From Verrucomicrobiota bacterium (GTDB lineage: Bacteria; Verrucomicrobiota; Verrucomicrobiia; Methylacidiphilales; UBA1321), in contig JABDHJ010000003.1 of assembly GCA_013285645.1 (NCBI GenBank), positions 1-64,000 of the forward strand: 64,000 nt of DNA, read 5' to 3'. The notes beneath the pieces were generated by a model. The model made no database searches. It had not been told where the DNA came from and saw only the letters and a list, made by a program, of their open reading frames with translations. Both the position numbers and the translations under genes were made by a program. Positions 1-64,000 of the stretch are shown here, piece by piece. The first letter of the stretch is position 1. Each line of letters begins with the position of its first letter.

Positions 1-258
1 GGCGGCATCGCTGCGACCGAGTTGATACAGCGCGCGGGCCTGGAGTAACTCGGCAGCGGCGGCGAGTTCAGTCTTCGGATATTTTTTCAGGAGGGCCGTG
101 ACGCGGTCGTTGCAGAGATCGAAGGCGCCGTCCTTGTAGGATTGCTCGGCGGAGTGGAGGGATTTTTTCTCGTCGTCGGTGGGCTCGGCGTGGAGGGATG
201 GCAGGGCTAGGACAAGAGAACTCGTCGCTATTATTGATAGAAATAAGCGATTGCCCAT
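1..258 (-). CDS. Secreted TPR-like protein, N-terminal part only
   Basis: The gene starts at an ATG at 258 and runs off the left edge, so only 86 codons are visible. The first ~25 residues form a clear Sec signal peptide (MGNRLFLSIIATSSLVLAL, then a cut near SLHAEP). The mature part, with EQSYKDGAFDLCNDRVTALL and AAAELLQARALYQLG, reads as paired amphipathic helices of the tetratricopeptide/YbgF-BamD kind, which usually act as periplasmic scaffolds. No clear Shine-Dalgarno is seen. The fold is inferred from helix pattern alone; the C-terminal function is unknown because it lies outside the window. Confidence 0.7.
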   Translation of the reverse strand, partial: MGNRLFLSIIATSSLVLALPSLHAEPTDDEKKSLHSAEQSYKDGAFDLCNDRVTALLKKYPKTELAAAAELLQARALYQLGRSDAA

Positions 259-336
259 AGAGGGATTTTCTCACAGTCGCAGGTTACGGCAAAGGTGATT
301 TTTAGGGGCAAAGGTTGCCTGTCGCTTTGACTGAGG

Positions 337-387
337 GCAATGGAGTTGCACTGACAAGGGCGTTCCCAAATGGAGTTTGGGAACGAG
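337..387. repeat. Family A palindromic repeat, copy 1
   Basis: The sequence reads gcaatgg, a variable spacer, then the hairpin CGTTCCCAA / TTTGGGAACG followed by AGG. The same layout recurs near 4010, 6270, 7773, 10369 and 29924, always between genes. The hairpin could end transcription or be a relic of a REP-type mobile repeat. Confidence 0.8.
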
Positions 388-436
388 GAGTGCAACAAAG
401 GTCATCCAGTATGCTTCCAGAAACACAAAGCATTTT

Positions 437-496
437 GTGTATAGCAAAAGGGAAAATTCTATACACGACGGATTTTGTGATCATTGTCCTATACAC
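437..496. repeat. Inverted repeat GTGTATAG / CTATACAC (three arms)
   Basis: GTGTATAG at 437-444 is matched by its exact complement at 459-466 with a 14-base spacer, and a second complement lies at 489-496. The stretch is AT-richer than its surroundings. Two alternative hairpins could form. No gene is visible here; role unknown. Confidence 0.6.
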
Positions 497-520
497 AAAG
501 ATGATTTTGGTTCTGTGACG

Positions 521-723
521 TTAGAGCCTGTTCACACAAAGTGCGACTCGGTCAGAAGCCCCGACGGAACATCCTCAGATGACGATCAGATTAGGTCGCC
601 CTTTCAGGGCTTCTCCCGCTTTTTCTCTTACCTAGGGCGTTGCACTAGGCTGGCTTAGGTTGCCCCGTTGGGGCTGAAGACATTCCGATGATCGGCTTAT
701 CCTTTAGCGTTAACAGGCCCTAG
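521..723. mobile_element. MITE-like element with imperfect terminal inverted repeats
   Basis: The ends, TTAGAGCCTGTTCAC at 521-535 and GTTAACAGGCCCTAG at 709-723, are inverted repeats matching at 12 of 15 positions. Between them lie smaller palindromes (GCCCTTTCAGGGC-like near 599 and GCCCCGTTGGGGC near 662). No credible reading frame is present. The structure suggests a non-autonomous mobile element or a composite repeat; no target-site duplication was confirmed. Confidence 0.45.
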
Positions 724-761
724 CACAGAGCTTGTGCCTCATGATAGTGAGGGAATTTTCG

Positions 762-1250
762 TTATGCCCGATTGGTCGGTAATGGAATTTGAGAACGAGG
801 AAATTTTTCGTGATTTAAAATTCGAAAGAAGATTTCTGAATCAGACTGGGTTTTTGAATTGTGCGATCCAACAACCGTATAACCGCGTTTTCTAAGTTCA
901 TCAGCAACGTCTCGTTCCAAGGCTGCAAGTACATCCCTGTAGGTTCGATGGCTTTCCCGTTCTTTCTGTTCTGGATAAAAAGGTCCAAAGGCGAATAATT
1001 CAAAAGAGCACTTTTCCACGTCAAATCCATGTTTGGTTAATTGTTTAAGCATCGTGGCACTTTTGGCCGTGTACTTACGGTCAAGATGTCCGGTTAGTCG
1101 TAAGAATGGAGAGCCAGCATTTAGAGAAGAAGAGTCTCCTGTTCGTCCTACATAGATGATCTTTTCGCCAAGATGCTCAATCACGCAAATGTATATCCAA
1201 AAGCCACGTTCAAGTAGGGCGCCATGAAATCTGGCTTCGTGGCAGTGCAT
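762..1250 (-). CDS. GIY-YIG-like hypothetical protein
   Basis: A 162-residue protein whose N-terminal half (WIYICVIEH ... IIYVGRTGDS ... SPFLRLTGHLD) has the spacing of a GIY-YIG nuclease core: strand with IYI, then YVG, then an Arg-bearing helix. The usual downstream catalytic Glu is not obvious, so it may be a degenerate or regulatory member. The ATG at 1250 lies 5 bases after the stop of the M3 peptidase gene, so it may be read from the same transcript. It is visibly AT-richer than its neighbours, which hints at transfer. No substrate can be named. Confidence 0.6.
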   Translation of the reverse strand: MHCHEARFHGALLERGFWIYICVIEHLGEKIIYVGRTGDSSSLNAGSPFLRLTGHLDRKYTAKSATMLKQLTKHGFDVEKCSFELFAFGPFYPEQKERESHRTYRDVLAALERDVADELRKRGYTVVGSHNSKTQSDSEIFFRILNHEKFPRSQIPLPTNRA

Positions 1251-1255
1251 AAGAA

Positions 1256-2968
1256 TTAAGCGGCCAACTCGACCAAGGCTTCCTTCACGTTACGCATGAG
1301 GGGGGCGATGGTTTTGTCGGTGAAATCGAAGGCGAGGCCGCTGGTCTGGAAGAGCTCGGGGAGGGGGCGCGAGCCGCCGAGGCTGAGGCCTGCTAGATAG
1401 TTGTTGAGGGTGGAGGGGAGGTCGCGGCGAGCGGCTTGCCAGAGTTGGAGCGCGCCGAGTTGGGCGATGCCGTATTCGACATAGTAGAAGGGAATCTCGA
1501 AGATGTGGAGTTGCCGATGCCACATGTTGGCGCGGGCGTTCTCGAATCCGCTCCAGTTCTCGATGCCGCCGAAGCGGTCCATGAGCGAGAGCCAGAAGGC
1601 CTTTCGTTCGTCACGGGTGTGGCCGGGGTGGGTGTAGATCCAATGCTGGAAGGCATCGACGGTGGCCATCCAGGGGAAGAATTTGATGATGCCTTCGAGG
1701 TGATCGCGTTGCGCGCGCTTCGCGTCCGGCTCGGAATAGAACATGCGCAAGTGCGGAGCGGCGAGGAGTTCCATGCCCATGGAAGCGACTTCGCAGAATT
1801 CGATTGGCGCGCCGCGGTAGGCGTGCAGGGGCTGCTCGCGCGCGGCGAGAGCGTGGAAGGCGTGACCGGCTTCGTGAAGCATGGTCTCGACGTCGCGATG
1901 GACGCCGACGGCGTTCATGAAGATGAAGGGGACGCGGGACTCGGAAAGAGTGCTTTGGTAGCCGCCGGGTGCCTTGCCTTTACGGTTGTCGAGATCGACC
2001 AGTTCCTGGGCGCGGAGGACGTGATAGTACTCGCCGAGGCGGGGATCGAGCTTGGCGAAAATCTGGTGCGATTTTTCGAGTAATTCGGATGAGGCGTCGA
2101 AGGGATGAAGGGGGGGATTGTGATCGGGATCGACGGCGAGGTCCCAGGGACGGAGAGTCTCGACGCCGAGTTTCTTTTGACGTTCCTTTTGTAGCTCCCG
2201 GACGAGGGGGACGATGTTGTGTTCGACGGCATCGTGGAAGCGGAGGCAATCCTCGGGGGTGTAATCGAAGCGTTCGTAATTGGCGAAGGTGTAGGCGCGG
2301 AAATCGGGGAAGTCGGCGGCGTGGGCGATTTCGTTGCGAAGGACGAGGAGTTGGTCGAAAAGGTCTTCGAGCTTTTCGGCGTCCTGTTGGCGGCGTTCGA
2401 CGACGGTTTTCCAAGCGGCTTCGCGGCGAGCGCGGTCGGGTTCTTCCTGGATGCGGCCCATGCGGGCGAGGGTCTGTTCCTTGCCGTCGAACTGGACGGT
2501 CATGCTGCCGCTGATTTTTTGGTACTGCTGGGTGAGCTTGGCGACGGCGGTTTCGCGGGCGACATTTTCTTCGCGATAGATTTTCACCTGCGTGACGACG
2601 CTACGGCGATAGATGGCGTAGAGGGGAGGTAGTTGATCGAAGAGGGAGAGTTGCGAAAGCTTTTGCATCAGGGCGAATTGGCGCGGCTTGAGCCAGGGAT
2701 CGACGACCTCGACGATGTGCATGTAGGCCTTCTCTTTCGCTTCGTCGTCGGTCTGGCAGGTCATTGCGATGTAGGCGAGCGAGGAGGACTCGGCGAGGGC
2801 GGCGCAGACTTCGCTGTGGGCGCTGAGCCAGGCTTCGAGATCGGCGACGGATGCGACGGAATCGAGTTGGGCGGTGAGCTTGTCGAAGACCGGGGTGAGT
2901 TGGGCGGTATCGGTCAGGTCGATGGTCTCGGGAAGAAAGCGGCGCGGTGCGAAATGGGAAATCTGCAT
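1256..2968 (-). CDS. M3 family oligoendopeptidase (PepF-like)
   Basis: A zinc metallopeptidase of about 570 residues, the usual size for oligoendopeptidase F types, which cut short peptides in the cytoplasm. The HEAGH zinc motif is at about residue 363, with the third-ligand Glu region (FCEVASMGMELL) about 30 residues on, as in family M3. An open frame continues upstream to 3355, but that part is antisense to the next gene; the ATG at 2968 (MQISHFAPRRFLPETIDL) gives a normal N-terminus. It is divergent from the gene at 3026, leaving a 57-base shared promoter region. It is probably cotranscribed with the GIY-YIG-like gene. Confidence 0.9.
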   Translation of the reverse strand: MQISHFAPRRFLPETIDLTDTAQLTPVFDKLTAQLDSVASVADLEAWLSAHSEVCAALAESSSLAYIAMTCQTDDEAKEKAYMHIVEVVDPWLKPRQFALMQKLSQLSLFDQLPPLYAIYRRSVVTQVKIYREENVARETAVAKLTQQYQKISGSMTVQFDGKEQTLARMGRIQEEPDRARREAAWKTVVERRQQDAEKLEDLFDQLLVLRNEIAHAADFPDFRAYTFANYERFDYTPEDCLRFHDAVEHNIVPLVRELQKERQKKLGVETLRPWDLAVDPDHNPPLHPFDASSELLEKSHQIFAKLDPRLGEYYHVLRAQELVDLDNRKGKAPGGYQSTLSESRVPFIFMNAVGVHRDVETMLHEAGHAFHALAAREQPLHAYRGAPIEFCEVASMGMELLAAPHLRMFYSEPDAKRAQRDHLEGIIKFFPWMATVDAFQHWIYTHPGHTRDERKAFWLSLMDRFGGIENWSGFENARANMWHRQLHIFEIPFYYVEYGIAQLGALQLWQAARRDLPSTLNNYLAGLSLGGSRPLPELFQTSGLAFDFTDKTIAPLMRNVKEALVELAA

Positions 2969-3025
2969 GGTATTAAGATGGCATAAATGAGGTGGAATTG
3001 TTAACGCTAAGTTCCGGACATTTTC

Positions 3026-3889
3026 ATGTACTTTCCCAAATACTGGATCAAGGCGGCGCTGAAGGGACCCAACCGCGAGGGCGAGGAATGGGAGACGGAG
3101 GCGTGGGGCTGGTCGGATGTCAGCGAGGAGGATGCGCGGCAAAAAGCGCTGAGCCGTGCGCGCGCGACATTGGCTCGCCTTCCTCTGGCACAGCGTGGGC
3201 GTGGGAAGCAGACCTCTTATTATGAAAGCAGTCCCTGCCGTGAAGCTATCCTGGAAGACTTGTCGAAGGGAAAGGTGCGGACGGTCATCACCCGGAATTC
3301 GCTCGGGTGCGACGTGCTGAATACCGATAGCGTTGGGTTTGCCGATATCGATCATGTTCCGGCTCGGGTTTCGTTCTTCGCGTCGTTGTTTGGATCGGGC
3401 GCAAAGAAAAGGGTGGCGGAGAAGGCGGATTGGGAGTCGCGGACATTGGAGGGATTGCGAAATTGGCAGCGGGAGAATTCGTCGTGGAGTTTTCGCGTCT
3501 ATCGCACGGCGGGAGGCTTGCGCTTGCTGGCGATCTCGAAATTGTTGGCGCCGGATGGACCGGAGACGATCGAGTGGCTGCAGGCGGTAGGATCCGATCC
3601 GCTCTACCAGACGCTTTGCCGGAACCAGAAGTCGTTTCGCGCGCGTCTGACGCCGAAGCCGTGGCGTTGCAAAGTTCCGAATCCACCCATGCGTTCGATT
3701 TGGGATGCGGCGACGAAAGGGAAGGCTATGGATAAATGGCTGGAGAAGTATCGGAGCAAGGCGGCGGGTTTTGCGGTTTGTGATTTTTTGGAGACGATGG
3801 GATCGCCTGCGCCGCTGGCCGAGTGCAGATCAATGGTGGAGTTGCACGATGCGCGGACTTTGGCGACTTCGAGGATGCCGTTGGCATAG
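3026..3889 (+). CDS. Conserved-looking hypothetical protein
   Basis: A 287-residue soluble protein with no signal peptide. It starts at ATG 3026 (MYFPKYWIKAALKG) and is rich in Trp and Arg (WSFRVYRTAGGLRLLAI, RARLTPKPWRC). The motifs are well formed and the codon use matches neighbours, so it is a real gene. I do not recognise a named family. It is transcribed divergently from the M3 peptidase. A short repeat cluster follows it. Nothing in the sequence tells its function. Confidence 0.75.
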   Translation: MYFPKYWIKAALKGPNREGEEWETEAWGWSDVSEEDARQKALSRARATLARLPLAQRGRGKQTSYYESSPCREAILEDLSKGKVRTVITRNSLGCDVLNTDSVGFADIDHVPARVSFFASLFGSGAKKRVAEKADWESRTLEGLRNWQRENSSWSFRVYRTAGGLRLLAISKLLAPDGPETIEWLQAVGSDPLYQTLCRNQKSFRARLTPKPWRCKVPNPPMRSIWDAATKGKAMDKWLEKYRSKAAGFAVCDFLETMGSPAPLAECRSMVELHDARTLATSRMPLA

Positions 3890-3926
3890 AGGGCTGTCAT
3901 CCCTGCCGGGATGAGGTCGATGGGGG

Positions 3927-4061
3927 GATATTTCCGGTGGTGTCGCCCGATGCGGGCTCAACCACCGGCTACGGTGCTGGCAAGCCTTCGGCTTGGCAGG
4001 GAAGACAGTGCAATGAAATTGCGCGGACAAGTGCGTTCCCAAGTACAACTTGGGAACGAGG
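3927..4061. repeat. Repeat cluster: family E followed by family A
   Basis: Family E is a GC-rich hairpin unit (tttccggtggtgtcgcc ... caaccaccggct) ending in a small stem, caagccttcggcttg. Related copies are near 11092 and, more weakly, 56285. It is joined to a family A unit with the CGTTCCCAA / TTGGGAACG hairpin at 4034-4060. The cluster fills the space between two convergent genes and could act as a two-way terminator. Confidence 0.7.
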
Positions 4062-4104
4062 GGGAAATCAGGGTCAGGCCGGAGGCTGACCCTCCAGGTA
4101 AATA

Positions 4105-4830
4105 TTAGACGGAGCCGAAGCGGCGCTGGCGGTTGCCGTAGTCGATGAGGGCCTCTGCGAAATGTTGGCGGCGGAAGTCGGGCCAGAGGGTGCTGGTGAT
4201 GTAGATTTCGGTGTAGGAGAGTTGCCAGAGGAGGAAGTTGCTGAGGCGCATCTCGCCGCTGGTGCGGATGAGGAGATCGGGGTCGGGATAGTAGCGGGTG
4301 TAGAGATGATGGTTGAAGACCTGCTCGTCGATTTGCGCGCTGTCGAGGTGGCCGAGTTTGATTTCGCGAATGATGGAATGGACGGCCTCAATGATCTCGA
4401 CGCGTCCGCTGTAACTGAGGGCGAGGATGAGGACGAGGCCGGTGTTCTGGCGCGTGGCCTGGATGCACTGGTGGAGTTGATCGCGGACGTTTTCGGGGAG
4501 ATCGGAGAGGCGTCCAATGGCCTGGAGCCGGACGTTGTTCTTGATCATCTCGGGGAGTTCGTCGCGGAGGAAAGCTTCCAGCAGGCCCATGAGGGTGTGG
4601 ATTTCGCTCTTGGGGCGTTTCCAGTTTTCGACGGAGAAGGCGTAGAGGGTGAGGTATTTGACGCCGAACTCACCGGCGGCCTTGACGACGTCGCGCACCG
4701 ATTCCGCACCGGCGCGATGGCCTTGGACTCGCATCATGTTCTTGGCTTTGGCCCAGCGTCCGTTGCCATCCATGATGATGGCGACGTGGCGGGGAAGTTT
4801 GCCGAACTTGTAGAGAGTGGGGGGGCTCAT
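4105..4830 (-). CDS. uppS: Isoprenyl transferase (undecaprenyl diphosphate synthase type)
   Basis: A cis-prenyltransferase of 241 residues that adds isopentenyl units to farnesyl diphosphate to make the C55 lipid carrier for peptidoglycan and O-antigen synthesis. The catalytic Asp is D21 in IIMDGNGRWA; other family marks are GHRAGAESVRD, YLTLYAFSVENW, ALSYSGR and the C-terminal DLLIRTSGEMRLSNF and YTEIYITSTLWPDF. Length and ends are normal. purA lies upstream on the same strand with a palindromic repeat between them. Confidence 0.97.
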   Translation of the reverse strand: MSPPTLYKFGKLPRHVAIIMDGNGRWAKAKNMMRVQGHRAGAESVRDVVKAAGEFGVKYLTLYAFSVENWKRPKSEIHTLMGLLEAFLRDELPEMIKNNVRLQAIGRLSDLPENVRDQLHQCIQATRQNTGLVLILALSYSGRVEIIEAVHSIIREIKLGHLDSAQIDEQVFNHHLYTRYYPDPDLLIRTSGEMRLSNFLLWQLSYTEIYITSTLWPDFRRQHFAEALIDYGNRQRRFGSV

Positions 4831-4852
4831 GGGTTATCGCGAATTCAGGTCC

Positions 4853-4890
4853 AGCGCACCGCCGCTAGGGACAGCGGCGGCTACCACTGA
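4853..4890. repeat. Family C palindromic repeat
   Basis: CCGCCGCTagggacAGCGGCGG followed by CTACCACTGA. The same stem, loop and GGCTACCAC tail recur at 23345 (inside metH) and 30106. It lies in the uppS-purA gap just upstream of the uppS start. Confidence 0.8.
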
Positions 4891-4929
4891 ACTGAGGAGA
4901 ATAGGTCTAATGGCGGATAGGTCGGATAA

Positions 4930-6317
<1,388 letters not shown>

Positions 6318-6338
6318 GGAGCATGGGAGAAATTCATA

Positions 6339-7625
6339 CTAGCGTCCGATGCTGGTGTAGGTGAAGCCGAGTGCGCGGAGTTCCTCGGGATTGAGGAGAT
6401 TGCGACCGTCGAAGAGGAGCGGACTGAGCATCTTCTTTTTCATGGCTTGCCAGGGGAGGGGCTTGAATTCGGTCCATTCGGTGAGGAGGAGGAGGGCGTC
6501 GGCGCCTTCGGCGACGTCTTCGGCTTTTTCGACCATTTTGGCCCCGGGGATAAGGAGTTGGGCCTTGTCCATGGCCTTGGGATCGTAGGCTTTTACCTCG
6601 GCGCCTTCGGCGATGAGTTGCTGGACGATGGCGATGGCGACGCTGCTGCGGACGTCATCGGTGTTGCCCTTGAAGGCGAGGCCGAGCACGCCGATTTTTT
6701 TGTGGCGCAGTACCCAGAGTGATTCGCGGACTTTCTTGAGGAAGCGTTGCGCTTGGTCAGCATTGATGCGCTCGACTTCCTCCAGCAGATGGAACTGGTA
6801 GCCGAGTTCGCGGGAGATGCGGATGAAGGCGGAGATGTCCTTGGGAAAGCAGGAGCCTCCGTAACCGATACCCGCGTTGAGGAAGGCGCGACCGATGCGC
6901 TTGTCGGCGCCCATGCCGTCGGCGACGCGCTCGATATTGGCGCCGGAGGCCTCGCAGATGGCGGCGACGGCGTTGATGTAGGAAATCTTGAGCGCGAGAA
7001 AGCTGTTGGCGGCGTGCTTGATCAACTCGGCGGAGTTGAGGTCGGTGACCATGATGGGCGCATTGAAGGGGGTGTAGATTTCCTTCATCGGTTCGATGGC
7101 GCGGTCCGAGGAGACGCCGACGACGATGCGGTCCGGCTTCATAAGATCCTCGACGGCGGAACCTTCGCGGAGGAATTCGGGATTGCTGACGACGTCGATA
7201 TCCGCGCTGGGGTTGTAGCGGCTGATGGTCTGGGCGACTTTTTCACCGGTCTTTACGGGTACGGTGCTTTTATCGACGATGATGCGGTATTCCTTGATGT
7301 GGACGGCGACCTCGCGGGCGACGCCTTCGACGAAGCTGAGGTCGACGCTGCCATCCGGTTGGGGCGGGGTGGGCACGGCGATGAAAATGACCTTGGAGGC
7401 TTCGACGGCATCGCCGATGGAGGTGGTGAAGGAGAGGCGTCCGGCGGCGACGTTCTTTTTGACGAGTTCTTCCAGGCCGGGTTCGTAGATGGGGATGTGG
7501 CCGTCCTGAAGGGAATGGACTTTTTTGAGATCGTTATCGACGCAGATGACTGTGTGGCCGACTTCGGCAAAACAGGCACCTGTGACCAATCCGACATAAC
7601 CCGATCCGACAATGGCTAGATTCAT
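6339..7625 (-). CDS. ugd: UDP-glucose 6-dehydrogenase
   Basis: A 428-residue enzyme that oxidises UDP-glucose to UDP-glucuronate with two NAD+, supplying precursors for capsule or LPS sugars. The N-terminal Rossmann motif is GSGYVGLVTGACFAEVGH; VPTPPQPDGSVDLS and STVPVKTGE follow; the catalytic Cys is in GYGGSCFPKD; the C-terminal half has GLAFKGNTDDVRSS. All key residues are present and length is normal. Repeats flank it on both sides, so it is probably its own transcription unit. Confidence 0.96.
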   Translation of the reverse strand: MNLAIVGSGYVGLVTGACFAEVGHTVICVDNDLKKVHSLQDGHIPIYEPGLEELVKKNVAAGRLSFTTSIGDAVEASKVIFIAVPTPPQPDGSVDLSFVEGVAREVAVHIKEYRIIVDKSTVPVKTGEKVAQTISRYNPSADIDVVSNPEFLREGSAVEDLMKPDRIVVGVSSDRAIEPMKEIYTPFNAPIMVTDLNSAELIKHAANSFLALKISYINAVAAICEASGANIERVADGMGADKRIGRAFLNAGIGYGGSCFPKDISAFIRISRELGYQFHLLEEVERINADQAQRFLKKVRESLWVLRHKKIGVLGLAFKGNTDDVRSSVAIAIVQQLIAEGAEVKAYDPKAMDKAQLLIPGAKMVEKAEDVAEGADALLLLTEWTEFKPLPWQAMKKKMLSPLLFDGRNLLNPEELRALGFTYTSIGR

Positions 7626-7892
7626 AAAGGGGCGTTCATTGTGCCACGACTGCGGCGGACGGCAAGACTGGAACCGGGGTTGGTCGCAACAGACGGCGTT
7701 TGCGCGGAGAACACGGAGGTCACGGAAAGAGAAGAGTCATAGGTCCAATGGGTCTGATGGGGCGGATAGGTCAGCAATGGAATTGCGCGGACAAGTGCGT
7801 TTCCAAACACGCACGCGTGAAGGAGTTTGGGAACGAGGGGAAACGGAACTGATCCTTCGACAAGCTCAGGATGACAGATTTCTAGAAGTGCC
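7626..7892. repeat. Intergenic repeat cluster (families G, A, B)
   Basis: No gene is seen here. Family A with the longer loop (aacacgcacgcgtg) is at 7773-7838. A family B unit, CTGATCCTTCGACAAGCTCA, is at about 7849-7877. A weak family G stretch (gcggagaacacggaggtc) lies near 7709. Confidence 0.7.
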
Positions 7893-10286
7893 TTACAGAT
7901 GCGGGCTGTGCAGTTCGAATTGGGGGAAGGCCTTGAGTGTGAGGGTGAAATAGATGGATTGGTTGTTTACGCCGTTGATTTCGCTGTCGGAGTAACTGAG
8001 GGCGAGCAGCCAGGAATCGAGATCCCGGTAAACGGTGTACTGTTGAAGCTGGAGGCGTCCGGTGGTGGCTTCGAATTGTTCCTGGGCTTCCATCTGCCAG
8101 TGTTCGTTCATGCGATAGAAAATATCCATGCTGACCGTGTTGCTGTCGACAAAGACGGAGCTGTGGTTGATGTAGTGATAACCGGCGGTGAGTTTCAAGG
8201 AGGGATCGGGCGACCAAGTGATGGAATTGTCCATTTGATTGTAGCTGTCGCCACTGATGTTGAGGGAACTGGCGGAGACGAGTTGGAGTTGCTGTGACGG
8301 ATTATAGGTGAGGGTGTTGAACAAATTGCTGAGAGTCGTGTTGGGGGTGGCGGCGCTGAAGTTGCGATCGAAATCGGCGTCGGCGTAGGTTTGCAGGGTC
8401 AACAGGTCGTAATTGATGCCATCGCGCTTGGTCTGGATTTTGTTCCAGACGCCGAAGCGGACGACGGCCTGTTTATCAATCGAGTCGATCGAGTTATATT
8501 CGGTCCAATCGATGGGCTGGAGTTGCGTTGAATAGAGCCGGTTGTCGAAGCCGCGGATGTTGTTGGGGGTGACGGTGGGTGAAGGCGCGTACTGCGCGTC
8601 GAAAAAGGGTTCGACCACGTGGCGAATGCCGTTGATGCCCAGATTGGGATCGGAGACGTTGAGCCAGGTGCGTGAAATCTTGAAGTCGCCCGACAACCCA
8701 ACATCGCCCGCGAGGCGCGTCACAGGATTGTGGATCGCATCGCTGGACTGGCCGTTGTCGTTGACGGTATCGTTGATGTCTTGATTGTTATCGGAATATT
8801 GAGTGAGCCGTCCACCGATGCGGGGCGTCAGTGAAAGAAAGTTGAAGTACTGCTTTGGGTAGGAGAATTCGTGGTAAGTGTCGTAGCGGTAGGCGTTGTA
8901 ATCGTTTTGCTGGTTGACGTTGTACCCATAGGTGGCGTTGGGGTGGTAATAGCTGTAGGCGGTTTGCGGTTGGGTGGCGTTGTTGGGGAAAGAATTGTAG
9001 ATATAGTTTTGCGGGTTTTGGAAATATTTGACGTCCGCAAATCTCATTTCCAGGTTATCCACGCTGTTCTGGCTGGTGTATTCGATGTCGGTGCCGAAGA
9101 TTTTCTGCTGCTTCACATCGCCTTCGAGCTGGGGCAGGCGTTCCGTCGTTTGAAAGAAGGGATTCACTTGGGGAGCGACGAGAACACCGATGGTGAAGTT
9201 GGGATTATACTGGTCGAGAGTGACGAAATTCGGCGGCTGATTTTCCTGCTGATATTCGCTTGGGAAAAAATCGCGGGTGACCCATGGATCGCTCCAGACA
9301 TTAATGTCGGCGATGGAGGAGAAGTCGTTGCCGAACTGGAGATGATGCTGATAGGCGATGCGGTATCGATTGTCGTAAGGCACGCCGTCGTAGGTGTAGG
9401 GATTGGACAGGTTGCCCTTGGAGACGGCGTTGGGCGTCTGCGGGTTGTTCATTGAGTAGAGATTGTCCTGGGCGTAATAGGTCTTGAGCATCATGTAGCT
9501 GTTGGTCGATGGAAAATACTGGACGTCGGTGCCGCCCGCGTAGCCGCGCTTTTCCCGCAGATCGAACTCGGTCGATCCGCGTATTTTATCACTGGCGACC
9601 CAGTTATAGGTGTTGTTGATGAAGGCGCCGAATTGACCGCTGTCGCCGATATTGAATTGATAGGTCGGGCGCGAGTCGGTGAGCGATTGCACGAAGACAG
9701 GGATGTAGGCGATGGGCACGCTGCCGATGAAGAGGAGCACGTTTTTAAGCACGACGACATCGTTGGGGCGGTACTCGATGGTGCCAGCTTCCATGTGGAA
9801 GCTGGGGTGTTCGCGATTATTGGTAGTGAACGTGGCGTTGGTGAGGTGATAGTGGTTGAACTCGGGCGTGGTGACTTTTTGGGCGGAGAGGAATTTGGGA
9901 TATTCCTCTCCCAGAAAGGAGGCCGAGGTCATCGCCTTGGTGTCGAGGTTGTAGGTCATCATGTCGCCGCGATAGAATCGACTGGCGCTGAAGATGCGGA
10001 CGTTTCCCGTGGCGGTGACGATTTTAGTGGAGCGATCGAGGATGGCGTGGTCGCAAAAAATGACGTCGCCGCGATACCGGATGACGACGTTATTGTCGGC
10101 CGTGGCGATCTGCCCGATGTAGCTGTTTTGCCCGTCGGCCTGAATGACGATGGCGTCGTCGCCGGGGTTGCTGGTGGGAGGTGTCGTGGAGACGGAGGGA
10201 AGATCCTGCGCCGACAGTGGGGCCACTCCGCTCAGGCAGATTACACAAAAGGCGGTAAAAAGTAAGGTAAGACGCGTAATCCTCAA
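7893..10286 (-). CDS. lptD: LPS-assembly outer-membrane protein LptD (OstA-like)
   Basis: An outer-membrane beta-barrel that, with LptE, inserts lipopolysaccharide into the outer leaflet. The N-terminal periplasmic part has the LptA/OstA beta-jellyroll pattern (VIQADGQNSYIGQIATADNN, VTATGNVRIFSASRFYRGD) and the rest is a Tyr/Asn-rich barrel. The open frame reaches 10382, but that extension (MFGNAL...) is encoded by a family A repeat. A TTG at 10286 starts directly before a good signal peptide (TRLTLLFTAFCVICLSG, cut near LSAQD), so I prefer it. About 797 residues. No lptE is recognisable nearby. Confidence 0.85.
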   Translation of the reverse strand: MRITRLTLLFTAFCVICLSGVAPLSAQDLPSVSTTPPTSNPGDDAIVIQADGQNSYIGQIATADNNVVIRYRGDVIFCDHAILDRSTKIVTATGNVRIFSASRFYRGDMMTYNLDTKAMTSASFLGEEYPKFLSAQKVTTPEFNHYHLTNATFTTNNREHPSFHMEAGTIEYRPNDVVVLKNVLLFIGSVPIAYIPVFVQSLTDSRPTYQFNIGDSGQFGAFINNTYNWVASDKIRGSTEFDLREKRGYAGGTDVQYFPSTNSYMMLKTYYAQDNLYSMNNPQTPNAVSKGNLSNPYTYDGVPYDNRYRIAYQHHLQFGNDFSSIADINVWSDPWVTRDFFPSEYQQENQPPNFVTLDQYNPNFTIGVLVAPQVNPFFQTTERLPQLEGDVKQQKIFGTDIEYTSQNSVDNLEMRFADVKYFQNPQNYIYNSFPNNATQPQTAYSYYHPNATYGYNVNQQNDYNAYRYDTYHEFSYPKQYFNFLSLTPRIGGRLTQYSDNNQDINDTVNDNGQSSDAIHNPVTRLAGDVGLSGDFKISRTWLNVSDPNLGINGIRHVVEPFFDAQYAPSPTVTPNNIRGFDNRLYSTQLQPIDWTEYNSIDSIDKQAVVRFGVWNKIQTKRDGINYDLLTLQTYADADFDRNFSAATPNTTLSNLFNTLTYNPSQQLQLVSASSLNISGDSYNQMDNSITWSPDPSLKLTAGYHYINHSSVFVDSNTVSMDIFYRMNEHWQMEAQEQFEATTGRLQLQQYTVYRDLDSWLLALSYSDSEINGVNNQSIYFTLTLKAFPQFELHSPHL

Positions 10287-10368
10287 GCTACAATGTGGTA
10301 GCAGCGCCACTGGGCGGTGCCAATAACAAAGCAGGTTGGCGCGAAATAAAATTTCGCACTGAATCAAA

Positions 10369-10410
10369 GCATTCCCAAACACGCACGCGTGAAAAAATTT
10401 GGGAACGAGG
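10369..10410. repeat. Family A repeat (long-loop subtype)
   Basis: ATTCCCAAACACGCACGCGTG then AATTTGGGAACGAGG. It lies between rpsT and lptD and supplies the false upstream start of lptD. Confidence 0.75.
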
Positions 10411-10444
10411 AGGCGAAGGGGCGCGGGATGCGCCCAAGAAAGCT

Positions 10445-10714
10445 TTAGGCTTTCTTGGCGGGCTTCAAAAGAGCGGCGACGCGCTGCTTGTGACGGGAAG
10501 CCGTGTTCTTGTGAACGACGCCCTTTTTGGCGGCGCGATCGATCTGCGATTGAAACGCGGGAACGAGCTTGAGGGCTTCATCGGTTTTACCGGCCTTGGC
10601 CAGGGCGCGAATCTTCTTTTCGGAAGTGCGAACGGTGCTGATCTGGGTACGGTTAAGAGTGCGGCGGCGCACGGCTGCACGAGCCTGCTTGGCGGCGGAA
10701 CGGGTATTGGCCAT
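10445..10714 (-). CDS. rpsT: 30S ribosomal protein bS20
   Basis: An 89-residue, Lys/Arg/Ala-rich helical protein that binds 16S rRNA early in 30S assembly. MANTRSAAKQARAAVRRRTLN at the start and KGVVHKNTASRHKQRVAALL near the end match the S20 pattern. Length is normal. It is followed on the same strand by a palindromic repeat and lptD. Confidence 0.95.
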   Translation of the reverse strand: MANTRSAAKQARAAVRRRTLNRTQISTVRTSEKKIRALAKAGKTDEALKLVPAFQSQIDRAAKKGVVHKNTASRHKQRVAALLKPAKKA

Positions 10715-10789
10715 AGCCGGACAAACTGGCAGGAATTTATTTTATGTCAATACTGCGGTGTGTGGGGGTGATGCAGTTTGAATTATTTT

Positions 10790-11300
10790 CCTGTCTGTTC
10801 AACCAGTACGATCGTGGAGCAAAGGCAGGACTTTGGCAGGGGTAAAGAGGGCGCACGTGCCATTTGAAGTCGGGGTGCCTTTGGTGATCGTGAAGATTAT
10901 TCCCGGAGGCAACATAGGTCCTTCGACTGCGGCTCGGGTAAGTCCCCTGGGGAAAGGATGCGCGCGGGCTCGCCTCCGCTCAGGATGACGGCGTTTTTTA
11001 AATCGTAAGTTTCGCAGAGGTCTCTGAAGGGGTAACAGCAACCAAGGAGACTGGCTGCCATCGCCTTCGGGATGGAGAATGATGGGGACGTTTTCCGGTG
11101 GTGTCGCCTGCTGGCTCAACCACCGGCTAAGGTGCTGGCAAGCCTTCGGCTTGGCGGAAGGCGGTTTGAACGGAGTTCACGAAGAATAAGATGGCGTGTG
11201 AAACCAAAATTGCGTCGTCCTGAGCTTGTCGAAGAAAAGGCAGGCGGAACTGATCCTTCGACAGGCTCAGGATGACGGATTGTAAAAGAGGATCTTTCGC
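10790..11300. repeat. Intergenic stretch holding several repeats, no gene
   Basis: Family B-like pieces (CCTTCGACTGCGGCTC near 10919; CCTGAGCTTGTCGAAG at 11219; GATCCTTCGACAGGCTCAGG at 11252), a family F piece (AGTTTCGCAGAGGTCTCTGA near 11008) and a family E unit at 11092-11157 tile this region. Open frames here have repeat-derived, implausible protein sequences. The repeats end at the PDZ gene. Confidence 0.65.
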
Positions 11301-11308
11301 GAAGATTT

Positions 11309-12091
11309 CTAAAACCCCTGCATGAGGCCGCCTTTTAGGGAGGGCGGCATGGGAACGGCGACGGTGCGGGTGTCTCCTTTGCCGGGGGAGCGGATTGTCA
11401 TGGGGTAACTGGAGGTTTCGTTATCGCGGGCGGATTTTTTGGTGGCGGCATAGGCCGTGGCAAATGTGGCGAGATCATTTTGGGTGGGAATTCCACCGAC
11501 GCTGACGATTTCGTCCCCGGCCTTGATGCCGGCGTGGTCGGCGTGGCTGTCGTTTTCCACGGCCAGCACGGTTACTTTGCCGTCGGGCAGGCCGACGAGC
11601 AGTCCGTCGAAAAAGCTGAAGCGTTCGTCGAGCAGGTCTTTGTCCTTGTCAGTAGGGGTGTAGATTAGATGCATGGCATCGGTGGGATACTGGGCCATGG
11701 CGAGGACGAAATTATTCGCCACTTCCCAGACGGTGCGGCGGTAGCCTTCAAGTTCGTGGGCCAATTCCGGCGGCATCTTCTCTTTGTCGGACGGGCTGCT
11801 GGCGGTACGCGAGAAGGACTGATCGAGATTTCCCTTGTGAGCGAGGGCCAAGTCCGAGGAACCGTCCGCACTGGAGTAGTGGAGGACGTACAAGGTGCGC
11901 AGGGTCATGCCGGGCTTGAGGATGGTGCCGGGGTTGATCAGGACGGGATATTTGACGGTGACGTTGGGGCCGTTCTGGGCGAGGGGAAAGGTGAGGGGAA
12001 ATTCCGGCGTCATCTTGACCGGATCATTTTGGGCGTGGAGCGGGGCAACGGCGGCGAGGAGGACAAAAAGAAGGCAGAGGCGATGGAGCAT
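11309..12091 (-). CDS. Secreted PDZ-domain protein
   Basis: About 260 residues. The ATG at 12091 begins a clean signal peptide (MLHRLCLLFVLLAAVAPLHAQ); the longer frame to 12127 adds only a poor leader. A PDZ domain occupies roughly residues 165-240 (VTVLAVENDSHADHAGIKAGDEIVSVGG). No protease domain is visible, so it is probably a periplasmic or surface adaptor that binds protein C-termini or loops. It stands alone, with rnpB transcribed away from it on the other strand. Confidence 0.8.
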   Translation of the reverse strand: MLHRLCLLFVLLAAVAPLHAQNDPVKMTPEFPLTFPLAQNGPNVTVKYPVLINPGTILKPGMTLRTLYVLHYSSADGSSDLALAHKGNLDQSFSRTASSPSDKEKMPPELAHELEGYRRTVWEVANNFVLAMAQYPTDAMHLIYTPTDKDKDLLDERFSFFDGLLVGLPDGKVTVLAVENDSHADHAGIKAGDEIVSVGGIPTQNDLATFATAYAATKKSARDNETSSYPMTIRSPGKGDTRTVAVPMPPSLKGGLMQGF

Positions 12092-12189
12092 CGGAAAATA
12101 GATTACGTTGAAATCAAGACGGGTCAATCTACGTAACGGTCACGGGCACCCGGTACTTTCGACTTGGGGTGGAAGCTGAAATGGGATAG

Positions 12190-12616
12190 ATTGAGCGCGG
12201 GTAGATGGTCGCTCTCGCTTCGGCGGGAGAGGAAAGTCCGAACACCACAAGGCAGCATGCCGCGGAAAAGTCCGCGGAGGACCGGGGCGAAAGCTCCGGT
12301 CGATGGAAAGTGTCACAGAGAATATACCGCCGTGGCGCGCTCGTTGGGGCGTTGCGGTAAGGGTGAAAAGGCGGGGTAAAAGCCCACCGCCCGGAGGGCA
12401 ACTTCCGGGGCACGATAAACCCCATGCGGTGCAAGGCCAAACAGAGACGCCGGGTCGCCTGCCCGGTCGCGGGGGAAACCTCGGGGCCCGTCTCGGGTAT
12501 CGGTCGCATGCGCGTCGAGAGACGCCGCTGGCGCGGAGCGATTCGCGCCAGAGATGAATGACCATCGCCGGTGCGCCTTTAGCAAGCGCGCCGGAACAGA
12601 ATTCGGCTTACGCCCG
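12190..12616 (+). ncRNA. rnpB: RNase P RNA (bacterial type A)
   Basis: The catalytic RNA that trims tRNA 5' leaders. The universally conserved segments are present in order: GAGGAAAGTCCG at about 12229, GGTAAGGGTGAAAAGGCGGG near 12355, GCAAGGCCAAAC near 12430, AGAGATGAATGACC near 12551 and ACAGAATTCGGCTTACG near 12597. Spacing of about 430 nt fits the class. The end points are set from a short P1 pairing (CGGGT with GCCCG) and are good to perhaps 10 bases. A terminator follows directly. Confidence 0.93.
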
Positions 12617-12623
12617 GAACAAA

Positions 12624-12662
12624 GAGGGGCGCTTCGGGAAACCGGGGCGCTCCTCGCTTTTT
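12624..12662 (+). terminator. Intrinsic terminator of rnpB
   Basis: GAGGGGCGCTTCGG and CCGGGGCGCTCCTC pair around a GAAA loop (with some G-U pairs), followed by GCTTTTTG. Position directly after the P1 strand of rnpB fits. Confidence 0.85.
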
Positions 12663-13088
12663 GTGGAGGGGATTTTTGACGGAATTACGGGAGGCAGACG
12701 GAATTAACGGGATTTAGACAGGAGGAACATGAAGGACATGAGGAAAGGGAGGCAGGACCAAATTTCCAAATTTTCTAGATTACTAAATGGGAGGGGGAAG
12801 GGTTGGACGGAATTAACGGAATTACGGAATTTTGGGGAGGGGAGGTAGGGGAATTTTTGACAGGATTAACAAGATTAACAGGATTCAGAAGGTAGCCGTC
12901 GACCGCCGGGCCACCTAATTAGGAGACCTCTGCAAAAGTCCTCCTTCAAGCAATCCGTCATCTTGAGCTTGTCGCACACACATGTGGCAAGACCAGTTGT
13001 GTACCTCTGAGAAAAGGCAGGCCGAACTGATCCTTCGACAAGCTCAGGATGACTAATGCTAAATGTGAGAGTTTCGCAGAGGTCTCGA
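12663..13088. repeat. Repeat-only gap between rnpB and FAD oxidoreductase gene
   Basis: Three separate family D tracts (near 12673, 12806 and 12856; the last of the type TTTTGACAGGATTAACAAGA), a family C piece (GTAGCCGTCGACCGCCGG near 12892), two family F pieces (AGACCTCTGCAAAAG near 12922 and GTTTCGCAGAGGTCTC near 13070) and family B at 13025-13053. No gene is seen. Confidence 0.7.
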
Positions 13089-14432
13089 TTAAGGGAGATA
13101 AGCGCCGGCTTTTAGGAGTTTTTGGCGGAGGTCGGGGACGGAGATTTTGTGGACGTTGGCGTCGGGGAGTTGGGCGGCGAGGGCGGCGGCGGTTCCGGCG
13201 GCATGGCCCATGGCGAGGCAGACGGGCATGACGCGGACGCTGCCCTGGACGAGTTGCTCGCAGGAGATGGAGCGGCCGGCGACTAGGACGTTTTTCAGCT
13301 TTTTGGGCGTGAGGCAACGATAGGGGATGCCGTGCGATTCGCCGGGTTGATAGTGGAAGGTGGTCTTTTCCCACTTGTTCATGCTGTCGATATCCTTCGC
13401 GATTTCTTCCTTGGCCCAGTGGACGTCGATGAAATAGCTGTTGCGGCAGATTTCGTCGTCGAAGGTGCGGCGCTTGAGAAAGTCCTCGAGGGTGAGAATG
13501 TAATCGCCGACGATGCGGCGCGTTTCGCGGATGCCGAGCAAGCTGCCGGTCTGGACGAGGAAGGCGTTGCCGAAGGCCTTGGGATGATATTCGGCGAGCG
13601 AGCGCTGGAAGGCATCGGCCATTTTGCGGCCTTCAATGAGCGCGGCGGAAACGGTTTCCGGCTTGGTGTTATCGACTTTCCAGATGTGTCCGGCGTTGAA
13701 GCCGACGGTGCCGGGCCCGATGATGTTGCTGCAAAGATGGACATCGGGGATTTCAGGATATTTGCCCGACGCGACGACGGCGTGAATCGGGCTGTTGGGA
13801 TTGCTGCCGTGGAGTTGAGGGCCATTGAGATAGGCGTATTCGTCGACGTTGGTCAGGACGAAGCAATGCGTGGCGGGCATGAGCTTCTCGCCCTTTTCGT
13901 TGCCCTGATGGAACTCGGCGCCAGCCCAGGCGGAGAGATCGGCGTCGCCGGTGCAATCGACGAAGACTTTCGCTTTGTAGGCGGTGAGGCCGCTTTTGTT
14001 GACGACGGTGATGACATGAACTTCGCCATCCTTCGCGTCGACCTTGGCGAGGTGGGTGTTGAAGAGGACTCGGACACCTGCGTCGGTGACGAGTTTGTCG
14101 TAGACGCGCTTGAGGCGCTCGGGATCGATGGGAACCCAGTCGAGATCGGTTTTCTTGACGTGGGGCATGCCGGCCTTGCATTCGTTGAAGACTTTTTCGG
14201 CGAGGCCGCAATAGATGATTTTTTGTTTGTCGGAAAAAGGAGTCCACGCGGGGACCAGTGCCGAGGTTCCCATGCCGCCGAGGGAGCCGGTCGCCTCAAT
14301 GAGGAGGGTGCGGGCACCCTCGATTCCGGCGGCTGCGGCCGAGGCGCAACCGGCAGGACCGCCGCCGAGGACGATGACGTCCCAGGAGTCGTCGAGGGAG
14401 ATTTCAGTGGAGGGGAGGGAATAGGTTTCCAT
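13089..14432 (-). CDS. FAD-dependent oxidoreductase (FAD_oxidored family)
   Basis: A 447-residue flavoprotein. The N-terminal FAD-binding motif is VIVLGGGPAGCASAAAAG; LLIEATGSLGGMGTSALVPAW is characteristic of the family often found next to glycan-related genes in Planctomycetes and Verrucomicrobia. VFVDCTGDADLSAWAG, ETRRIVGDY and a C-terminal LVAGRSISCEQLVQGSVRVM complete the fold. No signal peptide. The substrate is not evident. It stands alone between repeat-filled gaps. Confidence 0.88.
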   Translation of the reverse strand: METYSLPSTEISLDDSWDVIVLGGGPAGCASAAAAGIEGARTLLIEATGSLGGMGTSALVPAWTPFSDKQKIIYCGLAEKVFNECKAGMPHVKKTDLDWVPIDPERLKRVYDKLVTDAGVRVLFNTHLAKVDAKDGEVHVITVVNKSGLTAYKAKVFVDCTGDADLSAWAGAEFHQGNEKGEKLMPATHCFVLTNVDEYAYLNGPQLHGSNPNSPIHAVVASGKYPEIPDVHLCSNIIGPGTVGFNAGHIWKVDNTKPETVSAALIEGRKMADAFQRSLAEYHPKAFGNAFLVQTGSLLGIRETRRIVGDYILTLEDFLKRRTFDDEICRNSYFIDVHWAKEEIAKDIDSMNKWEKTTFHYQPGESHGIPYRCLTPKKLKNVLVAGRSISCEQLVQGSVRVMPVCLAMGHAAGTAAALAAQLPDANVHKISVPDLRQKLLKAGAYLP

Positions 14433-14537
14433 GGCGAACTGGGGGATTTATATCAGAGATGCCTGCAAAACTCTCGATATTAAAAAGGTTGTCATCCTGA
14501 GCGGAGGCGAGCAGATGACGGCGTTTTAAAAGCGGCG

Positions 14538-15848
14538 CTAGGACGAGGAAGAAGCCGGTTCAGGCGGGCGATGGATTTCCATCCAGACGTAGCGGCGGAG
14601 GAGGACGACGACGGCGCAGGTCAGTGGTACGGCGACGACGGGGCCGAGCAGGCCGGGGAGGAGGAGACTCCAGAAGAGAATGCCGAGAATAATCGCGAGC
14701 GGATGAAGACCGGTGCTGTGACTTTGCACGCGAGGGGTGATGAGCATCGACTCGCTCATCTGGACAATGGCAAAGACGCCGAGGACTGAAAGCGGAGTGA
14801 TCCACTGCCAGTTGGAACCGCTCTTGGCGGAAAGAAAGCCGAGTAGGAGCGCGGGGATGATGCTGCAAATAATGCCGAGGAAGGGAACGATACTCAACGC
14901 CCCGGTGATGATGCCAAGGACGAGGCTGTAGGGAATACCGATGATCCAGAGTCCAATGAAGGTGAGCAGGCCATTACATCCCGCGACGATGATCTGGCCG
15001 CGAAAATAGCTGACGAGCGAGGAGTTGATTTCGTTCAGGACGGAGAGGACTTCATCGCGCAGGGGTGATTTGCGCAGCGGGATGTAATCATGCCAGTGTT
15101 TGGAGATCTGGGCCTGGTCGGCGAGAAAATAATAGACGTAAATCGGGACGAAGCCGAAGCCGAGGAGGAAGCCGAAAGCCTGCCCCACCGGGCCGAGTGC
15201 GGTGTAGGCGAGGTGGGCGATATTTTTCTGAATCGTCTCCTGAATGGCGGGCAGGTTGCTGGCGAGCCATGCGTGAATTTCGGCAGTATCCCTGCCCGAT
15301 TTATGTTCATCGGGAAAAGCGGGAGGCGAGGGAGGGGCATTGGTTGCGGATTCGTAGGTCAGTGCCGGTGTGGGCAGCGCGCTGCTTTCCTTCCTTCGGG
15401 TGAAGGTTGGCGATGAGTCCGGGATTTGCACCTCGGGAACCACGGCGGCTTGCAATTTCGTCAATCCGTCGTTCAACGTTTGTGGAAGCGACTTGAAAAA
15501 TCCACCGGTTTCCGTGACGAGGGCCTGTCCAAGAAAGGCCCAAAAAATGAGGCAGCCGACAACGGCGAGTATGCAGACCAGTAGTGTGGCGTTGCCGCGA
15601 TTAAGACCCCGCTTCTGGGCGAAGTTGACGAAGGGATCGAGCACGAGGGCGATGATGACGGCCAGTCCGACGGGCAGGAGGATCGGGTAGGACCAACTGA
15701 GGAAAGCGGTGAATCCCACGAAAACGAGCGCAGCGACGCCGATCGTGGTGATGACGGAGAGGGCCGTGATGGCGGTCCACAAAAGCCGCCGTTGACCTTG
15801 CGTTGGGAACGTTTCCGGGGCTTGGGAGAGATCGTTGGGAGTGTCCAT
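14538..15848 (-). CDS. AI-2E family transporter (permease)
   Basis: A 436-residue inner-membrane protein with about eight hydrophobic helices and family motifs near the C-terminus (YSLVLGIITGALSIVPFLG, ITPRVQSHSTGLHPLAIILG). Members export small molecules or act as Na+/H+ antiporters; which applies here is unknown. A hydrophilic linker at about residues 150-190 (Thr/Pro/Ser-rich) is longer than usual. Its ATG overlaps the stop of the upstream OmpA-like gene (TAATG at 15850-15846), so the two are translationally coupled. Confidence 0.9.
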   Translation of the reverse strand: MDTPNDLSQAPETFPTQGQRRLLWTAITALSVITTIGVAALVFVGFTAFLSWSYPILLPVGLAVIIALVLDPFVNFAQKRGLNRGNATLLVCILAVVGCLIFWAFLGQALVTETGGFFKSLPQTLNDGLTKLQAAVVPEVQIPDSSPTFTRRKESSALPTPALTYESATNAPPSPPAFPDEHKSGRDTAEIHAWLASNLPAIQETIQKNIAHLAYTALGPVGQAFGFLLGFGFVPIYVYYFLADQAQISKHWHDYIPLRKSPLRDEVLSVLNEINSSLVSYFRGQIIVAGCNGLLTFIGLWIIGIPYSLVLGIITGALSIVPFLGIICSIIPALLLGFLSAKSGSNWQWITPLSVLGVFAIVQMSESMLITPRVQSHSTGLHPLAIILGILFWSLLLPGLLGPVVAVPLTCAVVVLLRRYVWMEIHRPPEPASSSS

Positions 15849-16873
15849 TAAGGCGAGTTGGGCTTGGCCTTGGCGGGGGCAGGCGGTTCCGGTGGGGGCG
15901 TTAGCGAATTGGTTGATGTATCGGTGGACGAGTGAGTCGTGTCGGTGGAATGGAACGTGGCGGGCACGGGAGTCACGGTGATTTCCAACCGAGAATTGCG
16001 CGCATGATTTTTTGCGATGGAAGTGATCGGCTGGGAATCGCCGCGCGCGATGATCAGAAGATTTTGAAAGGGCAACGAGGTCTGGTCGCGAAAGAAACGC
16101 TCGATGGCGACGGCACGGGCAGCGGTCAATTCCCAGCTATTGGCGTAGTGAGCTTTTGAAGCGGCATCGGCCGGAGCGGGCTTGGCGGACTTGTCTTTTT
16201 TGTCGCCACTGTCCGGCTTGGCGTCGGCGGGGCTTTGGACTTCCATGTCGGTGTCGGTGAAGCTTTCCACGCGAAGTTCAAAGTTGTCGGATTGGCTGTT
16301 AAGAGCGGTGGCGAGTTGGGTCAACAGGGCCTGACCGTCGGGTTTCAGCGTGGCATCGCCGGGAGCGAAGAAGGACGCGTTGGGGATGCGCAGGACGGGA
16401 CGGCCTCCGCGCGTGACGACATCGGCGCCATCGGCCTGGCCGAGTTTGTGGAGGGCATCGGCGAATTTTTTGGGTGTGGGTATCGAGGACGAGTTCGATT
16501 GGGTTGGAGTTTGCGGCTTCTGGCTCAGAGCTTCGAGACGGGTTTCCTCGGTGGCGAGCTTGGTCTCCTTTTCATCGAGGAATTCCTCGCGGGTCTTCAT
16601 CTGGCCCACGGAGTCGCTCATGCTGGCTTGAAGTTTGTCCTTCTCGGCGTTCAAGGCGTCGCGTTCGTCCTGCAGGGAGAGGACTTCATCGCGGAGCTTG
16701 TTGGTGCTGCTTTCGTTCTCGTGACTTTTCCAGAAATAAAAGCAGGCGGCGGCGGCGAAAAAGACGGAGACGAGTCCCCAAAAGATGCTTGCGCCCTGTG
16801 AACGCCCGACCCGCGAGGTGCTTTCGATGAATGCCACGCGGGTGACTCTAGGATGTATCGGGACGTTAGCCAA
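15848..16873 (-). CDS. Membrane-anchored coiled-coil protein with OmpA/MotB-like domain
   Basis: 341 residues. One transmembrane helix (IFWGLVSVFFAAAACFYFW, about residues 30-48) is followed by a coiled coil (about 55-120) and an OmpA/MotB-type peptidoglycan-binding domain (LRIPNASFFAPGDATLKPDG, WELTAARAVAIERFFRDQ, NHARNSRLEITVTP). The usual domain core is interrupted by a Lys/Asp/Pro-rich insertion at about 215-240. The C-terminus is Pro/Thr-rich. Its stop overlaps the start of the AI-2E transporter gene, so it may tie that transporter to the cell wall; this is inference. Confidence 0.82.
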   Translation of the reverse strand: MANVPIHPRVTRVAFIESTSRVGRSQGASIFWGLVSVFFAAAACFYFWKSHENESSTNKLRDEVLSLQDERDALNAEKDKLQASMSDSVGQMKTREEFLDEKETKLATEETRLEALSQKPQTPTQSNSSSIPTPKKFADALHKLGQADGADVVTRGGRPVLRIPNASFFAPGDATLKPDGQALLTQLATALNSQSDNFELRVESFTDTDMEVQSPADAKPDSGDKKDKSAKPAPADAASKAHYANSWELTAARAVAIERFFRDQTSLPFQNLLIIARGDSQPITSIAKNHARNSRLEITVTPVPATFHSTDTTHSSTDTSTNSLTPPPEPPAPAKAKPNSP

Positions 16874-16904
16874 GACTGTGTTGCAGGGTTTGGATTATCT
16901 GTAA

Positions 16905-17000
16905 AACGCTCAATTTAAAAGGCCTGTCATCCTGAGCGAAGGCAAATCGGTTATTCGCCTTCGCACAGGATGACAGCGTTTTTTTCAAGCGGGAGTTTGG
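16905..17000. repeat. Facing family B repeats
   Basis: GTCATCCTGAGCGAAGGC at 16926 is followed by its near-complement CGCCTTCGCACAGGATGACA at about 16956, making an inverted pair in the divergent promoter region between the OmpA-like and ClC genes. Confidence 0.6.
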
Positions 17001-17080
17001 CAGTGATCTTCCACTGCGTGACGTCCATTCGTTTTGCATCGTCGGCGGGCGGCGGATTGGTTAGCATATATAGAGCAACC

Positions 17081-18913
17081 ATGAATAACCCTTCGCCGAC
17101 AGACCCCAAAGTCGGCGCACCTTCCGCGACACCGCTTAAGCTTTTCTTGAGGCGTGTTGTTGTCCAGCTCCTGCGATTGCGGGTCTGGATTACCGAACGG
17201 GGGCCGGGTGATCTATGGGAATCCAATTATTTTTGGGCGGCGATCGTGGGCTTTTGCGGGGCCTTTGCGTCGGTCTCTTTTCGCGAGGGATTGAGTTATT
17301 CCGAAAAAATTCTGTTCCATACGGATATTTCGCTTGAGTTCGTGCCGGAGACTCTTCCCTGGTGGGCGCGGCTTTTGATACCCGCGGCAGGAGGGCTGAT
17401 CGCGGGGGCGATCCTGCTTTTCGGGCAAAGGTTATCGGCCGTCGGGCGGGCCGCCGATTTTATGGAAGCGGTCGTGGTCGGTGATGGCGTGATCCGGGTA
17501 CGGGCCACGCTGGTGAAAAGCCTTTCGTCTCTGATCACGATTTCTTCGGGCGGATCGATTGGACGGGAAGGATCGATGGTGCAGCTTTCCTCGATGGCCG
17601 GTTCGTTGCTCGGACGCGCGACAAAAGTTTCTCCCGCGCGGTTGCGCTTGCTGGTGGCGTGCGGCGCGGCGGCGGGTATCGCGTGCGCGTATAATGCGCC
17701 GCTGACGGGCGCGTTCTTTGTGGCGGAAATTGTCCTGGGATCGATTGCCATGGAAAGTATCGGGCCGCTGATTGTCGCGTCGGTTGTCTCAACCGTGATT
17801 TCGAGCCAGTTCCTGGGCGCGCAGCCGATTTATCGGATGCCCAGTTTTGGCATCGTGCCGAATTGGGAATTGATCGCGCACGCGGGGCTCGGTGTGGTGG
17901 CTGGACTGATTGCGCCGGTGTTTCTCTTCGCATTGCGGGGAGGCGAGTTGTTGTTCAAGCGCACGTCGTTGCCGGTTATTCTCAAGCTGGGCCTGGGCGG
18001 CTTGGTGGTGGGTCTTCTTTCGCTGGATCAACCGATCGACTGGAAAGGCGGCAGCGTGTGGGGCAACGGTTACGGGGTGGTCGAATCGGTGCTGAATACC
18101 GATTGGGTCTGGTGGGGGCTGCTCAGCATCCTGGCCCTCAAGGTGCTCGCCACGGTGGCCACGACGGGCAGCGGCGCGGTCGGAGGCGTGTTTACGCCGA
18201 CTCTTTTCTGCGGTGCGCTGATTGGCTCTCTTTACGGCGAAGGGCTGCGCGCGTTGCTGCCTCATGCCCATATTATACCGGCCAGTTACGCCGTGGTGGG
18301 GATGGGCTGTTTCCTGGCCGGGATGACGCGCGCGCCGATCATGTCGATCCTGATTGTCTTTGAGATGACTCACAACGACGCGACGATCATGCCGCTGATG
18401 CTCTCCTGCGTGTCGGCATTTTTCGTGGCGAAGAGCCTGAGCCCCGAGTCGGTCTATACGCGGCAGCTTCGCGGCAACAAAGTCCATTCCGGGCAGCCGC
18501 TTTTCCTGCTGCATGTGCGGGACTTGATGAAGACGGAGCCAGTCTGTGTCCTGGGGAACTCCGGTTTTGCCCAGGTCGCCGCATCGCTGGCCACGAACAC
18601 GTTCAAGTTTCTTTACGTAGTCAATGCCGACCAGCGGTTTCTCGGTGCGATTGCGTTGCAGGATCTCAAGCCGTTCCTGCATGACACCGATTTGCCGCAG
18701 GTGGTCATCGCACTCGATCTTTTGCATGACGACATCCCGGTGCTGAGCAGCGATGCGTCGCTGAAGGAATCGCTGGAGGTTTTTGCGCGGCACGATGGGG
18801 AGCGGTTGCCGGTGATCGACAATATCCGGGACCGGCATCTGGTGGGTTCGCTGGCGAAGACCGATGTGTTGCTGACGTTGGCGCATGGGGCGGGTGGACA
18901 GCAGGCGAGTTAG
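17081..18913 (+). CDS. ClC-type chloride channel/antiporter with CBS domains
   Basis: About 610 residues. The ClC core has GSIGREGSMVQLSSM (containing the gating Glu in GREG), ACAYNAPLTGAFFVAEI and AVGGVFTPTLFCGA, the three chloride-coordinating motifs. The C-terminal ~130 residues form a CBS pair (VRDLMKTEPVCVLG ... ERLPVIDN), likely binding nucleotides to regulate transport. The ATG at 17081 (MNNPSPTDPKVG) is chosen because the longer frame from 16970 runs through a family B repeat. It functions in the inner membrane. Confidence 0.92.
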   Translation: MNNPSPTDPKVGAPSATPLKLFLRRVVVQLLRLRVWITERGPGDLWESNYFWAAIVGFCGAFASVSFREGLSYSEKILFHTDISLEFVPETLPWWARLLIPAAGGLIAGAILLFGQRLSAVGRAADFMEAVVVGDGVIRVRATLVKSLSSLITISSGGSIGREGSMVQLSSMAGSLLGRATKVSPARLRLLVACGAAAGIACAYNAPLTGAFFVAEIVLGSIAMESIGPLIVASVVSTVISSQFLGAQPIYRMPSFGIVPNWELIAHAGLGVVAGLIAPVFLFALRGGELLFKRTSLPVILKLGLGGLVVGLLSLDQPIDWKGGSVWGNGYGVVESVLNTDWVWWGLLSILALKVLATVATTGSGAVGGVFTPTLFCGALIGSLYGEGLRALLPHAHIIPASYAVVGMGCFLAGMTRAPIMSILIVFEMTHNDATIMPLMLSCVSAFFVAKSLSPESVYTRQLRGNKVHSGQPLFLLHVRDLMKTEPVCVLGNSGFAQVAASLATNTFKFLYVVNADQRFLGAIALQDLKPFLHDTDLPQVVIALDLLHDDIPVLSSDASLKESLEVFARHDGERLPVIDNIRDRHLVGSLAKTDVLLTLAHGAGGQQAS

Positions 18914-18943
18914 TTGACATGGCGGAGAAGACGGCCATTCTCC

Positions 18944-20353
18944 ATGCGAATGAAGTCGACCGTGGCGATAGTCTTGTTGATCTGGTGTCTGCTATTCCTG
19001 AGCGATTACCCCGTCCCGATGTCGGACGATCTCTGGTTCTGCGGACCGGCGATCAGCCTGTCGCAGGGAGCCGGTTTCGCGAGCCCCTACTGCGCGTTTC
19101 TCGATCACTGGGGAGGGCGCGAAAACTTTTTCGTCTACATGCCGCTGCACAGTTATATTTTTGCGGCGTGGATCAAGGCCTTCGGGATTTCCCGTTGGTC
19201 CTTCAGCCTTTTCCAATGCGTTCTGGGCGCGGCGGCCAGCTTCGCGCTGATCGGACTTTTCAATTGCCAGAAGCGGAAACTTTTCAGCGCGATCATTCTC
19301 ACGCTGATGGTGGTCACGACTCTCTATCCATGCGGCATGCGGCCCGATTCGCTGGGCCTGGCCTTGTTACTGGCGGGCGGCCTGATCTTTCGGGCCCGGT
19401 CGTATGGCGCTTGGCTGCTGGGCAGTTTCCTCCTCTGGCTGGTGGTGATTTGTACGCCGAATTTCACACCTTTTGTCGCGATCGCCTTTCTGGCCGCGCT
19501 TTATTTCCGCTCGGACCTGACTTATCCCGTGAAGAAGGAATCGGTCTATCGCATGGCTGGAATCGTGGTCACCGGAGCTCTTGTGGGACTGCTTTTCCTG
19601 GAGATGATTCACTTCAAGCTGGGCTTGTTTTGGACGACGTTCAGCGACTTCAGCAAGGGTGCCCCGGCGAGATGGTTTTCCGAATTCCTCAAGGAAAAGA
19701 CACATATTGTCCTGCGCGTTTTTGCCTTGATCGCGCTGGCAACGGCGGGTGTTTATACGGCGGTGCGTCGTCCCCAGCTTTTCGATGTGAGAGTGACGTG
19801 GGAGATGGCGCTGGCCCTGGCCGTAGGATTGGTCAGCGTGATGGTTCTTTTTTTCAGCTCTGTCAACGGCAACTTGTGGCTGGATACCTACCTGGCATTT
19901 GTCATTTTGTGGCTGGTTCTACATTTCAAGGGAACCAACCTCCCGGTGTGCGTTGTCGCGGTGCTTGTCCTGGCCATGCTGGCGTTTCATCACCGGTACA
20001 AAACGGAACAGATGGCGACGCTGCTCTACCTCAGGCCGAAAATTTCGCAGCCCGAGTTCAAGGCCCAGATTGAAGCGATGCATGCGGATCAGGTTTATGT
20101 CGATCCGTTCGCGCTCGCGGCGATATATGATTACCGACTGCCGCCTCGGACCTACGACTTTTTCTTCGGTTTCGAGGGAATACCGTTTTCGATGAAGGAC
20201 ATGCCGCCGAACAGCCTGCTGGTCCTTTCACCGGTCTACATGGAGAACGAAACGGTGCCGGCTTCGACTGCCTTATTTGGCAGGCATGACATCAACATGT
20301 TCCGCGATCCGTACAAATTTGTGCTGTTGAGAACTCCGGCCCGGAATCCATAG
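18944..20353 (+). CDS. Polytopic membrane protein, possible GT39-like glycosyltransferase
   Basis: About 470 residues with 10 or more hydrophobic helices. The first periplasmic loop has DDLWFCGPAISLSQGAG then FVYMPLHSYIFAAWIKAFGI, which resembles the ArnT/PMT (GT39) layout of an acidic pair, a Tyr-Pro-Leu/Met-Pro-Leu loop and long helices. That family moves sugars from lipid carriers. Similarity is by pattern only. ATG 18944 (MRMKSTVAIVLLIWC) is favoured over a TTG at 18914 that abuts the ClC stop. It probably shares the ClC transcript and ends tail to tail against the HTTM gene with no gap. Confidence 0.65.
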   Translation: MRMKSTVAIVLLIWCLLFLSDYPVPMSDDLWFCGPAISLSQGAGFASPYCAFLDHWGGRENFFVYMPLHSYIFAAWIKAFGISRWSFSLFQCVLGAAASFALIGLFNCQKRKLFSAIILTLMVVTTLYPCGMRPDSLGLALLLAGGLIFRARSYGAWLLGSFLLWLVVICTPNFTPFVAIAFLAALYFRSDLTYPVKKESVYRMAGIVVTGALVGLLFLEMIHFKLGLFWTTFSDFSKGAPARWFSEFLKEKTHIVLRVFALIALATAGVYTAVRRPQLFDVRVTWEMALALAVGLVSVMVLFFSSVNGNLWLDTYLAFVILWLVLHFKGTNLPVCVVAVLVLAMLAFHHRYKTEQMATLLYLRPKISQPEFKAQIEAMHADQVYVDPFALAAIYDYRLPPRTYDFFFGFEGIPFSMKDMPPNSLLVLSPVYMENETVPASTALFGRHDINMFRDPYKFVLLRTPARNP

Positions 20354-21259
20354 CTAGGAACCGGCGGAACGCATCGCTGGATATTTTCGCGACCAGTCGA
20401 TGAGGAGGAGATAGAGGAGCATGTCATCGAAGAAGAAGATGTTCATGACGACGAGGCTGAGGAGGTGGAAGGAGAACATCAGGGGGATGAAAATCCAGCG
20501 ATAGTGGGAGGAGACGAGGCAGAGCGGCGCGGTCATTTCAAAAAGCGTGATGAAGGGCAGGCCGGCCTTGAGCATGAACACGACGAGCGGCCATTCGGGG
20601 ATATGCCAGCCGATGTCGGTGTTGAAGTAGTAGGCGCGGAGGCTGGCGTCGATGGCCCAGACTTCCATGGTGTCGCCGGTGAAAACAGGGAGGCCGCCGC
20701 GAATGAAGCGGTTGTAACCGACAAGACAATAGGAGAGGCAGAGGATGGCGACGATGGTGACTAGGGGATAGGAGCTCCACATGGCGGGAGATGTTTTCTG
20801 TTTGCTGAGTTTCGATTGGAAAAAATCGGCCCACGCGAAACCGGCGAGGACGTAGACGGCGAGGAGCAGGACGGTGTCGGTGTGGACGGCGGGGCCGAAT
20901 CCGCGGACGAGGCAGGAGTAGGCGGTGAGTAAAATGGCGGCGAGCGTGGAGGTGAGGAGGAAGGCTTTGTTGGTCAGGCCGACCGCAAGCACGGTCAACG
21001 CGACGAGCCAGAGCGTGGTGAGGCCGGTCGGGGTGAGGAGATTATCGAGTGTGCCGGTGGGGAGCAGGGCGAGGATGCCGATGGGCTGGAAGAGATCGCG
21101 AGGCAACCCGGCGAGACGCCAGAGGGGATCGAGCGCGAGCTTGAAGATCCAGAGCGCGAAAATGCCGAGGCGGGTGAGGCGCAGTAATCGCGGTCCCGCC
21201 TGCTCGTGGAGCAGTTCTAGCGGGCCGATGAGATGTCGTAGCGGTTGAGCAACTGGCAT
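20354..21259 (-). CDS. HTTM-like integral membrane protein
   Basis: 301 residues, about seven transmembrane helices, no cleaved signal. The helix pattern, with a region VWAIDASLRAYYFNTDIGWHIPEW and later FEMTAPLCLV and FHLLSLVVMNIFFFDDMLLYLLL, resembles HTTM (horizontally transferred transmembrane; gamma-carboxylase-related) domains. No enzymatic residues can be assigned. Its 5' end overlaps the upstream gene by 43 bases (21217-21259), and both are read with the methyltransferase gene upstream. Confidence 0.7.
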   Translation of the reverse strand: MPVAQPLRHLIGPLELLHEQAGPRLLRLTRLGIFALWIFKLALDPLWRLAGLPRDLFQPIGILALLPTGTLDNLLTPTGLTTLWLVALTVLAVGLTNKAFLLTSTLAAILLTAYSCLVRGFGPAVHTDTVLLLAVYVLAGFAWADFFQSKLSKQKTSPAMWSSYPLVTIVAILCLSYCLVGYNRFIRGGLPVFTGDTMEVWAIDASLRAYYFNTDIGWHIPEWPLVVFMLKAGLPFITLFEMTAPLCLVSSHYRWIFIPLMFSFHLLSLVVMNIFFFDDMLLYLLLIDWSRKYPAMRSAGS

Positions 21260-21849
21260 GAGGGTTGGGCGCGGGATTCGGCGGCGGGCGGGTGAAGTTT
21301 CACGGCCATGACGACGAGATCGACGCGGTGAACGGGATCGTCGGCGTGGTGTTGGTTGTAAGCGGTCGCCATGGCGTGGGCGAGTTCGTCAAGCTGGGCA
21401 GGCGAGTACTGGGTCGGATCGTCGAGCGGATAAATCTGGACGATGGAGGGGAAAAGTTGCTCGACGAGGAGGCGGACTTTTTGGCCGCTGGCCGTGGTGG
21501 CGATGAATTCGCGGCAGGTGACAGGGTCGTCTTCGCGGACAGTGGAGAAGATGAACCAGGAGACGTAGGGATAATAAGCGCGGCTGTTGAGCGTGTAGTG
21601 GCCGAGGATCATGCTGCCGACGAGGAGGGCGAGCATCGTGCGGTGAAAGACTGGCATGGAAGTTACCCAGCGGACCATTGGCGGCCAGTAGCAGAACAGG
21701 CGCAGCACGATGAAAAGCAGCAGGGCTTGGCCGGTGAGATTGAAGGGAATGAAGGCAAACGGAGAGAGGGAAATCGCGCCGATGATCACAACGATGACCA
21801 CGAGGGACATCGGGGGGAGCCAAAGCGGTTTGTCCTCGGAAGTGGTCAT
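21217..21849 (-). CDS. Membrane protein partner of HTTM-like gene
   Basis: 210 residues with three or four N-terminal hydrophobic helices (residues ~12-90), then a soluble C-terminal domain (VREDDPVTCREFIATTASGQ to the end). No family recognised. Start and stop overlap the flanking genes (ATGA at 21849-21846 with the methyltransferase; 43 bases with the HTTM-like gene), so the three act as one operon and probably one pathway. Confidence 0.75.
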   Translation of the reverse strand: MTTSEDKPLWLPPMSLVVIVVIIGAISLSPFAFIPFNLTGQALLLFIVLRLFCYWPPMVRWVTSMPVFHRTMLALLVGSMILGHYTLNSRAYYPYVSWFIFSTVREDDPVTCREFIATTASGQKVRLLVEQLFPSIVQIYPLDDPTQYSPAQLDELAHAMATAYNQHHADDPVHRVDLVVMAVKLHPPAAESRAQPSCQLLNRYDISSAR

Positions 21850-22451
21850 GAGTTAGATTTTTGTGCGATGACGACGAGGTGCTTTTCGGGATATTGATCG
21901 TATTCGAGATGGCGGCAGACGCAGCCGAATTTTGGCAGAAGTTCGAGCAGGCGCGGAGTGCCCAGCGTGCCATAGGAGAGAGGGATGCCCATATGACCGG
22001 AGTCGCCGTGGTCGCCCGGTTCGTCGAAGCCGACCATGGTGAAGAGATGCACGCCGCCCGGGGCGAGGCCTGCGGAAATTTTCTCCAACACCGGTTCCTG
22101 GAGCTTGAGCGGGAGATGCCAGGTGCTGTCCCACGCCGAAATGAAATCGTATTTCTTGGAGAAATTCCACTGGCTGATTTCGGCGTGATGGAATGGGACG
22201 CTGGAGTGGCGCGTCCGCGCGAGCACGATCATTTCGGCGGAGACGTCGAGGCCTTCGGGGTGGAAACCGTGATGGAGGAGAAGATCCATTATGCGGCCTT
22301 CGCTGCCGCAACCGATGTCCAGCGCCGTGCCGCGATTTTTGACGAATTGAATGGCGCGCTCGAACTGGGCGATGCCGTAGGATTTATTGGGAAGCTCCTG
22401 CCACTTGCGGGCGATCTGGTCGTAGCTGCGGCCTATGGCTTCCGGTTCCAT
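21846..22451 (-). CDS. SAM-dependent class I methyltransferase
   Basis: About 201 residues. The SAM-binding motif I is ALDIGCGSEGRIMDLLL; GLDVSAEMIVLAR (motif post I) and FDFISAWDSTWHLPL-type motif IV follow, then GLAPGGVHLFTMVGF. The ATG at 22451 (MEPEAIGRSYDQIARKW) is chosen because the longer frame to 22505 is made of a palindromic repeat. The substrate is unknown. It heads a three-gene overlapping operon. Confidence 0.85.
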   Translation of the reverse strand: MEPEAIGRSYDQIARKWQELPNKSYGIAQFERAIQFVKNRGTALDIGCGSEGRIMDLLLHHGFHPEGLDVSAEMIVLARTRHSSVPFHHAEISQWNFSKKYDFISAWDSTWHLPLKLQEPVLEKISAGLAPGGVHLFTMVGFDEPGDHGDSGHMGIPLSYGTLGTPRLLELLPKFGCVCRHLEYDQYPEKHLVVIAQKSNS

Positions 22452-22494
22452 TTCTGTGGTGTAACAGGATATGGCGTGGATGAAAGACGGAAGG

Positions 22495-22595
22495 CACCGT
22501 CGCACGGGGTGCGACGGCTACCACGGAGGAAAGGCACGACGGTTATAGACCGCCGCTACAGGCTGAACTGATCCTTCGACAAGCTCAGGATGCCG
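22495..22595. repeat. Repeat cluster: family C variants and family B
   Basis: Hairpin CCGTCGCACGGGGTGCGACGG then CTACCACGG at 22496-22528, a CGACGGTTATAGACCGCCGC unit at 22538-22562, then family B at 22565-22593. The same three modules are also grouped at 30060-30166. Confidence 0.75.
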
Positions 22596-22616
22596 GAAAG
22601 GTTATTTGCGTATTTA

Positions 22617-26417
<3,801 letters not shown>

Positions 26418-26435
26418 TGGAGAGATAAACATATC

Positions 26436-26453
26436 GACGCATCTGGATGCGTC
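26436..26453. promoter_or_regulatory. Perfect palindrome upstream of metH
   Basis: GACGCATC-TG-GATGCGTC lies 19 bases before the chosen metH start and directly before the alternative start. It could be a repressor site or, in the mRNA, a hairpin that hides the ribosome-binding region. No known methionine riboswitch core was recognised in the 80-base gap. Confidence 0.5.
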
Positions 26454-26498
26454 AATGGATTAGTTGGGGCTTTTCTTCAACTAGGAGTTCACTTGTGC

Positions 26499-28130
26499 TT
26501 AATCATTATTAGCGTCTGGTGCGATGTGAATCTTTATCTTCCCATCGTTATAATCCTCCGGTCCTTTGGGACCGGGTATCTCTGCAGCCAACTTGCCAAT
26601 CTGCTCAATGTTCTCCTGCGAGGCTGGCATAGCTTTGAGGACACTGAAGTGATTCGTGTTGTAGGGATCGGTCTTGCCCAGGAAAAAAATGCATGAACTC
26701 CCTTCAGGAACGAGCGTCTCATGATTAGAAGAATCAACTGACTGATTGATCCAGATGTTTCCTTTGGAGACCAAGCCGCGAACAACCTTGAAAACTTTGA
26801 CTGAAAAAAGTGTTGGCTGTACGGATTTGATTTCTTCGCCAATCAAAATTGCGTCAGCACGGCCAAGGACTTCCTCGGGTTTAATTGTACTTCCACATAG
26901 AACCGAATCTGTAGGCGGTAGGATTGAGTTCGTGACCAGTAGGCGAATTTCATCCGTTGCGGGTAAAGCCTTTAGAATAGTCCAAGGATCTTTGTCTCCT
27001 GGATTGCCGTTTCGGGAATAGAATATATAGGTTCCAGACAGACTGGAGGCGGGTGACTGATTATTAATGAAAACTGTAGCCGTAGTCTGGTTGGGGACGG
27101 TTCCACGAAAAACGTGGGAGGTCTTGATTCCGACGTTGCAGAGATGTGGCGTTGGGAAAGCAAACGAAAATAGGTCGCTTTGATCCGGTGTGCCGGAGGT
27201 ATTGAATTGCCCTTCGAAAATGGCATCTGCTGTCACGAGTGCGTCTTGAAGATCAAGATCATCGCAGATGGGAGAAGTGTTTTGTGTGGGTAAGGCAGGC
27301 AACATCTTCTCAACTTGCGCGATATTCTCCTTTGTGGCGGGAAGGAGTTTATTGGTTTCGATATTCACTGATCCTCTATCAACAAAAAAAAGATAGGATT
27401 GTCCGGCCTTCGGTGGATCTTCGTGGGGATCAAATATGACATTGAGATCAATCATGAGCGGATTTGCCACGGGACCACGAAACAATCGTGAGATTCTAAC
27501 GGAAACCCCATTATATTCCGTTACACCCGGCGGTCCTAAATCGGCGGCTCCGATGTTGATGACTGTACCTGCGAAAATGGAATTCGACTTTGATATGGCA
27601 TCGCTCATTTTCATTCGGCTTCCACTAAGTTGATGATAATTTTTTGGGAGCGTTATTAGACGCTTTACCTCCGCGATATTGGTGTCAGTAGCGCTCAGAA
27701 GCTTGATGGCATCGTAGGGATCCATTGCCCACGCCGAAGGACGTATGTGGTTCTTGGCCAAAAAGAAAATATACGATGTTTCAGTCGCTGGTTTTATTTC
27801 GCTCTTTGCAAGATTGATTGGTATGTCAATTTCCAGAGGGCTTTGAGTTCCACCTCGAAGAAATTGGATTTCCTGAGCTTGGTTCTCATGCATTGTGAGT
27901 TGTGAGCCCGAGGTAGTTTCGGTGCCGATTTTGATGAGTTTGGCCACAATAATGGCATCGGCCTGAAGAATGAGGTCGGCGGCCTTTAGATCGGAACCGG
28001 GTAGGGTCTGAGGGTGCTGAGCCGTTACAATTGGGGCCTGAGGCCTGACGTTTTGGAGGCCAAGGGCAATAAGCACCAGAGCGATCAGAGACGGGGGCAG
28101 CATGGCTCTCATCAATTCCATGTTGCGCAC
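26499..28130 (-). CDS. Secreted protein made of four repeats of one ~130-residue module
   Basis: 543 residues with an N-terminal hydrophobic signal (PPSLIALVLIALGL). Four tandem units each have A-DAI-F-G/K, a middle F/RG strand (FLRGG, LFRGP, VFRGT, VVRGL), an aromatic strand (YIFFLAKN, YLFFVDRG, YIFYSRNG, CIFFLGKT) and a closing helix (LLSATDTNIAEV, LLPATKENIAQV, ALPATDEIRLLV, AMPASQENIEQI). I do not recognise the module as a named family; a beta-rich extracytoplasmic domain is likely. The gene is AT-richer than metH, which lies downstream on the same strand. Confidence 0.8.
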   Translation of the reverse strand: MRNMELMRAMLPPSLIALVLIALGLQNVRPQAPIVTAQHPQTLPGSDLKAADLILQADAIIVAKLIKIGTETTSGSQLTMHENQAQEIQFLRGGTQSPLEIDIPINLAKSEIKPATETSYIFFLAKNHIRPSAWAMDPYDAIKLLSATDTNIAEVKRLITLPKNYHQLSGSRMKMSDAISKSNSIFAGTVINIGAADLGPPGVTEYNGVSVRISRLFRGPVANPLMIDLNVIFDPHEDPPKAGQSYLFFVDRGSVNIETNKLLPATKENIAQVEKMLPALPTQNTSPICDDLDLQDALVTADAIFEGQFNTSGTPDQSDLFSFAFPTPHLCNVGIKTSHVFRGTVPNQTTATVFINNQSPASSLSGTYIFYSRNGNPGDKDPWTILKALPATDEIRLLVTNSILPPTDSVLCGSTIKPEEVLGRADAILIGEEIKSVQPTLFSVKVFKVVRGLVSKGNIWINQSVDSSNHETLVPEGSSCIFFLGKTDPYNTNHFSVLKAMPASQENIEQIGKLAAEIPGPKGPEDYNDGKIKIHIAPDANND

Positions 28131-28258
28131 TGGCTGTCTAACGCCAAGGAAACTCTTCTGTTATGGCTAAAGAATGATCAAGGCGATAGGCCAATGCCTT
28201 GCAGCAATGATCCAAATCAGTGCGAATGAAATGTCGTTGAGGGAATGAGGTATTTCTG

Positions 28259-28480
28259 AATGGAGTTTGGGAATGATGGGGAATGCACGACGGTTATAGA
28301 CCAACACTACAGGCTGGAGGAGGGCATCCGCCGATGGGACATCGGCGGCTACCCCGGAAGGGGAGGCACCGCTGCCGGGCCTGCGGCGGCTACCGGGGGC
28401 AAGGGGATCGTCGCCCGGAGGTCGACGGCTACCTCGTAAGGAAACATCCGCCGATGGGGACATCGGCGGCTACCACGGAT
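28259..28480. repeat. Tandem array of five family C-type palindromes
   Basis: In order: CGACGGTTATAGACC unit (28288), CCGCCGATGGGACATCGGCGG (28327), GCTGCCGGGCCTGCGGCGG (28370), CGTCGCCCGGAGGTCGACGG (28410) and CCGCCGATGGGGACATCGGC (28448). Four of the five end in GGCTACC. A partial family A unit precedes them at 28259-28277. The array fills the leader upstream of the C-terminal processing protease gene. Confidence 0.8.
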
Positions 28481-28522
28481 TCTCTCTGCGGCTTTGGTCT
28501 CGTAAAGAGGGGGAAGTTGTGT

Positions 28523-29917
28523 ATGTTGGGTCTGTTTATGGCTCGTGCGCGTCTCACTTTCCTGCTGGCGGCTTTTATGCTGCTGACCGGTCTAATAGGT
28601 TGGCAGAGCGGGCGTTCGGCCACAGGCGATACGCCTTCGGACGAGAGTTATGAATCGACGCTGCTTTTTGCGCGGGTGATGCAATTGATCCGGCAGGATT
28701 ATGTCGATGAGAGCAAGACGAGTTACAAGGACCTGACCTACGCGGCGTTGAAGGGAATGTTGGCGTCGCTTGATCCGCACAGCCAGTTCCTTGACGAGGA
28801 GGATTTCCAGGACATCCAGCGCGAGACGAAGGGCGAGTTCAGCGGGCTGGGCATCGTGATCGGGATCAAGGACAACGCGCTGGTGATTATTTCGCCGATG
28901 GAGGATTCGCCGAGCGGTCGCGCGGGGTTGATGCCGGGCGATCACATTTTGAAGATCAACGGCAAGAGCACGGCAAAGATGACGCTGGCCGCGGCCGAGA
29001 AGGCGCTCAAGGGTGTGCCGGGCGAGAAGGCGGACCTGACGCTGCTGCGTCCGACGGCAGGTGCGCCGAATGGTGGAACGGTTTTCGATGTGGAGCTGAC
29101 GCGGGAGACGATTCAGGTGGCGTCGGTGAAGGATGCGCACATGTTGCCGGGAACTTTGGCGGGGCAGGACAAGATCGGTTATGTGCGGATCGAGGAATTT
29201 AGCGATAACACCTCGGATGAAATGGACCATGCGTTGGAGGGGCTTGAGCACGATGGGATGCAGGCGCTGGTGATCGATTTGCGGAATAATCCGGGCGGAC
29301 TGCTGGACTCGGCGGTGGATGTGGCGGGGAAATTTCTGCCCGCGAACACGGTGATTGTCTCGACGAGGGGACGCGTGGCGGACCAGTCGCAGGAGTTTCG
29401 CGCGCGGACGCATCGGGATCATCCCGCTTATCCGATTGCGCTGTTGATCAACGGCTATAGCGCGAGTGGCGCGGAGATTATGGCGGGCGCGTTGAAGGAT
29501 TTGAACCGGGCGATTTTGGTCGGAGAGACAACTTTTGGGAAGGGATCCGTGCAGACGGTGCAACCGCTGGGCAATGGCGTGGGGTTGCGTCTGACGATGG
29601 CGAAGTATTATACGCCGGATAAGAAATCGATTCATGGGGTTGGGATTTCGCCGGACATTAGCGTTCCGGTTACCGATGAGGAGGCGCGGCGCGTTGACTT
29701 GGCCCAGGAGAAGCGTCCGCTGACTCCGGAAGAGCAAGCCGAAGTGGCTAAGGCGCAGGACCGGCAACTCGAACGCGCGGTGAGTTCGCTGCGGAGTGTG
29801 CGTATTTATAATGAGCGGCAGGCGGCGCTGAATGCCGCACCGAAGACTACTACGGAGGCGAAGGCGCCCGCGCAGAAACCGGCGGATAGTTCGGTGACGC
29901 CGGGTGCGGCGCAGTAG
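28523..29917 (+). CDS. ctpA: C-terminal processing protease (S41 family)
   Basis: About 464 residues; a periplasmic Ser/Lys protease that trims C-termini or degrades cell-wall proteins. A signal anchor (LTFLLAAFMLLTGLIGW) is followed by an N-terminal helical region, a PDZ domain (GEFSGLGIVIGI ... GLMPGDHILKING) and the protease core with nucleophile Ser in NGYSASGAEIMAGAL and base Lys in GETTFGKGSVQTVQPL. The start at 28523 has a purine-rich AGAGGGGGAAG about 7 bases upstream. The last ~60 residues are Ala/Pro/Thr-rich. Its leader holds five palindromic repeats. Confidence 0.93.
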   Translation: MLGLFMARARLTFLLAAFMLLTGLIGWQSGRSATGDTPSDESYESTLLFARVMQLIRQDYVDESKTSYKDLTYAALKGMLASLDPHSQFLDEEDFQDIQRETKGEFSGLGIVIGIKDNALVIISPMEDSPSGRAGLMPGDHILKINGKSTAKMTLAAAEKALKGVPGEKADLTLLRPTAGAPNGGTVFDVELTRETIQVASVKDAHMLPGTLAGQDKIGYVRIEEFSDNTSDEMDHALEGLEHDGMQALVIDLRNNPGGLLDSAVDVAGKFLPANTVIVSTRGRVADQSQEFRARTHRDHPAYPIALLINGYSASGAEIMAGALKDLNRAILVGETTFGKGSVQTVQPLGNGVGLRLTMAKYYTPDKKSIHGVGISPDISVPVTDEEARRVDLAQEKRPLTPEEQAEVAKAQDRQLERAVSSLRSVRIYNERQAALNAAPKTTTEAKAPAQKPADSSVTPGAAQ

Positions 29918-30166
29918 TTGATCGGCAATGGAGTTGCCTCAGCAAGTGCGTTCCTAAACACGCACGCGTGATGGAGTTTGGGATCGAGGAACGTGAAAGT
30001 CCGAGACGACCCCCTGTGCGCTTCGCGCACCCGGACAACAAGTAGTCCGGGCCACCCGAACCGTCGCACAGAGTGCGACGGCTACCACGGAGGGAAGGCG
30101 TCCGCCGCTAGGGACAGCGGCGGCTACCACGGAGGTAAAAGACGACGGTTATAGACCGCCGCTACA
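29918..30166. repeat. Repeat cluster between ctpA and Rieske gene
   Basis: Family A (long-loop) at 29924-29990; hairpins GTGCGCTTCGCGCAC (30015) and CCGGACAACAAGTAGTCCGG (30031); family C units at about 30062-30094 and 30103-30140; and CGACGGTTATAGACCGCCGC at 30143. The genes on both sides converge on it, so it may serve as a two-way terminator. Confidence 0.75.
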
Positions 30167-30559
30167 TTAAACCGCAGGAATGTTGACGAGGAGATGGCCT
30201 GAGGCGTTAATGGAGGTGGCGAGTACGGGGAGATTGCGCTTGGCTGGGCCTTGGGTGACGTGGCCGTTGGGGGCGAAGGTTGAGCCGTGGCGTTTGCAAT
30301 AGAAGGAGCAATCGGATTGGGCTTTGAGTGTGACGTTGCGATGCGTGCAAATCGAGGAGAGTGCGAAGAGTTGTCCGCCCCGGCGCACGATGAAGAAGCC
30401 GAGGTCTTTGTAGGTGTCGTAAACGCCGTCGGCGGCGAAGTTGCCAGCGGGGCCCGCGTCCACCGTTTGCGCGGGACCGTCGCTGGCGATTACGTTCAGG
30501 GATCCGCAGGCGACGGCACCTGCAGTGAGCATCAGGAATTCTCGGCGACTGATGTTCAT
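30167..30559 (-). CDS. Tat-exported Rieske [2Fe-2S] protein
   Basis: 130 residues. The twin-arginine signal is SRREFLMLTAGAVACGS. The Rieske cluster ligands are complete: C71 and H73 in CTHRN, C88 and H91 in CKRHGSTF. It is small and has no adjacent cytochrome b gene, so it is more likely a stand-alone periplasmic electron carrier or arsenite-oxidase-type small subunit than part of a bc complex. It follows an outer-membrane protein gene on the same strand, 32 bases away. Confidence 0.88.
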   Translation of the reverse strand: MNISRREFLMLTAGAVACGSLNVIASDGPAQTVDAGPAGNFAADGVYDTYKDLGFFIVRRGGQLFALSSICTHRNVTLKAQSDCSFYCKRHGSTFAPNGHVTQGPAKRNLPVLATSINASGHLLVNIPAV

Positions 30560-30591
30560 GGTTAATCGGCTAAGGAATTATCTGCTCAAGC

Positions 30592-31515
30592 TTAATACTC
30601 GAATACCAAGCTGGTCACGACGCCCCAATGTTGATCATCGCGGGCGGTGGCATCGAGCGGGAACACATAGGCGGCACCGAGCCGAGGTTGGATGTTTCCA
30701 ATGGGCTTCAAGTTGGCGCGGAATCCCGCATCGGCGGTCAGGCCGTTGGCGAAGGTGAAATTTAACGACTTGGCACCATTCAATTCGAACATGGGAATGA
30801 GCTGCATCAGGCCGGGGATGGCAATTTGCTCGTGGGTGATCGTGTAACCGGCAACGAAACCGTACTCGAAGGTCTGCTGGCCACCGACGCCGTCGTGTGC
30901 GCCGACGAACGTGGAGTAACCGAAGATGGATTGCAGGGTGAAGTGATCGCCGATCCGCAAATCGTTGAAGAGCTTGGGAACGACTTCGGTGGTCTCGGCA
31001 ATGGCCGAGCCGGTGGGAATGCCGATTTCCATCGCCACGCCAAACGTGGTGTCCCAGTTGCCGCTCGGTGCGACATAATCGGCAAAGGGCATGCGGGCAC
31101 CGACATCGACGTTGCCAAAATTCACCGCCGACTTGCTGCCGTCGCCAGCGTTATCGATTTGTAACGGGGCTTCCACTTCAAGGGTCAACTGGCCGAAACC
31201 TTTTTCGACTTCGCCGGTCAGCAGGTTGGAATGATCGGTGCCGCCGGATTTGCTGTACTGCCAATCGAGGCGGGCTTCGTTGACTTCGAGGTCGGTGTCA
31301 TCGACGAGGAAGGGCTCGGGATAAACGCCCTGTCCGTAAGAGCTGCGCTTGTCCAGCCAGTCGAACATGCCGAACTTGGAACTTGCGGCCAGCGTGGTTG
31401 AAGCATTGGCAGGCGCCTTCAGGTCGGCGGGCACGGAGGCCATATCATCGCCTGCCCGGAGGGCGAGGGGCATCGCCAGGGCGACGGCTAAACAGATCAA
31501 CGTAAGTTTCTTCAT
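30592..31515 (-). CDS. Outer-membrane beta-barrel protein
   Basis: 307 residues, signal peptide MKKLTLICLAVALAMPLALRAG, then a region with alternating hydrophobic strands (GQLTLEVEAPLQI, DTTFGVAMEIGIPTG, HWGVVTSLVFEY). The C-terminal Phe-Glu-Tyr fits the outer-membrane insertion signal. It resembles proteins annotated as transporters of the phenol-degradation type or generic porin-like barrels; the substrate is unknown. It lies directly upstream of the Rieske gene. Confidence 0.72.
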   Translation of the reverse strand: MKKLTLICLAVALAMPLALRAGDDMASVPADLKAPANASTTLAASSKFGMFDWLDKRSSYGQGVYPEPFLVDDTDLEVNEARLDWQYSKSGGTDHSNLLTGEVEKGFGQLTLEVEAPLQIDNAGDGSKSAVNFGNVDVGARMPFADYVAPSGNWDTTFGVAMEIGIPTGSAIAETTEVVPKLFNDLRIGDHFTLQSIFGYSTFVGAHDGVGGQQTFEYGFVAGYTITHEQIAIPGLMQLIPMFELNGAKSLNFTFANGLTADAGFRANLKPIGNIQPRLGAAYVFPLDATARDDQHWGVVTSLVFEY

Positions 31516-31652
31516 GGAACTAGACCTAGCCGATTTAAAAAAATTCCGCTGCCGCTCGGTTGCTATTAATTAGCGATAGGTTGTCATGCCTGCTGTTCCG
31601 GGTACGCACGCATTGCGCCGCGTCTCGAATCGATTTATATCTATCGGGCTGC

Positions 31653-33824
31653 ATGGCGAAACGATCCAAGAAAAACAAACCGGTCCCGAAAACCGATTCG
31701 TCGCCATCGCGGGAGCAGACGGGCTTGATTTCGAAAACGTCTTTTCAGGAGGTGCTTTCCGCGGCCTGGATGCCTCTTCTCCTGGCGGCGATCGCCTTCG
31801 CGGTCTATTTGCCCTCGCTCAAGTCGGATTTTGTTTCCGATGCGCGGTTGGAAATCGACGAGGGCTTTGTCACTTCGCTTTCCAATTTGCCGACGCTCTT
31901 CTCGCCGACGGTACTCGGCCTGAACCTGATGCTCGCGGATCGCCCGGGCGAAATGTTTTACCTCATGCTCAATTCCGCACTATGGGGCAAGCAGCCGTTT
32001 GGTTATCACCTCGATAGCATTCTTCTACATGCGGCGAATGTGGCCCTGCTTTTCGTTCTGTTGCGTCGCTTGATTGCGGTCGAGGCGGGAGGTTGGGATG
32101 CGAAAAAGAGGTTGAAGGCCCAGTGGGCCGCAGCGGCGGCGACGTTGATTTTCGCCCTGCACCCGATTGCGACCGAATCGGTGGCGGAGGTCAGTTTCAG
32201 CTCCAATCTACTGGTGACTTTTTTCTCCCTGGTGGGACTGCTCGCGACAATGGCTTTTCGTCCCGATGGGGAAAAAAGATCGTTGGCGCTGGGAATGGTG
32301 GCCTTGCTTTGCGTTGTCGGCGCGGTGCTGTGCAAGGAATCGGGGATCGCGGTCGCGCTCCTGATGATCGTGTATTGGTTCTTGTTTCGTCGTGGAGAAA
32401 AGAAAGGACCATGGTTGGTTTTATTAGCGGTTGCCGTGGTCGTGACGGTGGCAGTGGTGGCGACCATTCTGCACCTCGGGGTCTCACGGCAGCTTAAGCA
32501 GGAGTATCTTGGCGGATCGTTTTCGCAACTGCTCGTGATTCAACCGCAACTCTGGGTTTTTATGATGGGGCAATTGCTTTGGCCCGCGCATCTTTCGGCC
32601 GATTATGTCTTGGAAGATATGAGCCTGCCCACCACGCCGGTGGCCGTTACCATTGTGCTCGTGGTGATTTCGCTCCAGGCTTGGCTGGCGGTCAGGAGTC
32701 GGATTGGCGCGATGGGCGTGGCCATGTGGTGGATCGGGCTCTCGACGGTTTCCAACATCGTGCCGCTCTATTGTATCCTGGCCGATCGCTTCTACTATAT
32801 GCCGCTCGCGGGCCTGGCCCTGCAACTGACAGCGCTGCTCCTCATGACGCTGCGGCTGCGATGGGGATATGGAATTGCAATTGTGTGTTGCGTCATGGCG
32901 CTTGTGCCGTTGACTATCTTGACGGTGAAACGCCAGGCAGTTTTCGCCAACGATTTTTCCCTGTGCGAGGACACTCTTCAGAAGAGTCCGCATTCAACGC
33001 TGATGCAGAACAGCATGGCCTTGGCCTATTTTCGGCAAGGGCGACTCGATGAGGCCATGGACCACTATCGGCAGGCGCAGGTAATCGAGCCGGGTAATTC
33101 CTGCGCGATTATCAGCATGGGGATGATTCATTTGCGCAAGGGAGAACCCGGTGAGGCCATGGCGCTTTTCCAAAAGGCGCTCGAGATCGATCCCGAAGAT
33201 GATGACGCCCACTGCAGCCTGGGTATTGCGCTTTGCCAAACGGGACGGCTGGACGAGGGGATCGACCAACTGAACCAAGCGGTGAAGATTGATCCCACCA
33301 ACATCACCGCTCGCGTGAACCTTGGCATGGCTCTCGCGCAGCAGGGAAAGATTGACGAGGCCATCGAGCAATTCCAGTCGGCCCTTCTTAAGTCGCCGGG
33401 GTCGTCACAGGTTCATGCCAATCTCGGCCATGCTTACGCGAGGCAGGGGCAACTGGACAAGGCGATCGAGCAATACCGTGAGGCGTTGGTGGAAAACTCT
33501 GGTGATCTCGAGGTCCTCATTAATCTTGGCGTGGCCCTCGCCCACCAGGGGCTTTTTGACGAGGCGATCGCGCAGGACAATCAGGCCCTCAAGATCCATC
33601 CCGAATCGCCCGATCTTCACGACAATCTCGGCGTTGCGCTGATCCAAAAGGGGCAGGTAGACGCAGCCATCGCGCAGTTCGAGGAAGCCTTGCGGTTGAA
33701 TCCAAACTTCACCGCCGCACAGAACAACTTGGCCAGGGCAAAGTCCGCCCTAAAAGAAAAGAAGACCGACGCGGTGCCCGATGGATTGTTGCCTGTGCTT
33801 CCCAAGGATGTGAAAACGGATTAG
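31653..33824 (+). CDS. TMTC-like membrane protein with C-terminal TPR repeats
   Basis: About 723 residues. A Lys-rich start (MAKRSKKNKPVPKTD) is followed by some 10 transmembrane helices (to ~residue 430) with VSDARLEIDEGFV and HLDSILLHAANVALLFVLLRR in the first loop, as in GT39/TMTC-type mannosyltransferases, and then eight or so TPR units (e.g. AMDHYRQAQVIEPGN, AIEQYREALVENSGD). Such proteins probably add sugars to exported proteins. The ATG at 31653 is used since the upstream extension lacks support. It lies 9 bases before tsaD. Confidence 0.8.
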   Translation: MAKRSKKNKPVPKTDSSPSREQTGLISKTSFQEVLSAAWMPLLLAAIAFAVYLPSLKSDFVSDARLEIDEGFVTSLSNLPTLFSPTVLGLNLMLADRPGEMFYLMLNSALWGKQPFGYHLDSILLHAANVALLFVLLRRLIAVEAGGWDAKKRLKAQWAAAAATLIFALHPIATESVAEVSFSSNLLVTFFSLVGLLATMAFRPDGEKRSLALGMVALLCVVGAVLCKESGIAVALLMIVYWFLFRRGEKKGPWLVLLAVAVVVTVAVVATILHLGVSRQLKQEYLGGSFSQLLVIQPQLWVFMMGQLLWPAHLSADYVLEDMSLPTTPVAVTIVLVVISLQAWLAVRSRIGAMGVAMWWIGLSTVSNIVPLYCILADRFYYMPLAGLALQLTALLLMTLRLRWGYGIAIVCCVMALVPLTILTVKRQAVFANDFSLCEDTLQKSPHSTLMQNSMALAYFRQGRLDEAMDHYRQAQVIEPGNSCAIISMGMIHLRKGEPGEAMALFQKALEIDPEDDDAHCSLGIALCQTGRLDEGIDQLNQAVKIDPTNITARVNLGMALAQQGKIDEAIEQFQSALLKSPGSSQVHANLGHAYARQGQLDKAIEQYREALVENSGDLEVLINLGVALAHQGLFDEAIAQDNQALKIHPESPDLHDNLGVALIQKGQVDAAIAQFEEALRLNPNFTAAQNNLARAKSALKEKKTDAVPDGLLPVLPKDVKTD

Positions 33825-33833
33825 GGTAGAACG

Positions 33834-34979
33834 ATGCGTGTCCTGGGGATCGAAACTTCGTGCGATGAGACGGCCGTGGCATTGGTGGAGACCAATCCGT
33901 GGTCGACCGATATTCTCGCGCAGGTGATCAGTTCGCAGATTGAGCTGCACCGTCCTTACGGCGGAGTGGTGCCGGAGATGGCGACGCGCGAACATTTGCG
34001 CAACCTGCCGCTGCTCGTGCCGCAGGTAATGAAGGAGGTCAATCTTTCGCTGGATGCCATCGATGCGGTGGCGGCGACGGAGGGACCGGGGCTCGCCTCA
34101 TCGCTCCTGATCGGACATTCGTATGCGCGAGCACTGGCGATTGCGTTGTCGAAGCCGATGATCGGGGTGAATCATTTGGAGGGACATCTTATCTCGCCGT
34201 TTCTGGCGAATCGACGCGCCGTGGAGTTTCCATTTGTTGGCCTGATCGCGAGCGGAGGGCATACGTTGCTGGTGCATGCCTTGGGCTGGGACCGTTACCT
34301 GAAGCTCGGTTCGACGGTGGATGACGCGGCGGGCGAGGCGTTCGACAAAGTGGCGAAACTGATAGGTTTGCCTTATCCGGGCGGACCGGAGATCGAGAAG
34401 ATGGCGCTGAAGGGAAACCCCGAGGCGTTCGGATTGCCACGCAGTTTTCCGGAACGGGACAATTTGAATTTCAGCTTTAGCGGACTGAAGACGGCAGTGC
34501 GTTTCTTTTACGAGAAAAGCCCGCAGATGCAAACGGAGCCGGAGTGGGCCTACGATTTGTGCGCCTCGTTCCAGAAGGCTGTGGTCGATGTGCTCGTGCG
34601 CAAAGCGGTGGCGGCGGTGGCGCAGTCGCGAGTGGAACGGCTGGCGGTTTCGGGTGGTGTGCTTTGCAACAAGATGCTGCGCGAGGAATTGGAATTCACC
34701 TGCTATGAGGCGGGTATCGATCTCGTGCTGGCCGATGCGGCGTCATGCACCGACAACGCGGGAATGATCGCGGGAGTGGCGGCGGAAAAGCTGGCGGCGG
34801 GAGTCGAGCCCCGTTGCGGCGACGATATCAATCCGAACCTAAGTCTCTTCGCGTCCTCCGAGGCAGACGGGGACGCGGCCCGAGGCCTGAGCGCGGCCAT
34901 CAAACTCAAAAACCGGCAGGCGAAGAAGGGACTCCAGGAGGAGGACGTTGTCGCGCCGGGCGAGGTCGAGGTCTGGTGA
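33834..34979 (+). CDS. tsaD: tRNA N6-threonylcarbamoyladenosine transferase TsaD
   Basis: It moves threonylcarbamoyl to A37 of ANN-reading tRNAs with TsaB/TsaE. Key motifs: GIETSCDETAVAL at the N-terminus, metal ligands in NHLEGHL, SGGHT, SGGVLCN and TDNAGMIAG near the end. At 381 residues it is about 40 longer than usual: the normal end is near NPNLSL, and the rest (Ala/Gly/Lys/Glu-rich) is encoded over the bioD 3' end on the opposite strand. It probably shares a transcript with the TPR gene. Confidence 0.96.
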   Translation: MRVLGIETSCDETAVALVETNPWSTDILAQVISSQIELHRPYGGVVPEMATREHLRNLPLLVPQVMKEVNLSLDAIDAVAATEGPGLASSLLIGHSYARALAIALSKPMIGVNHLEGHLISPFLANRRAVEFPFVGLIASGGHTLLVHALGWDRYLKLGSTVDDAAGEAFDKVAKLIGLPYPGGPEIEKMALKGNPEAFGLPRSFPERDNLNFSFSGLKTAVRFFYEKSPQMQTEPEWAYDLCASFQKAVVDVLVRKAVAAVAQSRVERLAVSGGVLCNKMLREELEFTCYEAGIDLVLADAASCTDNAGMIAGVAAEKLAAGVEPRCGDDINPNLSLFASSEADGDAARGLSAAIKLKNRQAKKGLQEEDVVAPGEVEVW

Positions 34980-35495
34980 CGGATCCGGTCCGGCATTGAC
35001 GACGACGGCGGCGCAGATAAGCCCTGTCTCGCGGATGCTGTCGACGGTGAGAAGGGTGTGATTGAGAACGCCGAGACGATTGAGCGCGACCACCACCACG
35101 GGCAGGGCGAGATCGCGGGCCCAGTCGCGGACTTCATAATTCGGCGCGAGAGGCACGCGCCAGCCGCCCACGCCTTCGACCGCCAGATGCGAGAAGTGCG
35201 AACTCATCGTCGCAATGCTGCGATTGAGGGCGGGAAAATCGATGTCGCGATTTTCGACACGGGCGGCGAGGAGCGGCGCGGCGGGTTCGCGGAAATGGAT
35301 GGGATTGATTTCGTCGAGGGACAGGACGTTGTCGGCAGCTTCGCGCAGAAATTCCGCATCGCTGCGATCACCGCTGGAGATGGGTTTGAGCGCGGCGGCG
35401 TTATGGCCCTGCTGCCTCCAGGCGCGGGTGAGCCAGCAGGTGAGCCAAGTCTTGCCGATTCCGGTGTCTGTACCGGTGATGAAGTAGCTGGGCAT
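34839..35495 (-). CDS. bioD: Dethiobiotin synthetase
   Basis: A 218-residue enzyme that closes the ureido ring of dethiobiotin using ATP and CO2 in biotin synthesis. The P-loop is GTDTGIGKTWLT; KPISSGDR, NPIHF and VEGVGGWRVPL are family motifs. No other bio gene is nearby. Its 3' end overlaps the tsaD 3' end by 141 bases, antisense. The ATG at 35495 starts directly before the P-loop strand. Confidence 0.93.
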   Translation of the reverse strand: MPSYFITGTDTGIGKTWLTCWLTRAWRQQGHNAAALKPISSGDRSDAEFLREAADNVLSLDEINPIHFREPAAPLLAARVENRDIDFPALNRSIATMSSHFSHLAVEGVGGWRVPLAPNYEVRDWARDLALPVVVVALNRLGVLNHTLLTVDSIRETGLICAAVVVNAGPDPSPDLDLARRDNVLLLESLLRLPVFEFDGRAQASGRVPVCLGGREET

Positions 35496-35499
35496 GGGG

Positions 35500-35660
35500 G
35501 GATTTTTGACAAGATTAACAGGATTGGGGACAAAAAACAGATAGCGATCTTCCCAAGCCGGATTTCATGAGTACGGAGTTCGGCAAGGAGATTGCGCGCA
35601 TGGGGAGCATCCAGCCTTTTCTTGAAAAGTGAATCATTCCGTTAATTCCGTCAAAATCAG
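35500..35660. repeat. Family D direct repeats
   Basis: TTTTTGACAAGATTAACAGG at about 35504 and, inverted, TTCCGTTAATTCCGTCAAAA at about 35637 flank a 100-base spacer upstream of the YihY-type gene. No gene is seen in the gap. Confidence 0.6.
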
Positions 35661-35720
35661 TGGCCTTTTAAGGAGAATCTATTGCCAATTTGGCGGAGAC
35701 GATGCAGGTTGCGGCTGAAT

Positions 35721-36551
35721 ATGTTCAACTGGCTTTACGGGCCGATTCTCATTACGAAGTCTGACCGGCTTTCCACCTATGCGGCGGCACTGGCTTTTAA
35801 CGTCGTGCTTTCGATGGTGCCCTTTCTGGCGGTGACCTTCGTGCTGGGCATGCAGCTCTCCACGCAACTCAATTTGGGTGGCAGCTACGCCCATGATTTT
35901 GTGCGTGTCTTCAACGAGATCATTCCGATGGGAAGCCAGATCGTGACCCAGCGAAGCTTTGAGGCGGTGGAGCGTTCCTCCCTCGGAGGATTTATTCCGA
36001 TCGGCTTGATCCTCGCGCTTTACACCTCGTTCAGCCTGATGGAGCAGATCATCCGGACGCTGGTTTTCATTTTCGACGATCCGCGCCGCCCGCAAAGCTG
36101 GACATGGAGAGTCATCGTGAAAACCATCGCGCTGCTCATTATCTGGATGCTCCTCCTGCTGCTGATTTCAATTTCAGCGGTGGAGTCGTCGGTGTTGCGG
36201 AATATGTTGAATCAATTTGTGTTTTCCACGGTCACCAAGGACCTGGTGAACGTCGTGCAGGTACTGGTGGTGATCTCGGCTCTCTTTGGAACGTTTTTCA
36301 TGACCTATTATTTGGTTTCGGCGAAACGATTTAGAACGAGCCTGATCGTGGAGGGGAGTCTCCTGGCGTCCTGCGGATGGGTGGCGTGCAGTCTTCTTTT
36401 TGTCACGGTGTTGCCCAAGATTATGCAGACCAACGCCGCTTACATCGCACTGGGATCGGTGATTGCGATTTTGCTTTGGGCGCAGGCGTGCGCATGGTCA
36501 TTGATTATCGGGGCTTGCTGGATGGTGCGCTTTTCTCCGAGGGCGAGGTAG
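35721..36551 (+). CDS. YihY/BrkB family inner-membrane protein
   Basis: About 276 residues with six transmembrane helices. The N-terminal ALAFNVVLSMVPFLAVTFVLG and the pattern around FIPIGLILALYTSFSLMEQI and ALGSVIAILLWAQACAWSLIIGA fit the YihY/UPF0761 family, of uncertain function. The open frame begins at a TTG at 35682; the ATG at 35721 (MFNWLYGPIL) is a more natural start. The C-terminus is directly followed by a palindromic repeat. Confidence 0.85.
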   Translation: MFNWLYGPILITKSDRLSTYAAALAFNVVLSMVPFLAVTFVLGMQLSTQLNLGGSYAHDFVRVFNEIIPMGSQIVTQRSFEAVERSSLGGFIPIGLILALYTSFSLMEQIIRTLVFIFDDPRRPQSWTWRVIVKTIALLIIWMLLLLLISISAVESSVLRNMLNQFVFSTVTKDLVNVVQVLVVISALFGTFFMTYYLVSAKRFRTSLIVEGSLLASCGWVACSLLFVTVLPKIMQTNAAYIALGSVIAILLWAQACAWSLIIGACWMVRFSPRAR

Positions 36552-36615
36552 GTAGCCGTCGATCGCCGGGCGACGGTCAGAGGCGCAGAGCCGCGCTCGG
36601 CGATCGCGGGCTACC
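36550..36615. repeat. Family C-type palindrome between convergent genes
   Basis: GTAGCCGTCGATCGCCGGGC and, inverted, CGGCGATCGCGGGCTACC bracket the 65-base gap. In either transcript it would form a strong hairpin. Confidence 0.65.
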
Positions 36616-37578
36616 TTAGTTGGAATTTTCGGAGAGAAAGGAGAGAACTTCCCTCGCGACTTTGCGGCCATCCAGCCAGACATGCTCGACGGTGGAATCG
36701 GTGCGGCTATCCCCGCAGTTAAAGGCGCCATGGGGCAGATCGACGCGGTGGCGATGCGCCTCCATGGGGCGGGCGTGGAGCCAGCGATGACTGGAACTGG
36801 CCGTGCATTGGCCGGACGGAATGCGCCACAATTTTTCGTGTTCATGCACGAGCCTGGGAAGATAATTTTCGGGCGGTGCATCGGCGTATTCGCGGCTGAA
36901 ACGCGGTGACGCCTGGGCCACGAAAACGCTCTTGTCCCCGACGACGCGCCCGACCTTGTTATTTTCGCAATGACTGGAAAGGAGCGGCTCACTGCCATCG
37001 GGTTGGACGCGGGCGTAGCATTCGCGGGAGTAATCCTTTCCGGCGTACTCCATGAGGGCAACGAGACACGGATCATATTCGACGGGCGAACGGGGCAGGC
37101 CAAAAAGACGGGCGGTGAGGGGGCCGGGCAAGGAACTGACGACCGCGCAAAAGGGTTCGCCGAGGCATTCGACACCGGAGGAAGAAAAGGTGATGGTTTC
37201 AACCCGGGTGTTCAGGCGGATGTCGAGTCCCTGCGACAGGATGTGGGCGAAGTAATTGTTTCCCTGAAGAACGTAAAAGCGAGGGCCCGTCGGGTTGACG
37301 ACCACTTTATTGTCGTGATCGAGGATGGGCGAGATAATGGGGCGAAACTGGCGTAGGCGGGTGAGAAGTTCTTTTTTGAATTCGGTCGACTGCGCGGTGA
37401 AGTATTGGATGCCGATATCGACGAGGTGTCCCTGCCACAGTCGGGTGGCGCAACGCCCCCCGACGACCGATGAACTTTCAAAGACGCGGACGGTGACTCC
37501 GGCGTCGCGCAGGGCCTGGGCGCAACTCAGGCCGGAAAGTCCGGCTCCGATGATGGCGACTGGCCCGAGTTTTTTCAT
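36616..37578 (-). CDS. NAD(P)/FAD-dependent amine oxidase, renalase-like
   Basis: About 320 residues. The FAD-binding start is VAIIGAGLSGLSCAQALRDAG with FESSSVVGGRCATRLWQGHLVDIG. The middle (FTAQSTEFKKELLTRL) and C-terminus (NCGDSRTDSTVEHVWLDGRK) match the renalase-like group of oxidases. The ATG at 37578 (MKKLGPVAI) is chosen over 37623, which would add an unlikely leader. The substrate is not known. Confidence 0.85.
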   Translation of the reverse strand: MKKLGPVAIIGAGLSGLSCAQALRDAGVTVRVFESSSVVGGRCATRLWQGHLVDIGIQYFTAQSTEFKKELLTRLRQFRPIISPILDHDNKVVVNPTGPRFYVLQGNNYFAHILSQGLDIRLNTRVETITFSSSGVECLGEPFCAVVSSLPGPLTARLFGLPRSPVEYDPCLVALMEYAGKDYSRECYARVQPDGSEPLLSSHCENNKVGRVVGDKSVFVAQASPRFSREYADAPPENYLPRLVHEHEKLWRIPSGQCTASSSHRWLHARPMEAHRHRVDLPHGAFNCGDSRTDSTVEHVWLDGRKVAREVLSFLSENSN

Positions 37579-37776
37579 GATCAATTTGAAGGTGGAACAC
37601 TTGACTAGAAGCAACAATCCCAAAAGAGAAGTTTATTTAAATTTTTAATCTGTTGGAAGGCGCGCGATAGAGCCATTTTGATGGGAAGTCATTTTCATGG
37701 AGACTACCTTATCGCGCTTAACCACGCGCCACGGGAATTCCGATTGATTTTGAACCTTGGTTATCTAGTATGCGTG

Positions 37777-38331
37777 ATGGCTCGTAGCTTTAATGTTTCT
37801 ATTTTGCGCGCGTGCGCTGTTCTCGCGCTGAGCGTTGGTATTTTATCACCCAAGATGGCCATGGCTGGCGCCCCGGCCAAGATCACCGGACTGGATGCGA
37901 ATGGCAAGACGGTGACGGTCAATGGCACTGGGCATTATACCCTCGTGTTGTACACGAATGCAGATTTAGAGGCGGAATCGCGCAAAATGACGCTGGCTCT
38001 TGATCCCTACCGGGGCCGTTCCAATTTTGAATTTGTGAGCGTCGTTGATTTACGCGGTGGTGTGCCCCCGGGAATGCGCAGCATCGTGCGCGTCCACATT
38101 CGGGATGAGGAGGGCAAGGAGGCCGCGCGGTTGAAGAAGGCCGGCGTGTCGGGTAATTCCGGTCCGATCATCCCTGATTTTAGTGGCTCGACGTTGAATG
38201 CCTTGGGTTGGGACAGCGTTTACGATCAGCTTAACGTGGTAATTTATGACCCTCAGGGGAAAGAGATCAAGCGCCTGTCGGATGTGAGCAACCCTAAACA
38301 GGTAACGGCAGTCCTTGGCGCCATCTTATAG
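37777..38331 (+). CDS. Secreted thioredoxin-fold-like hypothetical protein
   Basis: About 184 residues. Signal peptide MARSFNVSILRACAVLALSVG ending near MAMAGAP; mature part begins KITGLDANGKTVTVNG. YTLVLYTNADLEAESRKMT and YDQLNVVIYDPQGKEIKRL are spaced like the beta strands of thioredoxin-like proteins such as YtfJ, but no CXXC motif is present. Function unknown. It is 54 bases before the AttH-like gene. Confidence 0.7.
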   Translation: MARSFNVSILRACAVLALSVGILSPKMAMAGAPAKITGLDANGKTVTVNGTGHYTLVLYTNADLEAESRKMTLALDPYRGRSNFEFVSVVDLRGGVPPGMRSIVRVHIRDEEGKEAARLKKAGVSGNSGPIIPDFSGSTLNALGWDSVYDQLNVVIYDPQGKEIKRLSDVSNPKQVTAVLGAIL

Positions 38332-38385
38332 CTGTCCTAAAACCGTCGTTGCCCTGACGGAATAAACGGAATTCCAGGTCAGGAT

Positions 38386-39531
38386 ATGAGGAAGGCTGTT
38401 TTCAATCATCCGACCTTGAGCCTGATTCGGATCGTCGGGGCGGTCCTCTTTTTCGCCTTGCCGTTGAAGGCGCAATCCGCCGCCACGCCCGAATCATGGC
38501 AGCAGGCGATCGGGCCGTGGTCGTGGATGTTTCCACGGGACCACGGCGCGCACCCTGCGTTCAAGACCGAGTGGTGGTACTTCACCGGCAACGTGCAGGA
38601 TTCGCTCGCGCATAAGTTCGGTTATCAACTCACGCTCTTCCGGCAGGGGATTCAATTCACACCGGCGCAACCGGATAGCAAATGGGCGGTGCGCGATTTT
38701 TACTTTGGCCATTTTACGATCAGCGATTTGTCCGCGGGAAAATTTCATGTGGCGGAGCGGGTGACTCGCGGGGCGCTGGGAGAAGCCAAGGCGGCGATTG
38801 ATCACATGGAGGTGGCGGTCGGGCCGTGGTCGATCAAACAGGACGCGCGTGGAACGATTCAGCTCACTGCGCGCGAGGACGACATCGCCATCGATTTCGC
38901 GGAGCGTCCGGTGAAGCCGCTGGTGCTGGAGGGCGTGAACGGGTTGAGCCGGAAGGCCAACGGCGTAGGCGAGGCGTCCTATTATTATTCCTATCCGCGC
39001 TTGGAAACATCCGGGCAAATGCGAGTGGGGGAGATGACCTATTCGGTGACGGGACAGAGTTGGTTCGATCACGAATTCAGCACCAGTCTGCTGGGCGACG
39101 GGCAAGTGGGCTGGGACTGGTTTTGCCTGCAATTGGACGATCACGAGGAGATCATGCTTTACGCTATGCGGGACAAATCGGGCGCGATGGATCCTGTCTC
39201 GGAAGGCACATGGGTCAACGTGGACGGAACTTCGCAGCGGCTTGAGCCGGGGAGTTTTTCCATCGAGAAGCTGGGTACTTGGACGAGTCCACGGAGCGGA
39301 ACCGTTTATCCCGCGAGCTGGCACATCACCGTGCCGGGACACCTAGCCGATCTGACCGTGACGCCTGCCATGGCCGACCAGGAACTGCACCTGACAAAGA
39401 TGGGTGCACTCGATTATTGGGAGGGCGCCTGCGCGACCCAGGGCAAAGTGGGAAATGCCGCTGTTTCGGGCGTAGGCTATACGGAGTTGACCGGCTATGC
39501 GGGCGCACTGCCGTCGGAGACGGTGCCATGA
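38386..39531 (+). CDS. Secreted AttH/CrtC-like lipocalin-type protein
   Basis: 381 residues with an N-terminal signal (LIRIVGAVLFFALPLKAQSA). The core has FPRDHGAHPAFKTEWWYFTG, FGYQLTLFRQG, YYYSYPRL and the signature GQSWFDHEFSTSLL, GWDWFCLQLDD, which are typical of the AttH / hydroxyneurosporene-synthase-like family. Real activity (hydratase or lipid binding) is unknown. An ABC ATPase follows on the same strand after a repeat. Confidence 0.88.
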   Translation: MRKAVFNHPTLSLIRIVGAVLFFALPLKAQSAATPESWQQAIGPWSWMFPRDHGAHPAFKTEWWYFTGNVQDSLAHKFGYQLTLFRQGIQFTPAQPDSKWAVRDFYFGHFTISDLSAGKFHVAERVTRGALGEAKAAIDHMEVAVGPWSIKQDARGTIQLTAREDDIAIDFAERPVKPLVLEGVNGLSRKANGVGEASYYYSYPRLETSGQMRVGEMTYSVTGQSWFDHEFSTSLLGDGQVGWDWFCLQLDDHEEIMLYAMRDKSGAMDPVSEGTWVNVDGTSQRLEPGSFSIEKLGTWTSPRSGTVYPASWHITVPGHLADLTVTPAMADQELHLTKMGALDYWEGACATQGKVGNAAVSGVGYTELTGYAGALPSETVP

Positions 39532-39567
39532 TTTCAGTGCCCTTCGCCAAGCTTGGAATGCCGGATG

Positions 39568-39664
39568 ATTGCCACAAAAGAACGCAGAGAACACAGAGAT
39601 TTGGGAAGAAAAACAGGTTGTTCTTTTATTCTTTTTGCGCTCTTTGTGTTCTTTCGCGGCTAAT
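39568..39664. repeat. Family G inverted repeat
   Basis: GCCACAAAAGAACGCAGAGA at 39570 and the near-complement CTCTTTGTGTTCTTTCGCGG at 39641 are arms of an imperfect hairpin with a 45-base AT-rich loop. It lies between the AttH-like and ABC ATPase genes. Confidence 0.65.
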
Positions 39665-39671
39665 TTTTTAA

Positions 39672-40481
39672 ATGAAAAAAGCATCACCCATTTTTGAAGT
39701 CGAAAAGCTGCGAGTGGAACGCGACGCGGTGATTCTCCACGAAGTGAACTGGCGCGTGGAGCTGGGCCAGCATTGGGTGATCCTCGGGGCGAATGGCTCG
39801 GGCAAGACCTCGTTGCTGAGTGCGCTGACCGGCTATTTGATGCCGACCAGCGGCGAGATTCGGATCGGATCGGCGAGCTTTGGCGCGGCTGATTGGCGCG
39901 AGGTGCGGCGTTCCGTGGGGCTGGTGAGTTCGAGCCTCGGCCATCGCATCGAGCCGGAGCAAACGGCGCGCGAGGTGATTCTTTCCGGTAGTAATTCCCA
40001 GATTAATTTTTGGGGCAAGGCTGGCGCGGAGACGGAAAAGCGGGCCCGGCAAGTTTTGCAACGAGTGAAGGCCGCGCATCTGACGGACCGGGCGTGGCGC
40101 TATCTTTCCCAGGGTGAACGACAGCGGGTGCTCATCGGACGCGCCTTGATGTCGCGTTTGAGAATCATGTTCCTTGATGAGCCATGCTCGGGACTCGACC
40201 CGGTGGCGCGGGAGGACTTTCTCGCCTTCCTGAGCGCGCTCGTGAAGGGGCCGCACGCACCGACGCTCGTATTGGTCACGCATCACGTCGAGGAAATCGT
40301 TCCGCTTTTCAGCCAGGTCTTGCTTTTGCGCGGAGGGCGGGTGCTTGCCTGCGGCCCGAAGGATAAGGTGCTGACCTCGGCAAATCTTTCCACGACGTTC
40401 GGCGCTCCAACCGCCGTGCGCCGCACCGGCTCCCGCTATCGCCTGGAGATCGGTCGCCATGTCGGCTCGTTCGCGAAGTGA
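39672..40481 (+). CDS. ABC transporter ATP-binding protein (ModF/YlmA-like)
   Basis: 269 residues. Walker A is GANGSGKTS, signature YLSQGERQRVLIGRAL, Walker B RIMFLDEPCSGLD and switch His in VTHHVEEIVPLF. A single ATPase domain with no permease gene beside it places it with the stand-alone COG1119-type ATPases. It starts at ATG 39672. A degenerate tRNA fragment begins 7 bases after its stop. Confidence 0.9.
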   Translation: MKKASPIFEVEKLRVERDAVILHEVNWRVELGQHWVILGANGSGKTSLLSALTGYLMPTSGEIRIGSASFGAADWREVRRSVGLVSSSLGHRIEPEQTAREVILSGSNSQINFWGKAGAETEKRARQVLQRVKAAHLTDRAWRYLSQGERQRVLIGRALMSRLRIMFLDEPCSGLDPVAREDFLAFLSALVKGPHAPTLVLVTHHVEEIVPLFSQVLLLRGGRVLACGPKDKVLTSANLSTTFGAPTAVRRTGSRYRLEIGRHVGSFAK

Positions 40482-40487
40482 TCGATT

Positions 40488-40516
40488 ATTCAAGCTACGC
40501 ACGAAGGCTCGATTCC
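40488..40516 (+). pseudogene. Degenerate tRNA-Gly 3' fragment
   Basis: AAGCTACGCACGAAGGCTCG-ATTCC matches the anticodon-arm to T-arm part of the intact tRNA-Gly 110 bases downstream at 22 of 25 positions, but the acceptor strand is lost. It is either a relic of an earlier integration or of a second tRNA gene. Confidence 0.6.
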
Positions 40517-40570
40517 GAATTGCATTTATCCAAAGGGTTCGACAATATCCCTAACTCGGACGCATCAAAT

Positions 40571-40641
40571 GCGGGCGTAGTTCAATGGTAGAACGGTAGC
40601 CTTCCAAGCTACACACGAGGGTTCGATTCCCTCCGCCCGCT
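40571..40641 (+). tRNA. tRNA-Gly (anticodon TCC)
   Basis: A complete cloverleaf: acceptor GCGGGCG/CGCCCGC, D-stem GTTC/GAAC, anticodon stem GTAGC/GCTAC around CTTCCAA (anticodon TCC), T-stem GAGGG/CCCTC around TTCGATT, discriminator T. CCA is not encoded. Its 3' end is the left copy of the 50-bp repeat that bounds the integrated element. Confidence 0.96.
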
Positions 40642-40658
40642 CTCCTCTCATAGCTGAG
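40609..40658 (+). other. Attachment site, left (tRNA-Gly 3' end)
   Basis: 50 bases beginning CTACACACGAGGGTTCGATT and running past the tRNA end to CATAGCTGAG. It matches 44226-44275 at 47 of 50 positions. Beyond it both copies continue with a weaker likeness, each holding a small hairpin (CTGCCTCTGGAAAGGCAG here). Confidence 0.9.
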
Positions 40659-40940
40659 AGGGCTGTACCAAAATCGTACCAAACTGCCTCTGGAAAGGCA
40701 GTCTTTCACGGTTTCACGGAGGCGCAAGTAAGGCGCTCTCGGTATGGGGCTGACCTGCTGAAACCCAAGGTTGGGCACGTCGATCAGTTCGATATTCCGC
40801 ACGCTTCCACCTGGGCGGGTATCCTCTTGCCGGAGAGAACGGCGAATGTGGACAGGAACGGGCCGCCAGCCGCGCGAAGCGCGGCGGCGCCCGTTACTAG
40901 TCTATATCGTAATATCTCAATAAAGAGAAAAGCAGCCCTG

Positions 40941-41870
40941 ATGGATGAGCTGCGGGTGAATGTTGAGAACGTGATTCGCTTGGTGGGAATTGATCAGTGC
41001 GGCTTGGCCACCTTCACCACCCGTCGTAACTGCACCTTGGAAGAGTTCCAGAGGCTTTGGAATAGTTACGTGACCAATGTCCTCCGTCCTCGCTTCGGAA
41101 ATGCCATCACGGTCATTGAGGCGCAAATGCGGGGGGCTCCTCACGCCCATTGCTTCATGTACGTCGCGAAGGACGTTAGGACGGGCGCACGGTGGATCAG
41201 GAGAGGGAAGAGGTGGATGCTGGCGAAATACTCTGGCAACCCTGCGCTGCGCGAAATTCAGGCATTCCTGTATCAGACATGGAACTGTTATTGTCGGTCG
41301 CAACACGGCACGTCAAACGAGGTCATGGGCACGGCTCACTTTCTGCCAACCCGCCAGAATGCCGAGTCGATTGCGGTGTACCTGGCTAAGTATGTCGTTA
41401 AGGGGATCGAGCATCGCCCGCCTGAATGGCAGAACAAAAGTCTCGTCCGCTACATTGACCCACGGAAGCGGTTTCGGATGGTCTACCGGCGGCGGGCACG
41501 GTGCACGGTTCATGCGGTCCAGTCGCGGATCAAGCTACGCGAGTTCTGTTACTGGCGTCTGGGCCGTCAAACAACGGAGAAGTGGATTGCGGACGGCAAG
41601 AGCCCCCTCGATCTCCTGCGCGAGGTTATCGGGCCAGACTGGTATTGGAAAAATCGGGACAAGATCCACTCAATGCCAATACCTGAAAATACCGTTTCTC
41701 TCGGATTCGTCTTGCCGGAGAGGCACACGACTAGTCCCCTTCTTGATATAGGATGTTACCGAACTTCCAAGGGTGGCTGGTGTAAAACTACTTGGGCGGG
41801 GGAACCACCGGCTGCGTCATGGTGTATTTCGCCAGCTGTTGATTCTGAAGACTCAGATGATCCGTTTTAA
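40941..41870 (+). CDS. HUH-type rolling-circle replication initiator
   Basis: About 309 residues. Motif 1 is LATFTTRR (residues 22-29), motif 2 the metal-binding HUH H68-A-H70 in GAPHAHCFMYV, and motif 3 has Y147 and Y151 in YLAKYVVK, the nicking tyrosine context. This is the set seen in Rep proteins of small plasmids and filamentous or micro-type phages, which nick one strand to start rolling-circle copying. No helicase domain. ATG 40941 is used; the open frame from a TTG at 40827 adds a Pro/Ala-rich leader. Two Tyr are spaced by three residues, as in some superfamily I Reps. Confidence 0.82.
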   Translation: MDELRVNVENVIRLVGIDQCGLATFTTRRNCTLEEFQRLWNSYVTNVLRPRFGNAITVIEAQMRGAPHAHCFMYVAKDVRTGARWIRRGKRWMLAKYSGNPALREIQAFLYQTWNCYCRSQHGTSNEVMGTAHFLPTRQNAESIAVYLAKYVVKGIEHRPPEWQNKSLVRYIDPRKRFRMVYRRRARCTVHAVQSRIKLREFCYWRLGRQTTEKWIADGKSPLDLLREVIGPDWYWKNRDKIHSMPIPENTVSLGFVLPERHTTSPLLDIGCYRTSKGGWCKTTWAGEPPAASWCISPAVDSEDSDDPF

Positions 41871-41889
41871 GATCGCTCTTGAAATAATG

Positions 41890-42447
41890 CTAGCCATCTC
41901 GTTGGGCTGGGTCGGTCGGTGGTTCTGGTGGGAGAATTTTCAGTGGGGTAAACTGCATCTTCCTCATCGTATCTCTCTCCAACAAAACATCCTCGTTGGC
42001 GGCAATGTCACCAAACCCAAAAGCTAAGTGATGCTCCAAGCGGTCCTTGGGATTGGTGGCGATGTCGAGAAGTGGCCAATTCGCTGCCCATTCAGGGTAT
42101 TCTTCGGCAGGGCGCAGGTTGGGTTTTTCAGTAAAAAACGAGACATTACATGAAAAGTCGTAGCCGTTGTACAAGTCATAGACTTTGCTGCCTCGTGTGT
42201 AGAAGGTAACCCAGTTACCATGATACCGGTGCTCTATTTCGGCAACGATACCAAAGCCCCCACGTAGTACCCCATTCCATTTAAAAAGTTCTACGAGATG
42301 GAAGTGAAATGGTTCAGGGACTGTTCCGGGTGGGCAATCATCAAAGTAGCTCCATCCCCATCCATAAACAGGTTTACAAAAAAGGCTCTTACCAACGAAA
42401 GCTAGTGTTGATGACGCTAATTGTGATGGAAGGTACGCGGTCGTCAT
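41890..42447 (-). CDS. Element-borne protein of unknown function
   Basis: 185 residues, soluble, rich in aromatic residues (GWGWSYFDDCPPG, HRYHGNWVTFY, YDLYNGYDFSCNVSFF). No signal peptide, membrane helix or recognised motif. It lies on the strand opposite to rep and ends 20 bases from the rep stop. AT-richer than the chromosome. As cargo of a small mobile element it could act in defence or exclusion, but nothing in the sequence shows this. Confidence 0.6.
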   Translation of the reverse strand: MTTAYLPSQLASSTLAFVGKSLFCKPVYGWGWSYFDDCPPGTVPEPFHFHLVELFKWNGVLRGGFGIVAEIEHRYHGNWVTFYTRGSKVYDLYNGYDFSCNVSFFTEKPNLRPAEEYPEWAANWPLLDIATNPKDRLEHHLAFGFGDIAANEDVLLERDTMRKMQFTPLKILPPEPPTDPAQRDG

Positions 42448-42646
42448 CTCGTCATAAAAATATGGCTCGAGCAGCGGGCTAACAACTCTTTTATCTGTGT
42501 GGGTGATTTTCCGAACAACCGGAGCATGAGGGTGGAACCCTCATAAATGTAAAGCTCAGGGCCACTATGCTTAGCTGTGAGTTTGGGAGGCAAGAGCAAA
42601 TGGTGTTGTGCGGCCAAAGCTCGCCACCTTAAAAGTAATGCAGTAT
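42448..42646. other. Element gap without a recognised gene
   Basis: AT-rich, with a short hairpin GAGGGTGGAACCCTC at 42528-42542. This could hold the promoter of the minus-strand unknown gene or an origin for the Rep protein; no nick-site motif was recognised. Confidence 0.35.
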
Positions 42647-42880
42647 TCAGTCGCGAGTTGGATCATATGCCAGCGGATTGACAGAGTCACAAAAGAGGAT
42701 TAGTGTCTCCACATATTCGGGCCGACCAATATATTGGTGCAAAAGATCACAGGCTAAACCGTAATGGGGCCTGATTAAGAAGTCACCAAGTCGCATAGAG
42801 CCCACAAACAAAACGTCAGTCGTGGTTTCGTTTGTATCTGTGTCTCCTTTGGAGATGCCGGGCGGAGCCTCAAGTTTCAA
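42647..42880 (-). CDS. Possible small element protein
   Basis: An open frame of 77 residues (starts MKLEAPPGISKGD; contains VLFVGSMRLGDFLIRPHYG). It is divergent from the candidate excisionase, 12 bases away. The composition is protein-like but there is no family match I can name, and it could be chance. Confidence 0.3.
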   Translation of the reverse strand: MKLEAPPGISKGDTDTNETTTDVLFVGSMRLGDFLIRPHYGLACDLLHQYIGRPEYVETLILFCDSVNPLAYDPTRD

Positions 42881-42892
42881 GTTGGAGGTGGT

Positions 42893-43174
42893 ATGCGACG
42901 GAAATACTCAGACGAAGAGGTGCGGGCTCGTGCCAAGCAGGGCATGGCGCTCAATCTGCAAGAATTGGCAACGGCGACGGGGTACGGCTACTCAACAATT
43001 CGGACATGGCATGAAAATGGAATGCCGTTGTTGGATGGTCGGATCACGATGAAGGAGGCGCTCTCTTGGCGAAAACAATACGAGCGAACTAGGCAGTCGG
43101 GATCGCAATCGCAGACTCGTACTGTCTTACATCATCCACTCCTAACCTCTGGTAAATCCGGTGTACCAGCGTAG
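42893..43174 (+). CDS. Candidate excisionase (small helix-turn-helix protein)
   Basis: 93 residues. NLQELATATGYGYSTIRTWH is a MerR/Xis-type helix-turn-helix and a basic segment follows (SWRKQYERTR). Small winged-helix proteins of this size beside an integrase usually set the direction of recombination. Its 3' end overlaps the integrase 3' end by 86 bases, tail to tail, so the true stop could be functionally constrained by both. No RBS stands out apart from GGAGGTGGT 6 bases before the ATG, which is good. Confidence 0.65.
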   Translation: MRRKYSDEEVRARAKQGMALNLQELATATGYGYSTIRTWHENGMPLLDGRITMKEALSWRKQYERTRQSGSQSQTRTVLHHPLLTSGKSGVPA

Positions 43175-44132
43175 ACGAATGGTTGACCAGGCGCATGGCT
43201 GCGGACAACGGCACGCCGGCGCGGGCCAGTCTGGTGACAAAGGTGACTCGTGCACAGTGGAAGCAAAGCTCGGGGCGTTTCAATTCGTGTCGGAAGAAAC
43301 ACCACCAGTTCTTGCCAAGCATCGTCGGCGGATTGTCCAAGGTGTACTTGGCTCCCGAGTTCTTCAACTCCAGCAGCATTGGCTCCAGCGCGGTCGGCAT
43401 GGGTACGCTAAAGGCACGAGACTTTCCGCCCTTGGGATTGGCGAAGGTGATCGTCTTGCGTTTGAAGTCAACGTCACGGAGAGCAATCTGTGTCTCGGAC
43501 TGGCGGCATCCGGTGTGGATCGCAATTTCAAAGCTGATCTGCATCCAACGGTCGCGATTCTTCAACGCGGTCCTGATCTGGATGATGTCCTCGTCGGTCA
43601 ACTCGGGCTTCTCCTTGGATTCCTCCTTTGCCACGCCGAGCCGATCACAGGGGTTACCCTTGGCGTAACCAAGCCTGACCGCCTGACGCATGATGATACG
43701 GAGAACCTTCATGTCGTTCAGGGCGGTGTTGAGCTTCACCGTGCGGCCGCCCCGCTTGCGGTATTCGGTGCGCCATTTCAGATAACCCAGAGCATCCTGA
43801 TACGTCAGTTCGCTGGGGTTGGAAATGCGCCGCTCCCGCAAGTAAAGATGGAGCCAACTCCAACCGAGCATATAGCGGTCAAACGTGCGTGGTGTTTTAC
43901 AGTGACGTTTCAGGAAGGGGGCAACCCAGTCCTCCCAGCGTTCAATAGGCGTATGGGTGGCCTTCTCGTGCTCACGCGCGGCCATCTCTGCTTCGAGTGC
44001 GCGGGCCTGTTTGTGGTGGCTGGGATCGTCCTTCCTGAACTTCGTGCTTTGGAACTTCCGTTTGCCGGTCGAGGGTTCAATGAATTTGACCCACCAGTAA
44101 GACGAGTCCTTCCGATCGACGAGGGATGCCAT
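43089..44132 (-). CDS. int: Tyrosine-type site-specific integrase
   Basis: About 347 residues. An N-terminal SAM-like core-binding domain (residues ~70-170) precedes the catalytic domain with Arg in HTGCRQSETQIALRDV, Lys in NPKGGKSRAF, H-x-x-R as HCARVTFVTRL, the second His in MRLVNHSS and nucleophile Tyr in HRIYQRLG. All catalytic residues are present, so it should be active. It is 94 bases from the right attachment copy. The ATG at 44132 (MASLVDRKDSS) is preferred to 44168. Confidence 0.93.
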   Translation of the reverse strand: MASLVDRKDSSYWWVKFIEPSTGKRKFQSTKFRKDDPSHHKQARALEAEMAAREHEKATHTPIERWEDWVAPFLKRHCKTPRTFDRYMLGWSWLHLYLRERRISNPSELTYQDALGYLKWRTEYRKRGGRTVKLNTALNDMKVLRIIMRQAVRLGYAKGNPCDRLGVAKEESKEKPELTDEDIIQIRTALKNRDRWMQISFEIAIHTGCRQSETQIALRDVDFKRKTITFANPKGGKSRAFSVPMPTALEPMLLELKNSGAKYTLDNPPTMLGKNWWCFFRHELKRPELCFHCARVTFVTRLARAGVPLSAAMRLVNHSSTLVHRIYQRLGVDDVRQYESAIAIPTA

Positions 44133-44225
44133 GAAGCGAAACGTACCAAGCGTACCAAAATCAATCAAATCAAATATGACTCCACTCTGACAGACAACAC
44201 TTTATGACAATCAATAACAGCATAT

Positions 44226-44275
44226 CTACACACGAGGGTTCGATTTCATCCGCCCGCTCTCCTCTCATAACTGAG
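44226..44275 (+). other. Attachment site, right (displaced tRNA 3' copy)
   Basis: CTACACACGAGGGTTCGATT then TCATCCGCCCGCTCTCCTCT and CATAACTGAG. It differs from the left copy at three positions, two of them in the T-stem, where the copy is no longer under selection as a tRNA. A hairpin GCCCTCTGAAGGGC follows at 44291. Confidence 0.9.
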
Positions 44276-44311
44276 GAGTGTCCACCAAACGCCCTCTGAA
44301 GGGCATCCTCT

Positions 44312-44509
44312 TTGGAGGGCACACAGGAGTCGATTGCCTGCCCTATTTGTGAATGGGGCAACGTGGTCAATGACCTCTGCTCGTTCTGCGGTGCAACTTT
44401 TCTGTGGCGAGCGGATCACTCTCCCAAAGCAACTCACCTGCGTGCATTGGAGGTCGTCAAAAGCGCCAAGGTATGGGCTAAGCGGCGAGGTGCTTTTAGA
44501 GTGGCGTGA
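44312..44509 (+). CDS. Possible small zinc-ribbon protein
   Basis: 65 residues with two CXXC pairs (ACPICEWGNVVNDLCSFCGATF), the pattern of a zinc ribbon, then a basic helix. It begins at a TTG just past the right attachment site, and its last 14 bases overlap the endonuclease gene's 3' end. The start is weak; the Cys spacing is the only support. Confidence 0.4.
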   Translation: MEGTQESIACPICEWGNVVNDLCSFCGATFLWRADHSPKATHLRALEVVKSAKVWAKRRGAFRVA

Positions 44510-45362
44510 ACAATGTCGCCGATGAAATCTTCGACTGAAGAGCTTTGATAATCTGGTCGAGCTCAACCCGCGCTTCGGCCTGTAATGCTAGGCACTGCGC
44601 AATGCCAGCGGTATCCGTGCTCAATCGAGACTGAAGGGTCAACCGATACGCATTGTCCGGCTGTTTAGACATGCGGTAAGCATGAAAATGCATGGAATCT
44701 CCGATCGTCGGGGGATTACTCAAATGCCCGAAATTAAATTCCTTGGTCATGTATGCGAGGAGTTTGTCCTGCGTTACGAGCACAAGCTTCTTATTGACGT
44801 GTTCGAAGGTTTGAATTTTATGGTGCATCTGGACGAGAATAGTCTTCGCCGTCATCTTCCAATTCATCCCGTAGGATTTGTCAGATTCCTCGGCATCGTC
44901 GTTTCTTAACACCCCAAGTTCCTTCAATAGCCGTTGCCTTTCTGGCCAAACTGTACCTGTGGTATCAAGAGTCTGTAGCTCTATGCCAACGAAGTCCCTA
45001 ACTCGTCCCTCTCTCGCCGAAACGAGAAAGTAATCCACGCTGCCACCCGGAATTGTGACCTCGGACACGATATGGAGGTCGTTACCGGGTTCGTGTGTCG
45101 TGAGGAGGTGCAGGCAATCGATAAAAATCTGTCGTCGATCAATTAGGCGTGTCGGACAGATGATGACAGGCTCTTTGGGGTTTCCGTAAAGAACGGTGCA
45201 GGTGCCAATTGAAATATCAGGATTGCTTTTTCTGACCTTGTAACAGCGTTTCCCAAGGAAAGGGCATTCCTGGTGTTGGACTACAAGATTCCAATTCTGA
45301 TCGGGCTTATCAGAGGAGTGCCCAAAAATCTCGACTACATTGCTCATACAAGGCTTCTGCAT
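44496..45362 (-). CDS. NotI-like type II restriction endonuclease
   Basis: 288 residues. The NotI-type iron-binding Cys4 set appears as C33, C40, C55 and C69 (CPFLGKRC ... GTCTVLYG ... IICP). A PD-(D/E)XK core follows: VDYFLVS with the Asp, then FVGIELQT with E-x-Q. NotI-family enzymes cut long GC-rich sites; the site here is not predictable. Its start overlaps the methyltransferase 3' end by 19 bases (an ATG at 45347 is also possible), so the two are co-expressed. AT-rich relative to the chromosome. Confidence 0.82.
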   Translation of the reverse strand: MQKPCMSNVVEIFGHSSDKPDQNWNLVVQHQECPFLGKRCYKVRKSNPDISIGTCTVLYGNPKEPVIICPTRLIDRRQIFIDCLHLLTTHEPGNDLHIVSEVTIPGGSVDYFLVSAREGRVRDFVGIELQTLDTTGTVWPERQRLLKELGVLRNDDAEESDKSYGMNWKMTAKTILVQMHHKIQTFEHVNKKLVLVTQDKLLAYMTKEFNFGHLSNPPTIGDSMHFHAYRMSKQPDNAYRLTLQSRLSTDTAGIAQCLALQAEARVELDQIIKALQSKISSATLFTPL

Positions 45363-46477
45363 CTTTCTTCGGCAAAATCGAGATACTGCCTTGAAAGATC
45401 GATTCCGATAGATTTTCGTCCTAAATTACGCGCCGCCAAAAGCGTGGTCCCTGTTCCGCAGAAGGGGTCGAATACAATTCCCTCGTTTGGGCAGGTTGCG
45501 AGTAGGGGGAGTCGGCAAAGATCCTCCGGATATGGAGCAAAATGGTATTCGCGGTTCTGGGTGTCTTCAGGAATGATGTCCCAGACATCAGTAGGCTTGC
45601 TGCCATTTGGATGATAGCGCAGAAAATAAAAACCCTTGTCGCGAAGCTCCTTGGCGCGACCGGAAAGTCTTTCGCTATCCGAATGTGTGGCTCGCTGCTG
45701 GGAACGAATTATCATCCTGAAATCGGAAACCTTCCCGGCAACGATATCGGAGAGCATGCTGTTAAGCTCCTGCAATGCGTTAACTTTCTGTTCTGGGCTG
45801 AGATCGGTCGAGAGTTCGATTTGTCTCTTGTAGCGAATGCCTGAGACGCCTGTTGCAGAGATTACCGAACCATTGACGATTTTGGCTTCACGCGGTTTCG
45901 AGCGTATTGCGTCTGCATCGTAGTAGTAATTTTTGGCCTGCTTAACAAAATGGAAAATATTCTCATGAACATTGCCGAGGCGATCTTTGGAGTTATCCAT
46001 TCCACTTTTAACCTTATTCCAAATTACGCTGTTTCTAAGTACCCAGCCTTGTCTGTCTGTAAGCTCGAACGCTAACCGCCACGGTATTCCGAGGAGTCCC
46101 TTATTCGCGTAGCTGTCGCCGATGTTCAGCCAGAATGAACCGGTGGGCTTAAGTACCCGCTTCAACTCTAAAAATACCAAGGCGAGGTCTTTGACGAAAT
46201 CTTTGTAGTCCGATTCGTTGCCTATTCCGCCGCTTTCATATTCACGTTTTCCCCAATAAGGAGGCGAGGTCATTACACAGTCGATTGAGTCGTTCGGAAA
46301 TTCTTTGAGCGTGCTAAGCGCATCCCCGTGTAGAAGCAATGGCTGCAGGGATGTGCCAAGCGTGTATCTCTCGACGGCGTAACGATAGGACTTGGTGACA
46401 ATATTAGGTGTTGCTGCGCTATCGAAAGTAATCTCCCTCAGGTCTTCGGGGCATTTAGATGTCTGTGCGGGTGTCAC
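45344..46477 (-). CDS. DNA methyltransferase (beta-type, N4-cytosine or N6-adenine)
   Basis: 377 residues. Catalytic motif IV TSPPYW is at 70-75 and the SAM-binding motif I FCGTGTT lies near residue 340, the beta-class order. TSPPYW is usual for N4-cytosine enzymes but also occurs in N6-adenine ones. GSFWLNIGDSYANKG and FHFVKQAKNYYYDADAIR are typical of the class. It protects the host from the endonuclease encoded directly downstream. Confidence 0.92.
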   Translation of the reverse strand: MTPAQTSKCPEDLREITFDSAATPNIVTKSYRYAVERYTLGTSLQPLLLHGDALSTLKEFPNDSIDCVMTSPPYWGKREYESGGIGNESDYKDFVKDLALVFLELKRVLKPTGSFWLNIGDSYANKGLLGIPWRLAFELTDRQGWVLRNSVIWNKVKSGMDNSKDRLGNVHENIFHFVKQAKNYYYDADAIRSKPREAKIVNGSVISATGVSGIRYKRQIELSTDLSPEQKVNALQELNSMLSDIVAGKVSDFRMIIRSQQRATHSDSERLSGRAKELRDKGFYFLRYHPNGSKPTDVWDIIPEDTQNREYHFAPYPEDLCRLPLLATCPNEGIVFDPFCGTGTTLLAARNLGRKSIGIDLSRQYLDFAEERCRSLV

Positions 46478-46580
46478 GGGAAAATTGCTTCATCGCCTAA
46501 CGAGCCACTATCAAAACAGGTGGAAGGCATTAGGGCAAATAATTCTGCCAAGCCGGAGCATACACCCCATGAAAACAGCG

Positions 46581-47156
46581 TTACCTGCTAAGGTTGAAAC
46601 GTCCGTATTTTTCTTTGAATGCCTCATGATGAGGTGAGGCCTCATCAGAAAGCGCCAGATGAGCCGTCCTTCTTTTAAGCAAATTGCCTTTAAGAAATAA
46701 TTTTTGGCATTGATTACGAAGGCGTTTAGAGATCGACGTGCAGAAATAGGCGTTTCCCTTGACCACCTCGCGAACAGCTTCGGCCAGGGCTGGTGTCGAA
46801 GATTGCTTAATCAGATATCCGGATGCGCCAAAGATCACGGCTTGCTGAAGGTATTCGGGATCGGGGTGCGCGGAAAGAATGAGTACTTTCGCTGCGGGGA
46901 AAGCCTTGAGAATTTGCCTCGTTGCTTCCAGTCCGTTCAGGAACGGCATGGCGATGTCCATGATAATAGCCTCGGGACGAAGGCCCATGCTTAGCCGTAC
47001 CGCTTCACACCCGTTCTTTGCCTCCCCAATGACCTCAATGTCTCCGTCTGATTCAATCAATAATTTTAAGGACTTGCGGAAGCCCGCATGATCCTCGGCC
47101 AAGAGAACCGTAATTTGCTTGATGGGTAAGGCAGCGATGAGTCCTTGTCTTTTCAT
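46581..47156 (-). CDS. NarL-type response regulator lacking its HTH domain
   Basis: 191 residues. The receiver domain is whole: VLLAEDHAGF with the acidic pair, phospho-acceptor Asp in EAIIMDIAMPFLNG, LILSAH (switch) and LIKQSS (Lys). After the usual linker (SISKRLRNQCQ ... LLKRRTAHL) a LuxR-type HTH is expected, but the sequence becomes SDEASPHHEAFKEKYGRF and stops. Either a deletion removed the HTH or it now works by protein contact only. It is divergent from the first kinase gene. Confidence 0.82.
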   Translation of the reverse strand: MKRQGLIAALPIKQITVLLAEDHAGFRKSLKLLIESDGDIEVIGEAKNGCEAVRLSMGLRPEAIIMDIAMPFLNGLEATRQILKAFPAAKVLILSAHPDPEYLQQAVIFGASGYLIKQSSTPALAEAVREVVKGNAYFCTSISKRLRNQCQKLFLKGNLLKRRTAHLALSDEASPHHEAFKEKYGRFNLSR

Positions 47157-47504
47157 TTTATGTAAATGGGTGTGTTAAAAAAAAAATCCGAGCCGCACTG
47201 CCCAATCACGAACTTAACTTTAAGCCGAGAGCCGCAATAAGAACGAGATCAGATGCTTATCGCGAAGTAACATAGGGCTGAATATCATCCGGAGGATATG
47301 GGGTGTTTACCCCATTGGAGGGAATGACCGGACATCGATAGATTATTGGCGAAGGATCAAATAACGAAAACTCAACAAGATAACGACGAAACAAATCCCT
47401 ATTGTTTTTAACTACAGCCCCCATGATTGTCCGAAAGCACTTGCGAAAACGTCAAGATGCAGGGGCAAGGTCACCGGGGACCGATCCTGATAAGAGGTCT
47501 TACC
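47157..47504. promoter_or_regulatory. Divergent control region between response regulator and kinase
   Basis: 348 bases without a gene. A run of A residues is at 47178-47188. The palindrome ATGGGGTGTTTACCCCAT is at 47298-47315. A ribosome-binding stretch AAGAGG precedes the kinase ATG by about 7 bases. No clear sigma-70 boxes could be fixed. Confidence 0.5.
47298..47315. promoter_or_regulatory. Palindrome ATGGGGT-N4-ACCCCAT, copy 1
   Basis: Perfect 7-base arms around GTTT. The only other copy noticed in the window is at 52406-52423, before the kai operon. A shared operator for a dimeric regulator is likely. Confidence 0.6.
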
Positions 47505-48926
47505 ATGCCGAAAAAGCCCAGCACTTCTCCCAATGCCAACGAAATGCGCCGTCGTGCCGAGGCCCGGATTAAAGGACGGCATACGCATCTCACTCCACCT
47601 CGATCAGAAGCCGATACGACGCGACTTCTTCACGAATTGCAGGTCCACCAAATCGAACTGGAGATGCAGAACGCCGAGCTCCAGGAAGCCAGGGACAAGT
47701 CGGAGACTCTGCTGGAAACGTATACCGACCTCTACGATTTCGCACCAATCGGCTACTTCTCGGTTGATGAACAAGGTCTGATCCTGGAGGTGAATCTGGC
47801 CGGGGCCGCCTTGCTTGGCATCGAACGGTCCCGATTAATCAACCAACGCCTGCAAGGTTTTGTCGATCCGCCAAGTCGAATAGCTTTCCTCACCTTCTTT
47901 AAAAAAATATTTGCAGGCCCTGGAAAACAGATATGTCAGATGCCGCTTCTGAATGAGCGCAGCATGCCTTTTTGGGCGGATCTTCAGGCTGCCTCCGCGA
48001 GTTCCCAACGGGGCAGGCGAAATTGGTGTCGATTGGCAGTCTCGGACGTTACCGCGCTCAAGCAGGCGGAGGAAGTACGACGAAGCCTGGAAGGAATGGC
48101 CGCGTCGAACAGGGAGTTAAAACTGGAAATTGTTCAAAGGCGGAAAGCGGAGATGGACCTCAAGAAGAGCGAGGCACACTACGCTCAATTGTTTGAACAG
48201 TCGCTAAACATGCAGGAACAGTTGCGGCACCTGTCCCGCCAACTTCTCCTGACCCAGGAGGAAGAGCGCAAGCGGATCAGCCGTGAGTTGCATGATGAAA
48301 TCGTCCAGACCCTGGTGGGTATCAATGTGCATCTTGCATCATTGACCGTGGTAGGTTCGCTCAATCTTAAGGATCTCAGGAAAAAAATCGCCCGGACACA
48401 ACGTCTTGTCGAAAAATCGGTGACCATCGTTCATCGGTTTGCCCGTGAATTGCGCCCGACGGTGCTGGATGACCTGGGGTTGATACCCGCCCTCGAAGCC
48501 TTTATCAAAGATTTTATAAAAAGGACGAAAATAAAGGTTCACTTTAAGGCCTATGCCGAGGTGGAACAACTGAGCAGTACCCAGCGGATTGTGCTTTATC
48601 GCGTGGCCCAGTCAGCCCTGGCCAATGTCCACAAACATGCTCATGCCAGCGAGGCGAAAGTGAGCATTCGCAAGCTCCAGGGCACCATTCGCCTGGAAAT
48701 CCATGACAACGGCAAATCCTTTGAAATGGAACGCGTCATGTTTGCCAAAAGGCACAAACGATTGGGACTGCTTGGTTCACGGGAACGGGTGGAAATGGTC
48801 GGCGGAAAATTTCGAGTTGAATCCGCGCCGGGCCAAGGCACCACCATCAGCGCGGAGATCCCGATCAGAGACGAAGGACCCAAAGACCAATCGAAGACCT
48901 CTCGTAAAACCAAGCGCGTTGGGTAG
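47505..48926 (+). CDS. PAS-domain sensor histidine kinase, NarX type
   Basis: About 473 residues, cytoplasmic. N-terminal coiled coil (ELQVHQIELEMQNAELQEARD), PAS domain (APIGYFSVDEQGLILEVNLA, ~95-215), second coiled coil, HisKA_3 with phospho-acceptor His in ISRELHDEIVQTLVG, and an ATPase domain (NVHKHAHASEAKVSI, HDNGKSF, RLGLLGSRERVEMVGG). No membrane helix, so it senses an internal signal. ATG 47505 has AAGAGG upstream; an earlier frame start at 47427 is less likely. The divergent response regulator is its natural partner. Confidence 0.9.
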   Translation: MPKKPSTSPNANEMRRRAEARIKGRHTHLTPPRSEADTTRLLHELQVHQIELEMQNAELQEARDKSETLLETYTDLYDFAPIGYFSVDEQGLILEVNLAGAALLGIERSRLINQRLQGFVDPPSRIAFLTFFKKIFAGPGKQICQMPLLNERSMPFWADLQAASASSQRGRRNWCRLAVSDVTALKQAEEVRRSLEGMAASNRELKLEIVQRRKAEMDLKKSEAHYAQLFEQSLNMQEQLRHLSRQLLLTQEEERKRISRELHDEIVQTLVGINVHLASLTVVGSLNLKDLRKKIARTQRLVEKSVTIVHRFARELRPTVLDDLGLIPALEAFIKDFIKRTKIKVHFKAYAEVEQLSSTQRIVLYRVAQSALANVHKHAHASEAKVSIRKLQGTIRLEIHDNGKSFEMERVMFAKRHKRLGLLGSRERVEMVGGKFRVESAPGQGTTISAEIPIRDEGPKDQSKTSRKTKRVG

Positions 48927-48999
48927 ACTATGGACCAGTCACTCCTGGTAGGACTTCAATTTACTAGGATTTAGATATAAAGCCGACGGCTTCTGAGTC

Positions 49000-51705
49000 A
49001 TGAAAAAAACAACTTCGCATGGCGGTCGAAAGCACCAACGTCCCGCTGCCGTTCGCAAAACCACGGCCAGTCCGCTTGTGAAAGCCGCGGGCCATTCAAG
49101 CCGTTCCTTTCCCGTCGTCGGTCTTGGCGCTTCCGCCGGGGGGCTGGAGGCCTTGGAGCAATTCCTTTCGCATGTACCCAAAGGGTGTGGTCTCGGCTTT
49201 GTCGTCGTCCAGCACCTGGACCCGACCCACAAGGGCATCCTGGTGGAATTGCTGCAACGCAATACCGCCATGCCGGTCGTCCAGATCAAGGACCGGATAA
49301 AAATCGAGCCCGACCATGTTTATGTCATACCGCCCAACAAAGACCTCTCCATTCTGCATGGCGTCCTGCATCTGCTCGACCCGGCCGCGCCGCGTGGTCT
49401 GCGTCTGCCGATCGATTTCTTTTTCCGTTCACTAGCTGACGACCGGCACGAACAAAGCATAGGAGTCGTTCTCTCAGGCATGGGCTCGGATGGCACGCTG
49501 GGCCTGCGGGCCATCAAGGAAAAAGCCGGGGCGGTCTTTGTCCAGGCCCCAGCCTCGGCCAAATTCGACAGCATGCCCCGGATGGCCATCGATGCCGGAC
49601 TGGCCGACGTAATCGCTTCGGCGGAGGAATTGCCCGCCAAGATCATCGATTACCTCAAGCACGTCCCGCTGCTTGTACGGCCTGAGCAGGATATGGCCGA
49701 GAAGGACCAGAGTGCGCTGGAAAAGGTTGTCATCCTGCTGCGTGGACAGAGCGGTCATGATTTTTCCCTCTATAAAAAAAGTACCATCCATCGCCGGATT
49801 GAACGGCGCATGGGCCTCCACCAGATCACCAGGATTGTTGATTATGTGCGGTATTTGCGGGAAAACCCCCAGGAATCGGACCTCCTCTTTAAGGAATTGC
49901 TGATCGGGGTCACCAGCTTCTTCCGCGATCCTTTGGTGTGGGAGCAATTGAAAGACAAGATCATCCCAAAATTTTTGGCAACTCGTCTCCAAGGAGGTGT
50001 GCTGAGAGCCTGGACCGCTGGGTGCTCGACGGGGGAAGAGGCTTATTCTCTTGCCATCGTTTTCAAAGAGGCGCTGGAGCGGGTCAAACCCGCCAAAAAC
50101 TTTTCTCTTCAGATTTTTGCCACTGATTTGGACAAGGACGCCATCGACAAGGCGCGGGCAGGTGTCTATCCGACCAACATCAGTGCGGACGTTTCGGAGG
50201 AACGGCTGCGCCATTTTTTCGTTAAGAATGAGACCGGCGGTTACTCCGTAAAAAAGGAAATCCGCGAGATGGTCATCTTTGCGCCGCAAAATCTCGTCAT
50301 GCATCCGCCCTTCACCAAGCTCGATTTCGTGACTTGTCGAAACCTACTCATCTATCTTGACGCGGAGTTGCAGAAGAAACTCATGCCGCTCTTTCACTAC
50401 AGCCTGAATGCCGGCGGAATTCTGGTTCTGGGTAGCGCTGAGACCATCGGCACGGCGACGGACCTCTTTGCGCCGATGGAGGGCAAGTCGCGGATTTATC
50501 GTCGCCTGGATACTTCGCGTCAGGCAAATCTCGTTGAGTTTCCCTCGGCGTTTACCCGCACCCGATTGGACGCTGGCGCGGCTTCATCCACTCCACAGGG
50601 AACAACGCCCCCAGCCCCCAACCTCCAGTCACTCGCGGACCAGTTGCTCCTTCAGCGCTATGCTCCGGCGGCGGTGCTCGTCACGAACGAAGGCGATATT
50701 CTTTATGTCAGCGGGAAAACGGGGAAATACCTTGAACCCGCCGCGGGTAAAGCCAACTGGAACCTCTTTGCCATGTCCCGTGAGGGATTGGGCAACGCGC
50801 TGAGCGAAGCCTTCCACAAGGCGGTCCGGCAAAAAATTGTTGTTGTCCTCAAGAATGTGAAGGTAGGGACCAACGGAGGCACGCAGATCGTGGAGATCAC
50901 TGTCCAGCCCGTGACCAGCCCGGGAGCGCTGCGGGGAATGGTGATGGTTGTCTTTACGGACGCAGCGAAGCCGTCCACCGTCAAAGCACCGGGCTCATCC
51001 AAACGGGCAACGATGCACAATGCCCGGGTCGCCGCGATGGCGCAGGAACTCCAGCAGGTGCACGGGGATTTACAGGCCACCCGCGATGAAATGCAGACCT
51101 CGCAGGAAGAGCTCAAATCGACCAATGAGGAATTGCAGTCCATGAACGAGGAACTTCAGTCCACCAACGAAGAGCTGACCACCTCCAAGGAAGAGATGCA
51201 GTCGATGAACGAGGAACTGCAAACGGTCAACCACGAGTTGCAGGCCAAGGTGGACGAATTGTCGCGCACCAGCAACGACATGAAGAACCTACTCAACAGC
51301 ACCGACATTGCCACCCTCTTCCTGGATGAGGCACTTCTCGTGCGGCGTTTTACCACTCAAACTGCCAAGATCATCAAACTTATCCCCGGTGATGTTGGGC
51401 GTCCCATCACGGACATTGTTACTTCTTTAGACTATCCCGAGATGGCCGATGACGCGCAGCAGGTTTTGAAGACGCTGATTTTTATCGAGAAACAGGTCTC
51501 AGCTCGTGATGGACACTGGTTCACTGTGCGCATCATGCCTTACCGTACGCAGGAAAACCGGATCGACGGCGTTGTGATTACGTTCGCTGATATCACCGTG
51601 GCGAAAAATCTGGAGACGGCGTTGCGAAAGGCCCAGTCTGACCTGGAAAAGCGCTTTACGAGTCAAACCGCAGAATTGGGCAAGGCCCGGAAGAAAACGC
51701 GATGA
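49000..51705 (+). CDS. CheB-CheR fusion with coiled coil and PAS domain
   Basis: 901 residues. CheB-type methylesterase first (~38-225; catalytic S45 in GASAGG, H72 in QHLDP, D164 in SGMGSDGT), then CheR methyltransferase (~240-500; TSFFRDPLVWEQL, AGCSTGEEAYS, CRNLLIYLD), a long coiled coil of EEL repeats (~680-760) and a PAS domain (~765-880). Unlike many relatives it has no kinase domain at the end. It has no CheB receiver domain either. No methyl-accepting chemotaxis protein or flagellar gene is near, so it probably serves stress signalling rather than motility. Confidence 0.9.
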   Translation: MKKTTSHGGRKHQRPAAVRKTTASPLVKAAGHSSRSFPVVGLGASAGGLEALEQFLSHVPKGCGLGFVVVQHLDPTHKGILVELLQRNTAMPVVQIKDRIKIEPDHVYVIPPNKDLSILHGVLHLLDPAAPRGLRLPIDFFFRSLADDRHEQSIGVVLSGMGSDGTLGLRAIKEKAGAVFVQAPASAKFDSMPRMAIDAGLADVIASAEELPAKIIDYLKHVPLLVRPEQDMAEKDQSALEKVVILLRGQSGHDFSLYKKSTIHRRIERRMGLHQITRIVDYVRYLRENPQESDLLFKELLIGVTSFFRDPLVWEQLKDKIIPKFLATRLQGGVLRAWTAGCSTGEEAYSLAIVFKEALERVKPAKNFSLQIFATDLDKDAIDKARAGVYPTNISADVSEERLRHFFVKNETGGYSVKKEIREMVIFAPQNLVMHPPFTKLDFVTCRNLLIYLDAELQKKLMPLFHYSLNAGGILVLGSAETIGTATDLFAPMEGKSRIYRRLDTSRQANLVEFPSAFTRTRLDAGAASSTPQGTTPPAPNLQSLADQLLLQRYAPAAVLVTNEGDILYVSGKTGKYLEPAAGKANWNLFAMSREGLGNALSEAFHKAVRQKIVVVLKNVKVGTNGGTQIVEITVQPVTSPGALRGMVMVVFTDAAKPSTVKAPGSSKRATMHNARVAAMAQELQQVHGDLQATRDEMQTSQEELKSTNEELQSMNEELQSTNEELTTSKEEMQSMNEELQTVNHELQAKVDELSRTSNDMKNLLNSTDIATLFLDEALLVRRFTTQTAKIIKLIPGDVGRPITDIVTSLDYPEMADDAQQVLKTLIFIEKQVSARDGHWFTVRIMPYRTQENRIDGVVITFADITVAKNLETALRKAQSDLEKRFTSQTAELGKARKKTR

Positions 51706-52117
51706 GCAACGACCTTTGATTTCGGGTGCACGGGCACCGTCGTCGGTTGTTATTTTGTGGAACAAGGTCGTCTTGATTTGTTGGAGCGCCCGCGGGAGAG
51801 CAGTGGAATTTTGCTCTAAATTGGAAACGAAGCAAACCCGCGGTCTACTCGCGGGCCATGACCTTGGATTTTCAATCGTCAAATAGAACGGCGCAGAATG
51901 AGCTATTCTTTTCGATGTCGATTTTTGAAAGAATCGGCGGAATAGCAGTTGAAGCATAGCGGGGAAGTGCGTCAAATCTTTTGATGGGCGATCCCGGCAA
52001 AAGCCGGATGCCCCTGAGGACTCTGGAGGAGATTTTCATGGCCTAAAGTAAACAGGAATACCGCGCTGACGCCATGGGGCGAAGACCCCACTGACGGTCG
52101 TACCCGCGAGGACTACA
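51706..52117. other. Gap with structured-leader candidates, no gene
   Basis: A two-part hairpin lies at 51986-52013 (outer GGGC/GCCC, inner CCGGC-AAAA-GCCGG). A second, TGGGG-CGAAGA-CCCCA, is near 52074. The rest is plain. Together they could form the 5' leader of the small membrane-protein gene that follows. Confidence 0.45.
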
Positions 52118-52270
52118 GTGATCATTATGAATCTTATCGTTCTCATCATTGTGCTGGCGTTTTTATTCGGCGGTGGCGGTTATTACTACGGTGGCGTTGG
52201 CTATGGCGGAGGTGGGCTCGTTTCGATTTTGGTCCTCCTTCTGGTGCTGCGCCTACTGGGCGTCATCTAA
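52118..52270 (+). CDS. DUF3309-like tiny membrane protein
   Basis: About 50 residues, too short for usual gene calls. Two hydrophobic strands (NLIVLIIVLAFLF and LVSILVLLLVLRLLGVI) are joined by a Gly/Tyr-rich turn (GGGGYYYGGVGYGGGG), the layout of DUF3309 proteins. A GTG at 52118 has GAGGA at a good distance; an in-frame ATG is at 52127. Such genes often sit beside CsbD and general-stress signalling genes, as here. Function unknown. Confidence 0.75.
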   Translation: MIIMNLIVLIIVLAFLFGGGGYYYGGVGYGGGGLVSILVLLLVLRLLGVI

Positions 52271-52319
52271 TTGACGTCGTTAAGTTGCGGATGAAATGAA
52301 ACAAAATAAAGGAACCGCC

Positions 52320-52382
52320 GTGAACACACTCGAAATCGAAGGCGATTGGAACATTACCTCATGGGTTACCTTTAGGGGGTAA
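52320..52382 (+). pseudogene. Truncated csbD-like stress gene
   Basis: A ribosome site (AAAGGA) and GTG begin NTLEIEGDWNIT, which is the start of CsbD-like proteins (usually followed by KGKLKQKW...). Here the frame continues for only eight more codons and stops at 52382. The rest of the gene appears deleted. Confidence 0.55.
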
Positions 52383-52405
52383 GCTCAGTAGGGCAGCGGC
52401 TGGCA

Positions 52406-52423
52406 ATGGGGTGTTCACCCCAT
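52406..52423. promoter_or_regulatory. Palindrome ATGGGGT-N4-ACCCCAT, copy 2
   Basis: Same arms as at 47298 with spacer GTTC. It lies 119 bases before kaiC. A related, looser palindrome TTACCTTTAGGGGGTAA is at 52366-52382. Both may be operators of the kai operon. Confidence 0.6.
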
Positions 52424-52541
52424 ATACAAGTTGAGGCAATTGCCTGATGATTAAGTTGAATTAGCGGGTCGCCATCGAGAGACAAAGCGTGCTTCAGCCC
52501 CATGATTAAAGTTACCCGCCTTCACATAAAAATACTCTTCA

Positions 52542-54299
52542 ATGAAAACTAACCGTTCCAAGTCAACTTCTCCAGTAACTCGTTTGCCCAAGTGCCCCAC
52601 GGGCATTCAGGGTCTCGACGAAATCACCGGCGGCGGGTTGCCGCGCGGGCGGCCCACGTTGGTCTGCGGCAGCGCAGGTTGCGGCAAGACGTTGTTGGGC
52701 GCTGAATTCCTTGTGCGCGGGGCGGCGCAGTTCAATGAACCGGGCGTGTTGATGGCCTTCGAGGAGACGGAGGCGGAGTTGAAGGCCAACGTCGCGTCGC
52801 TCGGATTTGATCTGGCGGGCCTGGTCCGGAGCAAAAAGATTGCGATCGACTACGTCCATATCGAGCGCAGTGAAGTCCAGGAGAGCGGCGAGTATGACCT
52901 GGAAGGGTTGTTCGTTCGCCTGGGGCATGCGATTGATTCCATTGGCGCCAAGCGCGTGGTGCTGGACACGCTGGAAGCGCTGTTCGCCAGCCTGCCCAAC
53001 GAGGCCATCCTGCGCGCCGAGTTGCGCCGGCTTTTCCGCTGGCTCAAGGACAAGGGCGTCACCGCCGTCATCACGGCCGAACGCGGGCGCGAACAATTGA
53101 CGCGGCACGGGCTGGAGGAATACGTTTCCGACTGCGTCATCCTGCTTGACCATCGGGTCAATGACCAGATTGCCACGCGGAATTTGCGCGTGGTGAAATA
53201 TCGCGGTGCACAGCATGGCACCAACGAATTTCCCTTTCTCATCGGCGACGAGGGCATCAGCGTGCTGCCCATCACGTCGCTGGGGCTGAATCACAAGGTG
53301 TCGAACGAGCGGATTGCCACCGGCATTCCCCGGCTCGATGCGATGCTGGGTGGACACGGTTTTTTTCGTGGCAGCAGCATTCTACTCACGGGCACACCCG
53401 GCACCGGCAAGACCATCATCTCCTCCAATTTTGCCCAGGCCGCCGCGCGGCGCGGGGAGCGCACCCTCTTTTTCTCGTTCGAGGAATCACCCAACCAAAT
53501 CATGCGCAACATGCATTCCATCGGGTTGCGCCTGGAGCCGTTGGTCAAGCGCGGATTGTTGCGGTTTCACTCGGCGAGGCCCTCGCTCTACGGCCTGGAA
53601 ATGCATCTGGCCACCATGTTCAAGGAAATCGTCACCTTTCAACCCCAAGTCGTCATCATCGACCCCATTACCAGTTTGATGGACGCGGGCACCGACTCCG
53701 AATGCCGGGGGATGGTGACGCGGTTGGTTGATTATTTGAAGGCCGGACAAGTCACCACGCTCTTCACCAGCCTGACGCAGGGCGGCAAAGCGCTGCAACA
53801 AAGTGAAGCTGCCATGTCTTCGCTCATGGACTCGTGGCTGTTGTTGCAAGACTTTGAAGGCAACGGCGAACGCAATCGCGTGCTCTACGTGCTCAAAGCG
53901 CGCGGCATGAAGCACTCGAACCAAATCCGCGAGTTCCTAATTTCAGACCGGGGTATAGACCTCGTGGACGCCTATATCGGGCCCAGCGGTGTGTTGACCG
54001 GTTCAGCCCGCGCGGCGCAAAATTCACTCGAAAAAGCCGCCGTGCTGGCCAGTCAACAGGAAGCCGCCCAACTCAAGCGCGAAGTGGAGCGCAAACGTGA
54101 TGCGCTCGAACGGAAAATCAGCGGGCTGCGCGCCGATTATGAAACCGAAGCCGAGGAGTTGCGACGCATTGCCGAACAGGTCGGGACCAGCACGCTCATG
54201 TTGACCACGGAGCGGGCGGCATCGGGCCTCTTGCGCCAGGCGGATATCAAGGTGGCGGCCCAAGCACGAGGCAACGCCCGAAACGGGAAGGTAAATTAA
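52542..54299 (+). CDS. kaiC: KaiC-like dual ATPase
   Basis: 585 residues, two RecA-type domains. CI: Walker A GSAGCGKT (43-50) and catalytic Glu pair 74-75. CII: Walker A GTPGTGKT (284-291), Glu pair 314-315. The phosphorylation site of cyanobacterial KaiC (Ser-Thr) aligns with S426-S427 in AAMSSLMDSW. The C-terminal ~80 residues form a coiled coil (REVERKRDALERKIS) not found in clock KaiC. It heads an operon of two kaiB genes and a kinase. In non-cyanobacteria such modules tune stress or redox signalling. Confidence 0.93.
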   Translation: MKTNRSKSTSPVTRLPKCPTGIQGLDEITGGGLPRGRPTLVCGSAGCGKTLLGAEFLVRGAAQFNEPGVLMAFEETEAELKANVASLGFDLAGLVRSKKIAIDYVHIERSEVQESGEYDLEGLFVRLGHAIDSIGAKRVVLDTLEALFASLPNEAILRAELRRLFRWLKDKGVTAVITAERGREQLTRHGLEEYVSDCVILLDHRVNDQIATRNLRVVKYRGAQHGTNEFPFLIGDEGISVLPITSLGLNHKVSNERIATGIPRLDAMLGGHGFFRGSSILLTGTPGTGKTIISSNFAQAAARRGERTLFFSFEESPNQIMRNMHSIGLRLEPLVKRGLLRFHSARPSLYGLEMHLATMFKEIVTFQPQVVIIDPITSLMDAGTDSECRGMVTRLVDYLKAGQVTTLFTSLTQGGKALQQSEAAMSSLMDSWLLLQDFEGNGERNRVLYVLKARGMKHSNQIREFLISDRGIDLVDAYIGPSGVLTGSARAAQNSLEKAAVLASQQEAAQLKREVERKRDALERKISGLRADYETEAEELRRIAEQVGTSTLMLTTERAASGLLRQADIKVAAQARGNARNGKVN

Positions 54300-54629
54300 A
54301 TGAAAAGCAAAACGGTAAAACGACGCGCCCCCGCTGCCAAGAGCCCGGCGGACGAACTCTGGCAACTGCGCCTTTATGTGATGGACCAAACGCCAAAATC
54401 GGCGACGGCGTTCGCGAATTTGAAGAGCTTTTGCGAAAATCACCTCAAGGGTCGCTACCGCATCAAGGTGATTGATTTGATGAGGCAGCCTCAACTGGCC
54501 AAAGGCGATCAAATTCTGGCCACTCCCACCGTGGTCCGCAAGTTGCCGAAGCCCGTGCGAACCATCATTGGCAACCTTTCCAATACCGAGAGCGTGCTTG
54601 TCGGCTTGGATTTGCGTGCGTCAGGTTAA
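54300..54629 (+). CDS. kaiB: KaiB-like protein 1
   Basis: 109 residues; the ATG follows the kaiC stop directly. After a basic leader, [42 protein letters not shown] and [21 protein letters not shown] are the thioredoxin-like KaiB core, including the cis-Pro TPT. KaiB binds KaiC CI and sequesters output proteins. Confidence 0.9.
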
Positions 54630-54634
54630 CCGAA

Positions 54635-54961
54635 ATTAAGGCCCTGAAAGCAAACAAAACCAGCCGCTCGGTAAAGGCCCTGGAGAAGTCTCTCGCCACC
54701 AAGCCGGCGGACAAATACATCCTGCGCCTGTTCGTGGCCGGGGCCACCGCCCGGTCGCACCAGGCGGTCCTGCGCGTGCGGCAACTTTGCGAAGCCGAAT
54801 TGAAGGACAACTGCACCCTGGAAGTGATCGATATCTACCAGCAACCCAAGCTGGCGCGCGCCAACCAGATCGTCGCGACCCCGACGCTCATCAAGGAATT
54901 TCCCCGGCCGGTGCGCCGATTCATCGGCAACCTATTAAACACTGCCAGCCTGTTGGGTTGA
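54635..54961 (+). CDS. kaiB: KaiB-like protein 2, non-standard start
   Basis: About 108 residues. The KaiB core is plain: KYILRLFVAGATARSHQAVL, CTLEVIDIYQQPKLARANQI, VATPTLIKEFPRPVRRFIGNL. The frame upstream of the core, open back into kaiB 1, has no ATG, GTG or TTG; a GTG at 54734 lies inside the first strand of the fold. An ATT at 54635, 5 bases after the kaiB 1 stop, gives a leader (KALKANKTSRSVKALEKS) like that of kaiB 1 and could be used by translational coupling. A sequence error is the alternative. Confidence 0.75.
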   Translation: MKALKANKTSRSVKALEKSLATKPADKYILRLFVAGATARSHQAVLRVRQLCEAELKDNCTLEVIDIYQQPKLARANQIVATPTLIKEFPRPVRRFIGNLLNTASLLG

Positions 54962-54989
54962 ACTTGGCCACGAAAGGTAAAATCGCACT

Positions 54990-56180
54990 TTGAAAACCAT
55001 CCGCCCCGCGCCATCTCGCGAACTCGCTGAACTCCGCGCGCGCATGACTGAAGCGGAGGAAACGCTTCGCGCCGTCCGCATCGGAGGCGTGGATACGTTG
55101 GTGATCGCAGGCAAGCAGGGCCCGAAAGTGTTCACGCTGCAAGGTGCCGAGCACGCCTACCGCGTGCTCATCGAATCGATGAACGAAGGAGCGCTGACCC
55201 TGACGGCTGACGAGACGATTCTTTATGCCAACCAGTGCTTCGCGCGAATGGTCAAATGCCCGCTGGAACAGGTGATAGGGAGTTCTTTTCGCCGTTTTCT
55301 CAGCGCCACGGACCGGGCAACGCTCCGGTCACTCCTGAAACGGCCAGATAAATCCGGTTCTAAAATCCAAATACTGTTGAATGTCGACGGCGGTTCGCAG
55401 ATGCCGGCGCAAATCTCCATTCGTCCCCTGGCCAGGAATGGCATCAACCGCGCGACCATCAGCATGGTCGTGACGGACATGACGGAGGCCCGGTACAATG
55501 AGGAAATGTTGCGGACCTTGACGCACCGCGTGGTACAAGCGCAGGAAGTCGAGCGCGGGCGCGTGGCCCTCGAATTGCACGACACCATTACCCAGCCTCT
55601 CTGCGCCATCCTCCTTCGCTGTCAGGCGCTGGAGGATAAGCTTTCAGCGAACGCCGGGCCAGCGAAGGGAGAGGCGATGAAACTCTGCGAGATGCTCGGT
55701 CAGACCGCGAAAGAAGTGGAGCGTATCTCGCGTGATCTGCGACCCAGTGTCCTGGAACACCTGGGCCTGATCGAGGTCTTGCGCGGCACCGGCACGGAGT
55801 TCGCGAAGCGGACGGGTATTTTTCTCAAGCTGGCCTGCGTGGAGTTGACCACGCGACTGCCTGAGGATATTGAGTTGGCGCTATATCGCATTCTCCAGGA
55901 AGCCTTAAAAAATGTGCAGAAGCACGCTCACGCCCGCCATGTGACGGTGCAGCTAACGAAGCCAGGCGACATTGTGCAGTTGGTAATTAAAGACGACGGG
56001 ATCGGCTTCAACCCGGATCACCATTCGACCAGGCGAAAAGGAAAGGACGGTCTTGGACTGCTTGGCATGCGCGAGCGCGCGATCTATATGGGCGGCGCCC
56101 TCAAGATCAAATCCGCCCGCCGCACTGGCACGGAAATCGAGATACGTCTTCCGCTTCCGCCAGATGCCATCCGTCGTTAG
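54990..56180 (+). CDS. PAS-domain histidine kinase linked to KaiC/KaiB
   Basis: 396 residues. The N-terminal helix (ELRARMTEAEETLRAVRIGG) and PAS domain (MNEGALTLTADETILYANQC, ~50-165) lead to HisKA_3 with phospho-acceptor His in VALELHDTITQPL and an ATPase domain (NVQKHAHARHVTV, DDGIGF, GLGLLGMRERAIYMGG). TTG 54990 is chosen since the helix before ATG 55044 belongs to the family pattern; AAAGG lies 12 bases before. It ends the kai operon. Likely the output or input kinase of the Kai module. Confidence 0.9.
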   Translation: MKTIRPAPSRELAELRARMTEAEETLRAVRIGGVDTLVIAGKQGPKVFTLQGAEHAYRVLIESMNEGALTLTADETILYANQCFARMVKCPLEQVIGSSFRRFLSATDRATLRSLLKRPDKSGSKIQILLNVDGGSQMPAQISIRPLARNGINRATISMVVTDMTEARYNEEMLRTLTHRVVQAQEVERGRVALELHDTITQPLCAILLRCQALEDKLSANAGPAKGEAMKLCEMLGQTAKEVERISRDLRPSVLEHLGLIEVLRGTGTEFAKRTGIFLKLACVELTTRLPEDIELALYRILQEALKNVQKHAHARHVTVQLTKPGDIVQLVIKDDGIGFNPDHHSTRRKGKDGLGLLGMRERAIYMGGALKIKSARRTGTEIEIRLPLPPDAIRR

Positions 56181-56657
56181 ATAGGCATCAACAAACCATC
56201 TCTTAATAGAGGCCGACATACAAGGATGACGGCGATTTTTAAAATCGAGAGTTTTGCGGAGATCTCCGGCGGGGCGGATGATTCTGGGGGGACAATACCG
56301 GTGGCTTGCGTCACCGGCTAATTTCTTGCGGCCCTCCGGGCCTCGAACTTTCAGCAGCGGCTACAGTATTTCTGAAAACGCATTAGCCTTTCCGCGCCGG
56401 TTTTTTGTCAGAGGTATCGAATCGACCGATACTGTGCTTGGAAGCAAGATTATGGTCGATTATAACGCAAGAAATAACTTAAAATAAAAGATGCTATTTT
56501 AAAAATAGTATTTGCTTCGAAGCATAATTTCGATTACGAGATATAGCCTCTTTGCGACACATCGGGTCTACTGGGGTGGACGCTATTCAGTCGGTCGAAG
56601 GGTGGCAAATGGGGCCGATGCTCCTGACGCATTAGCTAAAGAAGGTAGTTTTACATT
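56181..56657. promoter_or_regulatory. Repeat tract and candidate operators before glycan cluster
   Basis: Left part: family F-type (AATCGAGAGTTTTGCGGAGA at 56243) and weak family E pieces. Right part is AT-rich with palindromes CTATTTT-A-AAAATAG (56494-56508) and TGCTTCGAAGCA (56513-56524). The second has the central CG of LacI-family operators. No gene is seen. Confidence 0.55.
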
Positions 56658-59600
56658 ATGAAGAGCAGCTTGGTTATTTCATTCTTCCGGGTGCTGGCAA
56701 TGACCCTCATCCTGACCCATGCGCAGCAGGAGCGTGCTGGTGCGATGGACAATGAGAACAGCATTCCGCTTCAGTCAGGAGTGCCGATTCATTTCAAAGC
56801 GGATCGACCCGGCTTTGTGACTTTAGTGATGGAGGACAAGGATGGTAACCGACTGAAAAATCTCGTTTTCGATCATCCGGTTCAAGCGGGCGATAACGTC
56901 ATTGATTGGGATGGCTCTTCCCTGACTGGCGTGGCCGCGCCCGGTTCTTATCAAGTCCGTGGAATTTTCCACGAAGGCATCACGCCGCTTTTAGAATATT
57001 CGTTTTACTCGCCGGGCACACCACCCTGGCCTACGGCCGATGGCACAGGGGCGTGGCTGGCCGATCACACCGCGCCCGCGTCCGCTCTGTTCCTGCCTGA
57101 GGGAAGTCCCTGGCCGGCTAACGATACCAAACCGGTCGTGCTTCTTGGAGCCGATTCGGCAGAGGCGGGAAACGCCCTGATGTGGGTCAACCTCGATGGG
57201 CGCAAGCTGGGTGGAACCAAAATCCGGGGATGGAACGGAGGCATTGCCCTGGCGCGTGATATCGGTTCCCAAGTCAACCCGGACCATGTGGCCTATACCG
57301 TTTTTACCGACAACCCGAGTCGCGATTTCGGCAAGGCGAATCCCGGTGCGCTGGAAGTTTACGTCATCACGAAAACAGGCGTGGAACCGCTCGGGAAAGT
57401 CGCGGGCGGGATTCAGATGCACGATGCGTTTCGCGAATTGGTCAGCCTTGCTGCCTACAATGGATTGCTCCTGCTCGCCGATCCACCGGGGAATGAGCTG
57501 TTCGCCTTCGATGTGCGTGGCGCCAGCAAGGCACCGTTCGCCACGATCAAAGTCGATAACGTAGGCGGCATTGCTTTTGAACCCGATGGCAAATTGCTCG
57601 TGACCTCGGGCGGTGCGATCAAGCGCTACACGATCACAAACGACTGGAAGACATGCAGCCTTTCGGGAGGGGATGTGATCGTGGCCGCTTCGGATCTTCA
57701 AGTGCCCAAACAGATCATCGAGCAGGACAAGGAAATCTATGTGACCGATTGGGGCACCAGCCATCAGGTCAAAGTTTTTGATGCCACGTCGGGCAAGCAG
57801 GTTCGCGTTATCGGAAAACCCGGCGGTCCTCAAATTGGCGATTATGACGAACAGCGCATGGCGCATCCGTTGGGAATGTGCATCGATTCCAAGGGCGTGC
57901 TGTGGGTGGCCGAGGAGGATTATCTCCCCAAGCGGATCAGCCGCTGGGACTCCAAGACAGGCAGCTTTATCAATGCGTGGTATGGGCCCACCCAGTATGG
58001 CGGTGGTGGTTTTGTCGATCCGAAGGACAAGAGCCACGCCTATTATCCTTCTCTCGGTAACCCCGGCAGCTTTGGCCTGCTCGATTTCAAAGTCGATCTC
58101 AAGACTGGGGATTCCAAGTTAACGGGTGTGCGTTACCGCTATCCCGATCCGCTCAACGATGCGATCAGTTACGGAGGATATCCGACCAAGCCGATCTTCT
58201 TCCCGACCGACATGATTCCTCCGGGATCCCACGGCGGAACCGCTCCGGGCCAGACTTTTTATTTCAAGGGACATCAGTACTTCACCAATTCCTACAATAC
58301 GTATTGGTACAACCAAGGATCTGCCACCACGCTGTGGATTTTGGAAAACGGTGTGTGCCGCCCGATCGCTTGCTGCGGTTGGGTTGGCGGTGGAATCCAT
58401 CGCTGGCCGACGCTGGATGATCCCGCGATCAAGCCCAGGATTCCGGTGGGTCGCCCGGAAGGTGATTTCTTTGTCTGGACGGATCGTAATCACGACCATG
58501 CGGTCCAGCCCGATGAAGTTCAGTTTATTCGTCCAACGATGACTGGTGCGCCGGGAGTCGTTTTCCAGCCGGATCTTTCTGTTATCAGTGGAGGTCCCTT
58601 TCAAATGCCGCTGAAATACGTGGATGAAAATGGTGTGCCCGAATACGACTTGAGCCAACTGCAACCGGTTTCTCAAATCCCCGCCAAGGGCGATGTAGCC
58701 ATGAGCCCGGACGGATGGTTCGTTGCCGATTGCACCGGCTTCAAGGATGGCCAATTGCGTTGGACCCTGGCAACTCGCGATACCAAGACGCCTCCCGTCG
58801 GTCCGGGAGAACTGGAAAACCCTTCGCGCATGCTGGGCTATCCAGTGAAAAGCGCGCAGGGTGACGCTGGCTATCTCGTCGCACGGTATTCTTATATGGG
58901 CGAAATCTATATTTATTCGATGGATGGCCTCCTCGTCACCACGCTTGGTTCCGATATCCGCTCGGCGCCGTTTTGGCCTTATCCGGAACAGAAGCTGGGC
59001 ATGCCCATCACGGGCTTGAGTTTCGATGCCGAACACTTCTGGCCCTTCATGTTTGGGCTTGATGATGGCAACGTTTATCTCTCGGTGGGAAAATGGCACA
59101 GCTCCATTGTCCGCCTCGACGGCTTGGACAAGGTGCGCCGGATTGACTTGGGCAAAATCGATGTCACGGCTGAGATGATTGCGGCTGCAGCCCCACTCCG
59201 CGCGGCAAAGGCTGCCGATGACGTCTTGCGCGATGAAGTGTCGGTGCCTGCAATCCAGGCCAAGATTGATGGCGATTTAAGTGAATGGCCTGCGAATGGC
59301 TGGGCGAAGATCAATTCCAAGTGCTCGTTCCAAATGGGACTGTCGGGTGACAAATTGGTCGTGGCGTATCGAACCGATCAAAATCAATTGTTGGCGAATT
59401 CGGCTACGGAGTTTCCCTTTGCTTTTACCCAGGGTGGAGGTCTGGACCTGATGTTGCGGACCAGTGGCGCGGGCGATGACAAGAATCCCATCCCGGGAGA
59501 TATTCGGCTCTTAGTTACCAAGAAGGACGGAAAAACCCTGGCGGTTCTCTATCGGCAAAAGGCCGCGGTTGCTGGAAACCGTCAGACCTTTGCCTCGCCT

Positions 59601-59876
59601 GTGGGGCAGGTGACATTTGATGACGTGCAGGACGTGAGCAAGGACGTGGAAGTAGCTTCCAGTGGTTCGAACTACGAATTTTCCGTGCCCCTGTCTGTCT
59701 TGGGATTGCAGGATCCTGTCGGCAAAACTTTTCACGGAGATGTAGGCATGGTGTTGAGCGACGGGGTCCATGCGCGCGCGCGCATCTACTGGCATAACAA
59801 ATGGGACTCCATGGCCGCGGATGTTCCCAGCGAGGCCCGACTCAATCCCAGTCAGTGGGGAGTTTTAAAATTCTGA
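56658..59876 (+). CDS. Large secreted beta-propeller protein with CBM9-like C-terminus
   Basis: 1072 residues with signal peptide (LVISFFRVLAMTLILTHA). A FlgD-like Ig domain (~30-115; GFVTLVMEDKDGNRLKNLVF, NVIDWDGSSLTG) precedes a six- or seven-bladed propeller of NHL type (VGGIAFEPDGKLLVTSGG, HPLGMCIDSKGVLWVAEE). The last ~190 residues (IQAKIDGDLSEWPANGWAKI to WGVLKF) read as a CBM9-like carbohydrate-binding domain. No catalytic residues can be named. It begins a cluster of secreted carbohydrate-related genes. Confidence 0.8.
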   Translation: MKSSLVISFFRVLAMTLILTHAQQERAGAMDNENSIPLQSGVPIHFKADRPGFVTLVMEDKDGNRLKNLVFDHPVQAGDNVIDWDGSSLTGVAAPGSYQVRGIFHEGITPLLEYSFYSPGTPPWPTADGTGAWLADHTAPASALFLPEGSPWPANDTKPVVLLGADSAEAGNALMWVNLDGRKLGGTKIRGWNGGIALARDIGSQVNPDHVAYTVFTDNPSRDFGKANPGALEVYVITKTGVEPLGKVAGGIQMHDAFRELVSLAAYNGLLLLADPPGNELFAFDVRGASKAPFATIKVDNVGGIAFEPDGKLLVTSGGAIKRYTITNDWKTCSLSGGDVIVAASDLQVPKQIIEQDKEIYVTDWGTSHQVKVFDATSGKQVRVIGKPGGPQIGDYDEQRMAHPLGMCIDSKGVLWVAEEDYLPKRISRWDSKTGSFINAWYGPTQYGGGGFVDPKDKSHAYYPSLGNPGSFGLLDFKVDLKTGDSKLTGVRYRYPDPLNDAISYGGYPTKPIFFPTDMIPPGSHGGTAPGQTFYFKGHQYFTNSYNTYWYNQGSATTLWILENGVCRPIACCGWVGGGIHRWPTLDDPAIKPRIPVGRPEGDFFVWTDRNHDHAVQPDEVQFIRPTMTGAPGVVFQPDLSVISGGPFQMPLKYVDENGVPEYDLSQLQPVSQIPAKGDVAMSPDGWFVADCTGFKDGQLRWTLATRDTKTPPVGPGELENPSRMLGYPVKSAQGDAGYLVARYSYMGEIYIYSMDGLLVTTLGSDIRSAPFWPYPEQKLGMPITGLSFDAEHFWPFMFGLDDGNVYLSVGKWHSSIVRLDGLDKVRRIDLGKIDVTAEMIAAAAPLRAAKAADDVLRDEVSVPAIQAKIDGDLSEWPANGWAKINSKCSFQMGLSGDKLVVAYRTDQNQLLANSATEFPFAFTQGGGLDLMLRTSGAGDDKNPIPGDIRLLVTKKDGKTLAVLYRQKAAVAGNRQTFASPVGQVTFDDVQDVSKDVEVASSGSNYEFSVPLSVLGLQDPVGKTFHGDVGMVLSDGVHARARIYWHNKWDSMAADVPSEARLNPSQWGVLKF

Positions 59877-59899
59877 AAATCAAAAATAGAAAACAAGAT

Positions 59900-60685
59900 A
59901 TGAAAAAATCCTCCTCCTTACTTTCAAAAAGCATTTTCGCCTTCTGTGCGCTTATGTCACTAGCGGGATGTATGCACGCTTTCGCCGACACCGCCATTCT
60001 CACCAAGGGCGTGCCCGTTAAAATCATGCCGGTGGGAGATTCGATCACTGAGGGAAAATACACGCAGGGCGGTTATCGCAAGCCGCTTTATGACCTGCTC
60101 AAGAGCAACGGTTATGATGTGACCTTTGTCGGCAAGGAAGACAATGGCGATCCCGCCAACGACACCGGCTTTTCCAAGGGAATGGAAAACCCAAACCATG
60201 AGAGTTACGGCAGTGCGCGAATCGGGATGCTGCTGACTGGAGGCACCGTGGAAAAGCACACCGCACTTCCGATCAAGACATCACTCACCAACAATAATCC
60301 CGATGTCGTCCTGATCATGCTTGGAACGAACGATGTCTTCGGCATCACTGCAACGGACAAGATGAAAGCGACGATGGAGAAGCTCGTGAGCTCAATCTTC
60401 GAGCAGAGTCCGAATGTCACCGTCGTCCTGGCCAGCATTTGCCCGATCGCAAAAATTGCGGCACGCGATGCGGACGTCAATGCCTACAACGCCGTGCTTC
60501 CTGAAATCGTTCAGGAACAAAAGACCCTCGGCCACAAGATCGAGTTTGCCGACATTCATTCCGTTGTGACTCCTGCGGATCTTTCCGGGGACAAAATCCA
60601 TCCCAGCGCGACCGGATATAATAAAATGGCCGCGCTGTGGTACTCGGTTTTGACCGGCGAGACTGCGCCCGAAGTCACGAAGTGA
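59900..60685 (+). CDS. Secreted SGNH/GDSL hydrolase
   Basis: About 261 residues. Signal peptide with a possible lipobox (FAFCALMSLAGC). Block I GDSITEG with the nucleophile Ser, block III VLIMLGTNDV, and block V DKIHPSATGY with Asp and His are present; block II Gly is in the GSARIGM region. These enzymes remove acetyl or other acyl groups from glycans or lipids. The ATG at 59900 starts the signal peptide, 23 bases after the propeller gene. Confidence 0.9.
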   Translation: MKKSSSLLSKSIFAFCALMSLAGCMHAFADTAILTKGVPVKIMPVGDSITEGKYTQGGYRKPLYDLLKSNGYDVTFVGKEDNGDPANDTGFSKGMENPNHESYGSARIGMLLTGGTVEKHTALPIKTSLTNNNPDVVLIMLGTNDVFGITATDKMKATMEKLVSSIFEQSPNVTVVLASICPIAKIAARDADVNAYNAVLPEIVQEQKTLGHKIEFADIHSVVTPADLSGDKIHPSATGYNKMAALWYSVLTGETAPEVTK

Positions 60686-60714
60686 TTGGATCGGCTGGCT
60701 TCGGTTTCAAGGCC

Positions 60715-62427
60715 ATGAAATTCCTGGGTTTGCTTTTTCTGGCTTTGAGCTACTCCAGCCTGCTGGCCCAGGATGTGCCCTCAACGCGTAATCTCATGCA
60801 GGACAGCCTGCTCACCAGCTTTACGGAGCAAGTCAATCCCTGGGCGGGACTCGATATCAATGGCAACCTGCACGGCATATGTGAGCCCCAGCTTGCTGTT
60901 GGGGATAATGGAGGTGTCAACGCAACCCAGCTTAGCCCCAGTGTGGCCGTGGGCGATTTGAACGGAGACGGTCTTCTCGATCTGGTCCTGGCCGATCCGA
61001 TGGGTTTCATTTGGTATTTCCCCAATAGCGGGACCGCTACACAACCCAAGTTTACCACCGGCGAGGTCATGTCCGTTTGGCTGGGGGCACCTGTGATCAA
61101 AGAAACCGACAGAGAGTCCAACGATGTTCGCGAAAACGTAACGTCCAAGTATGTGCCGCGCATTCAACTGGTCGATTTTGATGGGGATGGCCGACTCGAT
61201 CTCGTCGTCGGCACCTTTCAGGGGAAACTCTTCTATATCCGTAACAGCGGGACGTCCACCCAGCCGAAATTTGAGACTCCCAATGATTTGAACCAACTCA
61301 AATCGATTCCTCTTCGCACCGATGGCCGACTCGATTGCAACTACCTGAGCCCTTTTTTATATGACTTCACCGGAAGCGGCCGACTCGATCTCGTGCGCGG
61401 GGATGGAACTTACTCGGCGAATAGTATTTTCCTGTTCACAAACAAAGGCACCAACAGCGATCCTATGTTCAACGAAACCGACCAAGTCAAAATCATTCCA
61501 GGCATGGGGCGTGAGCTCTTGACTCCAATCGTCGTTGACTGGAACAACGATGGTAAACCGGACATCCTTGCTGGTGAGCGCACGGGCCAGATCGAATTTT
61601 TTCCCAACACCAGCCCAGACAAGGACCACCTGACTTTTGGTGAAGGCCAGCCCATCAAAATCGGCAACCAGACCAAGTTCGGCCAATTCACCACCGTTGC
61701 GGCCCTGACAAATAAAGCGAATGTGCCTGACCTGATCTATACCAACGACACGGGCCAGATTTTTCTCGCACACAATACCGGCATGCCCGGCGCGCCAAGC
61801 TTTGCGGCCCCGGCCCAGCCCATCAAAGGAGGTCCCAATCCGTATCCGAAGATCTTAGTTTCAAACACATGGTCCTTCGGCAACTCCCCCCTGCATCATG
61901 GTGTGAATGAAGGATCTCCCTACGGCGTGCCTTATGAAATCCTGGAAGTCGTCAATGCGGAAAGAGAGCCGGGCTTCGCCCCACCGGACGGCGTGGCTTG
62001 GAAAAATGCGCTTGAATACAAGCTCGTCGACCACAACAACATTTATTTTCCGGAGAGCTTTTATCCGAAAACAGACGAGGACCGCCAGAAGCACGCCATT
62101 GGTTATGGGGGCCGCTTGCCTCTTGTGTCAGAAACTCAGTACCAGGTAAGTTTCTGGGTCAAGGCCACGGGTGTGCACGATCTCACCTATGGTTTCGGTG
62201 GAGAACAGCGATCCAAAAATCCTGGAGCTGACTATTCTCCGGGACATACCATCGACATCGTCAACTCTTTCAGCCCCGGTTCCAGTTGGAGCAGGGTAAG
62301 CGATACCATTTCGTGGGCCACCACCAGCGAGAAGAAACACGACACCTCCAACTTTGGTTTTGGCATCAAGTTTGAAGGCCAGGGATCGCTGTATATCGCC
62401 GATGTGGAAGTGCACCAAATACCGTAG
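60715..62427 (+). CDS. Secreted FG-GAP/VCBS repeat protein
   Basis: 570 residues, signal peptide MKFLGLLFLALSYSSLLAQD. Several FG-GAP/VCBS calcium-type repeats: VGDLNGDGLLDLVLAD, VDFDGDGRLDLVVGTF, YDFTGSGRLDLVRGD, VDWNNDGKPDILAGE. The C-terminal ~170 residues (from ILEVVNAEREPGF) form a beta-sandwich like a carbohydrate-binding module. No enzyme motif. Probably binds substrate at the cell surface with the two genes before it. Confidence 0.82.
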   Translation: MKFLGLLFLALSYSSLLAQDVPSTRNLMQDSLLTSFTEQVNPWAGLDINGNLHGICEPQLAVGDNGGVNATQLSPSVAVGDLNGDGLLDLVLADPMGFIWYFPNSGTATQPKFTTGEVMSVWLGAPVIKETDRESNDVRENVTSKYVPRIQLVDFDGDGRLDLVVGTFQGKLFYIRNSGTSTQPKFETPNDLNQLKSIPLRTDGRLDCNYLSPFLYDFTGSGRLDLVRGDGTYSANSIFLFTNKGTNSDPMFNETDQVKIIPGMGRELLTPIVVDWNNDGKPDILAGERTGQIEFFPNTSPDKDHLTFGEGQPIKIGNQTKFGQFTTVAALTNKANVPDLIYTNDTGQIFLAHNTGMPGAPSFAAPAQPIKGGPNPYPKILVSNTWSFGNSPLHHGVNEGSPYGVPYEILEVVNAEREPGFAPPDGVAWKNALEYKLVDHNNIYFPESFYPKTDEDRQKHAIGYGGRLPLVSETQYQVSFWVKATGVHDLTYGFGGEQRSKNPGADYSPGHTIDIVNSFSPGSSWSRVSDTISWATTSEKKHDTSNFGFGIKFEGQGSLYIADVEVHQIP

Positions 62428-62454
62428 AGACAGGTCTTAAGGCTTCGGCTTTAG

Positions 62455-62500
62455 GGGTAGCCCGCGCTCTCACGAGCGCGGCTACGCGGTACGGCGGCTA
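62455..62500. terminator. Two-way hairpin, family C-type
   Basis: AGCCCGCGCTC-TCA-CGAGCGCGGCT at 62459-62483 between convergent genes, followed by ACGGCGGCTACC. The repeat also encodes the last residues and stop of the minus-strand gene. Confidence 0.55.
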
Positions 62501-63633
62501 CCTAAATAAAGAAAATCGAGATCAAGCGTGACGGAAATGTCGCTTCCCGCAGTGGAATGAAGAGTGATGCCGTGCGGTCCCGCGGTAATCGTTTTTACAC
62601 GGCCCCATTTTCTCGGAATGGCAGCGACCGCCATGATGTAATTGATGGCAAGAGGCGTGGTGGAATTCAGCGATAGGTGTGTCGCGATGCCTCGCTCGCT
62701 GATGGGATTGGACCGGGTCGATTCCGCCAGCCCCATGTGAAAATAGGAAGTGACGTCTTCAAGTCCCATGACGTTGATATGTCTGCCATTCCACGGCGGA
62801 TAATGGCGTCCCCCATTGGAAATCCAGAGTACGGTACTGCGGAGAACGCGAGGGTCTTTGAGCGCGAACCAGACGTAGCGTTGCTTGGGGAAAGTAACCG
62901 CCGTCCAGGCGAATTCCGGCGTCGCTTGATGGACGACCATTGCGAGATCCTCAAAGCCGCGCCGGGCTGGATAGCGGCTTAAATCGGCCAAGGTTCCGTC
63001 CAGCGCAGGGACTTGGTCGAGCTTGGAAAAGAAGGCGCCCGGCTTCAGGCTGCTGTAACCGCGTTGAGACGGCTGCTCAAAAGTAGTGGGCAGAACCTGG
63101 GCGAACGAAATCGGGCTGGTATCAACGAAACCTGAGCCAGGCGCATCGGGAAATTTCAAGGTAGCGTGATGCCCCAAATTCATTTTTCCAGACATGTTGG
63201 AAAGAACATGGCGGCAATAGAGGGAGGTTTCGCCCCGTCGCAGACGAATCATTTTATTGATGCGCCCGGTACGTACCTTGGTTTCGAGGGACAGGTGCAA
63301 CTCTGTCTCCGCTTTGCTTTTCCTGATCTCTTCCAGCTTCCACTGTGCGTTGGCGGTCTCGCCATGGGGCGGATGATGTTCGCCGCGATAAGGCTTTTCA
63401 TTTCCGCCAAACGGAGCGCAAAAGAAATCGCCGCGCAGTGACTGCAAAAGCGCGGGGAGTTTGGGACCTATCTTTTCTTCAGCCCACGGCGCGATGGAAA
63501 AGGGTTCGACAACTCCATGGGGCAGGCGAAAGCGGACCGGCGCCAAATGTCCGCCCTGCCGGGTAATGGCCGCATCGACCATGTCCGAGTTGAAGCGCCA
63601 GGAGTCCTGACCATGGATGTGGCTCAGTTTCAT
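62482..63633 (-). CDS. Aldose-epimerase/mutarotase-like protein
   Basis: About 383 residues, no signal peptide. The start MKLSHIHGQDSWRF (ATG 63633) leads into a beta-sandwich with GGHLAPVRFRLPHGV, DFFCAPFGGNE and HHPPHGETANAQW, the His-rich pattern of galactose-mutarotase-like folds. The catalytic Glu cannot be assigned with certainty. It is convergent with the FG-GAP gene. The last four residues and stop come from a palindromic repeat. Confidence 0.7.
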   Translation of the reverse strand: MKLSHIHGQDSWRFNSDMVDAAITRQGGHLAPVRFRLPHGVVEPFSIAPWAEEKIGPKLPALLQSLRGDFFCAPFGGNEKPYRGEHHPPHGETANAQWKLEEIRKSKAETELHLSLETKVRTGRINKMIRLRRGETSLYCRHVLSNMSGKMNLGHHATLKFPDAPGSGFVDTSPISFAQVLPTTFEQPSQRGYSSLKPGAFFSKLDQVPALDGTLADLSRYPARRGFEDLAMVVHQATPEFAWTAVTFPKQRYVWFALKDPRVLRSTVLWISNGGRHYPPWNGRHINVMGLEDVTSYFHMGLAESTRSNPISERGIATHLSLNSTTPLAINYIMAVAAIPRKWGRVKTITAGPHGITLHSTAGSDISVTLDLDFLYLGSRRTA

Positions 63634-63690
63634 CGACTGGATACCTTCGCCCAAAGGAGGGAGTTGGATGATGGAATAGGCATGGCTGTC

Positions 63691-64000
63691 CTATTGAGAG
63701 AACTCTTCTGCCAGCGATAATCTCAATCGATTAAGATAAAGTCCATCCCTGCGCGCGGTCTCCCATGGATCGTGCTGTTGACCGTGGTCGGCATGTTCAA
63801 CGGATAGCGTGAGTGACTCGCGTCCTTTGCCCAGAATGGAACGCACAACGGGCTTCCAGTCAAAAGCGCCCTCTTCGAGGAAAGTCATGTCGCCTTTATT
63901 CAGGCCCGCCGTCCAATTATGGATATGAATATGGGTCGTCGTTTGTGCCAGCGAGTCGATGCTGAATTTCCAATCTTCCTTGACCAAAGGTAACTGGAGG
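63691..64000 (-). CDS. Sugar phosphate isomerase/epimerase-like protein, C-terminal part
   Basis: 103 codons visible; the frame continues past the right edge. THIHIHNWTAGL, FLEEGAFDWKPVV and LTLSVEHADHG, ending DPWETARRDGLYL, are the last strands of a xylose-isomerase-like TIM barrel with metal-binding His and Glu. Such proteins isomerise or epimerise sugars or inositols. It lies 58 bases before the mutarotase-like gene on the same strand, likely one operon. Confidence 0.75.
   Translation of the reverse strand, partial: LQLPLVKEDWKFSIDSLAQTTTHIHIHNWTAGLNKGDMTFLEEGAFDWKPVVRSILGKGRESLTLSVEHADHGQQHDPWETARRDGLYLNRLRLSLAEEFSQ

Follow-up and report, generated by a model that had tools for sequence, protein, structure and literature searches.

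A pair of adjacent genes in the window (the whole 64,000-nt stretch of DNA analyzed here) very probably constitutes a complete type II restriction-modification (RM) operon of the NotI family, acquired horizontally and located at a tRNA-Gly locus that accumulates mobile and defense genes. The operon encodes a restriction endonuclease (R) and an amino-DNA methyltransferase (M), labeled by PADLOC as REase_II and MTase_II, respectively, and judging by its sequence it is real and probably functional. The coordinates of both genes, their predicted functional sites and the neighboring tRNA and attachment (att) repeats are collected in Table 1.

Table 1. Coordinates of the RM genes, their predicted functional sites and the adjacent tRNA-Gly locus
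Feature	Position	Strand	Basis or remark
NotI-family type II restriction endonuclease (R), 283 aa	44496..45347	-	Pfam NotI above cut-off, homolog-conserved start, conserved Cys and active-site residues
Amino-DNA methyltransferase (M), 377 aa, GTG start	45344..46477	-	Pfam N6_N4_Mtase, 167 bits; TSPPY[WY]G in aligned homologs
4-nt ATGA shared by the M stop and the R start	45344..45347	-	Probable translational coupling
Cys28...Cys64 coding region, predicted Fe-Cys4 site	45156..45266	-	Invariant in 81 sequences; same four Cys align in L104
D105...E123-x-Q125 coding region, catalytic strands	44973..45035	-	Homolog conservation and AlphaFold model
tRNA-Gly(TCC) gene anchoring the variable locus	40571..40642	+	
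Left attachment repeat, overlaps 3' part of tRNA-Gly	40609..40672	+	
Right attachment repeat, copy of tRNA-Gly 3' end	44226..44289	+	64 nt, 86% identical to 40609-40672

Gene organization and relationship of the endonuclease to NotI

Both open reading frames (ORFs) were found on the minus strand at the positions given in the preliminary description of this DNA, which also reported that they overlap by 19 bases. The longest ORF of R spans 44496-45362 and its first possible ATG is at 45362, while the start conserved among the homologs corresponds to residue 6 of this ORF, at 45347. In nearly all homologous loci the R start lies within an ATGA (sometimes GTGA) sequence shared with the stop codon of M, hence 45347, rather than the ATG at 45362, is the likely start, and the overlap has to be corrected to 4 nt. 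M adjoins R in nearly all homologous loci and the M-R order with the ATGA is retained in most of them; the overlap probably provides translational coupling.

The comparison of R with Pfam PF12183 (NotI) yielded a modest match (27.6 bits, with a cut-off of 22), and its homologs score 26.8-35.6 bits. The scan of bacterial and archaeal genomes identified 172 relatives of R, of which the best 80 (54-84% identity) were retained. The preliminary description had predicted a Cys4 iron site and a PD-(D/E)XK core typical of NotI, and held that iron-binding cysteines not conserved in the closest homologs would refute it; all four of them (C28, C35, C50 and C64, numbered from the 45347 start) turned out to be 100% conserved in the 81-sequence alignment, in agreement with the predicted metal site. 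The predicted active site D105...E123-x-Q125 corresponds to the E-x-Q form found in NotI, with E123-x-Q125 invariant and D105 invariant in 18 sequences and at least 90% conserved in 69 sequences. Neither R nor the profile of an 18-member family matched any chain in the PDB directly. However, the profile comparison of the R family with L104, an unambiguous NotI-family member (138.7 bits against Pfam NotI), reported a relationship with a probability of 98.5% and with all four Cys residues aligned, and an intermediate family member, L101, matches the NotI structure (3bvq) over the active-site strands. The Pfam match, the profile match to L104, the intermediate that reaches 3bvq/3c25, and the invariant Cys4 and D...E-x-Q residues jointly bear out the assignment of the pair to the NotI family. 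L100, L101 and L104 themselves form a second, plasmid-borne clade of the NotI family, whose partners are C5 cytosine methyltransferases and not amino-methyltransferases.

The AlphaFold model of R calculated from 69 sequences has high scores (pLDDT 90, pTM 0.89); it replaced an initial model based on 18 sequences, which was poor (pLDDT 59). The model comprises a helix, strands 90-99, 102-112 (with D105) and 115-124 (with E123), a long helix 163-183 and a strand 187-193, with D105 placed on the second strand and E123-x-Q125 at the end of the third. In our reading, this alpha-beta-beta-beta-alpha-beta order would be the one expected of the PD-(D/E)XK core. The Foldseek search of the PDB with this confident model did not retrieve NotI (3bvq) and returned only meaningless matches, with rmsd of about 20 A.

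NotI from Nocardia otitidiscaviarum (PDB 3bvq/3c25) shares with R the Pfam family, the E-x-Q motif followed by T-x-D, and the four cysteines near the N-terminus, but the divergence is too great for a direct sequence or fold match, and R is about 100 aa shorter. In NotI a Gln residue is reported to replace the catalytic Lys (PMC4081073), and a mononuclear Fe-Cys4 center is reported to be present (PMC4176176). NotI-family enzymes encoded on the plasmids pSY2 and pESA2 and on a Sedimenticola plasmid belong to the same Pfam family and likewise follow the M gene; they differ in having an m5C methyltransferase as the partner and exhibit only about 26-28% identity to R.

Methyltransferase, specificity and predicted mode of action

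M is a member of the N6_N4_Mtase family (see Table 1) with the beta-type order of motifs, in which TSPPYWG, the motif IV, lies close to the N-terminus and DPFCGTGTT close to the C-terminus. Motifs of the TSPPY type are typical of N4-cytosine methyltransferases, which suggests, but does not prove, that M makes N4-methylcytosine; the best solved relatives of M include both m6A and m4C enzymes.

The closest named system is the pair from the plasmid pBspH9 of Acinetobacter sp. NEB 394 (L099), with the same M-R order, an R that is 58% identical to the one described here, and an annotation as NotI family; its locus tags are HUK62_RS18830/18835. BspHI and the other BspH systems owe their names to this strain, formerly classified as Bacillus species H (PMC8259958). 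In the literature searched we did not find which BspH system (BspHI, BspHII or neither) is encoded by the pBspH9 pair, nor a specificity for any member of this clade, nor a characterized NotI-family relative with a methylome. We take BspHI (T^CATGA) to be a candidate only, and for the pBspH9 pair only. Palindrome avoidance, analyzed in about 1 Mb of host DNA, gave no guidance on specificity; TCATGA was seen 234 times versus 265 expected (rank 42/64).

We propose that M, encoded by the first gene, would mark the host sites by methylation, and that R would be translated from the 4-nt overlap so as to follow the methylase. R would fold as a PD-(D/E)XK nuclease with D105, E123 and Q125 as the putative catalytic residues, while the predicted mononuclear Fe-Cys4 domain (C28, C35, C50, C64) would serve DNA recognition. 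The cut in unmodified incoming DNA would then be made at a palindromic site and, as in the case of NotI, the ends would probably carry 4-nt 5' overhangs.

Horizontal acquisition and the tRNA-Gly locus

R was found in only one of 60 close relatives, namely the genome described here, and in 3 of the 388 members of the phylum sample, the other two copies being 59% and 52% identical to it. Among the best 80 of the 172 relatives, the nearest homologs come from metagenome-assembled genomes (MAGs) of Acidobacteriaceae (84%) and Rhodospirillales (80%), both with record titles that refer to a bog. The maximum-likelihood tree places the copy from the window in a set supported at 96/95 together with sequences from Acidobacteriota, Myxococcota and Pseudomonadota, and the phylum labels on the tree require 28 changes, compared to the minimum of 16. 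Single placements are weak since bins may hold stray contigs, which does not weaken the overall horizontal pattern. The distance matrices of R and M are correlated (Mantel r=0.84, a value that none of 1000 permutations reached), and this correlation together with the adjacency of the genes indicates that R and M are co-inherited. Between R and its nearest homolog (L003) dN is about 0.11 with dS saturated, which indicates purifying selection on R. By its distribution and sequence relationships the pair is strongly horizontal in character, and it would have come to its present place at the tRNA-Gly locus from outside the phylum.

The tRNA-Gly(TCC) gene also anchors a 3.6-kb integrated element (40609-44289), bounded by the 64-nt att repeats and encoding a rolling-circle replication initiator (RepSA/G2P-like) and a tyrosine integrase; it contains also a small DNA-binding ORF (42893-43174) with a weak match to the terminase small subunit and an ORF for a protein of 185 aa with no known function (41890-42447). 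The stop codon of R is located 207 nt past the right repeat, and therefore the RM pair lies outside the element. The genes had been described as beginning 220 bases past this site; as they are transcribed toward it, what is found there is the R 3' end, so the genes end, rather than begin, near the att repeat. The GC content of R and M (0.489) is indeed lower than that of the window (0.564) and of the left flank (0.577), as the preliminary description stated for the chromosome; the AT-richness continues, however, into the adjoining response-regulator gene (0.493), and because this neighbor is equally AT-rich, base composition alone is weak evidence of foreignness. Over the first 30 kb of the window (1-64000), most GC skew values are strongly positive (about 0.1-0.3); from about 40 kb onward the skew is close to zero.

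The suggestion that the tRNA locus is a hotspot of defense genes was examined by comparison with five sister genomes in which this locus is resolved (G002, G003, G005, G006 and G007; a small sample consisting of MAGs). To the left of the tRNA, synteny with G002, G003 and G005 covers both an AttH-like gene and ABC genes; with G006 it covers the AttH-like gene only. The contents to the right vary: G002 (L093:4400-6420) contains an ApeA-like HEPN gene, for which HEPN_Apea and ApeA_NTD1 both score over cut-off, alongside a truncated C5 methyltransferase; in G003 (L094:2566-3102) there is a fragment that aligns at 60.6 bits with the N-terminal part of Avs3a; G005 has an AAA_25 ATPase resembling RepA of an element, and G006 has Rhs/YD-repeat genes; in G007 the tRNA has other neighbors, none of them defense-like. 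Thus G002, G003, G005 and the genome described here differ downstream of tRNA-Gly(TCC), and the view that the same site holds differing defense or mobile genes in relatives is supported, for a small sample. On its far side, the RM pair adjoins a block of response regulator, histidine kinase and CheB-CheR genes (46581-51705), a unit conserved in the genus and located elsewhere in the relatives. This block is beside tRNA-Gly in none of the relative stretches examined, some of which are interrupted by contig ends, and for this reason we regard the tRNA-Gly locus as a synteny break as well.

Mobility of the RM pair

The loci of the homologous pairs were searched for tight repeats, defined as direct repeats that flank the pair at a distance of no more than 250 nt on either side, with pseudo-cassettes of the same length from the same loci as a control. 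Such repeats, of 57-267 nt, were found in 8 of 74 loci (L007, L009, L012, L014, L015, L031, L049 and L080) versus 1 of 710 pseudo-cassettes (Fisher p 4e-8); within 3.5 kb, direct repeats were found in 19/76 cases and inverted ones in 5/76, and L042 exhibits 1.36-kb direct repeats on both sides, about 2 kb from the pair. In L007, L012, L015 and L049 each repeat partially copies one end of a neighboring gene (recN-like, ORF6N, prephenate dehydratase (pheA-like) and UvrD-like helicase genes), which remains complete on one side. In L009 from Zoogloeaceae (6709-9105) the pair is located between tRNA-Ser and an 86% identical copy of its 3' part, in a segment of 2.3 kb without an integrase inside. 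In L031 (3499-6192) and L080 (244-3613) the repeats beside the pair recur in the locus, with GTTAGC near one end; to our eye they resemble integron attC sites, possibly representing a gene-cassette form of the RM pair. We also considered a general association of homologous pairs with tRNA genes, but a tRNA was found within 2 kb in only 5 of 60 loci, not clearly above chance (about 3 expected by our rough estimate). The pair is also present on plasmids of Klebsiella, Enterobacter, Serratia and Acinetobacter, as well as on an E. coli plasmid of 3,625 bp (L116:1-3625) with only repL, M and R annotated, and the R gene was found in three contigs from viral collections. The pair is unusually broad in its occurrence, and its relatives bear a clear footprint of recombinase-free mobility.

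It is about an even question whether the pair moves in such a self-contained manner, by insertion with a long target duplication or by illegitimate recombination, and reached a locus that was already permissive without involvement of the integrase element. The excess of tightly flanked pairs, the origin of the repeats as partial copies of an adjacent gene or tRNA-Ser, and the homology of the window pair to L003/L004, which stops near the gene ends, are consistent with this possibility, and precedents exist: the insertion of RM systems into integrons, between IS copies, or accompanied by long and variable duplications of the target is described in PMC3031569 and in works cited there (Nobusato 2000; Furuta 2010 for the duplications, which flank homologs of the pair studied here as well). 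Around the copy in the window no flanking direct repeat or target duplication is visible. We speculate further, and with less confidence, that the pair could effectively be a minimal mobile element, about 2 kb long and devoid of a recombinase, that has reached about 17 phylum-level groups via long target duplications, tRNA and integron-like capture and tiny plasmids, with its own endonuclease perhaps aiding insertion by DNA breaks.

It appears rather unlikely that the pair is instead cargo, carried either by the neighboring 3.6-kb element or by a tandem element that occupied this tRNA earlier and whose outer att site has decayed. The short distance to the right att repeat and the arrangement of the pair in L009 would fit this scenario, but the pair is outside both att repeats, a search between 44300 and 52000 for a third copy of the tRNA-Gly 3' end gave none, and as the far side of the pair lacks an att repeat there is no sign of tRNA-targeted entry of the pair itself. 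Finally, it is highly improbable that the genes represent a decayed or solitary methylation system devoid of restriction activity: although a MAG is the sole source of the sequence and the activity is predicted, both ORFs are of full length, with the catalytic and Cys residues intact and with a strong purifying signal.

A horizontally acquired NotI-family operon thus remains our preferred reading, and for this genome the guess of a defense hotspot at tRNA-Gly has become a supported one. More generally, the small and rarely studied group of Fe-Cys4 enzymes of the NotI family is widened to a widespread clade, a possible source of new restriction specificities, which supplies many natural insertion sites for studying the movement of RM genes without a recombinase.
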